The position numbers were made by a program, and so were the translations under genes. The notes beneath the pieces are model-generated. The model made no database searches. It was not told where the DNA came from and worked only from the letters and a program-made list of their open reading frames with translations. This document shows positions 1 through 57,815 of a stretch of 57,815 nucleotides of DNA, one piece after another. Within the stretch, counting starts at the first letter, position 1; each line of letters opens with the position of its first letter. Source of the DNA: an uncultured Bacteroidales bacterium (GTDB taxonomy: Bacteria > Bacteroidota > Bacteroidia > Bacteroidales > Paludibacteraceae); contig ONPG01000017.1 in NCBI GenBank assembly GCA_900319645.1, positions 1 through 57,815 of the forward strand, given 5' to 3'.

Positions 1-1052
1 GTCAAAATACAAGTGTTGCTTGTGCGGCAGGTTATGCTGATAGTAAATGTCTAATGAGGGCGACTGACTGCTGCTTTTGTCGTGATCGTGTATCTCAAAT
101 GAATCCGTCGGCTGAAACAAACGGCTGTCGCGGTCAGATGGCCCGTAAGGCGTATATGCCATATTGTCTCGCAAACGGATGTTCAGCATATTCTTATCCC
201 CGTTCGTCCAGTTGTAATTCAGTGACACATTAACCGGATAAGTCTTGTAACGCGTCGGTTCGCCTACTTCGTTGTTCTCTATCTTGCCTGTCGAAAAATG
301 GTAGGTCTCATTGTTGGTACGCGTCCAATAAATATCGTACGGCGCATAAGTGGCGACTGCTTGCCGTTTGTTCCTGCAAGCATGAGCGAACCGCCCGTAT
401 CGCGGTGTTTGACGATATAATCCACCACAGCAGCTGCACCGTTGTAGCGCACACCCGGTTGGTCATGGTACTCCACGCGGATAATATCTCTCGGGTTGAT
501 GGCTTTGACATCTGCCGTGCTTGCCTCTACACCGTTGATGCGTAACTGTACACTCTCGTCAGAAAGAGTTTTGACGGAGTTGTCAATCGGGCTAATCACG
601 ATGCGCGGAATTTGCAGGTTCTGTAACAGAGAAACGCCATCCGACGAAGCCTGTGTCTGCTCTTTGGACGGCAGCAAGATCTGTCTGTCCACTTTCTGAA
701 TAATGGCTTGGCTTTCAACAACCACCTCACCCAGTTCCGTTGCTCCTTCTTGCATGAGGATGTCGCCGATGTGGGTATCGCCGTTCACAGTAAGAGCCAT
801 GCGGATTGTTTCATAACCAATATAAGAAAGTTCCAAGATGTAATCACCATTTCCGGCATCAATGGTGAATTTGCCGTTGTTGTCGGTGGTGGTTCCGGCT
901 ATCTGCACCGTGTCCTGCATCAGCAAGACGGTTGCGCCGATGATGGCTGACTTGTCGTTTGCATCTTTGATACGACCGGATATTTTGGCATTGTTCGCCG
1001 TTGCGGTCATTGCTACACAGAGCATCGCCGCGAAAAGTATAGTGTGTTTCAT
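1..1052 (-). CDS. Outer-membrane beta-barrel receptor (carboxypeptidase-regulatory-like N-domain), partial and frameshifted
   Basis: The start at 1052 gives a signal peptide (residues 1-19) and a CarboxypepD_reg-like domain (about 22-105), then a plug-like region with the DYIVKHRDTGG segment. This is the family of TonB-dependent-receptor-like barrels found in Bacteroidota outer membranes. The frame closes at 279, but from about position 360 down to 1 a neighbouring frame stays open and translates as typical barrel strands (YAPYDIYW, NYNWTNGDKN, YTPYGPSDRD). A one-base loss near 357-363 would explain the break. The window edge removes the rest of the barrel. Last gene of the ECF sigma locus. 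It could be a decayed gene, an assembly error or a phase-off state; the family call is firm, the substrate unknown. Confidence 0.8.
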
Positions 1053-1091
1053 TGTTTGTCTGTTTTTTTATTGGGTAAAGGGCATAGAGCA

Positions 1092-1155
1092 ACCGTTCTA
1101 CATACTATGTATGGAGAAACTTTATGCGAAAATACTTTGATAGCCGTAGAACGGT
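1092..1155. repeat. Intercistronic inverted repeat
   Basis: ACCGTTCTAC at 1092-1101 is matched by GTAGAACGGT at 1146-1155, a perfect 10-bp inverted repeat between the DUF4252 gene and the receptor gene. A smaller palindrome (CATACtatGTATG) lies inside it. There is no T-tract on either side, so it looks like an mRNA processing or stability hairpin rather than a terminator. Confidence 0.55.
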
Positions 1156-1191
1156 CGCTACAAAGCCTTCTTTATGGAAAAGAGTGATAAC

Positions 1192-1644
1192 CTATTGCAT
1201 CAGCTTGGCGACTTCTTCTTTTGTGAAATTGCCGACGATGACAATCATCGAACTATCCAGTTTTCCGACAGAGCCGATGATCAGTTCGTGCGGCTTGCGC
1301 TTGTTGGAAAAGATGAACACATTATCCCCTTCCTCGGAATGACTAGTCATAAGGATTTCATATTCATCGCTATTAGAAAGCGTACTGATGTCTTTGTCTA
1401 TCTGTTTCTTGCCCTGTTTGCTGTCCGCGCTGATGATAAGGAGTTTGTCTATATTACTCAACTTCCCTAAGGAATCATCTCCTGTCGCTGTTTTTATGAA
1501 AGATGAGCCAAGATTGAACATGGCTTTGTTGATGCAGACAAAACTGATGCTATCCATTGAAGCATACTTGGTAAATATCTTGTTCTGTGCTTGCGTAGAC
1601 ATTGCACATGCAAGGATACAGATTGCAATAATAATCTTTTTCAT
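1192..1644 (-). CDS. DUF4252-family exported protein
   Basis: A 150-aa protein with a clear signal peptide (residues 1-19, ending STQAQ). The body has the layout of DUF4252 proteins of Bacteroidota: an N-terminal FTKYASMDSISFVCINKAMF segment, a central IDKLLIISADSK strand, and a C-terminal SSMIVIVGNFTKEEVAKLM end. DUF4252 genes are commonly found beside ECF sigma factors, as here. It lies 12 nt downstream of the frameshifted anti-sigma-like gene and is probably cotranscribed from the sigma gene. The molecular role of the family is not established; the envelope location is inferred from the signal peptide. Confidence 0.75.
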   Translation of the reverse strand: MKKIIIAICILACAMSTQAQNKIFTKYASMDSISFVCINKAMFNLGSSFIKTATGDDSLGKLSNIDKLLIISADSKQGKKQIDKDISTLSNSDEYEILMTSHSEEGDNVFIFSNKRKPHELIIGSVGKLDSSMIVIVGNFTKEEVAKLMQ

Positions 1645-1656
1645 AACTATATGTTT

Positions 1657-2260
1657 TTAGAATGTTATATGTTTATTGATTATTTCTTTTGTGTCTTCTA
1701 CCTGCTCAAAAGCATTGCGAGTAGGGGCTAAGCATTGCTGCGATGCCTTGGTAATCATCGCATTGGCTTTGTGCAGTTCTGCTGCAGCTTCTTCCGGTGT
1801 GCTACACGTATCGCGGAAAGGGTCTGTTGCTATTGTCCGCTGCTGATGCATGAACATGCCGCCACCTATTGCGAAAAGAATAGCCACCGTTGCCGCTACG
1901 CGATACCACATCTTCGGAGGTGTTTTCAAACGGAAGATCACACCTTTGCGCTGTTTGTCTTCCGGGATAAGTGGTGTTCTTATCTCGTTCCACTCGAACG
2001 ATGTTTTCCACAAAAGCGGTGATTTCCTCGGCTATGTCTTGCGGCATCTCTTGGTCGGATGTCTGTGCAAGCAATAGGAAGAGTTGCTTGTCTTGCTGCA
2101 AATCTTCCGGCACATCCTCACGACGGAAGTCCACGGAGTGATCGTACCCCTTGTGGGTAAAGAAATCAGCCAGCAGCCTTTCTTCTTCCGGTGTCGTTTG
2201 CCCCTCGTAGAAACGAGCGAGTAACGATTTGATTTGTTCTATGTTCTTATCTCTTTTCAA
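1657..2260 (-). CDS. Anti-sigma-factor-like membrane protein, frameshifted
   Basis: The N-terminal part (2260 to about 1980) reads as a soluble helical domain (MKRDKNIEQIKSLLARFYEG, EEERLLADFF). The C-terminal part, in the next frame down to 1657, holds one membrane segment (WYRVAATVAILFAIGGGMF) and a short outer tail. Removing one base near 1976-1982 joins the two into a protein of about 200 residues with the topology of a single-pass anti-sigma factor. It sits 21 nt after the ECF sigma gene, which supports that role. The upstream frame alone would give 152 aa ending in an unrelated Arg-rich tail, so the frameshift is likely real in this sequence. A true mutation and a sequencing error cannot be told apart here. 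Confidence 0.65.
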
Positions 2261-2281
2261 CGACGTTTTTCATATCGTATG

Positions 2282-2767
2282 TCATAGTTTTGCAGTCAGT
2301 TCTTTTAATGTTTTTCTTGCTCTCGATAGCAAGGTGTAAATGTTTTCGCGACTGAAATGGGTCAGTTCTTGTATCTGTTCGATCTCCAGTCCGTCAATGG
2401 TGCGTAACCGTAAAATAATTTGTTGGTCGCTTGGCAGTTTGTCAATCAGTTGTATTACTGCGTTGAGGTCACTTGCCGCTTCAATCTGATTTTCGGTGTT
2501 GTGGTCTAAAAGCGTCTCAAGGGTTTCGTCATCTGCTTGTGTGCTTCGGGACTTGAGACGGTCAAGGCAGTTGTTCCGCACCATCGTTAAAACAAACGGA
2601 AGTGGTGGTTTGTCCGGCTCTATGGTGTCACGCTTGTTCCATAGTTCCGCGTACACATCTTGCACGCAGTCACGCGCCTCGTCACGGTTACGGAGCAAGT
2701 TGTATGCAAGTGCATACATCTTTCCGCTAAACGGTAAATATATTTGCGTAAACTGCTCGTGCGTCAT
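2282..2767 (-). CDS. ECF-type RNA polymerase sigma factor
   Basis: A 161-aa sigma-70-family protein of ECF size. Region 2 is visible at about residues 10-75 (LAYNLLRNRDEARDCVQDVYAELW, then FVLTMVRNNCLDRLKSR), and region 4 at about 105-155 (LPSDQQIILRLRTIDGLEIEQIQ, with the helix-turn-helix ending in LLSRARKTLKELTAKL). It should direct RNA polymerase to a small regulon and be held inactive by the downstream membrane protein. It is the first gene of a minus-strand locus with the anti-sigma-like gene, DUF4252 gene and receptor gene. The upstream -7-like box lies inside the 93-bp repeat at 2943-3035. Confidence 0.9.
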   Translation of the reverse strand: MTHEQFTQIYLPFSGKMYALAYNLLRNRDEARDCVQDVYAELWNKRDTIEPDKPPLPFVLTMVRNNCLDRLKSRSTQADDETLETLLDHNTENQIEAASDLNAVIQLIDKLPSDQQIILRLRTIDGLEIEQIQELTHFSRENIYTLLSRARKTLKELTAKL

Positions 2768-2942
2768 AGAAACTTAGGACTACTTGTGCGTCTTGTACGG
2801 TTTTTATTGATTTTAGTTTTGTTATTGTATTATTTTGCCCTCAAATCATGTGCCATTTGCCACTATTTGTAAAGGCTTTCTATATGTAATACGATTTTCC
2901 CGCCCAAATCTTACAACCGAACTTCATTTTTTTCAAAAATCA

Positions 2943-3035
2943 GCACAAAGATACAATAATTCGTCTTAGCCACGAGGGCACGATTGCCACGAGATAAGCA
3001 AATAATGTTTTGATTTTGCAATGATATATGCGTAA
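2943..3035. repeat. 93-bp dispersed repeat, copy 1
   Basis: This stretch matches 9397-9489 over 93 bp with a single visible mismatch (AGATAAGCAA here, AGATATGCAA there). On the minus strand it ends in TATCTTTG (2946-2953), a Bacteroidota -7 element, pointing at the ECF sigma gene; no matching -33 TTTG is present at the usual distance. It may be a mobile or duplicated promoter-like element. Confidence 0.85.
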
Positions 3036-3112
3036 AATAATGCGTTTAAAAGCTCACGGAATTGTAAAATAATGCATTTTGATGTGCTCGTTTTTGTAAA
3101 ATAATGCATTTA
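3032..3112. repeat. Three 17-bp direct repeats at an exact 32-bp period
   Basis: GTAAAATAATGCGTTTA (3032-3048), GTAAAATAATGCATTTT (3064-3080) and GTAAAATAATGCATTTA (3096-3112) recur at exactly 32-bp intervals with unrelated DNA between them. Each later copy contains the palindrome AATGCATT. A period of about three helical turns puts the sites on one face of the DNA, as expected of a cooperative protein-binding array. Confidence 0.75.
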
Positions 3113-3373
3113 AAGAGCAAAAATCTGCTGCAAACTATTGCATAATTGCAAAAAAAGCAGTACTTTTGCAAACCAAATGACGAAATGTCTAAATAAATGA
3201 TAAAATGACAAATGACAAAATGGTAAATGACTCGATGGAAACTGCCATTTCGTATCTTCTTTCCAGATACTCTCCGTCAGAAGTTTTTCCAACTCCTCTA
3301 AACTCGCGTGCATATTCTCAATCATCGCACGCACTTGTTCGATACTCATTTGTTTTTCGTTCATAATTGCCAT
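3110..3373 (-). CDS. Small helical protein, possibly truncated by a repeat
   Basis: The first 45 codons (3373 to 3239) look protein-like: a charged, amphipathic, coiled-coil-prone stretch (MNEKQMSIEQVRAMIENM, ASLEELEKLLTESIW) after an A-rich translation start. The remaining codons run through the repeated leader sequence shared with 9868-9945 and give an unlikely His/Phe-rich tail. I read it as a small gene whose 3' end was replaced or joined by the repeat. No family was recognised. It is divergent from the Abi_2 gene, so an antitoxin-like role is possible but unsupported by any motif. Confidence 0.35.
   Translation of the reverse strand: MAIMNEKQMSIEQVRAMIENMHASLEELEKLLTESIWKEDTKWQFPSSHLPFCHLSFYHLFRHFVIWFAKVLLFLQLCNSLQQIFAL
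3169..3245 (+). repeat. Duplicated promoter-leader of the TetR gene (copy 1)
   Basis: About 77 bp resembling 9868-9945, the leader and first codons of the TetR gene. Both copies share the block with GACGAAATGTCTAAATAAAT, the following ATG-rich stretch and the ATGACTCGATGGAA start region. Here the copy is followed by no TetR coding sequence, so it is a scar of duplication or deletion. A promoter-like TACTTTTG lies just before it at 3161-3168. Confidence 0.7.
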
Positions 3374-3428
3374 TTTTTGTTAATTTTTATTAAATTTTAC
3401 ATTTTTTCTGCATTTTCTGCTTCAAATA

Positions 3429-3460
3429 TTTGCACATGTCAGAAAAAAGCAGTACTTTTG
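3429..3460 (+). promoter_or_regulatory. Promoter of the Abi_2 gene
   Basis: TTTG at 3429-3432 and TACTTTTG at 3453-3460 are separated by 20 nt, matching the Bacteroidota consensus. It would start a leader of about 60 nt before the ATG at 3526. Confidence 0.8.
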
Positions 3461-3470
3461 CACCAACAAA

Positions 3471-3518
3471 CTTACCCCGCTTCCCGCAAGATCAGCGCGC
3501 TTAGGGTAAGTCTTTTTT
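3471..3518 (+). promoter_or_regulatory. Terminator-like hairpin in the Abi_2 leader
   Basis: CTTACCC (3471-3477) pairs with GGGTAAG (3504-3510) and is followed directly by a T-rich run (3511-3518). It lies between the promoter and the start codon, so it could act as an attenuator. The stem is only 7 bp with a 26-nt interior, so the call is tentative. Confidence 0.4.
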
Positions 3519-3525
3519 TGTAAAT

Positions 3526-4413
3526 ATGGCTAATTATACCGACAAACCACTATCCTTTAAGCAGCAGATAGCGCTGCTCAAAGGCAATGGACTTTCGTTC
3601 GCGGATGAGTCCAAAGCGTTGCATACATTGCAACAGATTAGTTATTTCCGATTGAAGAGTTACCTAATGCCGTTGATGAGCGACAAAGTGCTGCATACTT
3701 TCAAGAACGATGCAACCTTTGAGCAAGCTTATACGTTGTATAAGTTTGATAGCCGCTTACGCAAGTTGATTGCAGGAGAACTGGAAAAGATAGAGGTCTC
3801 TATCCGTACACAAATGGCTTATACGCTTTCGGATGAGGTGGATATCTATTGGTTTGCTGATGCTGCCAATTTTGTCAGTACGACCAAGCACGCGGGACTC
3901 GTTGCCAGTCTGCAATCAGAGTTGGACAGAACGGACGACGACCAAATCATGCTTTTCAAACGCAAGTATGATGATGCATTTCCACCGGCATGGATGACGA
4001 TGGAAGTCACTTCTTTTGGCACGCTTTCAATGCTTTATAAGTTGCTCAAACCGAGTCTCACGAAACGGAGGATTGCAAATTACTATGGAGTGAGCGATAG
4101 TGTGTTTGAGTCATGGCTGCATAGTATTGTGTACGTGCGAAATATATGCGCGCACCATAGCCGTCTATGGAATAAAACGCTCCGTATTCGTCCATTATTT
4201 CCGCGTAAGGTCAATGGGAATTTCATATCTACTCCAGTACGTGGAGACCGATTGTACTATGTCTTGTGCATCATCCAATATCTGCTGTTAAAGGTTAATC
4301 CGAACACCACTTTCCCTGATCGACTGAAAGCACTCTTGGTAGAGTTCCCAGATGCAGATATAAGTGCTATGGGCTTCCCTAAAGATTGGGACAAAGAAAC
4401 CATTTGGCAATAA
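3526..4413 (+). CDS. Abi_2 family abortive-infection protein (HEPN-type)
   Basis: A 295-aa protein matching the Abi_2 (AbiD/AbiF-like) family of phage-resistance proteins in length and motifs: an N-terminal KPLSFKQQIALLKGNGLSF segment, the ISYFRLKSYLMPL block, FDSRLRKLIAGELEKIEVSIRT, and near residues 205-210 the RNICAH motif (RxxxxH), the signature of HEPN ribonucleases. By family knowledge such proteins are toxic RNases that stop growth on phage infection; this is inferred, not shown. It is monocistronic, with its own promoter, a hairpin in the leader and a strong terminator behind it. No antitoxin is adjacent on the same strand; the small divergent gene at 3110-3373 is the only nearby partner. 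Confidence 0.85.
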   Translation: MANYTDKPLSFKQQIALLKGNGLSFADESKALHTLQQISYFRLKSYLMPLMSDKVLHTFKNDATFEQAYTLYKFDSRLRKLIAGELEKIEVSIRTQMAYTLSDEVDIYWFADAANFVSTTKHAGLVASLQSELDRTDDDQIMLFKRKYDDAFPPAWMTMEVTSFGTLSMLYKLLKPSLTKRRIANYYGVSDSVFESWLHSIVYVRNICAHHSRLWNKTLRIRPLFPRKVNGNFISTPVRGDRLYYVLCIIQYLLLKVNPNTTFPDRLKALLVEFPDADISAMGFPKDWDKETIWQ

Positions 4414-4471
4414 TCCTGTCCCGGAAAGTCCTCTCCCGAACGTAGTGTCGGTAAAGACCCCGGGTTTTCCC

Positions 4472-4502
4472 AAAACTCGCAGCCACCAACTGCGAGTTTT
4501 TT
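4472..4502 (+). terminator. Rho-independent terminator after the Abi_2 gene
   Basis: AAAACTCGCAG (4472-4482) pairs perfectly with CTGCGAGTTTT (4490-4500) around a 7-nt loop, and a run of T follows. Confidence 0.9.
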
Positions 4503-4550
4503 GTATTTCCATTTCAAAAATCACTTTTTCAAACAATTCCCTATCTAAAA

Positions 4551-4583
4551 TTTGTCAATATCAAAATTTTTTTCGTACTTTTG
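4551..4583 (+). promoter_or_regulatory. Promoter of the candidate small RNA
   Basis: TTTG at 4551-4554 and TACTTTTG at 4576-4583 with a 21-nt spacer. No open reading frame follows; the predicted start is near 4589, where a strong hairpin begins. Confidence 0.75.
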
Positions 4584-4588
4584 CAGCC

Positions 4589-4705
4589 GCAAAGGAGTTG
4601 CAACAACTTCTTTGCATGGCAGTCCCACGCTTGGGTGTCTGTATAGATATGTAGAGAGTGGGATTGCAGACATATTAAAAGGCGTTTACTAAACGCTTGT
4701 TTTTT
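4589..4705 (+). ncRNA. Candidate structured small RNA of about 117 nt
   Basis: A promoter and a terminator bracket this non-coding stretch. Hairpin 1 (4589-4615) is a continuous 12-bp stem, GCAAAGGAGTTG against CAACTTCTTTGC with one G-U pair and a 3-nt loop. Hairpin 2 pairs GCAGTCCCAC (4619-4628) with GTGGGATTGC (4658-4667), 10 bp with one G-U pair and a 29-nt interior. The end is a terminator (GGCGTTT, 3-nt loop, AAACGCT, then T-run to 4705). It lies between the Abi_2 gene and the convergent surface-protein gene. Size and layout recall terminated RNAs described in Bacteroidales such as the Bacteroidales-1 motif, but I cannot confirm membership. Confidence 0.7.
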
Positions 4706-4830
4706 GATGTTTGTGTTCTATTCCTAGTTTCCTAGGGCATCTTGGATAGCGAAGCGGTCTATCATATCTGGAATTTTCAGCCCGCTTAATAAAAACAAAC
4801 AAAAAAGGCGGTGCTCTCTCCGCCATATAG

Positions 4831-4905
4831 ATGCACAAAAAAAGAGACGGCTCACGATGTGCGTGAACCGCCTCTTGCGATACAATTAGCCTTCCGGCTA
4901 TGATT
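4831..4905 (-). terminator. Terminator of the 1063-aa surface protein (repeat copy 1)
   Basis: On the minus strand a 13-bp stem (4862-4874 with 4844-4856, two mismatched or wobble positions) is followed by a U-run from the A-tract at 4836-4843. A second small hairpin (TAGCC/GGCTA) lies just before it. About 75 bp including both hairpins is repeated at 8528-8602. Confidence 0.85.
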
Positions 4906-7900
4906 TATTTCACTCTCGCTCCCTGTACATTGTACATTGTTCCTTTGTACATGATATAGAGCTGACCGTTGCGGAGAATCTTGGTAGTCTGTACTTCGTT
5001 CGTTTGTACATTCTCAACCGCGGTCGGATCACTACCATTTTCGTGAACGGCAACCGTAAAGTCTTTATTCTCAGCAGCCGTTACTACGAGACCGTCCGAA
5101 GTCGTTGTAACCACTAATCCTGTACCTTTACCGAGATTGGATAATGGATAGAAATCACTGTTCTCAGCCTTGAATACGTAAAAGGCTCCATCTTCTGTTT
5201 CGGTTACCACAGGATCATCAAATTCACTTGCCTGATAAATATCGGCAAGAATCAGTGTGTACGGACCCCAAGCGTTTCTAAGGACGTTACCATTGATGCC
5301 CCAAGATCCGTCACCTTCTGCAGGTACCTCTATCTTATCACCTACTTTGATCACATCCCCCACTTTGAGCGCTGTCCAAGTCGTCGGTGTCGAACCGCCG
5401 CCGGGCTCTTCACTGTCACCCTCAAAGTAGAATACGATGCTTTTCACTCCCGCAGCACCGCCGAATGAAGAAGTTTCTGTCAGCAGGTCAACCGTCGAGG
5501 CATTGCCTGTCCAGATGGCTTTCATGCCATCAATGTTCCATCCACTGCCGAGATATGCCACATACCAACCAGTAGAGCCGTTGAGCGTCATCTCAATCTT
5601 TGTGAAGTTCTTGCCGAGGGAGTTGCTGAAGGTATGGCCGCCGGTTGCGTTCACATAGAAATAGATGCCATTCTGGCTTTCATCTCCGTAATCGAGCCAA
5701 TAGGCATAATTATTGCTGGCATTAGCACCCAGCGTGACGCCCTCCTGCGAATAGGAACTGCCACTAACAACAAGGTTACTGATGTTGCTGCTGTTCCACG
5801 TTACGGTGGTTGCCGGAGCGGGAGCTGCCTTCTCGGCAATTGTAGCCTCGATGGTTACATTAGCTGCCGGCATCGTGAAGCTATATGCACCTGTCCCGGG
5901 ATCGAGCGTTGCGTCGATTTCATAAATACTACCCAACTGATCTTCTACAACCACATAGTAAGCCGAGAACGCCGTGATCTCGTATTCCTCATCCGGAGTA
6001 ACGGTAATGGTTGCGCCTTCTACAGCAGAAGTTGCACTCAGTGTTACTTTATCGGCATTGACTGTGCCGTCTTCCAGCGCTACGGTATAAGTCGGAGTCG
6101 GAGCGGGTTCGCCGCCTATAGCCTCAATGAGAGAAGCATAATCAGACCAAGCTGTTTTGTAGGCCTCTACCGATGCAGCCGGCACGTAAATCGCCGTGAG
6201 ATTGTTATCATTTTCGAATATAGCGTTACCAATAGTAGGAGGAGTCACCGCCTCGCAAGTAAAAGTAGTCAAACTCGTACAATTACGGAAAGCTCGCACT
6301 TTAATATTTGTGACGCTGGCTGGAACCGTTATAGTGCTCAAACTTCTACATTCATTGAAAGCACTTATTCCAATTATTTCGAGGTTATTTCCCAATTCCA
6401 CAGTGGTCATCAGAGAGTCAAAGAAGAAAGTGCCCCAACCAAGTTCGGTAACCGCGTCACTGACAATAAGGTGCTTAATATCAGTTTTGCTAGCATAAGC
6501 ATTATCGCCTGTATTGCTATTAACCGTCAGGGTCTTGGTGGCATCATCCCAGGTATCGCCATCACGAACCCAATCCGGAGTTGCCGGAGCGGGTTCGGAA
6601 GCTTCGGTACCGATAAGGCGTAACTCGCAAAGTTGCATTACACCAGCGCCCTGATTTGCAAACACTTCAAAGCGGAAATATTGGTACGGACCCGATTGAT
6701 CCACAAAGAACTTGTAGTCTTTGAAACTTTGATTTTTCATAGTGACATCATTGGTCACAGTAGCGATCGTGGTCCATGCGTCACCGGCATTGAGGAGCCA
6801 GTTTTTCGGGTTTCGTCCGTGCTCACTGCCAGTGTCATTACCGGTAGTCAGAATGTAACCGGTTAAATTAAGGGCTGCATCTGCCTCGAAATCTATCCAC
6901 CAGCAAGCATCACCGGACTCGCCCGTCGGAACGCTCTTATGACCATCGTTGGCACACCATTTTGTCCAATTCGAGCTAATAAACTTGTTATCTACCAGAT
7001 TGGCATGACCTTCATTGGCAAATCCGCCTGAACCGGCCGTTGCCGTGAAGTTTGCGAAAATGTCTCCCTCCGGAACCGGCTTTAAAGCAATCGTAGCCTC
7101 GATGGTTACGGCATAGGCAGGCATCGTGAAGCTATATGCACCTGTCCCGGGATCGAGCGTTGCGTCGATTTCATATATACTACCCAACTGATCTTCTACA
7201 ACCACATAGTAAGCCGAGAAATCCGTGATCTCGTATTCCTCATTCGGAGTAACGGTAACGGTTGCGCCTTCTACAGCAGAAGTTGCGCTCAGCGTTACTT
7301 TATCGGCATTGGCTGTGCCTGCTTTCAGCGCTACGGTATAAGTCGGAGCGGGGTTCGATACGGTAACAACGCAAGTAGCGGACTTATTGCCGTCGACAGT
7401 GGAGACGGTAATATTAGCTGTTCCCGGGCCTACGGCTGTTACAACGCCGTTATTAACGGTAGCAACGTTGCTATTGCTTGAAGTCCACATCACGTCCTTG
7501 TTTGTAGCATTGCTGGGAAGGACGGTTGGTATGAGTGTCAGAGTCGCGCCACCAACGGTCATCTCTGCCGCGCTCTTATTGAGCGTTACGCCGGTTACAG
7601 CCGTAGTCGCTTCTTCACTGTCACCCTCAAAGTAGAACACGATGCTTTTCACGTACTCACCATTGAAATTAGAAGCTTCTTTCAGCAGGTCAACCGTCGA
7701 GGCATTGCCCGTCCACGTAATGGTAACGGGGCTATCCCAATCAGAAATCCAAGGAAATGACCAACCACTGCCGAGATTTGCATAATCCCATCCGCCGGGA
7801 CGATTGGCGAGCATCTCAATCTTTGTGAAGTTCTTGCCGAGGGTGTTGCTGAAGGTAAAGCCGCCGGTTGCGTTCGCATTGAAACCGATGCCAGTCATGC

Positions 7901-8096
7901 TTTCATCTCCGGAACTATACCACATAGCATAAATTTGGTCGGCATTAGCACTCAGCGTGACGCCCTCCTTCGAATAGGATGCATTAGTGCCCATGACATT
8001 AAGGTCACTGATGTTGCTGCTGTTCCAAGTGACTTTTGCGTTCATCATCCCCACGCTTGCTGCGAGGGCGAGAAGAAATGTAAAGAATTTTCTCAT
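4905..8096 (-). CDS. Large modular surface protein (Ig-like, discoidin-like, BspA leucine-rich repeats, T9SS-type tail)
   Basis: A 1063-aa exported protein. Residues 1-20 are a signal peptide. Module A (about 21-163, KVTWNSSNIS to FYFEGDSEE) recurs at about 770-895. A Big_2 Ig-like domain follows (165-248). Module B (251-340, PTYTVALKAGTANADKVTLS) recurs at 666-755. Between them lie an F5/8-type-C-like region (343-505) and BspA-type leucine-rich repeats (507-665). The last 30 residues (ILRNGQLYIMYKGTMYNVQG) resemble the type A sorting signal of the type IX secretion system, so cell-surface display is inferred. Both module pairs are also near-identical in DNA, at in-frame distances of 1251 and 2205 bp, so recombination could remove domains without breaking the frame. 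Ligand unknown; adhesion is the likely role. Confidence 0.8.
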   Translation of the reverse strand: MRKFFTFLLALAASVGMMNAKVTWNSSNISDLNVMGTNASYSKEGVTLSANADQIYAMWYSSGDESMTGIGFNANATGGFTFSNTLGKNFTKIEMLANRPGGWDYANLGSGWSFPWISDWDSPVTITWTGNASTVDLLKEASNFNGEYVKSIVFYFEGDSEEATTAVTGVTLNKSAAEMTVGGATLTLIPTVLPSNATNKDVMWTSSNSNVATVNNGVVTAVGPGTANITVSTVDGNKSATCVVTVSNPAPTYTVALKAGTANADKVTLSATSAVEGATVTVTPNEEYEITDFSAYYVVVEDQLGSIYEIDATLDPGTGAYSFTMPAYAVTIEATIALKPVPEGDIFANFTATAGSGGFANEGHANLVDNKFISSNWTKWCANDGHKSVPTGESGDACWWIDFEADAALNLTGYILTTGNDTGSEHGRNPKNWLLNAGDAWTTIATVTNDVTMKNQSFKDYKFFVDQSGPYQYFRFEVFANQGAGVMQLCELRLIGTEASEPAPATPDWVRDGDTWDDATKTLTVNSNTGDNAYASKTDIKHLIVSDAVTELGWGTFFFDSLMTTVELGNNLEIIGISAFNECRSLSTITVPASVTNIKVRAFRNCTSLTTFTCEAVTPPTIGNAIFENDNNLTAIYVPAASVEAYKTAWSDYASLIEAIGGEPAPTPTYTVALEDGTVNADKVTLSATSAVEGATITVTPDEEYEITAFSAYYVVVEDQLGSIYEIDATLDPGTGAYSFTMPAANVTIEATIAEKAAPAPATTVTWNSSNISNLVVSGSSYSQEGVTLGANASNNYAYWLDYGDESQNGIYFYVNATGGHTFSNSLGKNFTKIEMTLNGSTGWYVAYLGSGWNIDGMKAIWTGNASTVDLLTETSSFGGAAGVKSIVFYFEGDSEEPGGGSTPTTWTALKVGDVIKVGDKIEVPAEGDGSWGINGNVLRNAWGPYTLILADIYQASEFDDPVVTETEDGAFYVFKAENSDFYPLSNLGKGTGLVVTTTSDGLVVTAAENKDFTVAVHENGSDPTAVENVQTNEVQTTKILRNGQLYIMYKGTMYNVQGARVK

Positions 8097-8160
8097 AATT
8101 TTTGATTTTTAGTTAAACAATATGGTTAATTAGTTGATTTGGTTTTTTGCTATATATACG

Positions 8161-8296
8161 ACAAAGCGACAAGTGCACGAAGCACCTGCCGCTTGTTTGT
8201 CGGTTGATCTGCCTGATTTGCTACCTCTTGTGAGCCTGTCCAGCAGCACGTACATACATACGTACATACATACGCCGCCGCGCTTGTCAGTAAGAG
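8161..8296 (-). promoter_or_regulatory. Structured 5' leader of the surface protein gene
   Basis: The roughly 270-nt leader holds two large foldable parts. At 8161-8202 a long stem (GACAAA...TTTGTC outside, AGGTGC/GCACTT inside with a 5-nt loop) can form. At 8224-8296 CCTCTT/AAGAGG encloses CGGCGG/CTGCTG and two direct 12-bp units (GTACATACATAC). Such a leader could control translation or stability; no known riboswitch class was recognised. Confidence 0.45.
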
Positions 8297-8369
8297 GTTA
8301 TATGTGAGAAGATGATTCAAAATCATGTTTTCAAAAAGGAGTAATAGACTCCTTTGTCCAAAATCGCTG

Positions 8370-8401
8370 CAAAGTTACAACTTTTTTTGGACATATGCAA
8401 G
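8370..8401 (-). promoter_or_regulatory. Promoter of the surface protein gene
   Basis: On the minus strand CTTG (8398-8401), 20-nt spacer, TAACTTTG (8370-8377). The 36 bp at 8365-8400 are identical to 9300-9335, the promoter of the VapBC-like pair. Confidence 0.8.
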
Positions 8402-8527
8402 TTTTTGACAAAAAAGTGTTATCAATTTGTAGAAAAAATATTATCAAAATGTGTGATATTTTTGCGAATCCGCTTCCAATTTACCCCTCCTAAGCGGATA
8501 ACGGCGAATAATGATGATGTGTAAACA

Positions 8528-8602
8528 ATGCACAAAAAAAGACGGCTCACGATGTTCGTGAACCGCCTCTTGCGATACGGATAGCCTTTAGGCTATGATT
8601 TA
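8528..8602 (-). terminator. Terminator of the VapBC-like operon (repeat copy 2)
   Basis: A near-copy of the 4831-4905 element: the stem around 8541-8567 with a U-run on the minus strand (A-tract 8534-8540), and the TAGCC/GGCTA mini-hairpin at about 8582-8595. Confidence 0.8.
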
Positions 8603-8612
8603 CGATCTATTC

Positions 8613-8642
8613 TTATCTCGCTTAGCTCGAACGATTATCTGC
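8613..8642. repeat. Short dispersed palindromic repeat, copy 1
   Basis: TTATCTCGCTTAGCTCGAAC and the following GATTAT recur at 24836-24863 and, inverted, at 54531-54561. It lies just behind the PIN toxin gene. Confidence 0.6.
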
Positions 8643-8675
8643 AAGCGAAATTTCGCATTAACGCATTTGGTTAAT

Positions 8676-9095
8676 TTAATATTCTATGAGTTCAAGCCCT
8701 TGTTTTCTATAGAAAGGAAACCTTGTATCACTTGATAGCAAGGGCATGTGTTCTGTGATTGCATGAGAGATAATAATGTGATCTGAAGGGTCTCGGTGAT
8801 CTTGAGCTTCATTGAGTGTTAAAGTACTATATGTATATCCCACGTGGGGACGTAACGGCATGAACTCAATTCCTAAATCATCATCAACTGTATGGATTAC
8901 ATCCTCGGCCGTTTTCCAATGCTTCGATAACATCGTTTTGTTATTGAAATGAACTACCAATTCACGCATCGTTTCAAAACTGGCGTACAACATCTGATTA
9001 GGGTCGTCAATAAGAGACTTGACTTCCTTGTCAAGCCCATCGTAATCCATCAGTAGATCAATTACGACGCATGTATCAAGCATTAGTCGCTTCAT
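8676..9095 (-). CDS. PIN-domain ribonuclease toxin, VapC-like
   Basis: A 139-aa protein with the layout of PIN nucleases: MLDTCVVIDLL at the N-terminus (Asp7), acidic residues Glu41/Glu45, the DPSDHIIISHA block (Asp102, Asp105) and SSDTRF (Asp123) near the end. These acidic residues would hold the metal ions of the active site. By family knowledge it cleaves RNA, often tRNA or rRNA, and is neutralised by a cognate antitoxin. The start at 9095 lies 2 nt after the stop of the small upstream gene (9098-9250), the usual antitoxin-first order. Own terminator at 8528-8602. Confidence 0.85.
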   Translation of the reverse strand: MKRLMLDTCVVIDLLMDYDGLDKEVKSLIDDPNQMLYASFETMRELVVHFNNKTMLSKHWKTAEDVIHTVDDDLGIEFMPLRPHVGYTYSTLTLNEAQDHRDPSDHIIISHAITEHMPLLSSDTRFPFYRKQGLELIEY

Positions 9096-9097
9096 GC

Positions 9098-9250
9098 TTA
9101 AAGAGCCATCTGTTTTCTATAAAAACTCAGTTGGCTTCTTAACTCAGGGTCAGTTACCTCATAAACAAACCCCTTGTGTGTCCTTGCGTACCTTCCTGCC
9201 TTAGAGATTCTGGCAGATCCTTCAGCTCTTTTTGTCATTGTACTTTCCAT
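9098..9250 (-). CDS. Small antitoxin-like protein paired with the PIN toxin
   Basis: A 50-aa frame, MESTMTKRAEGSARISKAGR then YARTHKGFVYEVTDPELRSQ, ending QMAL. It is basic at the N-terminus and ends in a short helical segment, as expected of a small DNA-binding antitoxin with a toxin-binding tail. It stops 2 nt before the PIN gene start and follows a strong promoter, so the two form one transcript. An alternative start is the internal Met at 9238. No named antitoxin family was recognised; the call rests on position, size and composition. Confidence 0.65.
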   Translation of the reverse strand: MESTMTKRAEGSARISKAGRYARTHKGFVYEVTDPELRSQLSFYRKQMAL

Positions 9251-9304
9251 ATTTTCCCATTTGTTTTTTATACCTAATAGGAGTTATTTATAATAAATCC
9301 GCTG

Positions 9305-9336
9305 CAAAGTTACAACTTTTTTTGGACATATGCAAA
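9305..9336 (-). promoter_or_regulatory. Promoter of the VapBC-like operon
   Basis: On the minus strand TTTG (9333-9336), 20 nt, TAACTTTG (9305-9312). Identical over 36 bp to the surface-protein promoter at 8365-8400. Confidence 0.8.
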
Positions 9337-9396
9337 TAAACGAACAAAAAAATATATTTTTTTTTGTGTGTGTTCGTAAAAGGGACTATCCAACAT

Positions 9397-9489
9397 GCAC
9401 AAAGATACAATAATTCGTCTTAGCCACGAGGGCACGATTGCCACGAGATATGCAAATAATGTTTTGATTTTGCAATGATATATGCGTAA
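9397..9489. repeat. 93-bp dispersed repeat, copy 2
   Basis: Matches 2943-3035 with one mismatch. The minus-strand TATCTTTG (9400-9407) points toward the VapBC-like operon. The rest of 9490-9830 is T-rich DNA without a convincing gene. Confidence 0.85.
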
Positions 9490-9836
9490 GTTTTTTGCGT
9501 TTCCGTCTAAATCGGAATATTTATTTGCCTATGTCAAAAAATATCGTATTCTTTACTTTTTTTATAAGGTGTTCACTTCGTTCATGGTCTTATTTTTTTT
9601 TTGCTTTTTCCCTTTTTCAATAAGGTCTTCGCTTCGCTCAGGGCTGGTTTATCCTCCGCCGCTTTGCTCTGTCGATTATCTCTCTACGTTCGCGGGCTGG
9701 TTGGTGCGGTAAACTGCGGGGCTTTTCCCCTGAAAGAAGAAAAAACAAGTGACCCACATCGCTGTGAGTCGCTGAAGAAATCTACTATTGTGTATGGCGT
9801 AAAATAAGCCATAAAATGACTTTATAACATTAAAAA

Positions 9837-9868
9837 TTTGCATATGTCCGAAAAAAGCACTATCTTTG
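9837..9868 (+). promoter_or_regulatory. Promoter of the TetR gene
   Basis: TTTG at 9837-9840 and TATCTTTG at 9861-9868, spacer 20 nt. The following leader repeats the motif AAATGA/AAATG several times and is duplicated at 3169-3245. Confidence 0.8.
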
Positions 9869-9912
9869 CAAACCCAAATGACGAAATGTCTAAATAAATG
9901 ATAAAATGACAA

Positions 9913-10542
9913 ATGAACAAATGTGAAAATGACTCGATGGAACTGCGGATTCGCGAAGTGGCGCAACAACTCTTTTTTGAGCAAGGCTATGCGGCTACAT
10001 CGACCACGCAGATAGCAAAAGAGGTCGGCTGCACGCAGGCACTCGTACACTATTATTACCGCACGAAAGAGAACCTCTTCCGGCAGATTTTTCTGGAGCA
10101 GGTCTTGGCGGCATTGAATGTCATCGGACGCTCTCTGGCGAACGAAGAATCGTTTGACCGCTTTATTGAGCAGGCTATCTCTATGTATTTTGATGCGCTG
10201 TCAAGCAATCCGCGTTTGCCGTACTTTGTGTTGGAAGAGTTGGTTAACAACCCCGAGCGCCGCAAGTACATGCGGGAGAAATTCGTCAAGAATCCCACTT
10301 ATGCGATGCTCTATATGCAGTTTGACGCACGTCTCAAGCAGGAACAGCAAGCCGGGCATATTACCAAAATCGACCCCTTCGATCTGATGATCACGATTGC
10401 CTCGCTGACGGTCTTCACGTTCGTCTCTCTGCCGATGTTCCAGGACCTGCTCTCGCAAACCGACGACCAAGTGCGAAACTATATCGCCCACCGCAAATCC
10501 GAAGTCATCCGCATGGTCAAAAAGATCCTCAAACCGGAGTAA
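9913..10542 (+). CDS. TetR/AcrR family transcriptional regulator
   Basis: A 209-aa regulator. The N-terminal helix-turn-helix is clear: REVAQQLFFEQGYAATSTTQ, then IAKEVGCTQALVHYYYRTKENLF at about residues 12-55. The C-terminal ligand-binding half is helical. The start at 9913 gives MNKCENDSMELRIREV; the in-frame ATG at 9937 (MELRIREV) would be equally good for the family, and the duplicated copy of this leader preserves both. It has its own promoter and no pump gene next to it, so its target is unknown; autoregulation is likely for the family. Confidence 0.85.
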   Translation: MNKCENDSMELRIREVAQQLFFEQGYAATSTTQIAKEVGCTQALVHYYYRTKENLFRQIFLEQVLAALNVIGRSLANEESFDRFIEQAISMYFDALSSNPRLPYFVLEELVNNPERRKYMREKFVKNPTYAMLYMQFDARLKQEQQAGHITKIDPFDLMITIASLTVFTFVSLPMFQDLLSQTDDQVRNYIAHRKSEVIRMVKKILKPE

Positions 10543-10563
10543 ACAAATAAAAAGAGAGATTTA

Positions 10564-10595
10564 TTTGTATATATCAGAAAAAAGTTGTAACTTTG
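10564..10595 (+). promoter_or_regulatory. Promoter of the DUF6624 lipoprotein gene
   Basis: TTTG at 10564-10567, 20-nt spacer, TAACTTTG at 10588-10595; ATG at 10615 about 15 nt after the predicted start. Confidence 0.8.
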
Positions 10596-10614
10596 CAACC
10601 AAATTTGCAAACAA

Positions 10615-11523
10615 ATGAAATTTAGGACAAGCATATACCTCCTTATATCAATAATCACATCGTGCGCGAAACCATCCATCTCTTTCCAAACTGCTATAAA
10701 CAAAGCCGATTCGTGCTATATGGCACAAGACTACACACGCGCCAATTATTACTACAAATTGGCATTTGCAGCCAACGATGCCGCTCCTCAAGACTACCAC
10801 TATTCCAATGCAGCCTCAGTTGCCTCGATGGCAGGAGATGAGCAAACGGCATTCTTGCGCCTGGACCAACTGATTAGCACGAACAAGGAGTGGTATTCTT
10901 CCAATTTTGCGACAAATCCGGATTACGAACACCTGCACAATTTCCCTCAGTGGCAGATTTTAAGGGACACAGTAGAAGCACGCCAGGAACGAATCGAGCG
11001 GAATTACGATAAAGCACTAATAGCCCGTTTGCAAGCGATATATGAACGTGATCAGAAACCACGGCACGATTTCCTGTTTGCATACAAAACGAACTCTAAT
11101 GAGAGAACAATAGATTCGCTCGTTCATGAAATGCAGAGAGTTGATTCTATGAATCTTATAGAAATCCAAGATATTCTACAGATATACGGATTCCCGTCGA
11201 AAGCAATCGTGGGAACTAATAATAGCGTAATTTGGTTGGTTATCCAACATAGTGATGTCGAGTATCAAAAGACTTTTTATCCAATGTTACGTAAAGCCGC
11301 CGAGCAAGGAGAAATCAGTTGGGATAATATAGCGCTTCTGGAAGACCGTATAAATATGTTTGAAGGCAGACCGCAGAAGTATGGTTCACAGGTAGTAGAA
11401 GACTCAGCAGGTGAGCGGGTTATCTATACCTTACTCAATAGAGATAGTGTGGATATCTGGCGGAGTGCTGTCGGGCTGAATCCATTAGACGAATACGCCA
11501 AACAAATGGACGCTAAATGGTAA
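10615..11523 (+). CDS. DUF6624-like lipoprotein
   Basis: A 302-aa protein with a lipoprotein signal (ISIITSC, Cys at residue 17). Residues 25-110 look like tetratricopeptide-type helices (YMAQDYTRANYYYKLAFAAN). The C-terminal half (about 135-300) fits DUF6624: IYERDQKPR, IQDILQIYGFPSKAIVG, WLVIQHSDVEYQKTFYPMLR, NIALLEDRINMFEGRPQKYG and a final VDIWRSAVGLNPLDEYAK. The function of this domain is unknown. A short lipoprotein gene follows after 6 nt, suggesting one transcript. Confidence 0.7.
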   Translation: MKFRTSIYLLISIITSCAKPSISFQTAINKADSCYMAQDYTRANYYYKLAFAANDAAPQDYHYSNAASVASMAGDEQTAFLRLDQLISTNKEWYSSNFATNPDYEHLHNFPQWQILRDTVEARQERIERNYDKALIARLQAIYERDQKPRHDFLFAYKTNSNERTIDSLVHEMQRVDSMNLIEIQDILQIYGFPSKAIVGTNNSVIWLVIQHSDVEYQKTFYPMLRKAAEQGEISWDNIALLEDRINMFEGRPQKYGSQVVEDSAGERVIYTLLNRDSVDIWRSAVGLNPLDEYAKQMDAKW

Positions 11524-11529
11524 TAAGCG

Positions 11530-12036
11530 ATGAAGAAAATATGGTGTTTCATACTAATAGTTAGTATTACATGCTCATGCGCGGTACAACGTGCAACGAC
11601 GAGCGAGGAGTTTGCTGACGTCGTGCGGAAAGATGTACCTTTTAAAGTGAGTGAATTCAAAACCGTGAATGAGTACACATATTCATTCCGTTGTGACGGT
11701 ATTGTTGCGCTGCTTCCGGATTACGAGGTGGACAAAGAAGGCGCAACGATGGTATATCAGACGACTTTTATGCCGAATCATGCTCGGCAGACGAGTGCAA
11801 TAATCTGGCGAAATATTGTCATCAATAAGCGAGATAAACGAGTTGTCTGTATAGACCGATTTGTGCGGAATGGAAGGACGTTTGGTTATGTATATTTCTT
11901 ACAATCCGAAACGCGCAAATATAATGGGGGCAATACTTTCCATTGGAACGTGAGCGACCCGAAACTGATGCTTAATGTGAGCGATGCGATAGAAGGTATG
12001 AGTGATCTATCCATCACTACGTTAAACATGCAATAA
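11530..12036 (+). CDS. Uncharacterised lipoprotein
   Basis: A 168-aa protein with a lipoprotein signal peptide (MKKIWCFILIVSITCSC). The mature part is mostly beta-strand-like, with an INKRDKRVVCIDRFVRNGRT hairpin. I do not recognise a family. It starts 6 nt after the DUF6624-like gene, so the two are probably made together and anchored in the same membrane. Confidence 0.7.
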   Translation: MKKIWCFILIVSITCSCAVQRATTSEEFADVVRKDVPFKVSEFKTVNEYTYSFRCDGIVALLPDYEVDKEGATMVYQTTFMPNHARQTSAIIWRNIVINKRDKRVVCIDRFVRNGRTFGYVYFLQSETRKYNGGNTFHWNVSDPKLMLNVSDAIEGMSDLSITTLNMQ

Positions 12037-12249
12037 TCTGAATCTTAATAATCGTCACTTATTGCGCTTACCTGCCGGACACGACTCGGATACGGGAAAG
12101 ATACCTGACGATAGACCGACAGGATACCGACGAGATACCGTAACATAATCTTAATAATCGTTCGTACATTTCTTGTACGTCTTTGTACGTTTCTGCAAAA
12201 TTGGTATATATTTAACGAATTTGTGTTTGTGTATATCAAGAAAATGTAG
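12037..12249. repeat. Intergenic region with degenerate GATA-spaced repeats and a shared upstream block
   Basis: Within 12082-12140 GATAC/GATAG recurs at 12089, 12100, 12110, 12123 and 12134, roughly every 11 bp. ATCTTAATAATCGT occurs at 12042 and 12148 and again at 15033; from 12148 to the promoter the sequence resembles 15033-15129, upstream of the flavin reductase gene. No gene seen. Confidence 0.5.
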
Positions 12250-12257
12250 TACCTTTG
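12226..12257 (+). promoter_or_regulatory. Promoter of the hydrolase gene
   Basis: TTTG 12226-12229, 20-nt spacer, TACCTTTG 12250-12257. Confidence 0.8.
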
Positions 12258-12284
12258 CAGCGGATTTCAAATGTGAAAGAAAAT

Positions 12285-13475
12285 ATGAAAAAGTTTTTAA
12301 CCCTTATGCTCGCGGTAATTACTTTTGCTGCTTGCACCAATTCAAATGACAAAATGAGTACATGCGAAAATGAGACCTGGGACAAAGTTTTCCCGCTAAG
12401 TGAGAAAGTAAGCCATAAAAAGGTATCCTTCCAAACCCAATACGGCTTCACGTTGGTTGGCGATCTTTACACGCCGAAGTCTGTCAGTCCGCAGGACGGT
12501 CTGTCAGCGGAGCGGTCTGTCAGTGAAACGGTCTGTCAGCAAAGCGGTCTTCCGGCAATCGCGGTGTCGGGTCCTTTTGGCGCAACCAAAGAGCAGAGTT
12601 CGGGTTTGTATGCGATGAAGATGGCGGAGCGCGGGTTTATTGCGCTGGCTTTTGATCCTTCCTTCACAGGCGAGAGTTCGGGTGAACCGCGTCGCACGGC
12701 TTCGCCGGATATCAATACCGAAGATTTCATGGCGGCGGTGGATTATCTGAGTAAACTGCCCGAAGTGGATGCTGATAGAATTGGTATCATCGGAATATGC
12801 GGGTGGGGTGGTATTGCGCTCAATGCCGCTGCGGCGGATACGCGTATCAAAGCAACGGTTGCTTCGACGATGTACGACATGACCCGCGTCAGCGGTAACG
12901 GTTATTTCGATTCCGCTGACACCGAAGAGGCGCGTCACGAAGCGCGTGTGGCACTCGCCGCACAACGTGAAGCGCGTGTGGCACTCGCCGCACAACGTCT
13001 TGCAGACCCTGCTGCTATGGCAGGAGGCGTGATAGACCCACTGCCGGACGATGCACCGCAGTTCGTCAAGGACTACTACGATTACTACAAGACCCCGCGT
13101 GGCTACCATGCGCGCAGCGGTAACTCGAATGACGGCTGGCGTGTCATCGGCACGCAGGCATACTCCAACAGCCGTTTCCTGTATTACATCAACGAGATCC
13201 GTTCTGCCGTTCTGATCATGCACGGTGAGAACGCCCACAGCCGTTATTTCGGCGAAGCGGCGTACCATTACATGGTGGACGGCAAGGCGGAAGGCTACAA
13301 GACCGTGGTAGCTCCGAATCCGTGTCCCGAAAACAAAGAGCTGCTTATCATCCCGGATGCATCGCATTGCGACCTCTATGACGGCGGTTATACCGAACCG
13401 GCAGGCAAAGGCGAGCCCAAGAACCTCATCCCTTGGGACAAATTAGCGGAGTTCTTCAACAAGAATCTAAAGTAA
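12285..13475 (+). CDS. Alpha/beta hydrolase lipoprotein with cysteine nucleophile
   Basis: The ATG at 12285 gives a 396-aa protein with a lipoprotein signal (MKKFLTLMLAVITFAAC). The hydrolase fold is clear: LVGDLYTPKS, LPAIAVSGPFGATKEQSSGL, FDPSFTGESSGEP, the nucleophile elbow IGICGWGG (Cys at about residue 172) and a catalytic-type His in DASHCDLYD (about 360). A Cys in place of Ser is seen in dienelactone-hydrolase-like enzymes; the substrate is unknown. Two in-frame minisatellites are inserted: an imperfect repeat of a CGGTCTGTCAG unit (about 12499-12548, encoding SPQDGLSAERSVSETVCQQS) and an exact 30-bp duplication at 12939-12998. Both should lie in loops. An upstream in-frame ATG-less extension to 12255 overlaps the promoter and was rejected. 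Confidence 0.8.
   Translation: MKKFLTLMLAVITFAACTNSNDKMSTCENETWDKVFPLSEKVSHKKVSFQTQYGFTLVGDLYTPKSVSPQDGLSAERSVSETVCQQSGLPAIAVSGPFGATKEQSSGLYAMKMAERGFIALAFDPSFTGESSGEPRRTASPDINTEDFMAAVDYLSKLPEVDADRIGIIGICGWGGIALNAAAADTRIKATVASTMYDMTRVSGNGYFDSADTEEARHEARVALAAQREARVALAAQRLADPAAMAGGVIDPLPDDAPQFVKDYYDYYKTPRGYHARSGNSNDGWRVIGTQAYSNSRFLYYINEIRSAVLIMHGENAHSRYFGEAAYHYMVDGKAEGYKTVVAPNPCPENKELLIIPDASHCDLYDGGYTEPAGKGEPKNLIPWDKLAEFFNKNLK
12939..12998 (+). repeat. Exact 30-bp tandem duplication in the hydrolase gene
   Basis: Positions 12939-12968 and 12969-12998 are identical and add ten residues (EARVALAAQR twice) without breaking the frame. This looks like a recent slippage event. Confidence 0.9.
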
Positions 13476-13493
13476 GCACATGGCTCAATACCA

Positions 13494-13521
13494 ACACTCG
13501 CTTTCACGGCGAGTGTTTTTT
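13494..13521 (+). terminator. Terminator of the hydrolase gene
   Basis: ACACTCGC (13494-13501) pairs with GCGAGTGT (13509-13516) and a T-run follows. Confidence 0.85.
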
Positions 13522-13580
13522 GTTATCTTTTGCTATTTTGGAGTCATTTTGGATAATTTTGAACTTTTCTTTCTTAAAAA

Positions 13581-13612
13581 CTTGCATATCTCGTAAAAAA
13601 GTTGTACCTTTG
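13581..13612 (+). promoter_or_regulatory. Promoter of the AAA/DUF4143 ATPase gene
   Basis: CTTG 13581-13584, 20-nt spacer, TACCTTTG 13605-13612. Confidence 0.75.
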
Positions 13613-13629
13613 CAGCGGATTTCTGAAAA

Positions 13630-14850
13630 ATGAAAATAATTAAAGTTTTGGAAATGAAACTAATTGAACGCACATTATTACTGGATCAATTGAAAGAGGC
13701 AAAAGGCACTCTGGATTTGAAAATTATCACCGGTGTACGGCGTAGCGGTAAGTCTAAATTGCTAACTGCATTCATGGAATGGGTGCGCCAAACAGATGAG
13801 CAATCCAATATCATCTTTATTGACTTCCGCTTGTTGGATACAGAGCCGCTGAAGGAGTACCATGCCTTGCATGAGTATATAGAAAGCCGTTATATATTGG
13901 GCAAAAACAATTATATTTGCATAGACGAGGTACAGTTATGTCCCCATTTTGAGTGGACTATCAATAGTCTCCATGCGTCTGAGAAATACGACATCTATCT
14001 AACCGGTTCCAACGCTTTCTTGCTCAGTTCGGATTTAGCTACCTTATTTACAGGCCGCTATATAGAAATACCTGTTCTGCCATTTAGTTTTGCAGAGTAT
14101 CGTACCTATTACGGGGAGAAAGAAATACAATCCCAGTTTGACCAATACGTGTTGGAAGGCGGGCTGAGTGGTAGCTATCCTTATCCATCAGAGATAAAAC
14201 GCAGGCAATATATCAAAGACGTATATAATACCATTCTGCAGCGTGACTTGGTAGAAAAATACCATTTGGCGGATTCCGAAGTATTGCCCCGATTGATGGA
14301 ATATATGATGGATAATGTGAGCAATACCTGTTCCCCCAACGGTATAGCGGAGATTCTAAAGACGCAGGGTATAGCGACCAATAATCATACCATTTCAGAT
14401 TACTTGGATTACACATGCCGTGCCTTTATGTTGTATAAAATCAAACGCTATGACGTGCGCGGAAAGAAGTATCTTCAATCGCTCCATAAATATTATCTGG
14501 TAGATAGTGGCTTCCGCTATGCGTTGCTCGGCACACGTAACATGGACTACGGGCGCATCTATGAGAATCTGGTCGCATTGGAATTGTTGCGGCGTGGATA
14601 TGATATCTATGTCGGCAAACTATACCAGAAAGAGATTGATTTTGTGGCGATGCGAGGAAATGAAAAGATATATCTTCAGGTAAGCGATAACATCAGTTCC
14701 AAAGAAACCTTTGAACGCGAGTACTCGCCACTTTTGCAAATCAAAGATGTGTACCCTAAGTTCATTATAGCCCGTACGCGCGTCCCGAAATATGATTACC
14801 AAGGTATTCAGATCATCGATTTGGCAGAATGGCTGCTGGGCAAGGAATAA
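13630..14850 (+). CDS. AAA-family ATPase with DUF4143 domain
   Basis: A 406-aa protein of the AAA_14 plus DUF4143 type. Walker A is ITGVRRSGKSKL (about 33-44), Walker B is NYICIDEVQ (about 93-101), and sensor-like LTGSNAFLLSSDLATLFTGR follows. The C-terminal half carries the DUF4143 pattern (GRIYENLVALELLRRGYDIY, KEIDFVAMRG), which resembles a PD-(D/E)xK nuclease core. Such proteins are common and mobile in anaerobes, and their function is unknown. The start at 13630 is closest to the promoter; the ATG at 13654 (MKLIERTLLL) is an alternative. Monocistronic. Confidence 0.85.
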   Translation: MKIIKVLEMKLIERTLLLDQLKEAKGTLDLKIITGVRRSGKSKLLTAFMEWVRQTDEQSNIIFIDFRLLDTEPLKEYHALHEYIESRYILGKNNYICIDEVQLCPHFEWTINSLHASEKYDIYLTGSNAFLLSSDLATLFTGRYIEIPVLPFSFAEYRTYYGEKEIQSQFDQYVLEGGLSGSYPYPSEIKRRQYIKDVYNTILQRDLVEKYHLADSEVLPRLMEYMMDNVSNTCSPNGIAEILKTQGIATNNHTISDYLDYTCRAFMLYKIKRYDVRGKKYLQSLHKYYLVDSGFRYALLGTRNMDYGRIYENLVALELLRRGYDIYVGKLYQKEIDFVAMRGNEKIYLQVSDNISSKETFEREYSPLLQIKDVYPKFIIARTRVPKYDYQGIQIIDLAEWLLGKE

Positions 14851-15097
14851 AATTCCCTCCTAAGGTTACTTTTGGCAAATGGATGACATTAATAGATGAA
14901 CGATCACAACGGAGAGTGCCGAAAGAATTGTTTATAACTTTCACCGACCGATTCATTCGCTGCCGTTTAGATGTCAATTTGGAGGTTGATTTTAGCGTCG
15001 TTTCTACAACTAATGAATCAAAATCCCTAAAAATCTTAATAATCGTCAACTTTTTTGCTCTTTCCTGCAAAAATGGTATATGTTAAGGCGATTTATG
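14851..15097. other. Intergenic DNA, no supported gene
   Basis: A frame from 14829 to 15086 overlaps the ATPase 3' end but shows no family features. From 15033 the sequence resembles 12148-12257 (ATCTTAATAATCGTC, then CTGCAAAAATGGTATATG), a block shared by two promoters. Confidence 0.5.
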
Positions 15098-15129
15098 TTT
15101 GCATATATCGCAAAAAAGTTGTACCTTTG
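15098..15129 (+). promoter_or_regulatory. Promoter of the flavin reductase gene
   Basis: TTTG 15098-15101, 20-nt spacer, TACCTTTG 15122-15129. It leaves a leader of about 185 nt before the chosen ATG at 15322. Confidence 0.8.
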
Positions 15130-15321
15130 CACTCCGAAACGAAAAATGTTTTGTATGTTTATTTCATTTGAAGACTTTCACTCGTCAGAGAATGGGATTT
15201 GGAGATAAAAACTATCCGTGAGCTTGTTCGCGAAGAGTTTTTTCTACAAAGCACATTGAGCGCAAAGCGTAAAAGTATTCAAATGGGTTTTATAGGTTTT
15301 TGTCAAATCACAAATATAAAA

Positions 15322-15861
15322 ATGAGTAAAAAAGTAGTTGTATTATCTACCTCTCTCCGTGCTGGATCGAACAGCCACGCGCTGGCGGAGCAGTTTGCAG
15401 AAGGTGCAAAGAGTGCCGGACATGACGTGGAGTTGATTTCGCTGCGAGGCAAAGAGATCAAGTTCTGTATCGGTTGCCTCAAATGTCAGGAGACAGGCGC
15501 GTGCGTGTTCAAGGACGATGTGCCGGCGATCATGGAGAGCGTGTTGAATGCGGATGTCGTTTGCTGGGCAACGCCGATTTATTACTATGAGATGTCGGGT
15601 CAGATGAAGACGCTCATCGACCGAATGAACGCCATGTACCCGAAGGATTACAAGTTCCGCGACATCTACCTGCTGACCACGGCAGCTGAGGACGAGGAGT
15701 TTACGCCCAAACGTGCCGAGAGCGGTCTGCAAGGATGGATTGATTGCTACGAGAAGTGTGCTCTCAAAGCCCATTTGTTCTGCGGCGGCGTGAATGCCCC
15801 GAAAGAGATTTCCGGCCACACCAAACTGCAAGAAGCGTACGAATTGGGCAAGAATATCTGA
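15322..15861 (+). CDS. NAD(P)H-dependent FMN reductase / flavodoxin-like oxidoreductase
   Basis: The ATG at 15322 gives a 180-aa protein starting at the conserved [20 protein letters not shown] phosphate-binding strand-loop of NADPH-dependent FMN reductases. A Cys-rich insert ([20 protein letters not shown]) and the [20 protein letters not shown] flavin-site block are typical of the iron-sulfur-flavoprotein-related branch. It probably reduces flavin or quinones in the cytoplasm. The frame is open 41 codons further upstream, but those residues do not match the family. An acetyltransferase remnant begins directly after the stop codon. Confidence 0.85.
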
Positions 15862-15862
15862 T

Positions 15863-15946
15863 ATCGGCTCCGTGGTCACCAAAGATGTGCCGGACAATAC
15901 CATCGTCGGCGGCAATCCTGCCAAACTAATCAAGAGGATTGAATAA
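15863..15946 (+). pseudogene. 3' remnant of a hexapeptide-repeat acetyltransferase gene
   Basis: One base after the flavin reductase stop, 27 codons read [20 protein letters not shown] then KLIKRIE and a stop. This is the conserved C-terminus of left-handed beta-helix O-acetyltransferases (maltose/galactoside type). The remaining roughly 150 residues are absent, so a deletion joined this stump to the reductase gene. Confidence 0.75.
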
Positions 15947-16037
15947 CATAAAATTGTTCTGATTGTACTTTTCTTAGGATCTTCTCAGGACATGGTCCCG
16001 TGATGATCCTATTCTAAACCGTATATTCCAACAGAAA

Positions 16038-16070
16038 ACCGCCCATCGTTATACGGAAACAATAGGCGGT
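16038..16070 (-). terminator. Terminator after the paired lipoprotein genes
   Basis: ACCGCC (16038-16043) pairs with GGCGGT (16065-16070), with further AT and GTT/AAC pairs inside; on the minus strand a short U-rich stretch follows. Confidence 0.65.
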
Positions 16071-16125
16071 CATACATGGCGCAACTGGCGCATTTATCTT
16101 TCGGATTTCTTATGCCGAGTGCCGG

Positions 16126-17637
16126 TTAATTGAGACGAATCATGACGGAGATGACTTGTCCGGCAGTGGTGTCACCGGCTTTATAGACACGCGCTTTACC
16201 TTTGTTATCTCCGGCAACGTCCACCATGATCGTCACTTTCTGTCCATCGAGCGTGAGCGCTGTTTTGACGAATGATTGCGTACGCGGGTTGTAAGGCTCA
16301 AAGGCCTTGATGGTTGAGGGTGCCAGTTTGGATTTGAAGGCATCAAACTCGCTCCAGTCGATGGTCACTTCCTCTGCGCGGTCTTTCGCCATATCGCAGA
16401 TATAGAAAGCTCTTTCTCCGCTGCCCATGACATACGCCACGTCGTTATAGTACTCCGCGTAATCGCTCGGATAATGTTGCGGCAGGGGAGCGGAGGTCAC
16501 TTTCTTTGCCTGCGGGTCAAAGGTGTATTTGTATCCGTCATCGAGCCAAGAGAAGGTCTCTTTGTGGCTGACGCGGCAAACACCGAATGTAGATAAATCG
16601 GGTGCATTCTCCGACACTGCTATCAGTTCATCGGCGAAAGCTCTCTCTTGTGCTTCGTCGATTCTAACCGTATAGAAGCCGGCTTGATATAGGTTGTTCT
16701 TATAGAAAGTAGCCACGGCATAGAGAGTGTTCTTAATAGAGATGAAGCTCCATTTGAGTTCGCTGACACCTTGTATTGTCGGGTCATTTGTCGGTGGCTC
16801 GATTCCTGTAATTCCAAGACTGTTGACAAACAAGATACCCGGCGAAGAACCGTTGGTTCCTTCATAGAATATATCCAAACCGATTATTCCGCGGTCATCG
16901 GGTGTGATAGAGGTGGAGAAGAGTGTCTCATTATGCATTCTTGTTACCGCTAATTGGTCGCCTTGGTCCTTTAGACGGTAGAGCCCTGGGGCTGCTAAAT
17001 GTGATTGCTGCCAGCAGTTGGAATAAATCTCGCCCTTGATACATTCCACTACGGAATTAAGGTCGCTTTGCTGATAGAAGGGCACACCTTGGTTGGTATA
17101 AAGCGGTCGACCGTCTCTTCCGTCCCAGTAAAAGAGTGCTCCATCTTTCTTACGAACAAGGAAATTGCCGTAGAAATTATCCACAATCTCTTTGATCATG
17201 GAGTAGTACGGCTCTTTGAGTTCTGCCAAACCGGGGAAGTCATAGTAGCAATTATAGAGCCACAGCCAATCGTCGCCGATGGTGAAGATATTCTCCATGA
17301 CGAGGCGCATTTTAGCCTTGACCATATCGACCACTTCGCCATTACCTCTGGCTTCGATGGTATAAGTGATCTCTACGAGTGTGCCATCCTCGGAAACGGA
17401 ATAAACAGGTTGATGTGTTTCGTATGTTATTTCTCCGTCTCCTTCACCGGCAGGTTTGCGCCGAGGTGCTTTCTGTTCATCGGAACCATCGGAAGCGAGT
17501 GCAAGTGCTTTCACTCCATCCAAATTCATCCGTTTGAACTCAATATTATGTACTTTGCTACCACCTCCGCCTTCGCAGGAGGTCATGCCTATTGCAGCCA
17601 CTATGACTGCAAGAGCGAATAATAAATTACGTTTCAT
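16126..17637 (-). CDS. Uncharacterised lipoprotein, paralogue of the upstream gene
   Basis: A 503-aa protein with a lipoprotein signal (VAAIGMTSC, Cys at residue 21) and a Gly-rich linker. It shares with the 17694-19235 protein the FKRMNLDGVKALALASDG block, DGTLVEITYTIEARGNGEVV, WLWLYNCYYDFPG, FLVRKKDGALF, a YYNDVAYVMGSGERAFYICD block and the final GQVISVMIRLN. The many short beta-strands with Trp/Tyr suggest a propeller-like or beta-rich fold, but no known domain was recognised. It follows its paralogue by 56 nt and has a terminator, so the pair is one operon. Confidence 0.75.
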   Translation of the reverse strand: MKRNLLFALAVIVAAIGMTSCEGGGGSKVHNIEFKRMNLDGVKALALASDGSDEQKAPRRKPAGEGDGEITYETHQPVYSVSEDGTLVEITYTIEARGNGEVVDMVKAKMRLVMENIFTIGDDWLWLYNCYYDFPGLAELKEPYYSMIKEIVDNFYGNFLVRKKDGALFYWDGRDGRPLYTNQGVPFYQQSDLNSVVECIKGEIYSNCWQQSHLAAPGLYRLKDQGDQLAVTRMHNETLFSTSITPDDRGIIGLDIFYEGTNGSSPGILFVNSLGITGIEPPTNDPTIQGVSELKWSFISIKNTLYAVATFYKNNLYQAGFYTVRIDEAQERAFADELIAVSENAPDLSTFGVCRVSHKETFSWLDDGYKYTFDPQAKKVTSAPLPQHYPSDYAEYYNDVAYVMGSGERAFYICDMAKDRAEEVTIDWSEFDAFKSKLAPSTIKAFEPYNPRTQSFVKTALTLDGQKVTIMVDVAGDNKGKARVYKAGDTTAGQVISVMIRLN

Positions 17638-17647
17638 AATATTTAAT

Positions 17648-17692
17648 CTTTTCCCCCTTCCTTTCAGGCAAGGGTTGGGGTTAGGCTTTATA
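17648..17692. repeat. Short palindromic CCC/GGG element, copy 1
   Basis: A C-run, a small stem and AGGGTTGGGGTTAGG, between the two paralogous lipoprotein genes. It is related to the element inside lysS (23684-23727) and to that at 55012-55042. Confidence 0.55.
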
Positions 17693-17693
17693 T

Positions 17694-19235
17694 TTAGTTC
17701 AATCTTACCATAACCGAGATGACTTGTCCTGCGTCGGATTCACCTTCGTGAAGAACGGTTACCTTACCGCGATTCTCCCCCTGTGCATAGAGGATGAAGT
17801 ACAGATACGTACCATCCAAGAGTTGTGCTCCGCCGGTGAAACATTGCGTATTCGGGTCATACTCGCTGAAACCGCCCATAAACGCAATCTGGGAGATATA
17901 TTCAGCAATCGATTCATCAAACTGAATCTCTACTTGCTCTGCCGCGTCCTTAGCCAAGTCGCATACATAGAAGAAACTCTGGCCTTCGCCCATGACATAC
18001 GCAACACCGTCATAGTACTTTGTTTCATCCACCGGATAGTTCGCCGGTAACTCTTTCTTTGTGAGAGACGCAGCTATCGGGTCAAAGGTATAGACATACG
18101 AATGAGCTGTCCAGTTAGCTTCATATTCCGTTCCCATCCATGTGGCTACCGGCGTCTTGTAAAACTTTTGTGTGGGGCCGGATTGCTGTTCTCTGTCAAA
18201 CTCATACAGCGCAGGTGTCTTTACTGTCCACATGCCCGATTGGTTCTCCAAGGCATAGAAATAGCCCATGTGTTTCGTTACTTCCCAACTACCTTCTTTT
18301 CCGTCGGTTTCCGTGGTCGTAATATACCTTTCTGCGTATATATATGCTCTTCCGCCTATGGCGATAAACTCCGGTTTCTCAAGCTGAGCCTCACCCGCAT
18401 TGATGTTGCTCAACTTCAAAGAACTCGGATCAATTATCACGGGTATTTCAACGCCCATAGTGCTCAGCATCGTACCCATAAACCCGCGGTCGTCGACATA
18501 TAAACCGTTGCCGGCTTGTGAACTACTTAGCACTTGTACTACATTCAGCACGTCGCCTTGGTCTTCCAGTTTGTAGATTCGTCCGTAGTAGTCGTCCAAG
18601 CCGCCCATAGAAGGACAGGAGAACACATCTTTGCCTACCGATTCGACTTGACCATAGATATCGCTCGGTTGCTTGTAACCTCTACCTTTTTGCGGACAAC
18701 CTTGCTCGCGTGACCATGCAAAGAGTGCTCCGTCGGATCTGCGGACGAGGAAATTAGATTCAAACGCGGCGTGCATCAACTCGCGAATCTGTCCTTTCAG
18801 AGGCTCTTTGACCTCATCAATACCCGGGTAGTCGTACTCGCAGTTGACGAGCCAGAGCCATTCGTCACCGATCGCGTAGATATACTGCGCTTTGAGGCGC
18901 ATATTCGCTTTGATCATATCCACGATTTCGCCGTTACCGACCACCTCGATGGTATAGTGTACTTCGACCAACGTGCCATCCTCGGAAACCGTAAAAATGG
19001 GATTGGAGATATTATACTCCGGATCTCCCTCATCCATCAATGCCGCAGGCAAGCGTGCAGGCATTTTCTGGTGATTACCCGCGTCTGACGCCAACGCCAG
19101 TGCTTTCGCACCTGCGATATTCATTCGTTTAAATTGCATGGAGCTGACTTTGCCGCTTCCTCCGCTTTCGCAGGAGACGAAAATTAGCATGGCAATCATT
19201 CCGAAGCCAAGAACTGAAAGGATTTTCTTTGTCAT
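17694..19235 (-). CDS. Uncharacterised lipoprotein (first of a tandem pair)
   Basis: A 513-aa protein with a lipoprotein signal (MLIFVSC, Cys at residue 22) followed by a Ser/Gly linker. Homologous along its length to the downstream gene: QFKRMNIAGAKALALASDAG, DGTLVEVHYTIEVVGNGEIV, WLWLVNCEYDYPG, FLVRRSDGALFAW, YYDGVAYVMGEGQSFFYVCD and GQVISVMVRLN. It arose by duplication and has diverged. Envelope location is inferred; the function is unknown. Its promoter is at 19297-19328. Confidence 0.75.
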   Translation of the reverse strand: MTKKILSVLGFGMIAMLIFVSCESGGSGKVSSMQFKRMNIAGAKALALASDAGNHQKMPARLPAALMDEGDPEYNISNPIFTVSEDGTLVEVHYTIEVVGNGEIVDMIKANMRLKAQYIYAIGDEWLWLVNCEYDYPGIDEVKEPLKGQIRELMHAAFESNFLVRRSDGALFAWSREQGCPQKGRGYKQPSDIYGQVESVGKDVFSCPSMGGLDDYYGRIYKLEDQGDVLNVVQVLSSSQAGNGLYVDDRGFMGTMLSTMGVEIPVIIDPSSLKLSNINAGEAQLEKPEFIAIGGRAYIYAERYITTTETDGKEGSWEVTKHMGYFYALENQSGMWTVKTPALYEFDREQQSGPTQKFYKTPVATWMGTEYEANWTAHSYVYTFDPIAASLTKKELPANYPVDETKYYDGVAYVMGEGQSFFYVCDLAKDAAEQVEIQFDESIAEYISQIAFMGGFSEYDPNTQCFTGGAQLLDGTYLYFILYAQGENRGKVTVLHEGESDAGQVISVMVRLN

Positions 19236-19296
19236 AATTAGATGTGATTAGAGGATTTCTGAATTAAGAGATAGAATCATTTTCTAATTCTGGCGA

Positions 19297-19328
19297 CAAA
19301 GGTACGAATAAAATCCGATATATGCAAA
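19297..19328 (-). promoter_or_regulatory. Promoter of the paired lipoprotein operon
   Basis: On the minus strand TTTG (19325-19328), 20 nt, TACCTTTG (19297-19304). Confidence 0.8.
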
Positions 19329-19356
19329 AAAATCAGCAAAATTATGTAAAAATACA

Positions 19357-19383
19357 TAAAAAAACGGCATATATGCTATGCCG
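19357..19383 (-). terminator. Terminator of the lysS-gpsA-pgi-dtd operon
   Basis: On the minus strand CGGCATA (19383-19377) pairs with TATGCCG (19371-19365) around a 5-nt loop, followed by a U-run. Confidence 0.85.
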
Positions 19384-19412
19384 ACGAGATTCCAAGGAGA
19401 GTAACCCGGGAT

Positions 19413-19862
<450 letters not shown>

Positions 19863-19865
19863 AAT

Positions 19866-21209
19866 TTACTTGTTCAGACGGGCTTGGATAGCTTTGGACT
19901 CAGCCTCGTAGCCGGGTTTGTTGAGCAGGGCGAACATGTTCTTTTTGTATGCCTCTACGCCCGGCTGGTTGAACGGATTGACGCCCAGTACATAGCCCGA
20001 GATACCGCAAGCGCGCTCGAAGAAATAGATGAACTGACCGATGTTGTACTCGTCGATCTTCTCAAACGAGATGTGGATATTGGGCACACCGCCGTCCACG
20101 TGCGCGAGTTGGGTTCCGAGTTCGGCGTTCTTGTTGACCTCATCCACGCGTTTGCCGGCAAGGAAATTGAGACCGTCGAGGTTCTCCTCATCGGTCGGAA
20201 CGAGTACGGTCTTGTTGGCTTTCTCGATCGAGATCACGGTCTCGAAGATCGTGCGCTCGCCGTCCTGGATCCACTGGCCCATTGAGTGCAGGTCGGTAGT
20301 GAAATCTACCGATGCCGGGAAGATAGCCTTGTGGTCTTTGCCCTCCGATTCGCCGTAGAGCTGTTTCCACCACTCGCTGAAATAGTGCAGTTTCGGGTTG
20401 AAGTTGACGAGAATCTCGATCTTCTTGCCACCCTGATAGAGTGCGTTGCGGATAGCAGCGTACTGACAAGCCGGGTTCTCTGCGTACGGCACTTGGATGT
20501 CCGTAGCTTTCTCCATCTCTACTGCTCCACGCACGAGTTCGCGGATGTTTCCGCCGGCAACTGCGATTGGCAGCAAGCCCACCGGAGTGAGTACCGAGAA
20601 ACGTCCGCCGACATTGTCGGGGATGACGAAGGTCTTGTAGCCCTCCTTGGTAGCGAGCGAGCGGAGCGCACCTTTCGCACGGTCGGTAACGGCCACGATG
20701 CGTTTCTGTGCCTCGGCTTTGCCCACCTGTTTCTCCAGCATGGTCTTCAGGAGACGGAAAGCCAAAGCGGTCTCGGTAGTAGTTCCGGATTTGGAGATAT
20801 TGATGATACCGAACTGTTTGTCAGCCAGGAACTCCATGAGTTCAGCCAGATAATCCTCGCCGATGTTATTGCCGGCATAAACGACATAGGGGTTCTTGCG
20901 GTCGTTAGCTACGAAGGCGTCGAACGACGAAGCGAGTGCCTCGTTGACAGCACGTGCGCCAAGATACGATCCGCCGATGCCGGCTACGATGACTACCTGG
21001 CAGTGCTCACGCAGTACGCGCGCGGATTCCTCTACCTCTGCTAAAAATTCATCGGTGATAGACGACGGCAGGTGTACCCAGCCGATGTAGTCGTTGCCCG
21101 CTCCCTGACCGTTCTCGAGCAGGAGGTTGGCTGCTTCGGTTTGTGACTCCAGTTGTTTCAGCGCTGCTGCATCAACAAAGCAGGCAGCGTTCTTAAGACA
21201 TAGTTTCAT
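19866..21209 (-). CDS. pgi: Glucose-6-phosphate isomerase
   Basis: A 447-aa enzyme of the shorter bacterial type, interconverting glucose 6-phosphate and fructose 6-phosphate in glycolysis. Visible signatures: [20 protein letters not shown] (sugar-phosphate loop), [18 protein letters not shown] (SIS-domain phosphate loop), [20 protein letters not shown], and [18 protein letters not shown]. The C-terminal [20 protein letters not shown] block is also conserved. It starts 2 nt after the gpsA stop and ends 3 nt before dtd, so it is tightly coupled within the operon. Confidence 0.97.
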
Positions 21210-21211
21210 GA

Positions 21212-22201
21212 TTATTGTAATTTGGTGGTTAGTGACTTGATAATGGGTTTTGCCTTCTGGCGGTTGTATAGGATCTCGTACATGGCATCCACGATGGGCA
21301 ACGCCACACGCATTCGTTCGTTAGCCTGGTGGATGGCGTTCGTGGCGTAATAGCCTTCGGCTACCATCTCCATCTCCATCTGCGCTGCTTTGACCGAGTA
21401 GCCCATTCCGAGCATCTGTCCGAACTGACGGTTGCGGCTGAACTGCGAATAGCCCGTAACGAGCACGTCGCCCAGATAACCCGACGCGGTGATGTCACGC
21501 GGTACGTTACTCATCGCCGTCGCGAAGCGCTGGATCTCCTGAATCGAATTGCTGAGTAGCACAGCCTGGAAATTATCGCCATAATGGAGTGCCTGACACA
21601 TGCCGGCTGCGATCGCGTAGATATTTTTCATGACCGAGCTGTACTCGAGTCCGCTCACGTCGTTCGATGTCGCGGTGTGTACATATGGGGTTTGGAAGAG
21701 TTTTGCCCACATCTCTGCGTTCTGGCGGTTCTCGCAACCGATAGTGAGGTAACTGAGACGTTCCAATGCGATTTCTTCCGCGTGGCACGGACCTGCGATG
21801 ACGCCGAGTTGGTCCACCGGAACCGCAAAACGCTGACGGATGTAGTCGGTCACGATCATGTTCTCATCGGGAATCATACCCTTGACGGCAGAGATAACCA
21901 CTTTGTGCGTCATGTCGCGGCGGATCTTGTTGAGTGTCTGCTTGAGATAGGGTGACGGTATCGCCACAATCAGCACGTCCGATTGAGCAACGGTCTGGTT
22001 GATGTCCGACGAGAAATGGATGCGGCTCACGTCAAAACTGGCGGCTCCGAGATACGATGGGTTCTTGCCGGTCGCGATAAACTCGTCTATCACCTCCTGA
22101 CGGCGGATAAACCAGTTGATGTCTGGTTGGTTCTGCATGACGATTTTCGCCAGCGCAGTAGCCCACGAACCCGAACCGAGAATAGCTATTTTTCTATACA
22201 T
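21212..22201 (-). CDS. gpsA: Glycerol-3-phosphate dehydrogenase (NAD(P)+)
   Basis: A 329-aa protein making sn-glycerol 3-phosphate from dihydroxyacetone phosphate for phospholipid synthesis. The N-terminal Rossmann motif [14 protein letters not shown] is intact. [17 protein letters not shown] and GPCHAEEIA (substrate region) and the [22 protein letters not shown] block with the catalytic Lys are present, as is [20 protein letters not shown]. It lies 34 nt after lysS and 2 nt before pgi. Confidence 0.95.
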
Positions 22202-22235
22202 ATCCTTTGTACTTTGTACTTTGTCCCTTTGTTCC

Positions 22236-23858
22236 TTATTCCGGACGCATTGTCGGGAATAACAAGACCTCTTGGATGGTCGGTTGGCCGGTCATGAGGA
22301 TGGCCAGTCGGTCAATGCCAATGCCAATGCCGGACGTCGGCGGCATACCGTATTCCAACGCGCGCATGAAATCGTGGTCGATCACCATCGCCTCGTCGTC
22401 ACCTTTGTCGGCAAGCTTCATCTGTTCGACGAAGCGGTTGTATTGGTCAATCGGGTCGTTCAGCTCCGAATAAGCGTTTGCCAGCTCTTTGCCGTTCACC
22501 ATCAGCTCGAAACGCTCGGTCAGACCGGGTTTCGAACGGTGCATCTTCGTCAGCGGAGACATCTCAACAGGGTAGTCGGTGATGAACGTCGGCTGGATGA
22601 ATGTGCCCTCGCAGGTCTCGCCGAAGATCTCGTCAATCAGCTTGCCTTTGCCCATGTGCTCGGTGTCCTCTACGCCGAGTTTCTTCGCCTCCACGCGGAT
22701 CTCATCCTCGCTCATGGTAGCCAGGTCCAAGCCTGTCTTCTCCTTGATAGCATCCAAAATCGGCAATCTTCTGTAAGGTGCCTTGAAATCAATCTCGTTT
22801 TCACCCACTTTCACTTTGGTCGTGCCGTTCACGGCAATCGCGATCTTCTCTAACAGTTGCTCCGTGAAGCTCATCATCCAGTTGTAGTCCTTATATTGCA
22901 CATACAGCTCCATGCAGGTGAACTCCGGGTTGTGGCTGCGGTCCATGCCTTCGTTGCGGAAGTTACGGCCGATCTCATACACGCCCTCAAAACCGCCCAC
23001 GATAAGCCGCTTCAGATACAATTCGGTCGCGATACGCAGGTACATATCCACGTCCAGCGAGTTATGGTGTGTGATGAAAGGCCGAGCACTCGCGCCACCG
23101 GCAATCTGCTGCAAAATAGGTGTCTCTACCTCCGTGTAACCGGCTTCGTCGAACACCTGACGCATTGTGCGCAAGATCGTGGCGCGTTTGAGGAACGTGT
23201 CCTTGACACCGTCGTTCACCACTAAATCCACATAACGCTGGCGGTAACGTTGTTCCGGATCGTTAAATCCGTCGTAAGCCACGCCGTCTTTGTATTTCAC
23301 AATCGGCAGCGGTTTCAAACTCTTTGCCAACACCGTCAGTTTCTTCGCATGCACGCTTATCTCGCCCATTTGTGTGCGGAATACGAATCCCTCAATGCCG
23401 ATGAAATCGCCGATATCGAGAAGTTTCTTGAATACCACATTGTACATCTGCTGCTCCACGGTAAGAGGTTGATCCGCATGGCTGGCTGCGCTGTCGGGCG
23501 CACCCGACCCTTCGGCTACAGGAGCCTGGATATCATCGCGGCTGACATAAACCTGAATACGTCCTTTCGAGTCCTGAATCTCAATGAACGAAGCCTTGCC
23601 CATGATTCGTTTGGACATCAGACGTCCGGCGATACGCACGGTGTCACCCGTGTGCCATTCCTTCAAGCCGCATGGCTCATTCTCCCTCCCTTGTGGGGAG
23701 GGTTGGGGTGGGGTTGTCTCATCTTTGAAATTCTTCTTGATCTCGGTTGAATAACCTGTTACTACATACTCGGCAGCAGGATAGGGATCAATGCCCATGT
23801 CGCGCATGGTCTGCAAACTCTGTCGCCGTACGATTTCTTGTTCGCTTAAATTTTCCAT
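22236..23858 (-). CDS. lysS: Lysyl-tRNA synthetase, class II, with two in-frame insertions
   Basis: A 540-aa class II synthetase charging tRNA-Lys. The N-terminal OB-fold is followed by the catalytic domain with motif 2 (YEIGRNFRNEGMDRSHNPEF) and motif 3 (GIGIDRLAILMTGQPTIQEV). Two stretches of the anticodon-binding region look inserted: residues 48-65 (TTPPQPSPQGRENEPCGL), encoded by a palindromic CCC/GGG element, and residues 112-137 (APVAEGSGAPDSAASHADQP and after), encoded over GTCGGGCGCACCCGAC. Both keep the frame, so the enzyme is probably active. First gene of the operon, behind a 212-nt leader with four tandem hairpins. Confidence 0.95.
   Translation of the reverse strand: MENLSEQEIVRRQSLQTMRDMGIDPYPAAEYVVTGYSTEIKKNFKDETTPPQPSPQGRENEPCGLKEWHTGDTVRIAGRLMSKRIMGKASFIEIQDSKGRIQVYVSRDDIQAPVAEGSGAPDSAASHADQPLTVEQQMYNVVFKKLLDIGDFIGIEGFVFRTQMGEISVHAKKLTVLAKSLKPLPIVKYKDGVAYDGFNDPEQRYRQRYVDLVVNDGVKDTFLKRATILRTMRQVFDEAGYTEVETPILQQIAGGASARPFITHHNSLDVDMYLRIATELYLKRLIVGGFEGVYEIGRNFRNEGMDRSHNPEFTCMELYVQYKDYNWMMSFTEQLLEKIAIAVNGTTKVKVGENEIDFKAPYRRLPILDAIKEKTGLDLATMSEDEIRVEAKKLGVEDTEHMGKGKLIDEIFGETCEGTFIQPTFITDYPVEMSPLTKMHRSKPGLTERFELMVNGKELANAYSELNDPIDQYNRFVEQMKLADKGDDEAMVIDHDFMRALEYGMPPTSGIGIGIDRLAILMTGQPTIQEVLLFPTMRPE
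23684..23727. repeat. Short palindromic CCC/GGG element inside lysS
   Basis: CCCTCCCTTGTGGGGAGGG (23690-23708) is an inverted repeat followed by TTGGGGTGGGG. It encodes the PPQPSPQGR peptide, a stretch seen as an insertion in many Bacteroidota proteins. Related copies lie at 17648-17692 and 55012-55042. Confidence 0.65.
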
Positions 23859-23886
23859 TATTGTGTAATTATTTTTTTGCTTGTTT

Positions 23887-24012
23887 GAATCAATTATTGT
23901 GATTCTATTTTTTGTTTGTCTGAATCAATTATTTTGATTCTGTTATTTTGTTTGTCTGAATCAATTATTTTGATTCTGTTATTTTGTTTGTCTGAATCAA
24001 TTATTTTGATTC
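23887..24012 (-). repeat. Four tandem hairpin repeats (36-bp period) in the lysS leader
   Basis: GAATCAATTATTTTGATTC occurs at 23922-23940, 23958-23976 and 23994-24012, and with one change at 23887-23905, at spacings of 35, 36 and 36 bp. Each is a 7-bp inverted repeat around a 5-nt loop. In the lysS transcript they would form four identical small hairpins between the promoter and the start codon. Confidence 0.9.
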
Positions 24013-24078
24013 TGTAATTTTGTTTGTTTATTTAGGTGTCTTAAGCCTCGTTTGAGCCATATTATCCAATATCGGCTA

Positions 24079-24110
24079 CAAAGGTACAACTTTTTTTTGA
24101 TATATGCAAA
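24079..24110 (-). promoter_or_regulatory. Promoter of the lysS operon
   Basis: On the minus strand TTTG (24107-24110), 20 nt, TACCTTTG (24079-24086). The transcript start is expected near 24070, so the leader is about 212 nt. Confidence 0.85.
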
Positions 24111-24290
24111 TGCAAAAGGAGAAAAATACTTTTTTCTCTTCTAAACCGTTCTTTTTTGTCACAAACATCTCTTTCTTGAATCTATATCCTAATCTCTTGA
24201 TTCGTTTAATTGGTGTAATTTGTGAATCAAATAATTCGTTTAATCCGCGTAATTCGCCGTTTTATAAATTGTTCCTTTTTAGCAGTTAAC

Positions 24291-24345
24291 TATGGGTGAT
24301 TCATGGGTGATTCATGGGTGATTGTTGGGTGATTCATGGGTGATT
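24291..24345. repeat. Five tandem copies of an 11-bp unit
   Basis: CATGGGTGATT-type units repeat five times without a gap (first TATGGGTGATT, fourth GTTGGGTGATT). It lies in the otherwise gene-free stretch 24111-24475, between the lysS promoter and the YdeI-like gene. No coding frame is supported. Confidence 0.85.
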
Positions 24346-24475
24346 ATGCGGAGAGTAACGGGAGAGAAGCGTATCCATCGCGGGCTCAAACTTTCGTTTC
24401 TGCTCATAAGCAGCTTTTCTCTGTATAAAAAACAAGCGACCCGTACGAGCCGCTTGTCAGATTTTCTTTCAGTTT

Positions 24476-24817
24476 TCAGTTTTCAGTTTTCATCGCTTTC
24501 CTCCCTGCTTCGGTCATAAGACCACGGCGCTCCAGATCGGCACAACGCTGGCGGTTGAGGTCGGTCCAGTGGCTGTTTTTCTTTCGTGGCGAGAGACGTT
24601 GGGCAAAGCGTCCGTCCGGCATTTTCTTGAGAGTAGAATCGATCCAGCCGAAGCAGAGTGCTTCCTCCACCACTTCGAGATAAGGAATACAATCCGTCCG
24701 CGGCGTTTTCGTGCGGTTGGTGGTAACCCAACAGAACGTAGCTGTCTGATGGTTCGCCTTCAGCCACTCACGTAACTGCCTGCGCTCCGTAAATTCCAAT
24801 AGATCTGTTATTTCCAT
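24476..24817 (-). CDS. YdeI/OmpD-associated family protein, short form
   Basis: A 113-aa protein with the core of the YdeI/OmpD-associated (bacteriocin-protection-like) family: FTERRQLREWLKANHQTATF, YLEVVEEALCFGWIDSTLKK and RFAQRLSPRKKNSHWTDLNR. Family members are usually near 190 residues; here the C-terminal half is missing and the frame ends in a run of TTTTCAG/CTGAAAA repeats, so truncation is likely. It lies downstream of the receptor gene in the same orientation. The biochemical role of the family is unclear. Confidence 0.75.
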   Translation of the reverse strand: MEITDLLEFTERRQLREWLKANHQTATFCWVTTNRTKTPRTDCIPYLEVVEEALCFGWIDSTLKKMPDGRFAQRLSPRKKNSHWTDLNRQRCADLERRGLMTEAGRKAMKTEN

Positions 24818-24835
24818 ATATTCCTTTCTGTTTTC

Positions 24836-24887
24836 TTATCTCGCGTTGCTCGAACGATTATTTCAGTTTTCAGTTTTCAGTTTTCAT
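24836..24887. repeat. Dispersed palindromic repeat copy 2 with TTTTCAG tandem
   Basis: TTATCTCGCGTTGCTCGAAC and GATTATTT match the elements at 8613-8642 and 54531-54561. Directly after it TTTTCAG repeats three times (24862-24884). Confidence 0.6.
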
Positions 24888-27385
24888 TTCCCAGCTCCGA
24901 CGCCACCTCCGCCGCCGAGACGGTTGAGCTCGTCCATATCGCCGACTTTGCGGTTCTTGTGTTGCTGGTGTTGGCCGAACATCCACGTGATTGAGAGCAT
25001 CACACGTTGTTGACGGACGGTATTGTTATACCAACTCTTGTAACCCGGCATTTGTCCCATATCAGTATTGGTGAAACGCATAGAGCGAGCCAAATCCTGC
25101 ACATTGAGGTTGAAAATAAGTCCTTTCTTCATGTACATCTTTCGCACTCCGAAATTGAGATAATAGGTACTTCCTTGACGGTCGTAACCTGTTGTCATTG
25201 GCGAAGACCAGTTGCCGTCCAGCGTCATGATCCAGTCTTTGGGCAAGTAAGCCGAGAGAGTGCCGCCCACATAACCATAGTGGTTACCCAACTGATAAAC
25301 AGGTTTGCCGTCCGGCTTCCGCTCGTAGGACTTGTTGAGGAAATGATACCAACCGGCATTGACCGTCAAAGCCAGCCACGCTCCTACAACTGACCGTTTC
25401 GCTTTCGGATCGCTTTCGTTCTTCGAGAACTTCGGTACAAGCGGCAGTTCGGTCAGCGAGAGGTTGCCGCCGTGGGTCGTACACGTACCGAAATTGGTCC
25501 ATTGCAACTGACCTCTACCATCCGGCAGAATGGTGGTCTTCTGCGAGAACATATCTTGCGTGTGCGCAAAATTGAATGTCACATTCAGGTATTGTGTCCA
25601 ACTGAAATGCAGCTCCACATCGTTGTTGAACTCCGGCGAGAGATTTGTGTTTCCTCTTTGGGACGAATAGGCGTCGATATAAGTCACGAATGGATTGAGC
25701 ATCCAGTAGTTCGGACGTTTGATGCGGCGGGTATAGGAAGCCGAAACACTAATGGGTTGGGCTATCTTGCCCAGCGGCGAAGACGTGTAACCCACATAGG
25801 CCGTCGGGAAGGGATCGAAATACGACTTGTTGGTTACCGAGTCGGCACTACTCCAGTTGCCGTGGCTGTAAGTGTATTCGCCGCGCAGACCGAGCTTGAC
25901 CGACCAGTGTTCGCCAAACTGCTTGCCCACAGAGATATAGGCGGCGGCTACGTGCTCGCGGTAAAGGAAATCCGAAGGAGTCTGACCCAAGTTCGTACCA
26001 TTGAGTACCGAATCGGTAGTCATGTGGTTGTCCGTGGACGAGAGGGCGTACTTCACGCCGGATTCAATCATACCCGTTTGCCAGAACTTAGTCTGAAAAT
26101 CCAGTTTGGCGGAGTATATATTGGCGGTCTGGCGGGTGTTGATATCCAGCCCGAGTGCGCGGTTGTCAAAGTCGGTAAACTGGTGGTTGAACGAGCGGGT
26201 GGAGTAGCGGTTATAATCCACATTGACGGTCAGTTCGCGTTCTAACGCTTCGGAGAACGTGTGCGTATAGTTGAGGTTCGCCGTGTGTTGCGGAGCACGT
26301 GTGCGGGTGTTGGTCTCCGTCGTGCTGAACACGGTGTCGTTGCCGCGGACGGTATAGCCGATGTTGCGACCGGGCATAATCTCCTGACGTATGTCCATGT
26401 ATGGCACTTGCAGAATAAAACCAAGGGTGTTGGCGGAGTCTATGTACCAGTCGTTACCCACCTTCATCATATAGTATTGGAAATCCATATTGTAGCCCGA
26501 CTTGGAATAGTTGACGGTGGCAGGATTTGAGCCTATTTCCGGCACTTCGCGTCCGGTCTCGAAATCCACATCATTCTGCGCATAGACCTGTGTCAGTTGA
26601 CCGAAGGTATAAGTCTTCGCCCCGCGGTAATTGAGGTTGAGCGACACCATATCCATGTTCAGCCATCTCTTGACGTCGCCGAAATACATTCCTCCGTACG
26701 CGGCGGACAACATTCCGTTCAAACCTTTGGACATGTTGCGTTTGGTTTTGATATTGATGATTCCGCCTTGTCCCGAAGCGTCATATTTTGCCGATGGATT
26801 CGAGATAATCTCTATCTTCTCAATGGTGTTGCCGTCTGTTCCGTCCAGCATCGCTTTCAGTTGCTGACCGCTCAAATACGAAGGCTTGCCGTCTATCCAT
26901 ATCTCCACCGATTTGCCGTTGACGGTGATGTTCCCGTCCTTGTCGATACGCACACCCGGCGCACGGCGGAGAATATCGTTGCCGTTGGAACCGGCAGACA
27001 GAGGCGAAGCGGAAACATTCACCACTAATTTGTCCATCTGACGCTCGATAAGCGGTTTCTTGGCTTTGACTTCCACTTCCTCCAACCGCTCCGTTTCCTC
27101 GCGCAACACGAAATCCGGTCCGCCGAACGAGGTCTGATAGCCGATATACGAAGCCTGAATGAGCAATCCCTTTGTCCCTTGTCCTTTGTCCCTTGACACT
27201 TCCACCTGGTATTTACCTTGCTCGTCAGTAATAGCGCCGGTAATCAGCGTGGAGTCCTGCGTCAGGACGGAGATGGTCACAAACGGCATAGCCTGACCGC
27301 GCGAGTCAAGGACTGTGCCCTTAATAGTCTCAGCGCTAAGCGTGAGGGAGACGAGCAGACCAAACAAAAGAAATAGTTTTTTCAT
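24884..27385 (-). CDS. Outer-membrane beta-barrel receptor (TonB-dependent-like)
   Basis: An 833-aa protein: signal peptide (1-18), CarboxypepD_reg domain (about 19-105, TIKGTVLDSRGQAMPFVTIS), plug-like region (about 110-235, DILRRAPGVRIDKDGNITVN, KIEIISNPSAKYDASGQGG) and a long 16-22-strand type barrel to the end. It belongs to the outer membrane beta-barrel family of Bacteroidota. The C-terminus ends in a Gly-rich tail (LGGGGGVGAG) rather than the usual aromatic residue. Its start overlaps the preceding lipoprotein gene by 4 nt (ATGA), so translation is coupled. Substrate unknown; the AraC regulator upstream may control it. Confidence 0.85.
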   Translation of the reverse strand: MKKLFLLFGLLVSLTLSAETIKGTVLDSRGQAMPFVTISVLTQDSTLITGAITDEQGKYQVEVSRDKGQGTKGLLIQASYIGYQTSFGGPDFVLREETERLEEVEVKAKKPLIERQMDKLVVNVSASPLSAGSNGNDILRRAPGVRIDKDGNITVNGKSVEIWIDGKPSYLSGQQLKAMLDGTDGNTIEKIEIISNPSAKYDASGQGGIINIKTKRNMSKGLNGMLSAAYGGMYFGDVKRWLNMDMVSLNLNYRGAKTYTFGQLTQVYAQNDVDFETGREVPEIGSNPATVNYSKSGYNMDFQYYMMKVGNDWYIDSANTLGFILQVPYMDIRQEIMPGRNIGYTVRGNDTVFSTTETNTRTRAPQHTANLNYTHTFSEALERELTVNVDYNRYSTRSFNHQFTDFDNRALGLDINTRQTANIYSAKLDFQTKFWQTGMIESGVKYALSSTDNHMTTDSVLNGTNLGQTPSDFLYREHVAAAYISVGKQFGEHWSVKLGLRGEYTYSHGNWSSADSVTNKSYFDPFPTAYVGYTSSPLGKIAQPISVSASYTRRIKRPNYWMLNPFVTYIDAYSSQRGNTNLSPEFNNDVELHFSWTQYLNVTFNFAHTQDMFSQKTTILPDGRGQLQWTNFGTCTTHGGNLSLTELPLVPKFSKNESDPKAKRSVVGAWLALTVNAGWYHFLNKSYERKPDGKPVYQLGNHYGYVGGTLSAYLPKDWIMTLDGNWSSPMTTGYDRQGSTYYLNFGVRKMYMKKGLIFNLNVQDLARSMRFTNTDMGQMPGYKSWYNNTVRQQRVMLSITWMFGQHQQHKNRKVGDMDELNRLGGGGGVGAGK

Positions 27386-27900
27386 CTTTTCCGAGCATTT
27401 AAGTGTACACTAACGGGGTTGGCTGTGAGTGTCCAATTGTGGTCGGAGTTGCGGCTGCGACCGCTATAACCCAACCGCATGTTCAGATCTCCATTGTTCA
27501 GCACTTGTCCTTCACCGGAAATACGGATATTGAACAACTCGTCTTTGTCGTCGATTTTGACGGTGATATCGCGGAAAATCGGATTATCAATCCAAACCGT
27601 ATCGTGGGTGAAGAACAATACCATTTCGTAGGTATTGCCGTCGTCGGCATAGAGCGTGACATTGCATTTGTCCGACTCTTTGCTGCGTGTGACAGTCATC
27701 GTTCCCGATTCCGGCGTGAGTGTTACAAAACTTTCCTCGTTGCTGTCCGCAAAATAGATACGGGCTGTGCCGGCTATCCGATAGTCGTAATCGCCCACTG
27801 CAGTTTTCAATCCCGGCTCATTGCTACAGGCACTCAGTGCCAATCCGACTGCCATCGTCAGCATCATCGCTGCTTTGGCTAATAATGTGTTCGTTTTCAT
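27382..27900 (-). CDS. Lipoprotein translated together with the receptor
   Basis: The ATG at 27900 gives a 172-aa lipoprotein (VGLALSAC, Cys near residue 24). The mature part is beta-rich (YDYRIAGTARIYFADSNEES, TVTRSKESDKCNVTLYADDG, ISGEGQVLNNGDLNMRLGYS) and resembles small calycin- or lipocalin-like Bacteroidales lipoproteins, without a firm family. The frame is open to 27930 but those codons overlap the -7 box, so the shorter form is chosen. The 4-nt overlap with the receptor gene points to a joint role at the outer membrane. Confidence 0.7.
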   Translation of the reverse strand: MKTNTLLAKAAMMLTMAVGLALSACSNEPGLKTAVGDYDYRIAGTARIYFADSNEESFVTLTPESGTMTVTRSKESDKCNVTLYADDGNTYEMVLFFTHDTVWIDNPIFRDITVKIDDKDELFNIRISGEGQVLNNGDLNMRLGYSGRSRNSDHNWTLTANPVSVHLNARKR

Positions 27901-27927
27901 TGTTGGTGTGTTTTTTGAAATCCGGTG

Positions 27928-27960
27928 CAAAAGTACTGCTTTTTAGGGACGTGAGATATG
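27928..27960 (-). promoter_or_regulatory. Candidate activator-dependent promoter of the lipoprotein-receptor operon
   Basis: On the minus strand TACTTTTG (27928-27935) is a good -7 box, but no TTTG is found at the -33 distance (the region reads TTTCATATC). A weak -33 behind an AraC-type gene fits a promoter that needs an activator. Confidence 0.5.
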
Positions 27961-27983
27961 AAAAAACGGACATTTGCTGTTTT

Positions 27984-28844
27984 CTATGCGAAAAATACCG
28001 AAAAATCTGCTGTCAAAGGAATGCCGAGCGTACGGAATTGGCCGGGCGACACACATCCCATCTGCTGAAACTCCAATGCCGCGTGGCTCAGATCATAGTA
28101 GCCGTGGCGGAGAACGGTCGCCAGTAGGTCGATTGTTTTGCCTTGCGCGGCTTGTTGCTGCATGTCCTGAATAGTACGGTGAAACCGACGCAATCTGATA
28201 AATTGTTTGGGCGCAACGCCCACATATTGGCGGAATACACGCAGGAACTGCCGCTCACCCAGACACGCCGCACTTGCCATCTCCGCGGCAGAGATGGCAC
28301 CTTCCGCTTCGTCGCAGGCGGCTACGACATTTCTTATACACGTGTAGTGAGGGTCTTCTTTTTTAGGCAGTCGTCCCATGAAAAAAGCGTCTAACAGAGG
28401 CGCTATCTCTTCTGCATGAGGAGTAGATTTGAAAATACGGTCACAGCTTTTCAGCCCTTGGTCGGCACATTCGCTGACGGTGAGCACTTGTCCTGCCAAC
28501 TGCTGCATGTCGATGCCCAAAAGTGCGTGCATTCCGCCGGGCTGAAAATCCATCATCATCCCTTCGAACCAACCGCTGACGGTCGTGAGACCCAAAGTCA
28601 TCTGGTTGGCGCCTAACAGCATCAACTCGTCGCTCTGTTTGCCGGCCACCTCCACGACGGCGTTCCGCATAAAAATAAAACTGCCGTAGTTTGGGAGCAG
28701 CGGCTGTACGTGCTTGCCGTTGACAAACCGAGGGTCATCCGCCGGCGGTGTCATCGTGTCGGTCGATCCCTCCGCGCGCACGAATACATAACGATATATA
28801 TATTGCCGCAGTCCTTCTGCCGGCAGAATGATTTGGTGTTGCAT
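27984..28844 (-). CDS. AraC family transcriptional regulator
   Basis: The ATG at 28844 gives a 286-aa regulator beginning MQHQIILPAEGLRQYIYRYV. The N-terminal domain (DUF6597-like) has the GWFEGMMMDFQPGGMHALLG segment; the C-terminal AraC helix-turn-helix pair lies at about 185-280 (ISAAEMASAACLGERQFLRV, VGVAPKQFIRLRRFHRTIQD, GYYDLSHAALEFQQMGCVSP). It has its own promoter, ends about 80 nt before the receptor operon and is in the same orientation, so it probably activates that operon. Ligand unknown. Confidence 0.85.
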   Translation of the reverse strand: MQHQIILPAEGLRQYIYRYVFVRAEGSTDTMTPPADDPRFVNGKHVQPLLPNYGSFIFMRNAVVEVAGKQSDELMLLGANQMTLGLTTVSGWFEGMMMDFQPGGMHALLGIDMQQLAGQVLTVSECADQGLKSCDRIFKSTPHAEEIAPLLDAFFMGRLPKKEDPHYTCIRNVVAACDEAEGAISAAEMASAACLGERQFLRVFRQYVGVAPKQFIRLRRFHRTIQDMQQQAAQGKTIDLLATVLRHGYYDLSHAALEFQQMGCVSPGQFRTLGIPLTADFSVFFA

Positions 28845-28865
28845 ACATTTGTTCGTTTGACGTTG

Positions 28866-28897
28866 CAAAGGTACTACTTTTTTTTGATATGTGCAAA
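28866..28897 (-). promoter_or_regulatory. Promoter of the AraC gene
   Basis: On the minus strand TTTG (28894-28897), 20 nt, TACCTTTG (28866-28873). Confidence 0.8.
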
Positions 28898-29026
28898 TTC
28901 TGCCCGCATAAAATACTATTTATCCTTCGCGATGAGTGTTTATTTGCGGTAGCTTCATGGTAGCATACAGGCAATAACCTAATAATATCCTAATAGTTAT
29001 GCGGAGTTATAAAGAGCCAAACGGAA

Positions 29027-30190
29027 TTACAAGCGTTCTTTTATCCGCTGTAAGGATGTGATGACGTCCGAGCGGTTTGCGAAAGAAGAGAAACGGACAA
29101 ATCCTTCTCCACATTGACCAAAGCCGACTCCAGGCGTAGATACCACCTGGCAACGATGCAACAGATGCTCGAAAAACGTCCACGAATCCCATCCATTCGG
29201 TGCATTACACCAGATATAAGGAGCGTTTTCGCCTCCATACACCTCCAACCCTGCGTCTCGCAGACCGTTCAGAAGGAGGGATGCTGTGGTTTTGTAGTAC
29301 CGGATATTTTCGTGAATACCTTTTTGCCCTTCAGTAGTAAAAGTGGCTTCTGCCGCGCGCTGGGACACATAGGCGGTTCCGTTGTATTTGGTACATTGCC
29401 GTCGCATCCACAGCGGCTGGAGTCCGGTCTCAAAAGGCACAACGACAAATCCGCAACGGACAGACGTAAAGCCTGCGCTTTTGCTGAAACTATGCACCTC
29501 AACCGCGACTTCACGTGCGCCCTCAATCTCGTAGATAGAATGCGGAATGTCAGGGGAGGAGATAAACGCTTCGTAAGCGGCGTCAAAAATTATGAGCGAA
29601 TGATTGTGCTGCGCGTATTCCACCCAAAGACGCAGTTGGTCACGCGTGAGAACCGCTCCGGTGGGGTTGTTTGGGAAACAGAGATAGATGATGTCTATCG
29701 GCTGTGCGGGCAGGTCGGGCACAAAATGATTCTCTTTAAGACAGGGAAGAAGAGTGATCTTGCGTCCCGCCATGATATTTGCATCCACATATGCCGGATA
29801 AGTCGGATCCATGATGGCAACATGGTTGTTGGAGTCGAAAAGGTCGCTGAGGTTTCCCAAATCGCTTCCCGCTCCCTCAGATACAAAGACCTCATCGGGT
29901 TGGAAATGGATGTTTTTCGGAATAAAGAAGTGGTCGATGATGGCCTGCCGAAGCCATTCATAACCATTTTCGGGGCAGTATCCACGGAAAGTCTCTTCGT
30001 GTGCAAGTTCCTCTGCTGCCTGTTGCATGGCATCTACAATGACGCGAGGCAGAGGACGTGTGACATCGCCGATCCCCATACGCAACAGATGCTCGTCGGG
30101 ATGCTGTGCCTTGTAGGCTTTGACGCGCAGATCGATGTCATGAAAGAGATAGTGAGCGGGTAGTTCGGAAAAATGTGAATTAAGTATCAT
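29027..30190 (-). CDS. dapL: LL-diaminopimelate aminotransferase
   Basis: A 387-aa PLP-dependent class I/II aminotransferase converting tetrahydrodipicolinate to LL-diaminopimelate in one step of lysine and peptidoglycan synthesis. Evidence: RMGIGDVTRPLPRVIVDAMQ, FRGYCPENGYEWLRQAI, VSEGAGSDLGNLSDLF, IIYLCFPNNPTGAVLTRDQL, and the cofactor lysine in HSFSKSAGFTSVRCGF (about residue 237). It is typical in length. It follows dapF by 12 nt, so the two make consecutive intermediates of the same pathway from one transcript. Confidence 0.95.
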   Translation of the reverse strand: MILNSHFSELPAHYLFHDIDLRVKAYKAQHPDEHLLRMGIGDVTRPLPRVIVDAMQQAAEELAHEETFRGYCPENGYEWLRQAIIDHFFIPKNIHFQPDEVFVSEGAGSDLGNLSDLFDSNNHVAIMDPTYPAYVDANIMAGRKITLLPCLKENHFVPDLPAQPIDIIYLCFPNNPTGAVLTRDQLRLWVEYAQHNHSLIIFDAAYEAFISSPDIPHSIYEIEGAREVAVEVHSFSKSAGFTSVRCGFVVVPFETGLQPLWMRRQCTKYNGTAYVSQRAAEATFTTEGQKGIHENIRYYKTTASLLLNGLRDAGLEVYGGENAPYIWCNAPNGWDSWTFFEHLLHRCQVVSTPGVGFGQCGEGFVRFSSFANRSDVITSLQRIKERL

Positions 30191-30202
30191 AATCGCAAGT
30201 AG

Positions 30203-31036
30203 TTATAAAATAAATTCTCCTCTACAAACCTCTGTGGCCGTTCCGCGCATAGTGACCTCGTGCGTGTCGGGATTGTATCGTATCTGCAGGTCTCCGCCTC
30301 TCAGGTGAACCGTGACGGAGTGTTCAGTTTTAGAGAGAATGGCAGCTGCTACAACAGCGGCGCACGCTCCCGTTCCGCAGGCCATCGTCTCGCCAGACCC
30401 TCGTTCCCACACGCGCATATCTATCTCATTACGATTGCGAACCGATACAAACTCCACATTTGTGCCCTCCGGGAAATGCGGATGTTTCTCCAGTGTCGGT
30501 CCCAGCGGGGTGAGTGACATTGTAGCCACATGTTTCTCCGGAAAAAGTACGATATGTGGATTGCCTATGTTGACAGATGCAAATGCCACGGGGCGGTAGT
30601 TGATCATCAGTTCGTCAAACCGCACTTCCGCTTTTCCCATATCCACCTCTGCACTATCCACAATTCCCTTCGAAGTGTGCAACCTGAGTGTACGCAAACC
30701 GGAGAGAGTTTGGATACAGAGTTTCGTTCGGCGGCACAGCCCGCTTTCATACAAGTATTTACCCACACATCGGATTGCATTGCCGCACATCTCCGCTTCT
30801 GAGCCATCGGCATTGAAAATACGCATTTCTGCATCAGCATTCACGGAGGGTAGAATCAATACTAATCCGTCAGAACCGATACCGAAATGGCGGTTGGAAA
30901 CACGTTTGGCCAAAACAGGGAGGTTTGTTTCCTCAATCGTTTCTGCAGTCGCTTGGGTAAAACAATCCACATAAATGTAATCATTCCCCAAACCGTGCAT
31001 TTTTATAAAAGGTATGTTTTTGATGCTGTTTTTCAT
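30203..31036 (-). CDS. dapF: Diaminopimelate epimerase
   Basis: A 277-aa enzyme interconverting LL- and meso-diaminopimelate. The two catalytic cysteines are visible in EMCGNAIRCVGKYLYE (near residue 85) and TMACGTGACAAVVAA (near residue 217), and MHGLGNDYIYVDCF at the N-terminus is a family hallmark. It is the first gene of the dapF-dapL pair, so epimerase and aminotransferase are cotranscribed, and it diverges from pyrG. Confidence 0.96.
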   Translation of the reverse strand: MKNSIKNIPFIKMHGLGNDYIYVDCFTQATAETIEETNLPVLAKRVSNRHFGIGSDGLVLILPSVNADAEMRIFNADGSEAEMCGNAIRCVGKYLYESGLCRRTKLCIQTLSGLRTLRLHTSKGIVDSAEVDMGKAEVRFDELMINYRPVAFASVNIGNPHIVLFPEKHVATMSLTPLGPTLEKHPHFPEGTNVEFVSVRNRNEIDMRVWERGSGETMACGTGACAAVVAAAILSKTEHSVTVHLRGGDLQIRYNPDTHEVTMRGTATEVCRGEFIL

Positions 31037-31067
31037 TTTTAATCCGATTAAAATTCAAAAACTGCGG

Positions 31068-31099
31068 CAAAATTACGCTAATTTTTTGAAATATGCAAA
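31068..31099 (-). promoter_or_regulatory. Promoter of dapF-dapL
   Basis: On the minus strand TTTG (31096-31099), 20 nt, TAATTTTG (31068-31075). Confidence 0.75.
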
Positions 31100-31124
31100 T
31101 AAAAATGATTTTTTGACGTATTTT

Positions 31125-31156
31125 CTTGTTTTTGTGAAAAATATTTGCTAACTTTG
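31125..31156 (+). promoter_or_regulatory. Promoter of pyrG
   Basis: CTTG (31125-31128), 20-nt spacer, TAACTTTG (31149-31156); start codon at 31189. Confidence 0.7.
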
Positions 31157-31188
31157 CACCCCGAAATGAAAATTAACTACTTTTTTGT

Positions 31189-32790
31189 ATGGAAACGAGG
31201 TATATTTTTGTTACGGGAGGTGTCTCCTCATCTCTGGGGAAAGGTATCATAGCGGCATCACTGGGCAAATTGCTGCAATCCCGCGGTTTCAGGGTTACTA
31301 TTCAGAAGTTAGATCCGTATATCAACGTGGATCCGGGAACGCTCAATCCTTATGAACATGGTGAGTGTTATGTCACAGTGGATGGGCACGAAGCCGATTT
31401 GGATCTGGGGCATTATGAGCGTTTTTTAGATGTGGAAACCCATAAAGTGAATAGTATTACCACCGGACGCATATACCAAAGTGTGATTGAGAAAGAGAGG
31501 CGTGGGGACTATTTAGGTAAGACAGTACAAATCATTCCGCATATTACGGACGAAATCAAACACCATATCCTTTCGTTGGGACAAACGGGAAATTTTGATT
31601 TCGTTATAATCGAAATAGGCGGAACAGTAGGAGATATGGAATCACTTCCGTTCATTGAGTCCGTGCGCCAACTGCGGTGGGAAATGGGCAGAAACTGCTG
31701 TTGTATTCACCTGACATATGTGCCTTATTTGGCGGCCGCTAAAGAGTTGAAAACGAAACCCACACAACACTCGGTGAAGGACTTGTTGCAAGAGGGAGTT
31801 CAGCCGGATATTATTGTTCTGCGTACGGAGCGTGAGATCCCGTTGGAGATGCGTCGTAAGGTTGCGTTGTTTTGTAATGTAGAAGAAGATGCCGTCATAC
31901 AGTCTTTGGATGCACCCACTATCTACCGAGTGCCGCTGAATATGCTCGCGGAAGGTTTGGATGCTGTGGTGTTGCGTAAGACGGGTTATGATCCGGCTTC
32001 TGTTTCAAAACCGGATATGGACTCTTGGGCGAATTTTCTCAACCAACTGGAAGGAGCTGAAGAATATGTGAAGATAGCGTTGGTGGGGAAATATGTGCAA
32101 CTCCAGGATGCCTACAAATCCATTAGGGAAGCGCTCTCGCACGCAGCGGCATACAATAATAGAAAATTGCAACTGGTATCTATCCTCTCCGATGATATCC
32201 ACGAAAAGAATGTAGATCAGTTGTCTGCATATCAAGGGATTGTTATTGCCCCTGGTTTTGGTAGCCGCGGAGTGGAGGGCAAATTGCTGGCAATCCGATT
32301 TGCAAGAGAGAACAAAATCCCGTGTTTTGGTATCTGTATGGGTATGCAGTGTATGGCGATTGAGTTTGCCCGGAATGTGTTGGGCTATTCTGATGCCAAC
32401 TCCACGGAGTTTGACGAGCATACCGAACACAATATCATTGATCTTATGGAAGACCAGAAGCGTACGATTAACAAGGGAGGATCCATGCGCCTCGGCGCGT
32501 ATCCTTGTCGTTTGCTCCCAAACAGCCGAGTGCAAGCAATATATAGATGCGATGAAATCAAAGAAAGACACCGCCATCGCTACGAACTGAATCATGCTTA
32601 TCAAACGGAATTGGAGCGGAACGGATTGCATTGCTCCGGGGTGAATCCGGATAGCGGGTTGACTGAAATCATTGAGTTGGAGGGACATCCGTGGTTTATC
32701 GGCACGCAGTTTCATCCGGAGTATAGCAGTACGGTGCTACACCCGCATCCTTTGTTTCTGGATTTTATCCGCAAGGCGATTGAGCGATAA
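31189..32790 (+). CDS. pyrG: CTP synthase
   Basis: A 533-aa enzyme making CTP from UTP, ATP and glutamine. The synthetase domain covers about 1-265 (FVTGGVSSSLGKGIIAASLG P-loop, DPYINVDPGTLNPYEHGECY). The glutamine amidotransferase domain covers about 290-530, with the nucleophile in FGICMGMQC (Cys about 383) and the His-Glu pair in FHPEYSS (about 508). All key motifs are intact. Monocistronic by appearance, with gdhA behind its own promoter. Confidence 0.97.
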   Translation: METRYIFVTGGVSSSLGKGIIAASLGKLLQSRGFRVTIQKLDPYINVDPGTLNPYEHGECYVTVDGHEADLDLGHYERFLDVETHKVNSITTGRIYQSVIEKERRGDYLGKTVQIIPHITDEIKHHILSLGQTGNFDFVIIEIGGTVGDMESLPFIESVRQLRWEMGRNCCCIHLTYVPYLAAAKELKTKPTQHSVKDLLQEGVQPDIIVLRTEREIPLEMRRKVALFCNVEEDAVIQSLDAPTIYRVPLNMLAEGLDAVVLRKTGYDPASVSKPDMDSWANFLNQLEGAEEYVKIALVGKYVQLQDAYKSIREALSHAAAYNNRKLQLVSILSDDIHEKNVDQLSAYQGIVIAPGFGSRGVEGKLLAIRFARENKIPCFGICMGMQCMAIEFARNVLGYSDANSTEFDEHTEHNIIDLMEDQKRTINKGGSMRLGAYPCRLLPNSRVQAIYRCDEIKERHRHRYELNHAYQTELERNGLHCSGVNPDSGLTEIIELEGHPWFIGTQFHPEYSSTVLHPHPLFLDFIRKAIER

Positions 32791-32840
32791 TACCGAATTT
32801 AGCATATATAAATGACAAAATATAAAAAAATGTTCGCGCG

Positions 32841-32872
32841 CTTGCGTATATGAGATTTTTTTTGTACTTTTG
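32841..32872 (+). promoter_or_regulatory. Promoter of gdhA
   Basis: CTTG (32841-32844), 20 nt, TACTTTTG (32865-32872). Confidence 0.75.
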
Positions 32873-32934
32873 CAGCCGATTTTAATTTGCTGTAAAAGGT
32901 GGATTTAGGTACAATATAACTAAAAGGTACAACA

Positions 32935-34290
32935 ATGGACAAACAAACACAAGCTTATGTGGACGCCTTTATGGCGGACCTCATTAAGAAAAACCCGGGT
33001 GAGAACGAGTTTCACCAGGCAGTCAAAGAAGTAGTGGAGTCGGTGGCTCCGATGATTATGGCTTATCCGTATCTGCGGGAGCAGAAAGTGATGGAGCGTA
33101 TCGTGGAGCCGGAGCGTGTGATTATGTTCCGCGTGCCGTGGATGGACGATCAGGGCGAAGTGCAGATCAACCGCGGTTTCCGCGTACAGATGAACTCTGC
33201 CATCGGTCCGTACAAAGGCGGAATCCGTTTTCACGCGTCTGTAAACCTGAGTATTATGAAGTTCCTGGCGTTCGAGCAGACCTTCAAGAACGCGCTGACG
33301 ACGCTGCCAATGGGCGGTGCAAAAGGCGGTTCGGATTTCTCGCCGAGAGGTAAGAGCGACGCCGAAGTGATGCGTTTCTGCCAGAGTTTTATGACCGAGC
33401 TGCAACGTCACATCGGAGCGGACACGGATGTTCCTGCCGGCGATATAGGCGTGGGCGGACGCGAGATAGGGTATATGTTTGGTCAATACAAGAGACTGCG
33501 TGACGAGTTCACCGGCACGCTGACCGGAAAAGGTCAGATGTGGGGTGGTAGTCTGATGCGTCCTGAGGCAACCGGTTACGGAGCTTGCTATTTCGCTGAG
33601 GCTATGTTGGCTACACGCGGACTGTCCTTCGAGGGCAAGAAAGTCTGCATCTCGGGAGCCGGCAACGTGGCGCAGTTTGCTGCACAGAAAGCGACGCGTC
33701 TGGGGGCGAAAGTGCTTACTATGTCCGATTCCAACGGATTTATCTACGACGAAGAAGGTCTGAACGAAGAGAAACTTGCGTATATCTTCGAGTTGAAGAA
33801 CGTCCGCCGCGGCCGCATCAAAGAGTACGTCAGCAAATATCCGCAGGCGAAGTATTTCGAGAACGAGCGTCCGTGGGCTATTCCTTGCGACATCGCTATG
33901 CCGTGCGCTACGCAGAACGAGATAGAGAAAGCCGATGCCGAGAAACTGATGGCGAACGGTTGCTTCTGCGTGTGCGAGGGAGCGAATATGCCCTCGACGC
34001 CCGAAGCCATCGCTATTTTCCAAGGCGCGAAGATCCTCTACAGCCCGGGTAAGGCATCCAACGCCGGAGGCGTGGCTACTTCCGGTTTGGAGATGACACA
34101 GAACTCGATGCGTCTGAAATGGACTGCCGAGGAAGTGGATCAACGTCTGCGCACGATTATGGCGGATATTCACGCCGCTTGCCTCAAATACGGAACTGAA
34201 GAGGACGGCTACATCAACTACGTCAAAGGTGCCAACATCGCCGGCTTTATGAAAGTGGCGAACGCAATGGTGGAGCAGGGCTTAGTCTGA
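32935..34290 (+). CDS. gdhA: NADP-type glutamate dehydrogenase
   Basis: A 451-aa enzyme of hexameric, NADP-preferring type that makes glutamate from 2-oxoglutarate and ammonia, the main nitrogen entry in many Bacteroidales. Substrate-site blocks are clear: GPYKGGIRFHASVNLSIMKF, LTTLPMGGAKGGSDFSPRGK (about 122-141, with the catalytic Lys) and PAGDIGVGGREIGYMFGQY. The Rossmann domain has CISGAGNVAQFAA. Its own promoter lies upstream; four 11-bp repeats follow the stop codon. Confidence 0.96.
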   Translation: MDKQTQAYVDAFMADLIKKNPGENEFHQAVKEVVESVAPMIMAYPYLREQKVMERIVEPERVIMFRVPWMDDQGEVQINRGFRVQMNSAIGPYKGGIRFHASVNLSIMKFLAFEQTFKNALTTLPMGGAKGGSDFSPRGKSDAEVMRFCQSFMTELQRHIGADTDVPAGDIGVGGREIGYMFGQYKRLRDEFTGTLTGKGQMWGGSLMRPEATGYGACYFAEAMLATRGLSFEGKKVCISGAGNVAQFAAQKATRLGAKVLTMSDSNGFIYDEEGLNEEKLAYIFELKNVRRGRIKEYVSKYPQAKYFENERPWAIPCDIAMPCATQNEIEKADAEKLMANGCFCVCEGANMPSTPEAIAIFQGAKILYSPGKASNAGGVATSGLEMTQNSMRLKWTAEEVDQRLRTIMADIHAACLKYGTEEDGYINYVKGANIAGFMKVANAMVEQGLV

Positions 34291-34322
34291 TAAATAGCAG
34301 GTTTTTCGCTGTTGAACACGTA

Positions 34323-34366
34323 AACGAGTCGATAACGAGTCGATAACGAGACGATAACGAGCCGGT
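34323..34366. repeat. Four tandem 11-bp units between gdhA and the PPDK_N gene
   Basis: AACGAGTCGAT twice, then AACGAGACGAT and AACGAGCCGGT, without gaps. No promoter consensus is seen between gdhA and the next gene. Confidence 0.85.
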
Positions 34367-34382
34367 AGTAAATCGGAATAAT

Positions 34383-37331
34383 ATGCAGGTGAATAACTAC
34401 ACATCGTTGATGACGAAACGCGTCAAGCGTATTTTGCTGGTGTGCAATAACTACGACAGTTTTGCGCTGGAGGAGGACGGACGTATTGACGTGCAGATTG
34501 CACAGGAATACGCGGAGTTGAACTTGTCTAATCCGCCGTCCATCACGCGTGCGGAGACGACCCGGGAGGCGTTGGCGAGCATTGAAGAGCGCCAAGCTTC
34601 CGGGAAACTGCCCTTTGACCTCATCCTCACGATGTACAGCGTGGGCGAACTGGATGTGTTTGATTTTGCCAAAGAGGCGAAACAACTGATGCCGGATTGC
34701 CCGATTGTGCTGCTTTCCTCGTTCAGCAAGGAGATATATAACCGCATCGAGCAGCACGACCGCTCGGACATCGATTATTTCTTCAACTGGAACAACTCCA
34801 CCGACCTTATTATTGCTATCATCAAACTGATAGAGGATCGTCTGAACGCCGAGCACGATATCTTAGACGAAGGCGTGCGGGCTATTCTGCTTGTGGAGGA
34901 TAGTGTGCGGTATTACTCAACCTATCTGCCGTTGTTGTACAAATTAGTGCTGCAGCAAAACTCCATTTCTATCCGCGATGCGCTCAACGAGAAGCAGCAG
35001 TTACTACGCAAACGTGCACGACCGAAAGTGCTGATGGCTACCTGCTACGACGAGGCGGTGGAACTGTATAAACGCTACGGGAAGAACATGATCGGCGTGA
35101 TCTCGGATGTGGGATTTGTGATTCATAAAGGAGAGCCTTCCTCGATGGAGAAGCTGGACGCAGGTGTGGATCTCTGTCGTCTAATCCGCGAAGAGAATCC
35201 CACGATGCCGTTTCTGATGCAGAGTTCGCAGGAATCCATGCGGACGGTGGCAAAAAAACTGAATGTGGGCTTTGTGGTGAAGAAATCCAAGACGCTTTCG
35301 CAGGACGTGAGCGAATATATCGAGCGTGAGTTCGGTTTCGGAGATTTTATTGCCCGCGACCCGCGCACCGGCAAAGAAATAGCCCGTGCGTCCGATTTGG
35401 AGGGCTTCGAACGTATTATTTCCTCGATTTCACCGGCTGCTTTCCGCCGGTTGAGTGATAACAATTACCTGAGTAAATGGCTCTTTGCGCGTGGTCTGTT
35501 CTCAGTGGGAAGACCCGTTAGTGCGTTGAAGATACAGGACGATTCGGACATCGAGAATATCCGTCAGACGAATATCCGTCTGATTCACGATTACCGGATC
35601 AACCAGGCACTCGGCGTGGTAGCCAAATATGCGCCGGATACCTATAACGACACAATTTGGTTTGCCCGCTGCGGCAACGGAGCGATGGGCGGAAAGGGTA
35701 GAGGACTGGCTTTCCTCAACCACATGTTGCAGAAGCACGATCTGTATGACCACTGGCCGAATCTGCGCGTGTTAGTGCCACGCACGATGGTGATCACCAC
35801 CGAGTATTTCGACCGTTTTATTCATGAAAACGGACTGCAATACGTCATCAACGCCGAGCTGACGGACGAAGAACTGCTGTCCGAGTTTGTGGCGGCGATG
35901 CTTCCGTTGGAACTTAGGGAAGCTTTGCGCCATTTTATCCGTGTGACCAACCGACCATTGGCTATCCGTTCGTCCAGCAAGTTGGAAGATTCTTATTATC
36001 AGCCTTTTGCCGGTGTCTATAGCACCTATATGATCCCGCACACGGAGAACGAAGACCAGCAGTTGCGTATGTTGAGCAAAGCAATCAAGTCGGTTTATGC
36101 GAGCGTCTATTTCGCCGCTTCGCGCGGGTATATTGTCTCGACGGGTAATGTGCCGGGCGAAGAGAAAATGGCAATCGTGTTGCAGGAAGTGTGCGGTGAA
36201 ACCGAAGGAAACTACTATTTCCCGGTTATCTCCGGCGTGGCGCGAAGCATCAATTTCTACCCGGTGGGCAAAGAGAAACCCGAGGACGGAATCGTCAAGA
36301 TTGCGTACGGTTTGGGCAAAGCCGTAGTTGATGGCGAACAAGTGCTGCGTTTCTCGCCCAAGTACCCGAAACATGTGTTGCAGACTTCTACTGTCGATCT
36401 GGCTATGCGTGAGACACAGCAATCCATGTTGGCTCTCTCGCTGAGTCCTGAGAAATTCAAGACTTCGATTGATGATGCGGTCAATTTGGAGCGTATCCCG
36501 ATCCATGCCTGCGATCAGTTTGAAAGCCTGAAACTGATTGCCTCTACTTACGACCGCGAGAACATGCGGCTGGTGGATTCCTGCTATCCGGATGGTCCGC
36601 GAGTGGTGACTTTTGCGCCGCAGTTGAAGTTCAATACTTTCCCCTTGGCCGATATTATCCAAAATCTGCTGGATATTGCCCGTGAGGAAATCAAAACTCC
36701 CGTGGAGATAGAGTTTGCCGTGAACCTTGAGCACGAGCCGCAGATCTTCCACGTGTTGCAGATCCGTCCGATTTCAGCGGACAGCCTGACGGCTAAGGTA
36801 GAGTGGGAAAAGATCGATGAAACCGGCGCTTTCCTGCGTTCGGGCAATGCCCTCGGCGTGGGTAAGACGGAGGACGTGCGCGACATCATTTATCTGCGAC
36901 GGGAGGCATTTAATGTGCTTCGCACGCAGGAGATGGCGGTTACGCTCCGCGAATGGAACAACCAAATGCGTCAGGAAGGCCGGCAATACCTGCTGATCGG
37001 TTACGGTCGCTGGGGATCGCAGATTCCTACTTTAGGCGTGCCCGTGCAATGGGGCGACATCAGCGAGGCGAAAGCGATCGCCGAATGTTCGCTACCGGAT
37101 TTCCGTATCGAACCCAGCCAGGGGTCGCATTTCTTCCAGAATATGACCTCGTTCAATGTGGGCTACATCAATGTGGATCCCTGGGCGCGTCCGCTGACAG
37201 ACGAATACGACCAAAAGGTGTTGGACGCTATGCCGGCTGTGGAGGAAACAGAACTGGTTCGCCATGTGCGGATTGAGAAACCGCTGGAAATGTATATTGA
37301 CGGCTTTGCCAACAAGGCTTTGATCAAGTGA
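34383..37331 (+). CDS. PPDK_N (PEP synthase-like ATP-grasp) protein with receiver-like domains
   Basis: A 982-aa protein. The first 300 residues contain two receiver-like stretches (RILLVCNNYDSFALEEDGRI; ILLVEDSVRYYSTYLPLLYK with GVISDVGFVIHKGE). Residues 430-800 match the nucleotide-binding domain of PEP synthase/pyruvate phosphate dikinase (GAMGGKGRGLAFLNHML, RSSSKLEDSYYQPFAGVYST, FHVLQIRPIS). The swivelling phosphohistidine domain and the PEP-binding barrel of the full enzymes are absent, so it is not a complete PEP synthase. A phosphotransfer or signalling role is inferred. The start could also be the Met ten codons in (MTKRVKRILL). It probably shares a transcript with gdhA. Confidence 0.8.
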   Translation: MQVNNYTSLMTKRVKRILLVCNNYDSFALEEDGRIDVQIAQEYAELNLSNPPSITRAETTREALASIEERQASGKLPFDLILTMYSVGELDVFDFAKEAKQLMPDCPIVLLSSFSKEIYNRIEQHDRSDIDYFFNWNNSTDLIIAIIKLIEDRLNAEHDILDEGVRAILLVEDSVRYYSTYLPLLYKLVLQQNSISIRDALNEKQQLLRKRARPKVLMATCYDEAVELYKRYGKNMIGVISDVGFVIHKGEPSSMEKLDAGVDLCRLIREENPTMPFLMQSSQESMRTVAKKLNVGFVVKKSKTLSQDVSEYIEREFGFGDFIARDPRTGKEIARASDLEGFERIISSISPAAFRRLSDNNYLSKWLFARGLFSVGRPVSALKIQDDSDIENIRQTNIRLIHDYRINQALGVVAKYAPDTYNDTIWFARCGNGAMGGKGRGLAFLNHMLQKHDLYDHWPNLRVLVPRTMVITTEYFDRFIHENGLQYVINAELTDEELLSEFVAAMLPLELREALRHFIRVTNRPLAIRSSSKLEDSYYQPFAGVYSTYMIPHTENEDQQLRMLSKAIKSVYASVYFAASRGYIVSTGNVPGEEKMAIVLQEVCGETEGNYYFPVISGVARSINFYPVGKEKPEDGIVKIAYGLGKAVVDGEQVLRFSPKYPKHVLQTSTVDLAMRETQQSMLALSLSPEKFKTSIDDAVNLERIPIHACDQFESLKLIASTYDRENMRLVDSCYPDGPRVVTFAPQLKFNTFPLADIIQNLLDIAREEIKTPVEIEFAVNLEHEPQIFHVLQIRPISADSLTAKVEWEKIDETGAFLRSGNALGVGKTEDVRDIIYLRREAFNVLRTQEMAVTLREWNNQMRQEGRQYLLIGYGRWGSQIPTLGVPVQWGDISEAKAIAECSLPDFRIEPSQGSHFFQNMTSFNVGYINVDPWARPLTDEYDQKVLDAMPAVEETELVRHVRIEKPLEMYIDGFANKALIK

Positions 37332-37464
37332 TTTCAAAAAAAACGGGATAATATACAATGTATATTATAGGGTGCGACAGGATGCGATATACTCTCGATA
37401 AACAATCGATTGCTTATTTATAAATCTGCAAAAAAGCGATTTCTTATGTAAAAATTTGATTTTA

Positions 37465-37496
37465 TTTGCGTATGTCGCAAAAAAGTTGTAATTTTG
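37465..37496 (+). promoter_or_regulatory. Promoter of the Na/Pi cotransporter gene
   Basis: TTTG (37465-37468), 20 nt, TAATTTTG (37489-37496). Confidence 0.8.
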
Positions 37497-37524
37497 TGCT
37501 CAAATTTGAGTTTCTAATAAAACT

Positions 37525-39231
37525 ATGCAATTAGCTTTACAAATTATCACGCTCATCGGTTCCGTAGCGATGCTGATGTACGGAATGAAGGTGATGAGTG
37601 AAGGCCTGCAGAAGATGGCAGGTAGCAAGTTGAGCAACGTGCTCGGTACGATGACCACCAACCGGTTCTCCGGTGTCCTCACAGGTGCGTTTATCACCGC
37701 AGCAGTTCAGTCTTCCACCGCGACTACGGTAATGACCGTGAGTTTCGTATCGGCGGGTATTCTCAGTCTGAGTCAGGCCATTTCGGTCATTATGGGTGCG
37801 AACATCGGAACGACGTTCACAGCCTGGATTATGGTGTTGGGCGGCGGTTCGTTTGATCTGCGTCTGGTGGTTTACGCCACGATCGTATTGGCGGTAGCGC
37901 TCATCTACACGAAGAAAAACGCCAATCTGGGCGATTTTCTGATCGGTCTGTCGCTGATGCTTTTAGGTCTTACTACGCTGAAAATCAACGCAACAGAAAT
38001 GCATTTGGACCAGATGGCTCCGGTTCGCAATTTCTTTATTGCTACTTCCAGCTGGGGCTATGGTAGCTATTTTCTGTATTTGTTGGTAGGCGGTATTTTG
38101 ACGTTTGCCGTACAAAGTTCGGCGGCGATTATGGCGATTACGATGACGCTCTGTTCGACCCACGTACTGCCTATTGATATGGGTATCTCGCTGGTGTTGG
38201 GAGAGAATATCGGTACGACGATCACGTCGAATATCGTAGCCCTCTCCGCTTCCACTCAGGCCAGACGTGCCGCTATGGCGCACTTGGTGTTCAACCTGTT
38301 CGGCGTGATCTGGGTCCTGTGCGTGTTCCGTTGGTTTGTAGGTACCGTGTGCGGATTATGGGGCGTGGAGTTCCAGCCGGGTGTGCCCTCCGAGGTCTCG
38401 CCGGATAAACTGAATGCCGTTCTGGCTACTTTCCACACCTCGTTCAACGTCATCAATACCTGTATCCTGATCGGTTTTGTGCCGCTCTTGGAGAAACTGG
38501 TGATTTGGATTATCCCGTCCAAGCCGGAGCAGAAAGATACAGACAGCCAGTTGCGTTTCATTTCCGGCGGTCTTATGTCCACCTCCGAGCTCTCGATTCT
38601 GCAGGCTTGGAAAGAGGTGCACGTATTTGCTATCCGTACACAACGGATGGTGGGAATGATCCACGATTTGTATAACGAGAACGACGGCGCACAGTTCACC
38701 AAGATTTTCTCGCGCGTGGAGAAATACGAAGGTATCTGCGACCGAATGGAATACGAGATTGCGCAATATCTGAATCAGGTGGCAGACGGCCGTTTGTCGG
38801 ACCAATCCAAGCACGAAGTACATAAGATGCTGCGTATCGTGAGCGAGTTGGAGTCGGTGGGCGACGCCAACTTCAACCTCTCGCGTTATATCCGTCACAA
38901 GCACGAGAACAACATTCAATACACGGAGAAACAAGACAAGAACGTGGAAATGATGATGTACCTGCTCAGCGGAGCCGAGGCGAAGATGGTGGAGGCTTTG
39001 GAACACGTGAATATTACGCAGGACGAGTTTCTTGAGATGACGAATATGGAGAACGAAATCAATAATTTCCGTGACGAACTCAAGACCCAGAACATGCTGA
39101 GTATCACCGAGAAAGAGTACGACTACACGACCGGTGTCAACTACATGGATATTATCCTTGAGCTGGAGAAGATGGGCGATTATATCATCAATGTAGAGGA
39201 GGCGGTTTACGAGCACAAACACGATAAGTAA
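37525..39231 (+). CDS. Na/Pi-cotransporter family protein with PhoU-like tail
   Basis: A 568-aa inner-membrane protein. Two inverted Na_Pi_cotrans repeats carry the QSSTATTVMTVSFVSAG and QSSAAIMAITMTLCS signatures, each followed by a GANIGTTFTAW or GENIGTTITSN loop. From about residue 350 a helical PhoU-like domain follows (LESVGDANFNLSRYIRHKHE, ELEKMGDYIINVEEAVYEHK). It should move phosphate with sodium. Own promoter; the efflux genes begin 42 nt downstream after a TTGATAA repeat. Confidence 0.9.
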   Translation: MQLALQIITLIGSVAMLMYGMKVMSEGLQKMAGSKLSNVLGTMTTNRFSGVLTGAFITAAVQSSTATTVMTVSFVSAGILSLSQAISVIMGANIGTTFTAWIMVLGGGSFDLRLVVYATIVLAVALIYTKKNANLGDFLIGLSLMLLGLTTLKINATEMHLDQMAPVRNFFIATSSWGYGSYFLYLLVGGILTFAVQSSAAIMAITMTLCSTHVLPIDMGISLVLGENIGTTITSNIVALSASTQARRAAMAHLVFNLFGVIWVLCVFRWFVGTVCGLWGVEFQPGVPSEVSPDKLNAVLATFHTSFNVINTCILIGFVPLLEKLVIWIIPSKPEQKDTDSQLRFISGGLMSTSELSILQAWKEVHVFAIRTQRMVGMIHDLYNENDGAQFTKIFSRVEKYEGICDRMEYEIAQYLNQVADGRLSDQSKHEVHKMLRIVSELESVGDANFNLSRYIRHKHENNIQYTEKQDKNVEMMMYLLSGAEAKMVEALEHVNITQDEFLEMTNMENEINNFRDELKTQNMLSITEKEYDYTTGVNYMDIILELEKMGDYIINVEEAVYEHKHDK

Positions 39232-39272
39232 TGGATAATTGATAATTGATAATTGACAATTGATAATTATAC
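39231..39272. repeat. TTGATAA simple repeat before the efflux operon
   Basis: Four overlapping ATTGATAATTGA/ATTGACAATTGA units. The same kind of AT-rich repeat precedes the pump gene (40306-40320) and the gene at 54608. Confidence 0.6.
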
Positions 39273-39273
39273 G

Positions 39274-40302
39274 ATGAATAAGATTTATTTTGGATTGCTG
39301 GCTGCGGCGGTGTTGCTGCTACCGGGTTGCAAGAAACGGAAATCGTACAGCCATTTGGCAGACAAACCGCTTCCCGTACAGGTGGAAGTGGTAGGCGAGA
39401 GCAGCAAATTGGAACAGAACGTCCATCTGGGCGAGATCCGTCCGGCCGTGGATATCGACCTCGTATTCCCGTTGGGCGGTGAGATCACCGGTGTGTTCGT
39501 AAAAAGCGGCAACAAGGTGAAGAAAGACGATCTGCTGGCCATCGTGGACGACACTCAGGCGAAAGCGCTGCTGGAGAGTGCCAATGCGATGCTTCGTCAA
39601 GCGGAGGACGCTTACCGCCGATTGAAACCGCTGCACGAGAAAGGCGGTTTGAGTGACGTCAAATGGGTGGAGATGGAGACCAATCTGGAGAAAGCCCGTT
39701 CGATGGCTGTGTCTTCGCGCAAGCGCTATGAGGATTGCGCACTGCGCGCTGTGCAAGACGGTATTGTTAATATGAAATCGATGGATATAGGCCAGCGTCT
39801 GCTGCCTGGTCAGTCGATCGGTACGCTGATGGATTTGAACCATTACATCATTGCGTTCAACGTGCCGGAGAGCGAGATAGGCAAGATCGAAGAAGGCGAC
39901 ACGATAGGTGTCGCTCTGCCGGCTCTGGAGAAAAAATACAAAGCCATCGTGACTGAGAAATCGGTCGTGGCTTCCCATCTGGCACACACCTATCGCGTGG
40001 AGGCGGATATTTTCAGCAAAGAGGCAGCTAAAGATCTGCTCCCGGGTATGGTGTGCCGTGCTATCATTCAAAATCGCGAGAGCCGCGGATTTATTATCGG
40101 AGCCAGCTGTGTGCAAACCCAGCAACGCGGTCACAGCGTGTGGGTAGTGCGTAACGGAAAGGCGTACAAGCAAATGATCAAGATAGCGGATTTCGTGGAG
40201 AACGGCGTGCTGGTCAGCGAAGGATTGCAGATGGGAGACACCGTGATCAGCAAGGGCTACCAGAAGATGTTTGAAGAGGCAAATGTGGTCTGTGGAAATT
40301 GA
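39274..40302 (+). CDS. RND efflux periplasmic adaptor (membrane fusion protein)
   Basis: The ATG at 39274 gives a 342-aa lipoprotein (AVLLLPGC, Cys near residue 19). The HlyD-type layout is clear: a biotinyl-lipoyl-like half (DLVFPLGGEITGVFVKSGNK), a short helical hairpin (LLESANAMLRQAEDAYRRLK), the second lipoyl half, and a beta-barrel to the C-terminus (TVISKGYQKMF). It links the inner-membrane pump to the outer-membrane channel. First gene of a four-gene operon; the pump starts 18 nt later. Confidence 0.9.
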   Translation: MNKIYFGLLAAAVLLLPGCKKRKSYSHLADKPLPVQVEVVGESSKLEQNVHLGEIRPAVDIDLVFPLGGEITGVFVKSGNKVKKDDLLAIVDDTQAKALLESANAMLRQAEDAYRRLKPLHEKGGLSDVKWVEMETNLEKARSMAVSSRKRYEDCALRAVQDGIVNMKSMDIGQRLLPGQSIGTLMDLNHYIIAFNVPESEIGKIEEGDTIGVALPALEKKYKAIVTEKSVVASHLAHTYRVEADIFSKEAAKDLLPGMVCRAIIQNRESRGFIIGASCVQTQQRGHSVWVVRNGKAYKQMIKIADFVENGVLVSEGLQMGDTVISKGYQKMFEEANVVCGN

Positions 40303-40320
40303 GCGTGATAATTGACAATT

Positions 40321-43300
40321 ATGAGTAAACCTAATCATATTGAATCGGCGATGCGTTACCACAACCTGATTTACACGGTTGTGGGCGTGCTCGTTCTGTT
40401 CGGATTCTATGCGTTGGGCAAGATGAAGAAAGACGAGTTTCCGCAAGTGACGATTCGTCAGGGAGTAGTGGCTGCCGTCTATCCCGGTGCTACCGCGCAG
40501 GAGGTGGAAGAGCAGGTGGCGAAACCGATTGAGCAGTATCTGTTCTCCTTCAAAGAGATTGACAAAAAGAGCACGTACAGTATCAGCAAAGACGGTATGT
40601 GCTACGTGTTTGCGGCGCTGTCCCCCAAAGTGATGAACAGCAACGAGGCGTGGAGCAAGATCCGCGGCGGTGTCAGTCTGTTCAAGCAAATGCAGTTACC
40701 CTCCGGCCTGCTGGCAGTAGCGGTCATTGATGATTTCGGCAACACCAGCAGTATGTTGCTTGCCATCGAGAGCAACGAGCGCACCCCGCGTGAGTTGGAG
40801 GATTACGCCAATCTGATCTCGGACCAGCTGCGCGAAATCAAAGAGATGGGCAGTATCAAGCTCCTGGGCCAGCAGCACGAAGAGATTGCGGTGACCTTGG
40901 ATGTGGAGCGCATCTCCAAATACGGTATCAACCAGAACATCATTATGGCACGTTTGGCGGCGCAAGGTTTCCGTACGCTGACCGGCGAGGTAGCCAACGA
41001 GATGGGAGCTGCTTTGGTACACGTGGATGTGCCTTACAGGACTGAACATGAGCTGGGTGAGCAGATCATTATTGCCGACCCCAAAAGCGGTCAGGCCATC
41101 CGTCTGAAAGATATTGCTACTATCGAGCGGCGATATCCCGATACTAAGAAGCGTATTCAACATTCTAATGGAGACAATAAAGGCGATTGCGTGCTGCTGA
41201 ATATCGAGATGCAGCCGGACAATAATATCGTTGCTTTCGGCGAGAAAATAGACGAGGTGCTGACCCACATGCAGACTGTGCTGCCGCCGGATGTGAAGCT
41301 GCACAAGATCACCGACCAGCCCCGTGTGGTTGACAAGAGCGTCCGTTCGTTCCTCAAGGATCTGGTGATCAGTGTGGTGATTGTGATTTTAGTGATGCTG
41401 GTTTTGTTCCCGCTGCGCACCGCGTTAGTGAGCTCCACCGGTCTGCCGGTTTGTATAGCCATTACCTTGGGTGTTATGTATCTGTTTGGTCTGGAGCTGA
41501 ATACCGTGACACTTGCCGCCCTGATTGTGGTGTTGGGAATGGTGGTGGACGACAGCGTGATTGTGATTGACGGTTACAGCGACCTGCTTGCGCACGGTCA
41601 TTCACGGTGGTACTCGGCGGTTGTTTCCACAACGACCCTGTTTGTGCCGATGGTGTTGGCTACGACCTCTATCTCTGGAATGTTCTTCCCTATGTTGGGA
41701 TTGATGACCGGTACGCTGGCGGATTTTATCAAACTCTTCCCTTGGGCCATCTTCATAGCGCTGACTTGCAGTATATTGTACGCTATATGGGTGATCCCGT
41801 ATATGGCGAGTACGTTTATCGTCCGCAAACCCAGAGACGCCAAACCGACGTTTATCGAGCGTGTGCAGGGCAAGTTCTTTGATGGACTGCAAAGCGGCTA
41901 CCAGAAGTTGCTGGATCTCTGTTTCCGCCATCCGTGGGCAACGATAGGTGTCAGCGTAGGTTCGGTGGTATTAGGCGGATTCATTTTTACGCTGATAGAT
42001 ATTCAGCTGATGCCGAAAGCCGACCGTGATTGTTTTGCGGTGGAGATCCACCTGACGGAGGGTTCGTCTCTGCGCCAGACACAGGCTGTCGTGGATAGTC
42101 TGGGCGCCGTGCTGAATGCCGATCCGCGCGTGAAGAGCGTGACGGCTTTCGTGGGCATGGCGAGTCCGCGTTTCCACGCGACGTATGCGCCGCAGATGGG
42201 CGGAGAAAACTATGCGCAGTTCATCGTGAATACCGTTTCCGAGGCTGCTACCATAGATTTGGTAGCCGAATACCAGCCGCAATACGAGAACGCTTTCCCG
42301 AACGCCTATTGCCGTTTCAAGCAACTGGATTACCAGGCGGTTCCCAACCCGATTGAGATTTTTGTGCAAGGTTCGGATATAGGCCAGTTGGAAGTGGTGG
42401 CTGATTCGTTGAAAACGTTCCTGTCCCAATTCCCTGAGTTGACGTGGATACACTCCAACTACGACGAAACGGTTCAGACCATTCGTCTGCGCATGAAAGA
42501 CGACGAGGCGAGTCGTTTGGGTGTCACCCAGGCAACGCTTTCGCTCTACCTGAACGGTGTGCTGCGGGGCCGAACGATGACCTCTATCTGGCAGGACGGC
42601 TACAAAGTGCCGGTAGTGCTTTATACCCTTGGTGCCGATTCGCTGGACTACGCGGATATAGGCAATCTGATGATCCCGACGATGCTGCCGGATGTGTGGG
42701 TTCCGCTGCGCCAAGTGGCTTATATAGAGCCGGATTTCCACCACGCGCAGATAGTCAGAAGAAACAGTATCCGTACGATCACCGTTTCGGCGGACACGCG
42801 CGGCAACGTAGCGGCGATGACGGCAATGCGCCCGATTATCAAGCATATCAAGAAAATCACTCCCAATCTGCCGGAGGGCGTACATATCCATTACGGCGGT
42901 TTGATGCACACGTCGATGGAGACTTTTCCGGGACTGGTGGCGTCCGTAGGAGCTGCGTTGATTGTGCTGCTCGTATTGCTGATCTTCCACTTCAAGAAAC
43001 TGAATCTCTCGTTCCTGTCGCTTTCGTCGTCGCTGCTCTGTCTGTTCGGCGCGGCGTTCGGATTGTGGATGTTCGGTCAGGACTTGTCCGTGACAGCCAT
43101 ATTGGGTATCATCTCGCTGATAGGTATTATCGTGCGCAACGCGATTATTATGTATGAGTACGCCGACCATCTTGTGCATGTGGAGCGCAAAACCGCCAAG
43201 GAGGCTGCTTACCTGGCCGGTCAGCGTCGTATGCGTCCTATCTTCCTGACTACCGCCACCACGGCCCTGGGCGTCGTGCCGATGATCACCGCCGCAACCG

Positions 43301-43428
43301 CCCTGTGGATGCCGATGGGTGTAGTGATCTGTTTTGGTGCTATCCTGACGATGCCGATGGTGGTGACCCTGCTGCCTGTGGCTTATTGGAAATTATTTGA
43401 CAAATCTACCCGCAAATATGAAAAATAA
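40321..43428 (+). CDS. RND-type efflux pump (AcrB/AcrD/AcrF family)
   Basis: The ATG at 40321 gives a 1035-aa inner-membrane pump. The N-terminal helix, two large periplasmic loops and the central block of helices are evident. The transmembrane proton-relay aspartates are present in LGMVVDDSVIVIDGY (about residue 410), and GIIVRNAIIMYEYA and RMRPIFLTTATTALGVVPM mark the C-terminal half. Substrates are unknown; drugs, bile salts or fatty acids are usual. A TTG 9 nt upstream in frame is less likely as start. The last 11 nt overlap the TolC-like gene. Confidence 0.93.
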   Translation: MSKPNHIESAMRYHNLIYTVVGVLVLFGFYALGKMKKDEFPQVTIRQGVVAAVYPGATAQEVEEQVAKPIEQYLFSFKEIDKKSTYSISKDGMCYVFAALSPKVMNSNEAWSKIRGGVSLFKQMQLPSGLLAVAVIDDFGNTSSMLLAIESNERTPRELEDYANLISDQLREIKEMGSIKLLGQQHEEIAVTLDVERISKYGINQNIIMARLAAQGFRTLTGEVANEMGAALVHVDVPYRTEHELGEQIIIADPKSGQAIRLKDIATIERRYPDTKKRIQHSNGDNKGDCVLLNIEMQPDNNIVAFGEKIDEVLTHMQTVLPPDVKLHKITDQPRVVDKSVRSFLKDLVISVVIVILVMLVLFPLRTALVSSTGLPVCIAITLGVMYLFGLELNTVTLAALIVVLGMVVDDSVIVIDGYSDLLAHGHSRWYSAVVSTTTLFVPMVLATTSISGMFFPMLGLMTGTLADFIKLFPWAIFIALTCSILYAIWVIPYMASTFIVRKPRDAKPTFIERVQGKFFDGLQSGYQKLLDLCFRHPWATIGVSVGSVVLGGFIFTLIDIQLMPKADRDCFAVEIHLTEGSSLRQTQAVVDSLGAVLNADPRVKSVTAFVGMASPRFHATYAPQMGGENYAQFIVNTVSEAATIDLVAEYQPQYENAFPNAYCRFKQLDYQAVPNPIEIFVQGSDIGQLEVVADSLKTFLSQFPELTWIHSNYDETVQTIRLRMKDDEASRLGVTQATLSLYLNGVLRGRTMTSIWQDGYKVPVVLYTLGADSLDYADIGNLMIPTMLPDVWVPLRQVAYIEPDFHHAQIVRRNSIRTITVSADTRGNVAAMTAMRPIIKHIKKITPNLPEGVHIHYGGLMHTSMETFPGLVASVGAALIVLLVLLIFHFKKLNLSFLSLSSSLLCLFGAAFGLWMFGQDLSVTAILGIISLIGIIVRNAIIMYEYADHLVHVERKTAKEAAYLAGQRRMRPIFLTTATTALGVVPMITAATALWMPMGVVICFGAILTMPMVVTLLPVAYWKLFDKSTRKYEK

Positions 43429-44782
43429 ACGATCCGCAATAGTATCCATATTGGTCATTTTAAGCCTTGTGTTTTGTCCCTTTGTGCTTCCTGCACAAGA
43501 GTTGCTGACGCTGGATTCGTGTCTGAGTTACGCCAAGCAACGCAACTGCTCCATCCAGTCGGCGCAGTTGGAGGTGGCTATCTCGCGTGAACTGAAAAAA
43601 CAGATGGTCTGGCTCTATTTCCCCCAGGTAGGGCTCAACGGCTTTGCGTTCGGAGCAGCACGTCCGCTCATTGAGATTGATGTGCGGAGTCTGTCCAATT
43701 CCGCAGATATGAAGGATTTCCTGTCGGAATTGTTTGATATAATTAAAGAGTCGGACCCGAATGTGTCTCCCGAAATCAAGAAAATGCGCTGGGGCGTGTC
43801 CGCCCAGGCACAAGCCGTGCAACCGCTTTTCTGGGGTGGACAGATTGTGAACGCCAACAAACTTGCCAAATTGGGTATCGAGGTGTCCGAGTTGCGCGAA
43901 GAAGTGAGCGAACGCGACGTGCTGCAAGAGGTGACCGAATATTACTGGCTCGTCTCCGGTTTGCAGGAGAAACAAGCCACGGTGGACACGGTTGTGGCAT
44001 TGTTAGACACGATCAGCGAAGTGGCGAACACCGCGTTTGTCAACGGTCTGGCAACGCGCAACGACCTGCTGCGCGTGCAGCTGAAAAAGAACGAAGTGCA
44101 GACCCAGGCATTGCAACTGGAGAACGGAATCGAGCTCGCCAGCCGATTCCTCTGCCACCTGATCGGCCAGGACTATACCGGGCCGTTGGTGTTGGAGAAA
44201 ATGAGTGCGGAAGACATCAACGTGATTCCCTCCGAACCGACTGCCAACTCGGCGCAAGCCCGTCCGGAGTACCAGCTGCTGGAGGCGAATATCCGCTATC
44301 AGCAATTGATGAAAAAAGTGACGCTTGGCGATGCGTTGCCTCACTTGGGTATAGGACTGAGAGGTGGCTATTCCAATTTCTTCGAACGTGACAAATGGAA
44401 CGGTCTGGCATTCGCCAGCCTGACTATTCCTCTGACCCAATGGGGCCAGACGGCTCACCAACTGAAGCAGCACAACCTGCGTATCAAACAGGCGCAGCTG
44501 ATGCAAAAAGACTACACCGAGAAACTCAATTTGCAGAACCTGCAGGTCTATAAGCAGATGATCGAAGCCTCCAAGCTGACACAGCAACATCTGTCAGCGG
44601 CGGAACTGGCGAACGACAACTATAATTTAGCACTGATGAACTACCGCGCCGGCGTGGCGACGATGACCGAACTGCTGGAGGCGGAGGCGTTGCTGATGCA
44701 GGCGCAAAACAACCTCACGGACGCCCGTATCAACTATCGCACGGCGCACAAGAAATACGTTGATTACACGTTACAAAAATAA
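43418..44782 (+). CDS. TolC-like outer-membrane efflux protein
   Basis: The ATG at 43418 gives a 454-aa protein with a signal peptide (ending VLPAQE). Two long helical hairpins of outer membrane efflux proteins are visible (LDSCLSYAKQRNCSIQSAQL to LVSGLQEKQATVDTVVALLD; LQVYKQMIEASKLTQQHLSA to ALLMQAQNNLTDARINYRTA). It overlaps the pump gene by 11 nt, so the tripartite pump is made from one transcript with coupled translation. Confidence 0.92.
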   Translation: MKNKRSAIVSILVILSLVFCPFVLPAQELLTLDSCLSYAKQRNCSIQSAQLEVAISRELKKQMVWLYFPQVGLNGFAFGAARPLIEIDVRSLSNSADMKDFLSELFDIIKESDPNVSPEIKKMRWGVSAQAQAVQPLFWGGQIVNANKLAKLGIEVSELREEVSERDVLQEVTEYYWLVSGLQEKQATVDTVVALLDTISEVANTAFVNGLATRNDLLRVQLKKNEVQTQALQLENGIELASRFLCHLIGQDYTGPLVLEKMSAEDINVIPSEPTANSAQARPEYQLLEANIRYQQLMKKVTLGDALPHLGIGLRGGYSNFFERDKWNGLAFASLTIPLTQWGQTAHQLKQHNLRIKQAQLMQKDYTEKLNLQNLQVYKQMIEASKLTQQHLSAAELANDNYNLALMNYRAGVATMTELLEAEALLMQAQNNLTDARINYRTAHKKYVDYTLQK

Positions 44783-44789
44783 AAACAAT

Positions 44790-45479
44790 ATGAAAAACAA
44801 CATTTTATCTGCTGCGCTGATTGCGCTTGGATTGAGCCTTGCGGGCTTGTTTGTGTATTGCGGCATCAGCAAGATAGCTGACAAAGACCGCGCGGTGACT
44901 GTCAAGGGTCTGAGCACCCGCGAGGTGGAAGCCGATTATGCGGTATGGCCGCTTAGTTTCGGGTGGAACGGCAACGATCTGCCTACGCTCTACCAACAGA
45001 TTGGCAATGTGTCCGAGAAAGTGAAAAGCCATCTGCTGGCGTTAGGGTTTGAGGAAAGCGATCTGCGCCAGGGACCGATCTCGGTAGAGAACAACTGGGA
45101 GAATTATTACGGCGACCGCCGTCCGGAGTATAAATATACGCTCCGCACGTCCATTATTGTTTCTACCGCCAAGGTCAAACTGGTGGTGGAGTCGCAGGGC
45201 AAAGAGGCGAATCTGCTCAAACAGGGTATTATTGTCAATTCCAACAAATGGGATCTGGATTACCAGTACAACGGTCTGCCGGAGTTGAAGCCTCTGATGA
45301 TTGAGGAGGCTACGCGCAACGCTCGTGCCGTGGCTCAGAAATTTGCGGACGACGCCCAGTGCTCGCTCGGTTCGATCCGTCGTGCCAGCCAAGGTCAGTT
45401 CTCGGTGGAGAACGACCAATACCAACCGTGGATCAAACACGTGCGTGTTGTCACCACGGTGGATTATTATCTGGATTGA
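44790..45479 (+). CDS. SIMPL (DUF541) domain protein
   Basis: The ATG at 44790 gives a 229-aa protein with an N-terminal membrane anchor (ALIALGLSLAGLFVYCG) and the SIMPL/DUF541 pattern: RAVTVKGLSTREVEADYAVW, a central LRTSIIVSTAKVKLVVES strand pair and EEATRNARAVAQKFADDAQC. SIMPL proteins are envelope proteins of uncertain role. It starts 7 nt after the TolC-like gene and ends 2 nt from the convergent panB gene. No terminator is visible between them. Confidence 0.85.
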   Translation: MKNNILSAALIALGLSLAGLFVYCGISKIADKDRAVTVKGLSTREVEADYAVWPLSFGWNGNDLPTLYQQIGNVSEKVKSHLLALGFEESDLRQGPISVENNWENYYGDRRPEYKYTLRTSIIVSTAKVKLVVESQGKEANLLKQGIIVNSNKWDLDYQYNGLPELKPLMIEEATRNARAVAQKFADDAQCSLGSIRRASQGQFSVENDQYQPWIKHVRVVTTVDYYLD

Positions 45480-45481
45480 TT

Positions 45482-46297
45482 TTAGTAACTCTCTTCAGCG
45501 TTGGGGAAAGAAGCGTCTTTGACGGCGTTTACGTAGTCACCCACAGCGCTCTTTACTTCCTCTGCCATTTTCGCAAAGTGGCGGAGGAATTTTGGTTTGA
45601 AGCCCTGGTTGAGTCCCAGCATGTCGTGCAGCACGAGCACTTGTCCGTCCGTGCCGTTGCCGGCTCCGATACCGATCACCGGGCAGCTGACCGCTTTGGT
45701 CACTTTCTCTGCCAACGCGGCAGGGATTTTCTCCAGCACGATAGAGAAACAGCCCGCTTGATCCAGCAGTTTGGCGTCGTGCAGCAGCTTGTCCGCCTCA
45801 GCGTTTTCTTTGGCACGGAGTCCGTATCCGCCGAACTGGTTAACCGATTGTGGTGTGAGTCCGAGGTGTCCCATCACCGGCACACCGGCCTGAACCATGT
45901 GACGGATAGCGGGCAGGATCTCCTCGCCTCCCTCCAGCTTGACTGCGTCGCAGCCGCTCTCTTTCATCACACGGACGGCATTGCGCACTGCTTCTTCCTC
46001 GCTGATCTGGTAGGTGCCGAACGGCATGTCGCAGACCACAAGGGCGTGTTGAGCGGCGCGGACGACTCCTTTGGTGAGGAAAATCATCTCGTCCAGTGTG
46101 ATAGGCAAGGTGTATTGGTTGCCGCAAACGACGTTGCTGGCGCTGTCGCCTACCAGCAACATGTCGATTCCCGCCTCGTCCACCAGACTGGCAAGTGTGA
46201 AATCATAACTGGTCAGCATGGCGATTTTCTCGCCGTTCTGTTTCATCTGACGAATCTTGGCGGTCGTCATTCGGGTATTTTGTACGTGAACACTCAT
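45482..46297 (-). CDS. panB: 3-methyl-2-oxobutanoate hydroxymethyltransferase
   Basis: A 271-aa enzyme, first committed step of pantothenate synthesis (ketopantoate from 2-oxoisovalerate). Family marks: IAMLTSYDFTLASLVDEAGI, MLLVGDSASNVVCGN (metal and substrate loop), VMGHLGLTPQSVNQFGGYG, CFSIVLEKIPAALA with the catalytic Glu, and CPVIGIGAGNGTDGQVLVLH. Normal length. Monocistronic; its promoter interlocks with that of the permease gene. Confidence 0.96.
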   Translation of the reverse strand: MSVHVQNTRMTTAKIRQMKQNGEKIAMLTSYDFTLASLVDEAGIDMLLVGDSASNVVCGNQYTLPITLDEMIFLTKGVVRAAQHALVVCDMPFGTYQISEEEAVRNAVRVMKESGCDAVKLEGGEEILPAIRHMVQAGVPVMGHLGLTPQSVNQFGGYGLRAKENAEADKLLHDAKLLDQAGCFSIVLEKIPAALAEKVTKAVSCPVIGIGAGNGTDGQVLVLHDMLGLNQGFKPKFLRHFAKMAEEVKSAVGDYVNAVKDASFPNAEESY

Positions 46298-46360
46298 AAT
46301 GATTGGTGATTTGTAATTGGATATTGGTGATTTTTAATTATGTTTTTGCAAAAAACGCTA

Positions 46361-46392
46361 CAAAGGTACTGCTTTTTTTGGAAATGTGCAAA
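46361..46392 (-). promoter_or_regulatory. Promoter of panB
   Basis: On the minus strand TTTG (46389-46392), 20 nt, TACCTTTG (46361-46368). Its -33 box lies in the spacer of the plus-strand promoter. Confidence 0.85.
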
Positions 46393-46408
46393 AAAAGTTG
46401 TAATTTTG
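46377..46408 (+). promoter_or_regulatory. Promoter of the FecCD permease gene
   Basis: TTTG (46377-46380), 20 nt, TAATTTTG (46401-46408). Its -33 box lies in the spacer of the panB promoter. Confidence 0.85.
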
Positions 46409-46427
46409 CAATCGGAATTGAACAACT

Positions 46428-47405
46428 ATGAGGCGAAACGGTATTCTTTTTGGATTTTTGTGCCTGCTTTTGGCGGTGTTGTGGTGTGTGGACGTGTGTA
46501 GCGGCAGCATTTGGTTGTGGCCTTTCGGGGAGGGTTTGAGTATGATGGAGCAGCAAATCATCCACGCTATCCGTCTGCCCAAATCGCTGACAGCGGTGAT
46601 GGCGGGTGCTTCGCTTTCGGTGGCTGGACTGATCATGCAGACCCTTTTCCGCAATCCGCTGGCGGGGCCTTATACCTTGGGCGTGTCGTCCGGTGCAAGT
46701 TTGGGCGTGGCTTTTCTGACGATGTGCAGCACCTTGGTCAGTATTCAGTTTTCTGCTTTCGGCTATCAGTTTGTCCTGCCGCTGGCGGCATGTCTGGGAG
46801 CATCGCTGGTGTTGCTCTTGGTGTTGGCTGTCAGCCGGCGCGTGACAAGCAATGTGAGTCTGCTGATTGTGGGAATGATGTTCGGCTCTATAGCCGGTGC
46901 GCTGGTCAGTCTGTTGCAGAACTTCGCCAATCCGGATGCCCTCAAACTGTTTATTGTCTGGACCTTGGGTTCGCTCAGCAGTGTAGGGTGGAGCGACATG
47001 CAGATGCTGGTGCCCGTCCTGCTCCTGGGAGGTCTGTTTGTCGTGCTGAGTCTCAAACCGCTCAACGGTCTGATGTTGGGCGAGGACTACGCGCGCGGGC
47101 TCGGAATTAATGTATCGCGCACGCGCCTGTATATTGTGTTGGCTACCGGTCTGCTGGCAGGTGGCGTGACGGCTTTCTGCGGTCCGATTGCTTTTGTGGG
47201 CGTGGCGGTGCCGCATATTGCCAGGGGACTGTTCCGCACGTCCAACCATCGGGTCACTATCCCGGCGAGTGCGCTGATAGGTGCTTGTCTGCTCCTGGTT
47301 TGCGATATCCTCTGTTCGCTGTTTATCTATCCGCTGCCCATCTCTACGGTCTCCGCCCTCTTCGGCGCACCGGTGATTATCTGGATTATCCTGAAAAACA
47401 AATAG
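46428..47405 (+). CDS. FecCD/BtuC-type ABC transporter permease, orphan
   Basis: A 325-aa inner-membrane permease with about nine membrane helices. Family blocks: RLPKSLTAVMAGASLSVAGL, QTLFRNPLAGPYTLGVSSGA, TLGSLSSVGWSDMQ, FCGPIAFVGVAVPHIARGLF (the EAA-like coupling loop region) and a final LFGAPVIIWIILKN. Such permeases import iron-siderophore, heme or cobalamin with an ATPase and a binding protein, but neither is present here: panB lies on one side and a hairpin plus clpB on the other. The partners must be elsewhere, or the gene is a relic. Confidence 0.9.
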   Translation: MRRNGILFGFLCLLLAVLWCVDVCSGSIWLWPFGEGLSMMEQQIIHAIRLPKSLTAVMAGASLSVAGLIMQTLFRNPLAGPYTLGVSSGASLGVAFLTMCSTLVSIQFSAFGYQFVLPLAACLGASLVLLLVLAVSRRVTSNVSLLIVGMMFGSIAGALVSLLQNFANPDALKLFIVWTLGSLSSVGWSDMQMLVPVLLLGGLFVVLSLKPLNGLMLGEDYARGLGINVSRTRLYIVLATGLLAGGVTAFCGPIAFVGVAVPHIARGLFRTSNHRVTIPASALIGACLLLVCDILCSLFIYPLPISTVSALFGAPVIIWIILKNK

Positions 47406-47425
47406 AGCGCCGAAACGCTCTATTT
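47400..47425 (+). terminator. Hairpin at the end of the permease gene
   Basis: AAATAGAGCG (47400-47409) pairs perfectly with CGCTCTATTT (47416-47425); the stop codon lies in the stem. Only a short T-stretch ends it. Confidence 0.6.
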
Positions 47426-47512
47426 GGAAATGTTCTATATCGAACCTTCTTGGGACTTTCTTAGGAGATGGTCCCGTGATGGTCCCGTGAAAAATAAGAC
47501 ATTCACTGCTGT

Positions 47513-49642
47513 TTAGTTCCTGAACCGCAACTCGCCGTCGCGCAGTTCGACGATGACCGGTTTCTGCTGATCCACCTTGCCGGCGATAATCGATTTCGAG
47601 AGCTCGTTGAGCACCAGTCGTTGCAGGGCTCGTTTGACAGGCCGTGCGCCGAACTGCGGGTCGTAGCCCTCTTTGGCGATGTAGTCGATGGCGTCGTCCG
47701 TCACACGCAAGTCGATACCGTTGTGCTCCAGCATCTTGTGTACCTGGCTGATTTGCAGGCCTACGATGTCGCGTATCTGGCTCTCGTTGAGCGGCGTGAA
47801 CATAATGGTCTCGTCGATACGGTTGAGAAACTCCGGCCGGATGGTCTGGCGCAGCAGTTCCATCACTTGGTTGCGGGTCGTCTCGTGGTCAATACCTTTC
47901 TCCTCGTTCTCGCGGATGAGTTGCGAACCGAGGTTGGAGGTCAGGATGATCAGGGTGTTCTTGAAGTTCACCACGCGGCCTTTGTTGTCGGTCAGACGGC
48001 CGTCGTCCAGCACTTGCAGCAGGACGTTGAACACATCCGGGTGGGCTTTCTCGATTTCATCGAAAAGGACAACAGAGTAGGGTTTTCTGCGGATGGCTTC
48101 GGTCAGCTGGCCGCCCTCGTCGTAGCCCACGTATCCCGGAGGCGCACCGATCAGACGGGTGGCTGAGAACTTCTCCTGATACTCGCTCATATCGATACGC
48201 GTCATCATGTTCTCGTCGTCGAAGAGGTAATCCGCCAGGGCTTTCGCCAGCTCGGTCTTACCCACACCGGTCGTGCCGAGGAAGATGAACGAACCGATAG
48301 GCCGTTTGGGATCCTGCAGACCTGCACGGCTCCGGCGGATAGCGTCGCTGACGGCGGCAATCGCTTCGTCCTGACCCACTACGCGCTTGTGGAGCTCTTC
48401 CTCCAGGTGCAGCAGTTTGTCGCGTTCGGATTGCATCATTTTGGTTACCGGGATACCCGTCCAGCGGGCTACTACCTCGGCAATGTCGTCCTCATCCACT
48501 TCCTCCTTGATCAGGCTCTCGCCGGCGATGGCGTGCAGTGCGTCCTGAGCGGCTTTGATGTTCGCTTCGGCTTGCTGCAGGCGGCTGTAGCGGATCTCCG
48601 CCACTTTGCCGTAGTCGCCTTCGCGTTCGGCTACCTCCGCCTCGTGTTTCATCTGCTCGATACGCGCTTTCTCGTTCTGGATGGTGGCTACGTAGCCTTT
48701 CTCCTTGTTCCAACGCGCGTTGAGGTCGTCGCTCTTGACTTTGAGCTCTTTCAGTTGTTTCTCTATCTCGCCCAGCTTGGCTTCGTCTTTTTCCCGTTTG
48801 ATGGCCTCGCGCTCGATCTCCAGCTGTTTGATCTGACGGTCGAGCGAGTCGATCTCCTCCGGCTTGCTGTCCACCTCCAGACGCAGTTTGGCAGCGGCTT
48901 CGTCCACCAGGTCGATGGCTTTGTCAGGCAGGAAACGGTCGGTGATATAACGGGCTGAAAGTGTGACGGCTGCGATGATAGCATCGTCTTTGATACGCAC
49001 CTTGTGGTGGGTCTCATACCGCTCTTTCAGTCCACGGAGGATAGAGATCGTCGCTGCTTCGTCCGGCTCATCCACCATAACGACTTGGAACCGGCGCTCC
49101 AGCGCTTTGTCGGTCTCGAAGTATTTCTGGTACTCGTCCAGCGTAGTGGCACCTATCGCACGCAGGTCGCCACGCGCCAGCGCCGGTTTCAGAATGTTCG
49201 CCGCATCCATGGCGCCGGACGATTTGCCGGCTCCTACGAGCGTGTGGATCTCATCTATGAAAAGGATGATCTCGCCCGCAGCGGCAACCACTTCGTTGAC
49301 CACGCCTTTGAGTCGTTCCTCAAACTCGCCCTGGTATTTGGCGCCGGCTATCAGCGCACCCATATCCAGCGAGTAGATCTGTTTCTTTTTCAGGTTCTCC
49401 GGCACGTCGCCGCGGATGATTCGATGGGCAAGTCCTTCGGCTATAGCGGTCTTACCCACACCGGGTTCACCGATGAGGATAGGGTTGTTCTTCGTTCTAC
49501 GGCTAAGGATTTGCAGCACACGGCGGATCTCGTCGTCACGTCCGATCACCGGATCGAGTTTGCCTTCGCGAGCCCGCTCGCAGAGGTTGATTGCGAACTT
49601 CTTGAGGTTCTCTTGGTTGTTTTGGTTGTTAGTCGTGTTCAT
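47513..49642 (-). CDS. clpB: ClpB-type disaggregase lacking the N-terminal domain
   Basis: A 709-aa Hsp100 ATPase that works with DnaK to dissolve protein aggregates. Domain 1 has Walker A GEPGVGKT (58-65) and [16 protein letters not shown]; a ClpB-type coiled-coil middle domain covers about 255-380 ([20 protein letters not shown]); domain 2 has Walker A GTTGVGKT (about 455) and [20 protein letters not shown]. The usual N domain (about 150 residues, repeat Clp_N) is absent: the protein begins with an Asn/Gln-rich stretch ([11 protein letters not shown]) directly before [20 protein letters not shown]. No Clp_N coding sequence lies upstream. The start is supported by an A-rich leader. Confidence 0.93.
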
Positions 49643-49820
49643 AGTTATTGTTGTTTTGATTAGTTATTCATGTTTGGCAAGTCGTCCGGTCGTGGGGCTC
49701 GACTTGCTCACTTGGTAAACGACAAACAATGTTCCACTCCTCTCCAAACTGACAAAATGGCAGATTTCTACTTTTTTTACGTTCATTTTTCAGATTTTAA
49801 TTTCCATTTTTTTATTTTTC

Positions 49821-49852
49821 TTTGCGTATGTCAAAAAAAAATACTAATTTTG
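49821..49852 (+). promoter_or_regulatory. Promoter of the SLC13-type transporter gene
   Basis: TTTG (49821-49824), 20 nt, TAATTTTG (49845-49852). It places the start codon at 49877, not in the upstream frame. Confidence 0.8.
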
Positions 49853-49876
49853 CAGTTTGAATTATCAACTACCATC

Positions 49877-51403
49877 ATGGACTCAATCACAACATTCTCT
49901 TTTTTAGGGTTTGGGATACATGCCTGGATCACTGTTTTTACGGTGCTGGGCTTGTTTTCCGTTCTGCTTTTTACCAAACTTCGCTCGGATATCGTCTTTC
50001 TGTGCGCGATGTTTATCTTGTATGTAACCGGAGTGCTGGATGCCAAAGAGGCTTTCTCGGGATTCAGTTCGTCATCGGTGGTGGTGATCGGAGTGCTGTT
50101 TATTGTGGTGGCAGGTCTGACCTACACCGGTGTCTTGCAGTGGATTGTCAAGAATCTGCTGGGGCAGCCCAAACGGTGGAGTAACGCTGTCGTGCGGTTG
50201 ATGGTGCCGGTGGCTATGCTCAGTTCGTTTCTGAGCAACACCACTGTTGTGACGCTGTTTATCAGCATCGTCAAGATGTGGTCGAAGCGACTGGGGATTT
50301 CTCCTTCCAAACTGCTGATACCGCTTAGTTACGCCTCGGGCATGGGTGGCGTGTGTACGCTGATCGGTACGCCGCCAAACATGATTATCAGCGGGCTCTA
50401 TGCCGAGCAGACGGGCGTGCAACTCAACGTGCTGGCTACGACGATCCCGGGGCTGTTCTGTCTGGCGGTGGGGGTGTTGTCCATCATTGCCATGCATCGT
50501 CTGCTGCCGGATCGCCAGACGCCCGAGGACAAGCATGAGGATACCACCGAATATACGGTGGAGATGTTTGTGCCGTCCAACAACCGTTTTATCGGCGAGA
50601 CGCTGGGCGCTGCCGGTCTGCTGGATGTCAAAGGGGGAAAACTGCTTCGTATGCGCCATTTTGACAACGTCGAGGTGCGTGTATCCCCGAATGAGTTTAT
50701 TATGGGTGGCGACCGGCTGGTTTTTGCCGGCAGGATCAACGACCTCCGCGACCTGACCCAAACCCACGGGCTCATCCTCGGCGAGGAGGTAATCAACGTG
50801 GGTGTCAAGACGCTCGTTTCGTCACTTATCATGTTGGCGATGGTTACCGTTTCTGCGCTGGGGTATATTCCGCTTCTTCAGGCGGCATGTATCGCTGCTA
50901 TGGGAATGCTTTTCACGCGTTGTTGCACGCCTTCTCAAGCTATGAAATCCATCCACTGGGATATCCTGGTGGTGTTTGCCGCTTCGGTCTCCTTAGGTTT
51001 GGCGATTGAGAAAACAGGTATTGCGGAGCGGTTGGCGGAAGGTATTCTGGATGTCTGCGGCTCCAATCCGTATATCGTGATGACCGCTGTCTGCTTTGTG
51101 GCGACGTTTATCACGGAGTTTATCTCCAACACCGCCGCAGGCGCTATGTTCTTCCCGATTATGTACGAGACGGCGGTCCAACTGGGTTATGAGCCGCTCA
51201 CTTTCCTTATTGCGCTGATGATCAGCGTCAGCAGCAGTTTCGCTACGCCTATCGGTTCGCCGACCCACATGCTGGTCTATAAACCCGGAGGCTACCGTTT
51301 CTCGGATTTCATGCGTATCGGTATATGGATGAATCTCATCATCCTCGCTGCCAACATCTTTATCACCAACATCGTCTATCCCCTCACCCCGCTGGGAAAC
51401 TGA
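49877..51403 (+). CDS. SLC13/DASS-type anion transporter with RCK_C domain
   Basis: The ATG at 49877 gives a 508-aa membrane protein. Paired signature loops SFLSNTTVVTLFISIVKMW with MGGVCTLIGTPPNMIISGLY, and FISNTAAGAMFFPIMYETAV with SSSFATPIGSPTHMLVYKPG, are the two inverted SNT motifs of the DASS (divalent anion:sodium symporter) superfamily. Between them one RCK_C/TrkA-C-type domain (about 215-295, GNNKLRF-like HFDNVEVRVSPNEFIMGGDR) sits in the cytoplasm. Substrate could be sulfate, phosphate or dicarboxylates. The frame is open to 49670, but that part precedes the promoter. Confidence 0.85.
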   Translation: MDSITTFSFLGFGIHAWITVFTVLGLFSVLLFTKLRSDIVFLCAMFILYVTGVLDAKEAFSGFSSSSVVVIGVLFIVVAGLTYTGVLQWIVKNLLGQPKRWSNAVVRLMVPVAMLSSFLSNTTVVTLFISIVKMWSKRLGISPSKLLIPLSYASGMGGVCTLIGTPPNMIISGLYAEQTGVQLNVLATTIPGLFCLAVGVLSIIAMHRLLPDRQTPEDKHEDTTEYTVEMFVPSNNRFIGETLGAAGLLDVKGGKLLRMRHFDNVEVRVSPNEFIMGGDRLVFAGRINDLRDLTQTHGLILGEEVINVGVKTLVSSLIMLAMVTVSALGYIPLLQAACIAAMGMLFTRCCTPSQAMKSIHWDILVVFAASVSLGLAIEKTGIAERLAEGILDVCGSNPYIVMTAVCFVATFITEFISNTAAGAMFFPIMYETAVQLGYEPLTFLIALMISVSSSFATPIGSPTHMLVYKPGGYRFSDFMRIGIWMNLIILAANIFITNIVYPLTPLGN

Positions 51404-51442
51404 CAACTGAAACTGACAACTGAAAAACAATCGAAAATCTCG

Positions 51443-51471
51443 AAATACACGGTGAAAGCCGTGTATTTTTT
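51443..51471 (+). terminator. Terminator of the SLC13-type gene
   Basis: AAATACACGG (51443-51452) pairs with CCGTGTATTT (51459-51468), 6-nt loop, T-run to 51471. Confidence 0.85.
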
Positions 51472-51499
51472 GTGTCTGCCAATAATCATGCTATTTTTG
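51469..51499 (+). promoter_or_regulatory. Promoter of the VapE cassette
   Basis: TTTG (51469-51472), 19 nt, TATTTTTG (51492-51499). It overlaps the preceding terminator. Just after it (about 51506-51530) TTTGGG and CCCAAA form an inverted repeat that could be an operator or leader hairpin. Confidence 0.65.
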
Positions 51500-51539
51500 T
51501 GTCCGTTTTGGGAAATTTTCCCCCAAAGCGAACGCAACT

Positions 51540-51803
51540 ATGACACAAACAGACAAAGACGACAGAGCCAAACGACTGGCTCATCGAAACACACTCATCC
51601 GGGAGATCTTTCACCAACTGACCACCGCTGAGAAAATGACCTACACCGATGCCTATATCTTTTTAGGCAGGTTTTTCGGTATCAATGACCGGCAAATCCG
51701 GAAAATTCTCCTGCAAAAATCAAAAGTGGCACTGAGTGCAGACAACGTAACGAAATTATCTGTAATTTTGCAGCGTATTTCAACAAAAATACCCGAAGTA
51801 TGA
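51540..51803 (+). CDS. Small helical protein, upstream partner of the VapE-like ATPase
   Basis: An 87-aa basic, mostly helical protein. Residues 40-60 (DAYIFLGRFFGINDRQIRKI) look like a helix-turn-helix of the kind that recognises DNA, with FGINDRQIRKILLQK as the possible recognition part. No family was recognised. Its stop overlaps the ATPase gene start by 4 nt (ATGA), so the two are translated together. It may be a specificity or replication-initiation subunit, or a repressor; that is inference. Confidence 0.7.
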   Translation: MTQTDKDDRAKRLAHRNTLIREIFHQLTTAEKMTYTDAYIFLGRFFGINDRQIRKILLQKSKVALSADNVTKLSVILQRISTKIPEV

Positions 51804-53056
51804 CTATGCAAAAGAAAAACAGACAAGAAACCGTGTGCGATTACATCTACAACGGCTATGTCCAATACGGGCGGCTCAGGCATGATGTAATCTCCAACAA
51901 AGTGCAAATCAAGGATCACCGGCTGGACACGGTGACGGCAATGCTTGATCCGCATAATTTCTATTGGCGGGACATCACTACGAACGATATCAATGATATC
52001 GTCTGCGACTGTTCCTTCGAGAGCGGCCTGCAGGTCTCTGCACGCGAGGTAATGGCGGTACTGCAGTCCCACCGCATTCCCGATGTCCATCCCCTACGCG
52101 ACTACGTGATGCAATGCCGGCCCTACACTTCCGACCAACCCGACTGGATTCAGTACCTCGCGGACCAGGTCAAGGTCAATGGCGGCGAAGAGAAGCAGAA
52201 GCTATGGCACTGTTGTTTCCGCAAGTGGTTTGTGGCAATGGTGGCGAGTTGGCTGGAGGACGAGGTCGTCAACCAGCAGGTGCTCGTGCTCATCGGCAAA
52301 CAGGGAACTTTCAAAACTACATGGCTCGAACACCTCCTTCCGCCCGAACTCCGGGCGTACGGGTGCAAGATGGCGAATAGCGCACAGCTCAACAAGGACG
52401 AGCGACTTCGCATCGCAGAGTATGGACTCATTGCGCTCGACGAGATTGACGCTATGTCCCCCAAAGAACTCAACGTGATGAAATCCGTCATCACCGCTTC
52501 TGATATCTCCGAGCGAGCGGCATACGGCTACACCAAAGAAAGGCGAATTCGCCTCGCCTCTTTCTGCGCCAGCGGCAACAAGCAGGAGTTTCTCACCGAC
52601 ATCACCGGAAACAGACGATGGCTGCCCTTCCATACCCTTTCTATCCAGAACCCCTTCTGCACCACACTGCCATACGAACAACTCTATGCACAAGCCAAAT
52701 GGTTGATTGATAACGGATTCCAGTATTGGTTCGATATGGACGACATTGACACTATCGAGCAACATAACGACGCTTTCCGGGCCCAGGAGAACGAGGAACA
52801 GCTCCTCGCCGTCTATTTCGACATTCCCGCCGAAGGACAGGGACAATTCATGACCACCGCCGAGATCTCCGACAAACTTGTCCTGCGCGGCAGCATCAAA
52901 AAACCGATGACTATCACCCGGCTTAGTATGATCCTCAAGAAAGCCGGATACAAAGACGTGCGAAAAGGTGCCAACAGAGTGCGCGGATGGCTTGTTTATG
53001 AGCGGACTATGGACGAAGTGAATGTCAACCGGCATATCCATGACATAGACCAATAG
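51800..53056 (+). CDS. VapE-like (virulence-associated E) P-loop ATPase
   Basis: A 418-aa protein. Walker A is GKQGTFKTTWLEHLLP (about 165-180), Walker B is LIALDEIDAM (about 210-219), followed by KSVITASDISERAAYGYTKE and ITGNRRWLPF, the VapE/VirE helicase-core signature (superfamily 3-like). Residues 1-130 are a short N-terminal region without the primase domain often fused to it. The C-terminal 110 residues look like a winged-helix DNA-binding segment (SMILKKAGYKDVRKGANRVR). VapE proteins are found in prophages, satellites and mobile elements, where they act in replication or phage interference. Next to it are a 9-bp repeat array and small genes. Confidence 0.85.
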   Translation: MTMQKKNRQETVCDYIYNGYVQYGRLRHDVISNKVQIKDHRLDTVTAMLDPHNFYWRDITTNDINDIVCDCSFESGLQVSAREVMAVLQSHRIPDVHPLRDYVMQCRPYTSDQPDWIQYLADQVKVNGGEEKQKLWHCCFRKWFVAMVASWLEDEVVNQQVLVLIGKQGTFKTTWLEHLLPPELRAYGCKMANSAQLNKDERLRIAEYGLIALDEIDAMSPKELNVMKSVITASDISERAAYGYTKERRIRLASFCASGNKQEFLTDITGNRRWLPFHTLSIQNPFCTTLPYEQLYAQAKWLIDNGFQYWFDMDDIDTIEQHNDAFRAQENEEQLLAVYFDIPAEGQGQFMTTAEISDKLVLRGSIKKPMTITRLSMILKKAGYKDVRKGANRVRGWLVYERTMDEVNVNRHIHDIDQ

Positions 53057-53059
53057 ACC

Positions 53060-53153
53060 GGGTGACCAACCTATTTATTAAATCTCACACACGTACGTAT
53101 ATGTGTGTATGTATTTTAAAAAAAACCTGGTCACCTGGTCACCTGGTCACCCA
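53060..53153. repeat. Iteron-like array downstream of the VapE gene
   Basis: CCTGGTCAC repeats three times (53127-53153) and an inverted copy (GGGTGACCA) lies at 53060-53068. Between them is an AT-rich stretch with an alternating CACACA/TGTGTG palindrome (about 53089-53114). Direct repeats, an inverted copy and AT-rich DNA are the ingredients of a small replication origin. Confidence 0.6.
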
Positions 53154-53243
53154 TTTCCTCATCCTTTGTCTTTCACGATACCACATCGTTACCACTACGC
53201 AGGGTCGTAGCACGATTATTAACTTTTTCAAATTCTAATCATT

Positions 53244-53516
53244 ATGAGAGTAGAACTCATTTTACCGGTTGCCAAATTGCATGGCAAACTCAATGGCAAA
53301 GCGCCATTCTATTTCAAAACAGTCAACGGAAGGACCTTTGTTCAGCGGTGTCCTAACCGCTCTTTACAGCCTCCCACGCCGGCGCAGACTGCTGCCAAAG
53401 AGCGCTTTGCTACGATTGCACGGATGGTTCGGGCAATGTATCTGGCCGGCAGCAAACTCACACGCAAGCAGTTATGGGAAAAAGCAGCGGAGGTGTATGA
53501 TGCAGCGCATAAATAA
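53244..53516 (+). CDS. Small protein, paralogue A of the cassette
   Basis: A 90-aa basic protein: APFYFKTVNGRTFVQRCPNR, then PPTPAQTAAKERFATIARMV. This beta-hairpin plus PAQ..AK.RF helix pattern recurs in the proteins at 53956 and, more loosely, at 54608, and recalls the N-terminal part of DUF6266-type Bacteroidota proteins (a weak resemblance by eye). Function unknown. It overlaps the next gene by 17 nt. A CTACG/CGTAG hairpin lies in its leader (about 53195-53211). Confidence 0.7.
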   Translation: MRVELILPVAKLHGKLNGKAPFYFKTVNGRTFVQRCPNRSLQPPTPAQTAAKERFATIARMVRAMYLAGSKLTRKQLWEKAAEVYDAAHK

Positions 53517-53724
53517 AGAGGAGCTTCTGGGGAGGTTGGAGAGCGCTATCAGAGCTAAGATCGGTATGAAAGGACTAAACACCCTCCTCTACGGATGGAA
53601 GAAATACCGCCGGTTTGGAAAACGCTATCTGGACGCTCTGAAGCACCGCGAATGGCTCTACATCACCGAAGTAATGGATCTGAGCGCGTACGCCGGATAC
53701 GACTTGACTCTCACCTCGGAATAA
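53500..53724 (+). CDS. 74-aa basic protein overlapping paralogue A
   Basis: MQRINKEELLGRLESAIRAK, then IGMKGLNTLLYGWKKYRRFG and a short C-terminal part ending DLTLTSE. Strongly basic and helical. The start overlaps the upstream gene by 17 nt, a sign of coupled translation. The same frame is open further upstream, but there it only shadows paralogue A. No family recognised; nucleic-acid binding is plausible from charge. Confidence 0.6.
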   Translation: MQRINKEELLGRLESAIRAKIGMKGLNTLLYGWKKYRRFGKRYLDALKHREWLYITEVMDLSAYAGYDLTLTSE

Positions 53725-53778
53725 TCCCTCCGGTTCTTAACAAGAAAGTGAATCTGCTCACCTTTCAGGAACCTGATC

Positions 53779-53810
53779 TTTGATTATCTCGCAAAAAAGC
53801 AGTACCTTTG
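53779..53810 (+). promoter_or_regulatory. Promoter within the cassette
   Basis: TTTG (53779-53782), 20 nt, TACCTTTG (53803-53810). It starts transcription almost exactly at the structured leader 53813-53906. Confidence 0.8.
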
Positions 53811-53812
53811 CA

Positions 53813-53906
53813 CTGTCTTTCCATCAGATAGGATAATGAGTCCAAGGAGCGTCTATCTTCTTATCCTCAGTTCCAAGGACTCAAAAAGGGATAGATGGAA
53901 AGACAG
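53813..53906 (+). promoter_or_regulatory. Structured leader closed by a 13-bp perfect stem
   Basis: CTGTCTTTCCATC (53813-53825) is perfectly complementary to GATGGAAAGACAG (53894-53906). Inside, GAGTCC (53838-53843) can pair with GGACTC (53877-53882), while GGATAA (53831-53836) can instead pair with TTATCC (53861-53866). These inner stems interleave, so two alternative folds are possible. It begins 3 nt after the -7 box and ends 49 nt before the start codon at 53956. It could be a cis-regulator or a stable RNA; no known class recognised. Confidence 0.6.
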
Positions 53907-53955
53907 CCGGCTTAACAATCAAACGTGTTTAACTTTTTCTCACAAAACCAAATCA

Positions 53956-54294
53956 ATGGCAAAAATCAAACCCATGGCGCTCATTGAGAGCATGAGTAAA
54001 AAAGTGTGCATGCACAGCGATGTGTATTTCCGCACCAACAAACAGACCGGTGTGACTTATACCGGCAAAGTGTGCAACCCAAGCACCAAAGCCGATTCTG
54101 CCGATCAGGTGAAAGCTAAAAACCGGTTCAGAAAAGTGGTGGCGGCTATCCGGACCATCCTCACCGATCCGACTGAGAAAGCCAAACTGCAAGCCGAGTA
54201 TAAGGCCCAGACCAAGATCGGATCTTTGTTCGGCTACGCGATGCACAAACTGAACGGCGATTATGACGAAGACGGTGAAAAGATTGGAGGCTAA
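53956..54294 (+). CDS. Small protein, paralogue B of the cassette
   Basis: The ATG at 53956 gives a 112-aa protein: MAKIKPMALIESMSKKVCMH, VYFRTNKQTGVTYTGKVCNP, ADQVKAKNRFRKVVAAIRTI and a C-terminal acidic tail. Its hairpin-then-AK.RF helix pattern matches paralogue A. Function unknown. It is preceded by its own promoter and the structured leader, and followed after 3 nt by a small lipoprotein gene. The frame is open to 53836 but that region is the leader. Confidence 0.75.
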   Translation: MAKIKPMALIESMSKKVCMHSDVYFRTNKQTGVTYTGKVCNPSTKADSADQVKAKNRFRKVVAAIRTILTDPTEKAKLQAEYKAQTKIGSLFGYAMHKLNGDYDEDGEKIGG

Positions 54295-54297
54295 GCG

Positions 54298-54480
54298 ATG
54301 AAAAACAACCATTTCGGATGTCTGGGCTGGGTCGTAATCGTGATAGTGGGTGGGGTAGCCCTGACCGGCTGCAATGTCACCCGACGTATCACCACCGAAT
54401 CCGCCTTCCTCCAACGCGGTGACACCGCCGTCGTCATCCAATCCAAGACCGTTGAGACCTACGACGCCTCCAGGAAATGA
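54298..54480 (+). CDS. 60-aa lipoprotein
   Basis: MKNNHFGCLGWVVIVIVGGV then ALTGCNVTRRITTESAF: one membrane segment and a lipobox (ALTGC, Cys at residue 25), followed by a 35-residue polar tail (RGDTAVVIQSKTVETYDASR). Small lipoproteins of this look are common beside phage-like genes in Bacteroidales, but the function is unknown. It starts 3 nt after paralogue B and is probably cotranscribed with it. Confidence 0.7.
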   Translation: MKNNHFGCLGWVVIVIVGGVALTGCNVTRRITTESAFLQRGDTAVVIQSKTVETYDASRK

Positions 54481-54499
54481 ATGACCTAAAGACGAAAAA

Positions 54500-54607
54500 C
54501 AATTATCAATTATCAAAATTTTCGCTTGTCGAAAATAATCGTTCGAGCGAAGCGAGATAAGAACTATCAATTATCAATTATTAATTATTAACTATTAACT
54601 ATTAACT
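54500..54607. repeat. TATCAATTA/ATTAACT simple repeats and dispersed palindrome copy 3
   Basis: Several TATCAATTA and ATTAACT units flank an inverted copy (54531-54561) of the element at 8613-8642 and 24836-24863, including GTTCGAGCGAAGCGAGATAA. The same AT repeats precede the efflux genes. Confidence 0.65.
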
Positions 54608-54994
54608 ATGGCAAAATTTCAACCCTCAGCGGGTATCGACCACATCAGCGGTGTGTTGAGCCCGAAGAAAGGCGATCCTTGCGCCCAGCGCCTGACCGCC
54701 AAGCACGTAACCGTCAGCGCGGACTGCAACCGCCTGTATCTGGCTCCGAAGCCCAAACGCTCCACCGCGATCACTCCGGCTGAGCAGATCATCCAGGGCA
54801 AGTTCTCCACCGTCACCGCCGCCGTGCTGGTGCGCAAGCAGGATCTCAGCCACCTGACCTCCGACCAGGCACGCTGGGCACTCGCCCGCAAAGCCGGCGA
54901 CCCGCACCGCACCTTCCGCGGATGGCTCTTCGCCAAAGGCTGGGAGAACTACGACGAGGAGACGGGCACCGTCATCTGGCCGGATCAACTTTAA
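54608..54994 (+). CDS. Small protein, divergent paralogue C of the cassette
   Basis: A 128-aa protein: MAKFQPSAGIDHISGVLSPK, AEQIIQGKFSTVTAAVLVRK, a helical middle and RTFRGWLFAKGWENYDEETG. It shares the MAK start and the P-x-EQ...KF helix with paralogues A and B, though more weakly. The DNA is richer in G+C than its neighbours. Function unknown. It follows an AT-rich simple repeat and precedes the palindrome-rich region. Confidence 0.7.
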   Translation: MAKFQPSAGIDHISGVLSPKKGDPCAQRLTAKHVTVSADCNRLYLAPKPKRSTAITPAEQIIQGKFSTVTAAVLVRKQDLSHLTSDQARWALARKAGDPHRTFRGWLFAKGWENYDEETGTVIWPDQL

Positions 54995-55011
54995 AACCTC
55001 TGAAACCTTTC

Positions 55012-55510
55012 CCCGGCCCTCCCCTCAAGGGGGGAGTGCGGGAGGATTACGTCCCTGACGCGGAGCATAAGCTCCGCTTTTTCTTCTTCCATTCCGCGGG
55101 ATGCCATCCCGCCCTTTTCTTCGTCCATGCCCTTTTCTTCGTCCATTTCGTCGGTTCAAAATAATGGGGTCCCCGAGGATTTGTAATCCTTGGGGAGAGC
55201 GGAGGCAGGAGTTGCTTTGTCGATTTAGCAGAGCGGTATCGACCGTCGCAATCTCCTTGCCGAACGCGAGGACATCGGCTCTGCCGACATCTGTCCACAG
55301 TGTCCTGTGTCCGGCACCTCCGCTGCCGAATAATCGCCCACGGAGTTCTGTATTCGCGAGTTTCGCGAGCGGGAGGATTACGTCCCTGACGCGGAGCATA
55401 AGCTCCGCTTTTTCTTCCGTTACATCGGATATCATCCGACTCGACGAGGTCGGGCTTTGCTGGGGTTCACAAGTTCCGCATTGTTGCACAATACCGTAGC
55501 CCTTCCAATC
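55012..55510. repeat. Palindrome-rich non-coding region with duplicated terminators
   Basis: No gene seen. An exact 49-bp direct repeat (55038-55086 and 55369-55417) contains a terminator (GCGGAGC, 4-nt loop, GCTCCGC, T-run) in each copy. Other hairpins: GCGGGATgccATCCCGC (55096-55112), an 11-bp stem CCCCGAGGATT with AATCCTTGGGG (55171-55195), a CCC/GGG element (55012-55042), and GGACA- and CGCGA-type palindromes to 55370. The mosaic recalls REP or RAYT-associated palindromes. Confidence 0.75.
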
Positions 55511-55559
55511 CATAACGCGTGATTTTGATCATTTTTTTTGAAGAAAATAGGAAAAAATC

Positions 55560-55591
55560 CTTGCATATGTCAAAAAAATGTAGTATCTTTG
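55560..55591 (+). promoter_or_regulatory. Promoter of the fimbrillin-like gene
   Basis: CTTG (55560-55563), 20 nt, TATCTTTG (55584-55591). The leader is about 215 nt. Confidence 0.8.
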
Positions 55592-55676
55592 CACCGTTTT
55601 TTATAAATTGCGAGTAGAATGTTTACACACTGCACATACGGCACTCATAGCCTACGAATTGCCTCTGCTGCCATAC

Positions 55677-55685
55677 GGGGGGGGG
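55677..55685 (+). repeat. G9 tract in the leader of the fimbrillin-like gene
   Basis: Nine consecutive G residues in the untranslated leader. Downstream (55751-55777) GCGGTGCCCG and CGGGTGCCGC can pair with two G-U pairs. Mononucleotide G runs of this length are prone to slippage. Confidence 0.7.
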
Positions 55686-55817
55686 ATTCGCACACCTCGC
55701 CTCCGCAGTCATATTGTAAGCAACCCACAGACCAACGCAACGCTATCACAGGCGGTGCCCGTAATTCGCGGGTGCCGCTTGCGCGTATATAATTGTTAAT
55801 TTTTGACTACATAAATA

Positions 55818-56912
55818 ATGAAGAAAATCTACATTCAGCCACGCATAGAAACCGTGGCAACCACACCGCAGCAGATGCTCTGCGCCAGCGGAGGTATTCA
55901 AGCGCAAATCTCCGGTTACGGCACAAAAACAAGCGGCGGATTCGTCCAACCCGTCATCATCGGGGTAATCTGTTCATCGCTGCTATTCTTAGGCACGGCG
56001 TGCAACACAACCAACAACCCCGACCAGCCCAAGCAGCAGGCGGAACTCAAGCCCCGCACGCTGATAGTGACGGAAGTCGAAAGTCAAAAGTCAAAAGTCG
56101 AAAGACGTCTCCCGCAGGCGACGATCACGGAGAACGGGAATGTGCTGGACGCCCTATGGAACGCAGGCGACGAGGTGTTCTTCCGCAATCTGAGCTATAG
56201 CTATGATTTCTACGAAGAAGATGCAGGTAAACCTCTCTTCGGCACGCTCCGCGCGGACAAGGCGGAGCGTATAGCGTCGTTTACGGGAGACCGCGTCTGG
56301 TGTGCGGAGGATGACCAGTTGGCGCTTATCTATCCGAATAATCCGGCGGACTTCACATTCCACGATAGCCCTCTGTCTGCGGAATATACCATCTCCGTAG
56401 CCGGACAGGACGGTTCGTTGGCAACTTTGGCGAAGGATTTCCACCATATATACGGTATTGCGAGTGTAGTGTCCGTCACGGAGACCACCGCCAAAGCGGA
56501 ATTGGCTGAGATGAAGAGCCTGATGACGGTTTGCAAGTTCTCTTTCGTGGATCAAACCGCCCCGGGTACGCCGCTCCCGATCAGCACGCTCCAAATCAAA
56601 AAAGGCGGCACAGGTAGTCCCTACATCGGCACTTATCCGCAGCAGGGCACGGTGTCCATCGCGCAGAACGTATCCGCATGGGATGTATCCGTAGAGCCGG
56701 AGTGGAAAACCACCGCCGCAGGCGGCACGCCGCTCACCATTACCCCTGCCGGCAGCCCGACGGAGGTGTATGTAGCGCTGTTCCCGGAAATGGGAGCAAC
56801 GTATTCCTTCACCGTCACCAGCGGAGGGAATACCTATACCGGCACGGCTACCGCCACCCTCAACGAAGGCGAGTATGTGCCTGCCACCGGGCTAAGGCTC
56901 GTGAAGCAATAA
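55818..56912 (+). CDS. Fimbrillin-like lipoprotein with an N-terminal extension
   Basis: A 364-aa protein. The first 42 residues (MKKIYIQPRIETVATTPQQM, then LCASGG) look like a separate family of small Bacteroidales proteins. Then comes a lipoprotein signal (VIIGVICSSLLFLGTAC, Cys near residue 62), so the lipobox sits unusually deep. The mature part (70-364) resembles fimbrillin/Mfa-like adhesin subunits (DALWNAGDEVFFRN, GTPLTITPAGSPTEVYVALF, TYTGTATATLNEGEYVPATG). An in-frame 9-10-bp repeat (AGTCAAA, about 56078-56106) encodes VESQKSKVERR. Cell-surface role likely. An in-frame fusion of two genes is possible; an internal start before the lipobox is not evident. Confidence 0.7.
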   Translation: MKKIYIQPRIETVATTPQQMLCASGGIQAQISGYGTKTSGGFVQPVIIGVICSSLLFLGTACNTTNNPDQPKQQAELKPRTLIVTEVESQKSKVERRLPQATITENGNVLDALWNAGDEVFFRNLSYSYDFYEEDAGKPLFGTLRADKAERIASFTGDRVWCAEDDQLALIYPNNPADFTFHDSPLSAEYTISVAGQDGSLATLAKDFHHIYGIASVVSVTETTAKAELAEMKSLMTVCKFSFVDQTAPGTPLPISTLQIKKGGTGSPYIGTYPQQGTVSIAQNVSAWDVSVEPEWKTTAAGGTPLTITPAGSPTEVYVALFPEMGATYSFTVTSGGNTYTGTATATLNEGEYVPATGLRLVKQ

Positions 56913-57042
56913 AATCTCAAAGCTGACAGCTGAATGTTGACAGCCCGCTCTACCAAATGGTACATCGTAAATGACCAAATGGTAAATGAATTGATCTTTG
57001 ACATATTGGATTACCGTAAAAAGAAAAAAATGTGCAGAATTA

Positions 57043-57074
57043 TTTGCACATGTCAGAATTTTATTGTACCTTTG
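57043..57074 (+). promoter_or_regulatory. Promoter of the 59-aa protein gene
   Basis: TTTG (57043-57046), 20 nt, TACCTTTG (57067-57074). Confidence 0.85.
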
Positions 57075-57103
57075 CGGCGGATTTTAAGTAGAAAGGAAGA
57101 ATT

Positions 57104-57283
57104 ATGTCCGAGAAAGAAAAAACGATTGAGAAAGAGCGCAAAGCTGTGCTGACCTTGCTTTTACAGAAGACAGGTCTGACTTACAAGGATCTGGTAAATG
57201 CGCAGGTAGGCATGTGGATGGCAGGCAATATTGACTTATTGTCCGAACAAGAGAAACAAATGTTCCCTAATCTGGCTTTCTAA
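57104..57283 (+). CDS. 59-aa protein of unknown function
   Basis: MSEKEKTIEKERKAVLTLLL, then QKTGLTYKDLVNAQVGMWMA and a C-terminal stretch ending MFPNLAF. Helical and acidic, without signal peptide. The call is supported by a consensus promoter, a purine-rich AAAGGAAGA 5' of the start, and a strong terminator behind it, giving a tidy monocistronic unit. No family recognised. Confidence 0.75.
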   Translation: MSEKEKTIEKERKAVLTLLLQKTGLTYKDLVNAQVGMWMAGNIDLLSEQEKQMFPNLAF

Positions 57284-57310
57284 CGATCATTATACATAAC
57301 ACACTATTTT

Positions 57311-57346
57311 AAGCGGTAATCCAATAAAGCGGACTACCGCTTTTTT
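57311..57346 (+). terminator. Terminator of the 59-aa protein gene
   Basis: AAGCGGTA (57311-57318) pairs perfectly with TACCGCTT (57335-57342), T-run to 57346. Confidence 0.9.
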
Positions 57347-57461
57347 ATGCTTGCCTGGTTTATCTGGGATAGCGTAAGCGGTCCGGAATATCCGGAATAA
57401 CCAAAATTGTAAACAAGAAAACAAACAAATATATATAAACAAATAAAAAACAACAACATTT

Positions 57462-57815
57462 ATGAAAACTAAATCGACAGTCGGAAGACTGATTACTTAC
57501 TTTTCGAAGTGGCGCGAGAGTGCCGCGAGAGTGGCGGCTATGCTGCTCTTACTCTGCACCACCGCTCTACCCGCATGGGCAAGCACTTCATGGGATACGA
57601 CAAGGGATGATGAAGGCGGAGGGAAAGTGCGATACAGGGGAGAGTGTTCCGGTATTGCTGGTATGATGGATTTTTCGGGCTCTTTCGAGACAAAGAAAAC
57701 GTTCAATCCTGATAATAACCAATTCTATTGGGAATTCACCGTGTTTGCGGGTTATGCTGATTATTACAGTCAGCCACATGATAACAGTGAGTATATTGGA
57801 GAAATCTATGTGATG
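57462..57815 (+). CDS. Exported protein of unknown function, partial
   Basis: The frame from 57462 is open to the window edge (118 codons). A long N-region (MKTKSTVGRLITYFSKWRES) precedes a signal-peptide core (AARVAAMLLLLCTTALPAWA), with cleavage expected after AWA. The visible mature part is polar and rich in Gly, Tyr and Asp (GMMDFSGSFETKKTFNPDNN), consistent with an extracellular beta-rich protein. The family cannot be named from this fragment. Confidence 0.7.
   Translation, partial: MKTKSTVGRLITYFSKWRESAARVAAMLLLLCTTALPAWASTSWDTTRDDEGGGKVRYRGECSGIAGMMDFSGSFETKKTFNPDNNQFYWEFTVFAGYADYYSQPHDNSEYIGEIYVM

Follow-up and report, generated by a model that had tools for sequence, protein, structure and literature searches.

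A VapE-led cassette in a Bacteroidales genome

The window, a stretch of 57,815 nucleotides from an uncultured gut Bacteroidales bacterium (contig ONPG01000017.1, whose last position is 57815), contains one operon-like cassette spanning 51540-54994. It comprises genes for a basic leader protein and VapE, a repeat array, small-protein genes, and genes for a basic 74-residue protein (bas74) and a lipoprotein:

51442..51469, +, terminator-like hairpin 3' of a CitMHS-type permease gene, left edge of the unit (pattern match only)
51540..51803, +, HTH87, 87-residue basic leader protein (pI 10.2), presumed regulator
51800..53056, +, VapE, 418 residues, predicted AAA+ helicase/replication initiator (PF05272)
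52910..52981, +, 24-residue segment of VapE (aa 371-394) that covaries with the iteron sequence, proposed origin-recognition element
53056..53151, unstranded, proposed replication origin: left iteron arm (53056-53068), AT-rich spacer, right iterons (53126-53151)
53244..53516, +, sp90, 90 residues, sp90a-type head and sp90b-type tail
53500..53724, +, bas74, predicted E-H-H-H-E-H fold
53813..53906, +, candidate structured RNA in the sp112 5' region, double pseudoknot inside an outer 13-bp stem
53956..54294, +, sp112, 112 residues, small-protein family member (longer in-frame start at 53836)
54298..54480, +, lipoprotein, 60 residues, with a relative resembling 'smalltalk' at its N-terminus, below cut-off
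54608..54994, +, sp128, 128 residues, mosaic gene
55060..55077, +, terminator-like hairpin, right edge of the unit (pattern match only)

We take TATTTTTG at 51492..51499 (+), 5' of the leader gene, to be a Bacteroidetes -7-type box, and TACCTTTGCAC at 53803..53813 (+), inside the cassette and 5' of sp112, is presumably a promoter-like box. The open reading frames and overlaps of an earlier, sequence-only reading were borne out, including the 4-nt overlap of the leader frame and VapE (51800-51803). In six of the seven cassette genes or their relatives, all but the leader gene, pN is far under pS.

DNA flanking the cassette differs from copy to copy. The regions of eight relatives at the upstream permease gene lack the cassette and are too diverged to yield a border. 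No flanking repeat was found at L005 or L006, two of the related loci, whose flanks share no 8-12 bp word, and a circularity check of nine whole short cassette contigs returned no terminal repeats. Literature searches found nothing on the function of a VapE/small-protein cassette and, in the collection of papers searched, no mention of DUF3874 or DUF6266; the excerpts of PMC10434189 (lists of regulated genes), PMC6231650 (a DUF4248 gene of Porphyromonas) and PMC7145576 (a satellite origin of the RepA_N type) do not enter the argument.

Profile search confirms the VapE-type ATPase named in the earlier reading (PF05272, E 6.9e-29). Its Walker A and Walker B motifs are presumably those at aa 166 and aa 210. 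A solved VapE-type structure in the PDB is related (7pds, E 4.4e-10), and the protein matches phage families and helicase-type relatives. No Pfam primase domain was found in VapE, nor any Pfam or NCBIfam primase in all seven cassette proteins; PHROGs labelled 'DNA primase' align to VapE through their C-terminal halves only. A sub-threshold DUF3874 match at aa 330-387 overlaps the segment at aa 371-394. From the observed family and motifs we infer that VapE is an origin-binding AAA+ helicase. Long VapE proteins with a BT4734-like_N domain (L028) are among its other distant relatives.

The description of the leader protein as helix-turn-helix-like receives no support from profile searches, which returned no profile match. 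HTH87 relatives are present in L013 and L024; by eye, relatives can also be seen in L005 and L003, 3' of a -1 frameshift site.

A small-protein family of the genus

The 90-, 112- and 128-residue proteins are paralogous, as had been proposed: HMMs of their orthologs cross-match (best E between 1e-10 and 0.07, against 0.9 or worse for shuffled decoys), and hhalign gives probabilities of 96.7, 91.6 and 83.0% for the three pairs. The weakest link of the wider family, sp128-sp90a, went undetected (hhalign 1.6%), and HMM comparison places bas74 and the lipoprotein outside the family. This head-and-tail form of sp90 also occurs in L009 and L011, with two genes in other loci, and the sp128 region 54758-54985 is common to five other family loci of the same genome that carry different heads (79-82% at the nucleotide level). 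The family is present in 36/37 genomes of the genus and 0/24 other genomes.

The sp90b profile aligns with the N-terminal ~65 residues of DUF6266 (PF19781; hhalign 94%), with a score of 44.6 against at most 15.0 in 30 column shuffles. Unlike DUF6266 (198 positions), the sp proteins have no C-terminal two thirds, and the similarity is N-terminal alone. For sp112, sp128, sp90a and sp90 the probability against DUF6266 is 2-13%, though the scores are above those of shuffles, and the sp proteins searched by profile on their own gave no DUF6266 match. The predicted structure of sp112 is a beta-hairpin plus three helices, for which a fold search gave no match at E <= 0.001 in the PDB or viral models. 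The small proteins might bind DNA, a suggestion that stems from their charge and from HU standing in their position in a Bacteroides relative.

No known relative of bas74 was found, and a PDB fold search with it gave no match at E <= 0.001. A relationship of bas74 to DUF4248 was considered and rejected, the score being no better than column shuffles. The lipoprotein relative in L020 scores 20.6 bits against smalltalk (E 2.9e-4; cut-off 24.7), while the window copy had no smalltalk match in profile search; the candidate RNA had no Rfam match at E <= 1.

The possibility raised earlier that the small genes are unlinked to VapE holds in part, as the window's genome contains 27-30 family matches and one full VapE. 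Gene order is nevertheless preserved in 11 of 40 VapE loci, which come mostly from metagenome or draft assemblies, and in 10 of the remaining 29 the contig breaks off in VapE or no more than about 110 bp past it.

Some related cassettes or family genes adjoin PtuA/PtuB, an AriA-like ATPase, PglZ, or a MutH-type restriction enzyme and methylase. Such neighbours would fit an anti-phage module, a domesticated defence set in which incoming phages are countered by VapE replication or by the small proteins. We consider this rather unlikely: a PADLOC search with VapE and sp112 gave nothing at E <= 0.001, profile search found no defence gene among the neighbours of the window copy that were tested, and the defence genes elsewhere may simply occupy a common hot spot.

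Inverted repeat arms and a recurring fold 3' of VapE

3' of VapE, short repeats form two inverted sets, one on either side of AT-rich DNA that holds an inner stem (53087-53108). The right iterons of this proposed origin are GGTCACCT units, and the direct repeat is ACCTGGTC in 3.4 copies (53125-53151). The earlier description of an iteron-like direct-repeat array with an inverted copy (53061-53067) stands, but the period is 8 bp and not the 9 bp given there.

The motif GGTSACC shows no enrichment in the window (8 observed vs 5.2 expected) and was rejected as a general unit, since other loci use other repeat units; we therefore compared folds. The inverted-arm score of the window array is modest (10 vs a control median of 7); its fold is well beyond chance (z -5.6; 0/200 shuffles). 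With 60 shuffles per locus, a hairpin with z <= -3 follows VapE in 16 of the 18 closest loci, counting the window and with L004 cut short, and in 20 of 31 loci overall; hairpins are weak in L016 and L017, and z is above -3 in L025, L027, L030, L033, L034 and L036-L039. Inverted-arm scores of at least 15 were obtained for 14/23 VapE loci vs 2/162 other gene ends in those loci.

Repeat units differ between loci that fold alike. Over 12 loci (the alignment leaves out L018, misaligned, and L021, cut), 15 of 21 pairs in the hairpin show changes on both sides, with a covariation score of 0.481 vs 0.205 for shuffled and at most 0.098 for slid alignments; further pair types are no greater than in shuffles (22 vs 20.8).

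One DUF3987 helicase gene of the window's genome, close to a family member, likewise has an inverted repeat immediately 3' of it, a single case. By eye, short repeats also seem to be present in Pontibacter/Rufibacter loci, which were left out of the counts because the fold statistic there is flat.

The structure could instead be an RNA element, a terminator or attenuator in which the repeats merely build a strong stem: the RNA fold is very stable, and the inner stem, followed by a T-rich tail, scores like a terminator. We find this improbable, because the iterated units follow the C-terminal segment of VapE (see below), a match that a simple terminator does not need, and because the layout equals that of PICI origins as given in an excerpt of PMC6092414.

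A C-terminal VapE segment tracks the repeat unit

Differences in the 24-residue segment at aa 371-394 correlate with those in the repeat unit (r 0.54; partial Mantel r 0.52, p 2e-4, n 16, without L021 and L023, in which the VapE frame is interrupted). For the rest of VapE the correlation is far lower (r 0.20, p 0.007, partial 0.10). A scan along the protein puts the peak at aa 373-396 (r 0.56) and stays at or below 0.23 in windows ending before aa 373.

Pairs of loci illustrate this relationship. L005 and L006, from one genome, have VapE cores that are 98.8% identical, segments that are 46% identical and no common repeat words. They differ sharply in one 240-bp tract consisting of recognition segment and origin, whose limits fall close to where the C-terminal domain begins and the repeats end. 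L008 and L010 have 98.2% identical cores, 35% identical segments and zero common repeat words. Conversely, L007 and L010, from two assemblies, have 83% identical cores, 100% identical segments and mostly common repeat words (Jaccard 0.62). Two of the four same-genome pairs with both segments readable carry the same segment (L013/L014 in genome G015, both cut at contig ends, and L088/L089 in G034, both with incomplete or interrupted VapE copies), and specificity exchange is therefore not a rule.

Because segment and origin are neighbours on the DNA, linkage could account for part of their correlation. Taken as a full explanation, hitchhiking would mean that neighbouring DNA is exchanged jointly with no specificity involved; about 75-170 bp separate the segment from the repeats in the window, and one exchange tract covers both in L005/L006. 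We give this little credence, given where the tract limits fall, the shifting of both repeat arms in step, and the retention of segment and unit by L007 and L010 despite differing cores. The recognition segment and iterons instead appear to be traded between cassettes as one module of ~240 bp.

Mobility genes and viral records

The earlier statement that no integrase is visible applies to the contig (PF00589 search); the assembly has three tyrosine recombinases (PF00589), all on other contigs and none on a contig carrying a family match. Profile search detected no Terminase_6N in the assembly, an 84% complete genome. These two results speak against the cassette being part of a prophage with full structural genes, which the earlier reading had allowed for. 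A recombinase sequence pattern gave no match in neighbouring open reading frames, a result that carries no weight in this argument. The seven cassette proteins have no packaging or capsid-redirection (terS etc.) match in Pfam or PHROGs. Lacking integrase and packaging genes, the cassette would either move via other elements or have been domesticated.

No VapE patterns were found in viral contigs, and no sp112 relatives in phage records, plasmids or IMG/VR. Six virome scaffolds with VapE (4.7-9.0 kb) were considered as free elements and rejected, as they lack terminal repeats and hold other genes; they are probably pieces of bacterial chromosomes.

Decay from a prophage or a classical integrative element, with loss of the integrase and structural genes, is very improbable: the phage-family matches of VapE, the smalltalk-like lipoprotein relative, and the DUF5675 (one of which matches a PHROG) and small membrane protein carried by related cassettes would suit it, but the tested genes are under purifying selection, gene order is kept in 11 loci, and the terminase, recombinase and sp112 searches above argue against it.

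Comparison with known replicons

In PICIs, according to an excerpt of PMC6092414, an iteron origin lies downstream of the initiator, with two sets flanking an AT-rich region; the cassette has the same layout of initiator helicase and, immediately 3', two iteron sets around AT-rich DNA. SaPI Rep recognizes its origin through its C-terminus (PMC7581432, in excerpt), and the C-terminal domain of VapE is likewise proposed as the origin reader, here from covariation. Unlike PICIs and SaPIs, the cassette shows neither an integrase on its contig nor, at the two copies inspected (L005 and L006), flanking repeats or a specific attachment site, and searches detected no primase in Pfam and neither terS nor genes for capsid redirection; it occurs in at least two copies in some genomes, in a Bacteroidales host and with unrelated cargo.

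The alpha/ori/crr system of phage P4 also pairs a helicase-initiator with its own iterons, and the GGTGAACA-type unit of L005 resembles what we take to be the P4 type I iteron. P4 alpha is, however, a primase-helicase fusion, whereas no Pfam or NCBIfam primase was found in the window cassette, and P4 carries int, sid, psu and cos, none of which was found there.

The Bacteroides VapE-HU-smalltalk-amidase cassette (L034) is likewise led by VapE, contains a small basic protein and runs in one direction; by eye it encodes a smalltalk-like peptide. It has HU-HIG and Amidase_2, neither of which gave a match in the window cassette, in place of the sp proteins, and no clear hairpin follows its VapE (z -1.1), unlike in the window. 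A DUF4248 protein, a trait of L034-type cassettes, was found in 0/37 genomes of the genus and 3/24 others.

A model for the cassette

The cassette is probably a chromosome-embedded, integrase-less, satellite-like VapE mini-replicon, a reading drawn from sequence comparison. Among the options offered earlier, it corresponds to a replicating element without transfer genes, which the sequence supports well; a degenerate satellite applies as a relationship by mechanism. The C-terminal DUF3874-type domain of VapE would read the short repeats directly 3' of its own gene, as the covariation suggests; VapE would load at these iterons and unwind the AT-rich spacer, and the locus might then be amplified in place or as an excised form. 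A swap of the ~240-bp recognition and iteron module would change origin specificity with a constant helicase core. The operon past the origin would supply the basic DUF6266-N-related proteins, the 74-residue protein and the smalltalk-like lipoprotein, and the whole would act as the rep-ori part does in a PICI-type phage satellite.

More tentatively, integrase-less, satellite-like chromosomal replicons may form a multi-copy class in the genus, with interchangeable initiators (VapE, DUF3987, perhaps others), private iteron origins and genus-restricted, shuffled DUF6266-related DNA-binding proteins, the main gene lying under a new double-pseudoknot RNA and the 240-bp specificity module being traded so that copies coexist.

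DUF3874/VapE genes of Bacteroidales would thereby gain a testable function, with DUF3874 as origin reader and the DNA 3' of the gene as origin, and the natural exchange of segment and iterons would offer a ready-made set for deciphering a protein-DNA specificity code. If amplification takes place, the copy number of the locus would vary in the cell, which would affect how metagenome coverage is read and bear on the biology of gut phage satellites.

Architecture and conservation of the VapE cassette

The cassette lies on contig C8 (57,815 bp, of which the window is the whole) of a 2.64 Mb assembly that is 84% complete. The seven genes, 4-nt overlap, repeats and three related small proteins described in the sequence-only reading were all confirmed. 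Every cassette protein but VapE is basic (pI 9.3-10.6). The left neighbour is a CitMHS-type permease gene, and protein family searches with the two genes to the right gave no match. Pattern matches place a terminator-like hairpin at each border:

51442-51469: left terminator-like hairpin
55060-55077: right terminator-like hairpin

A 49-bp perfect direct repeat containing a terminator-like hairpin also occurs to the right of the cassette (55038-55086 and 55369-55417, starts 331 bp apart).

The cassette is a real, conserved operon, whose family, layout, covariation, exchange and selection are established at the level of sequence. The closest relatives of its VapE are in Paludibacteraceae/Bacteroidales assemblies; of the 37 genomes of the genus, 11 carry VapE (one with weak fragments only), versus 3 of 24 others, and the edge of contig C39, from the same genome as the window, holds a partial second VapE start. 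Searches of the genome contigs found at least three small genes 3′ of VapE in identical order at 11 of 40 VapE loci; 10 further loci stop at a contig edge within VapE or at most ~110 bp past it, which we read as assembly breaks at repeats. The two copies in genome UBA4333 (loci L005 and L006) share ~94% identity across 2.6 kb, which by eye starts at the promoter -7 box and fades at a terminator-like hairpin. They are unlike in upstream sequence and flanks, and short flanking repeats were sought in both and found in neither.

At 9 of 24 loci (L003, L005, L007, L009, L010, L013, L021, L031 and L035), comprising two unlike leader types, a leader frame of at least 45 aa depends on a -1 frameshift, at either A_AAA_AAG or A_AAA_AAC, which in sequence looks like programmed frameshifting ahead of VapE. 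The window leader is in frame and needs no shift.

A proposed origin with a covarying VapE segment

Directly 3′ of VapE, the window folds into a long hairpin (z -5.6 against shuffles). Of 31 loci folded at this position, 20 reach z ≤ -3; among the 18 closest, with the window counted, 16 do (the misses are L016 and L017; the L004 sequence is cut short). The outer hairpin arms consist of iterated units that differ between loci:

Examples of iteron units in the outer hairpin arms
GGTGACC: window
GAACACC: L005, L020
GGCTGAC: L003, L006
ATGACAG: L007, L010
GCGGAC: L008, L011, L012

Inverted-arm scores reach at least 15 at 14 of 23 VapE loci versus 2 of 162 other gene ends of the same loci; the window scores 10, with control ends at a median of 7 and a maximum of 29. 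Across 12 loci, 15 of 21 hairpin pairs show both-sided changes, with a covariation score of 0.481 versus 0.205 for shuffled and ≤ 0.098 for slid controls; the count of further pair types was not above shuffles.

Repeat-word distance between loci follows distance in VapE aa 371-394, the proposed origin-recognition segment (r 0.54, 16 loci; partial r 0.52, p 2e-4, once the rest of VapE is controlled for), while the rest of VapE gives r 0.20 (p 0.007, partial 0.10). L021 and L023 were excluded because their VapE frames are interrupted. Word lengths of 5-7 give a consistent r of 0.50-0.58, a 13-locus subset agrees (r 0.37-0.49), and a scan along VapE peaks at aa 373-396 (r 0.56). The segment overlaps a sub-threshold DUF3874 match (aa 330-387, E 6e-5). 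Since it adjoins the origin, linkage may account for part of the correlation.

Two pairs of copies, each within one genome, fit this pattern: L005 and L006 have cores 98.8% identical and segments 46% identical, L008 and L010 have 98.2% and 35%, and neither pair has a repeat word in common; L007/L010, from two assemblies, is the mirror case. In the L005/L006 DNA, only 7073-7310 drops, to 52-70% identity, directly beside stretches of 93-97%, and all other 60-column blocks are at least 88% identical. As a counter-case, genomes G015 and G034 each carry two copies sharing one segment; both G034 VapE copies are damaged.

The small-protein family

The small proteins sp90a, sp90b, sp112 and sp128 form one family, although sp128 and sp90a compared alone showed no detectable relationship. 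With the sp112 model, the family is detected in 36 of the genus's 37 genomes and in none of 24 outside it, with 27-30 matches in the window's genome. Family genes are mosaics: window sp90 joins an a-type head to a b-type tail, and the C-terminal half of sp128 has 79-82% DNA identity to five other loci with a different head, its own head being common to two further loci. The sp90b protein aligns to the DUF6266 N-terminus. The predicted sp112 structure is a hairpin plus three helices (pLDDT 83, pTM 0.56), and structural searches with it against PDB and viral models returned no match at E ≤ 0.001. From their charge and position, the sp proteins may bind DNA.

Some other family loci of the same genome are led by HNH_3 genes or a DUF3987 helicase, and at least 36 of 57 DUF5675 cases have a family member no more than 3 kb away (~1% expected). 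In a Bacteroides relative (L034), VapE is accompanied by HU-HIG, Amidase_2 and a peptide that by eye is smalltalk-like. Long proteins beginning with a sub-threshold DUF6266 match occur in the window's genus (L137:451-1737, G032:C8; second copy in L141), with one relative in virome record MT836516.

Two other genes of the window's genome, a DUF3987 helicase gene (L118:5436-6869, C17) and one with no Pfam match (L112:10083-11148, C20), have inverted short repeats 3′ and sp-family genes nearby, and are possibly further replicon types. Defence genes (PtuA/PtuB, an AriA-like ATPase, PglZ, and a MutH-type restriction enzyme with methylase) adjoin sp-family genes or VapE cassettes in L115 (C41), L082 (G017:C2) and L025.

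A structured RNA candidate (window 53813-53906; for example also L003:8479-8587, L005:8447-8556, L018:8480-8591) has 12 distinct copies among the loci analysed, 11 upstream of sp112 and one in L009, which has no sp112. It comprises an outer stem and three short crossing helices (a double pseudoknot) with links ATAATG, GGGGCGT, CTCAGT and AAAAAGG. Covariation of the inner three helices, drawn from these same sequences, is 0.530 versus 0.214 shuffled and ≤ 0.172 slid. An Rfam search gave no match at E ≤ 1.

Comparison with known replicons

VirE/VapE and DUF3987 ATPases have been predicted to be mobile-element helicases in PMC5862659. PMC7581432 describes SaPI Rep recognising its downstream origin through its C-terminal domain, with binding and unwinding demonstrated for its relative, the SCCmec helicase Cch2. 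Judged from sequence, the cassette would resemble such a PICI-type replicon in working mode. However, PICI integrase, attachment-site and packaging features were looked for and not found in it, so we do not class it as a PICI. We infer binding, replication and mobility of the cassette, a phage link and a role for its small proteins. Most likely, it represents a chromosomal mini-replicon that lacks an integrase and whose origin-recognition module can be exchanged.
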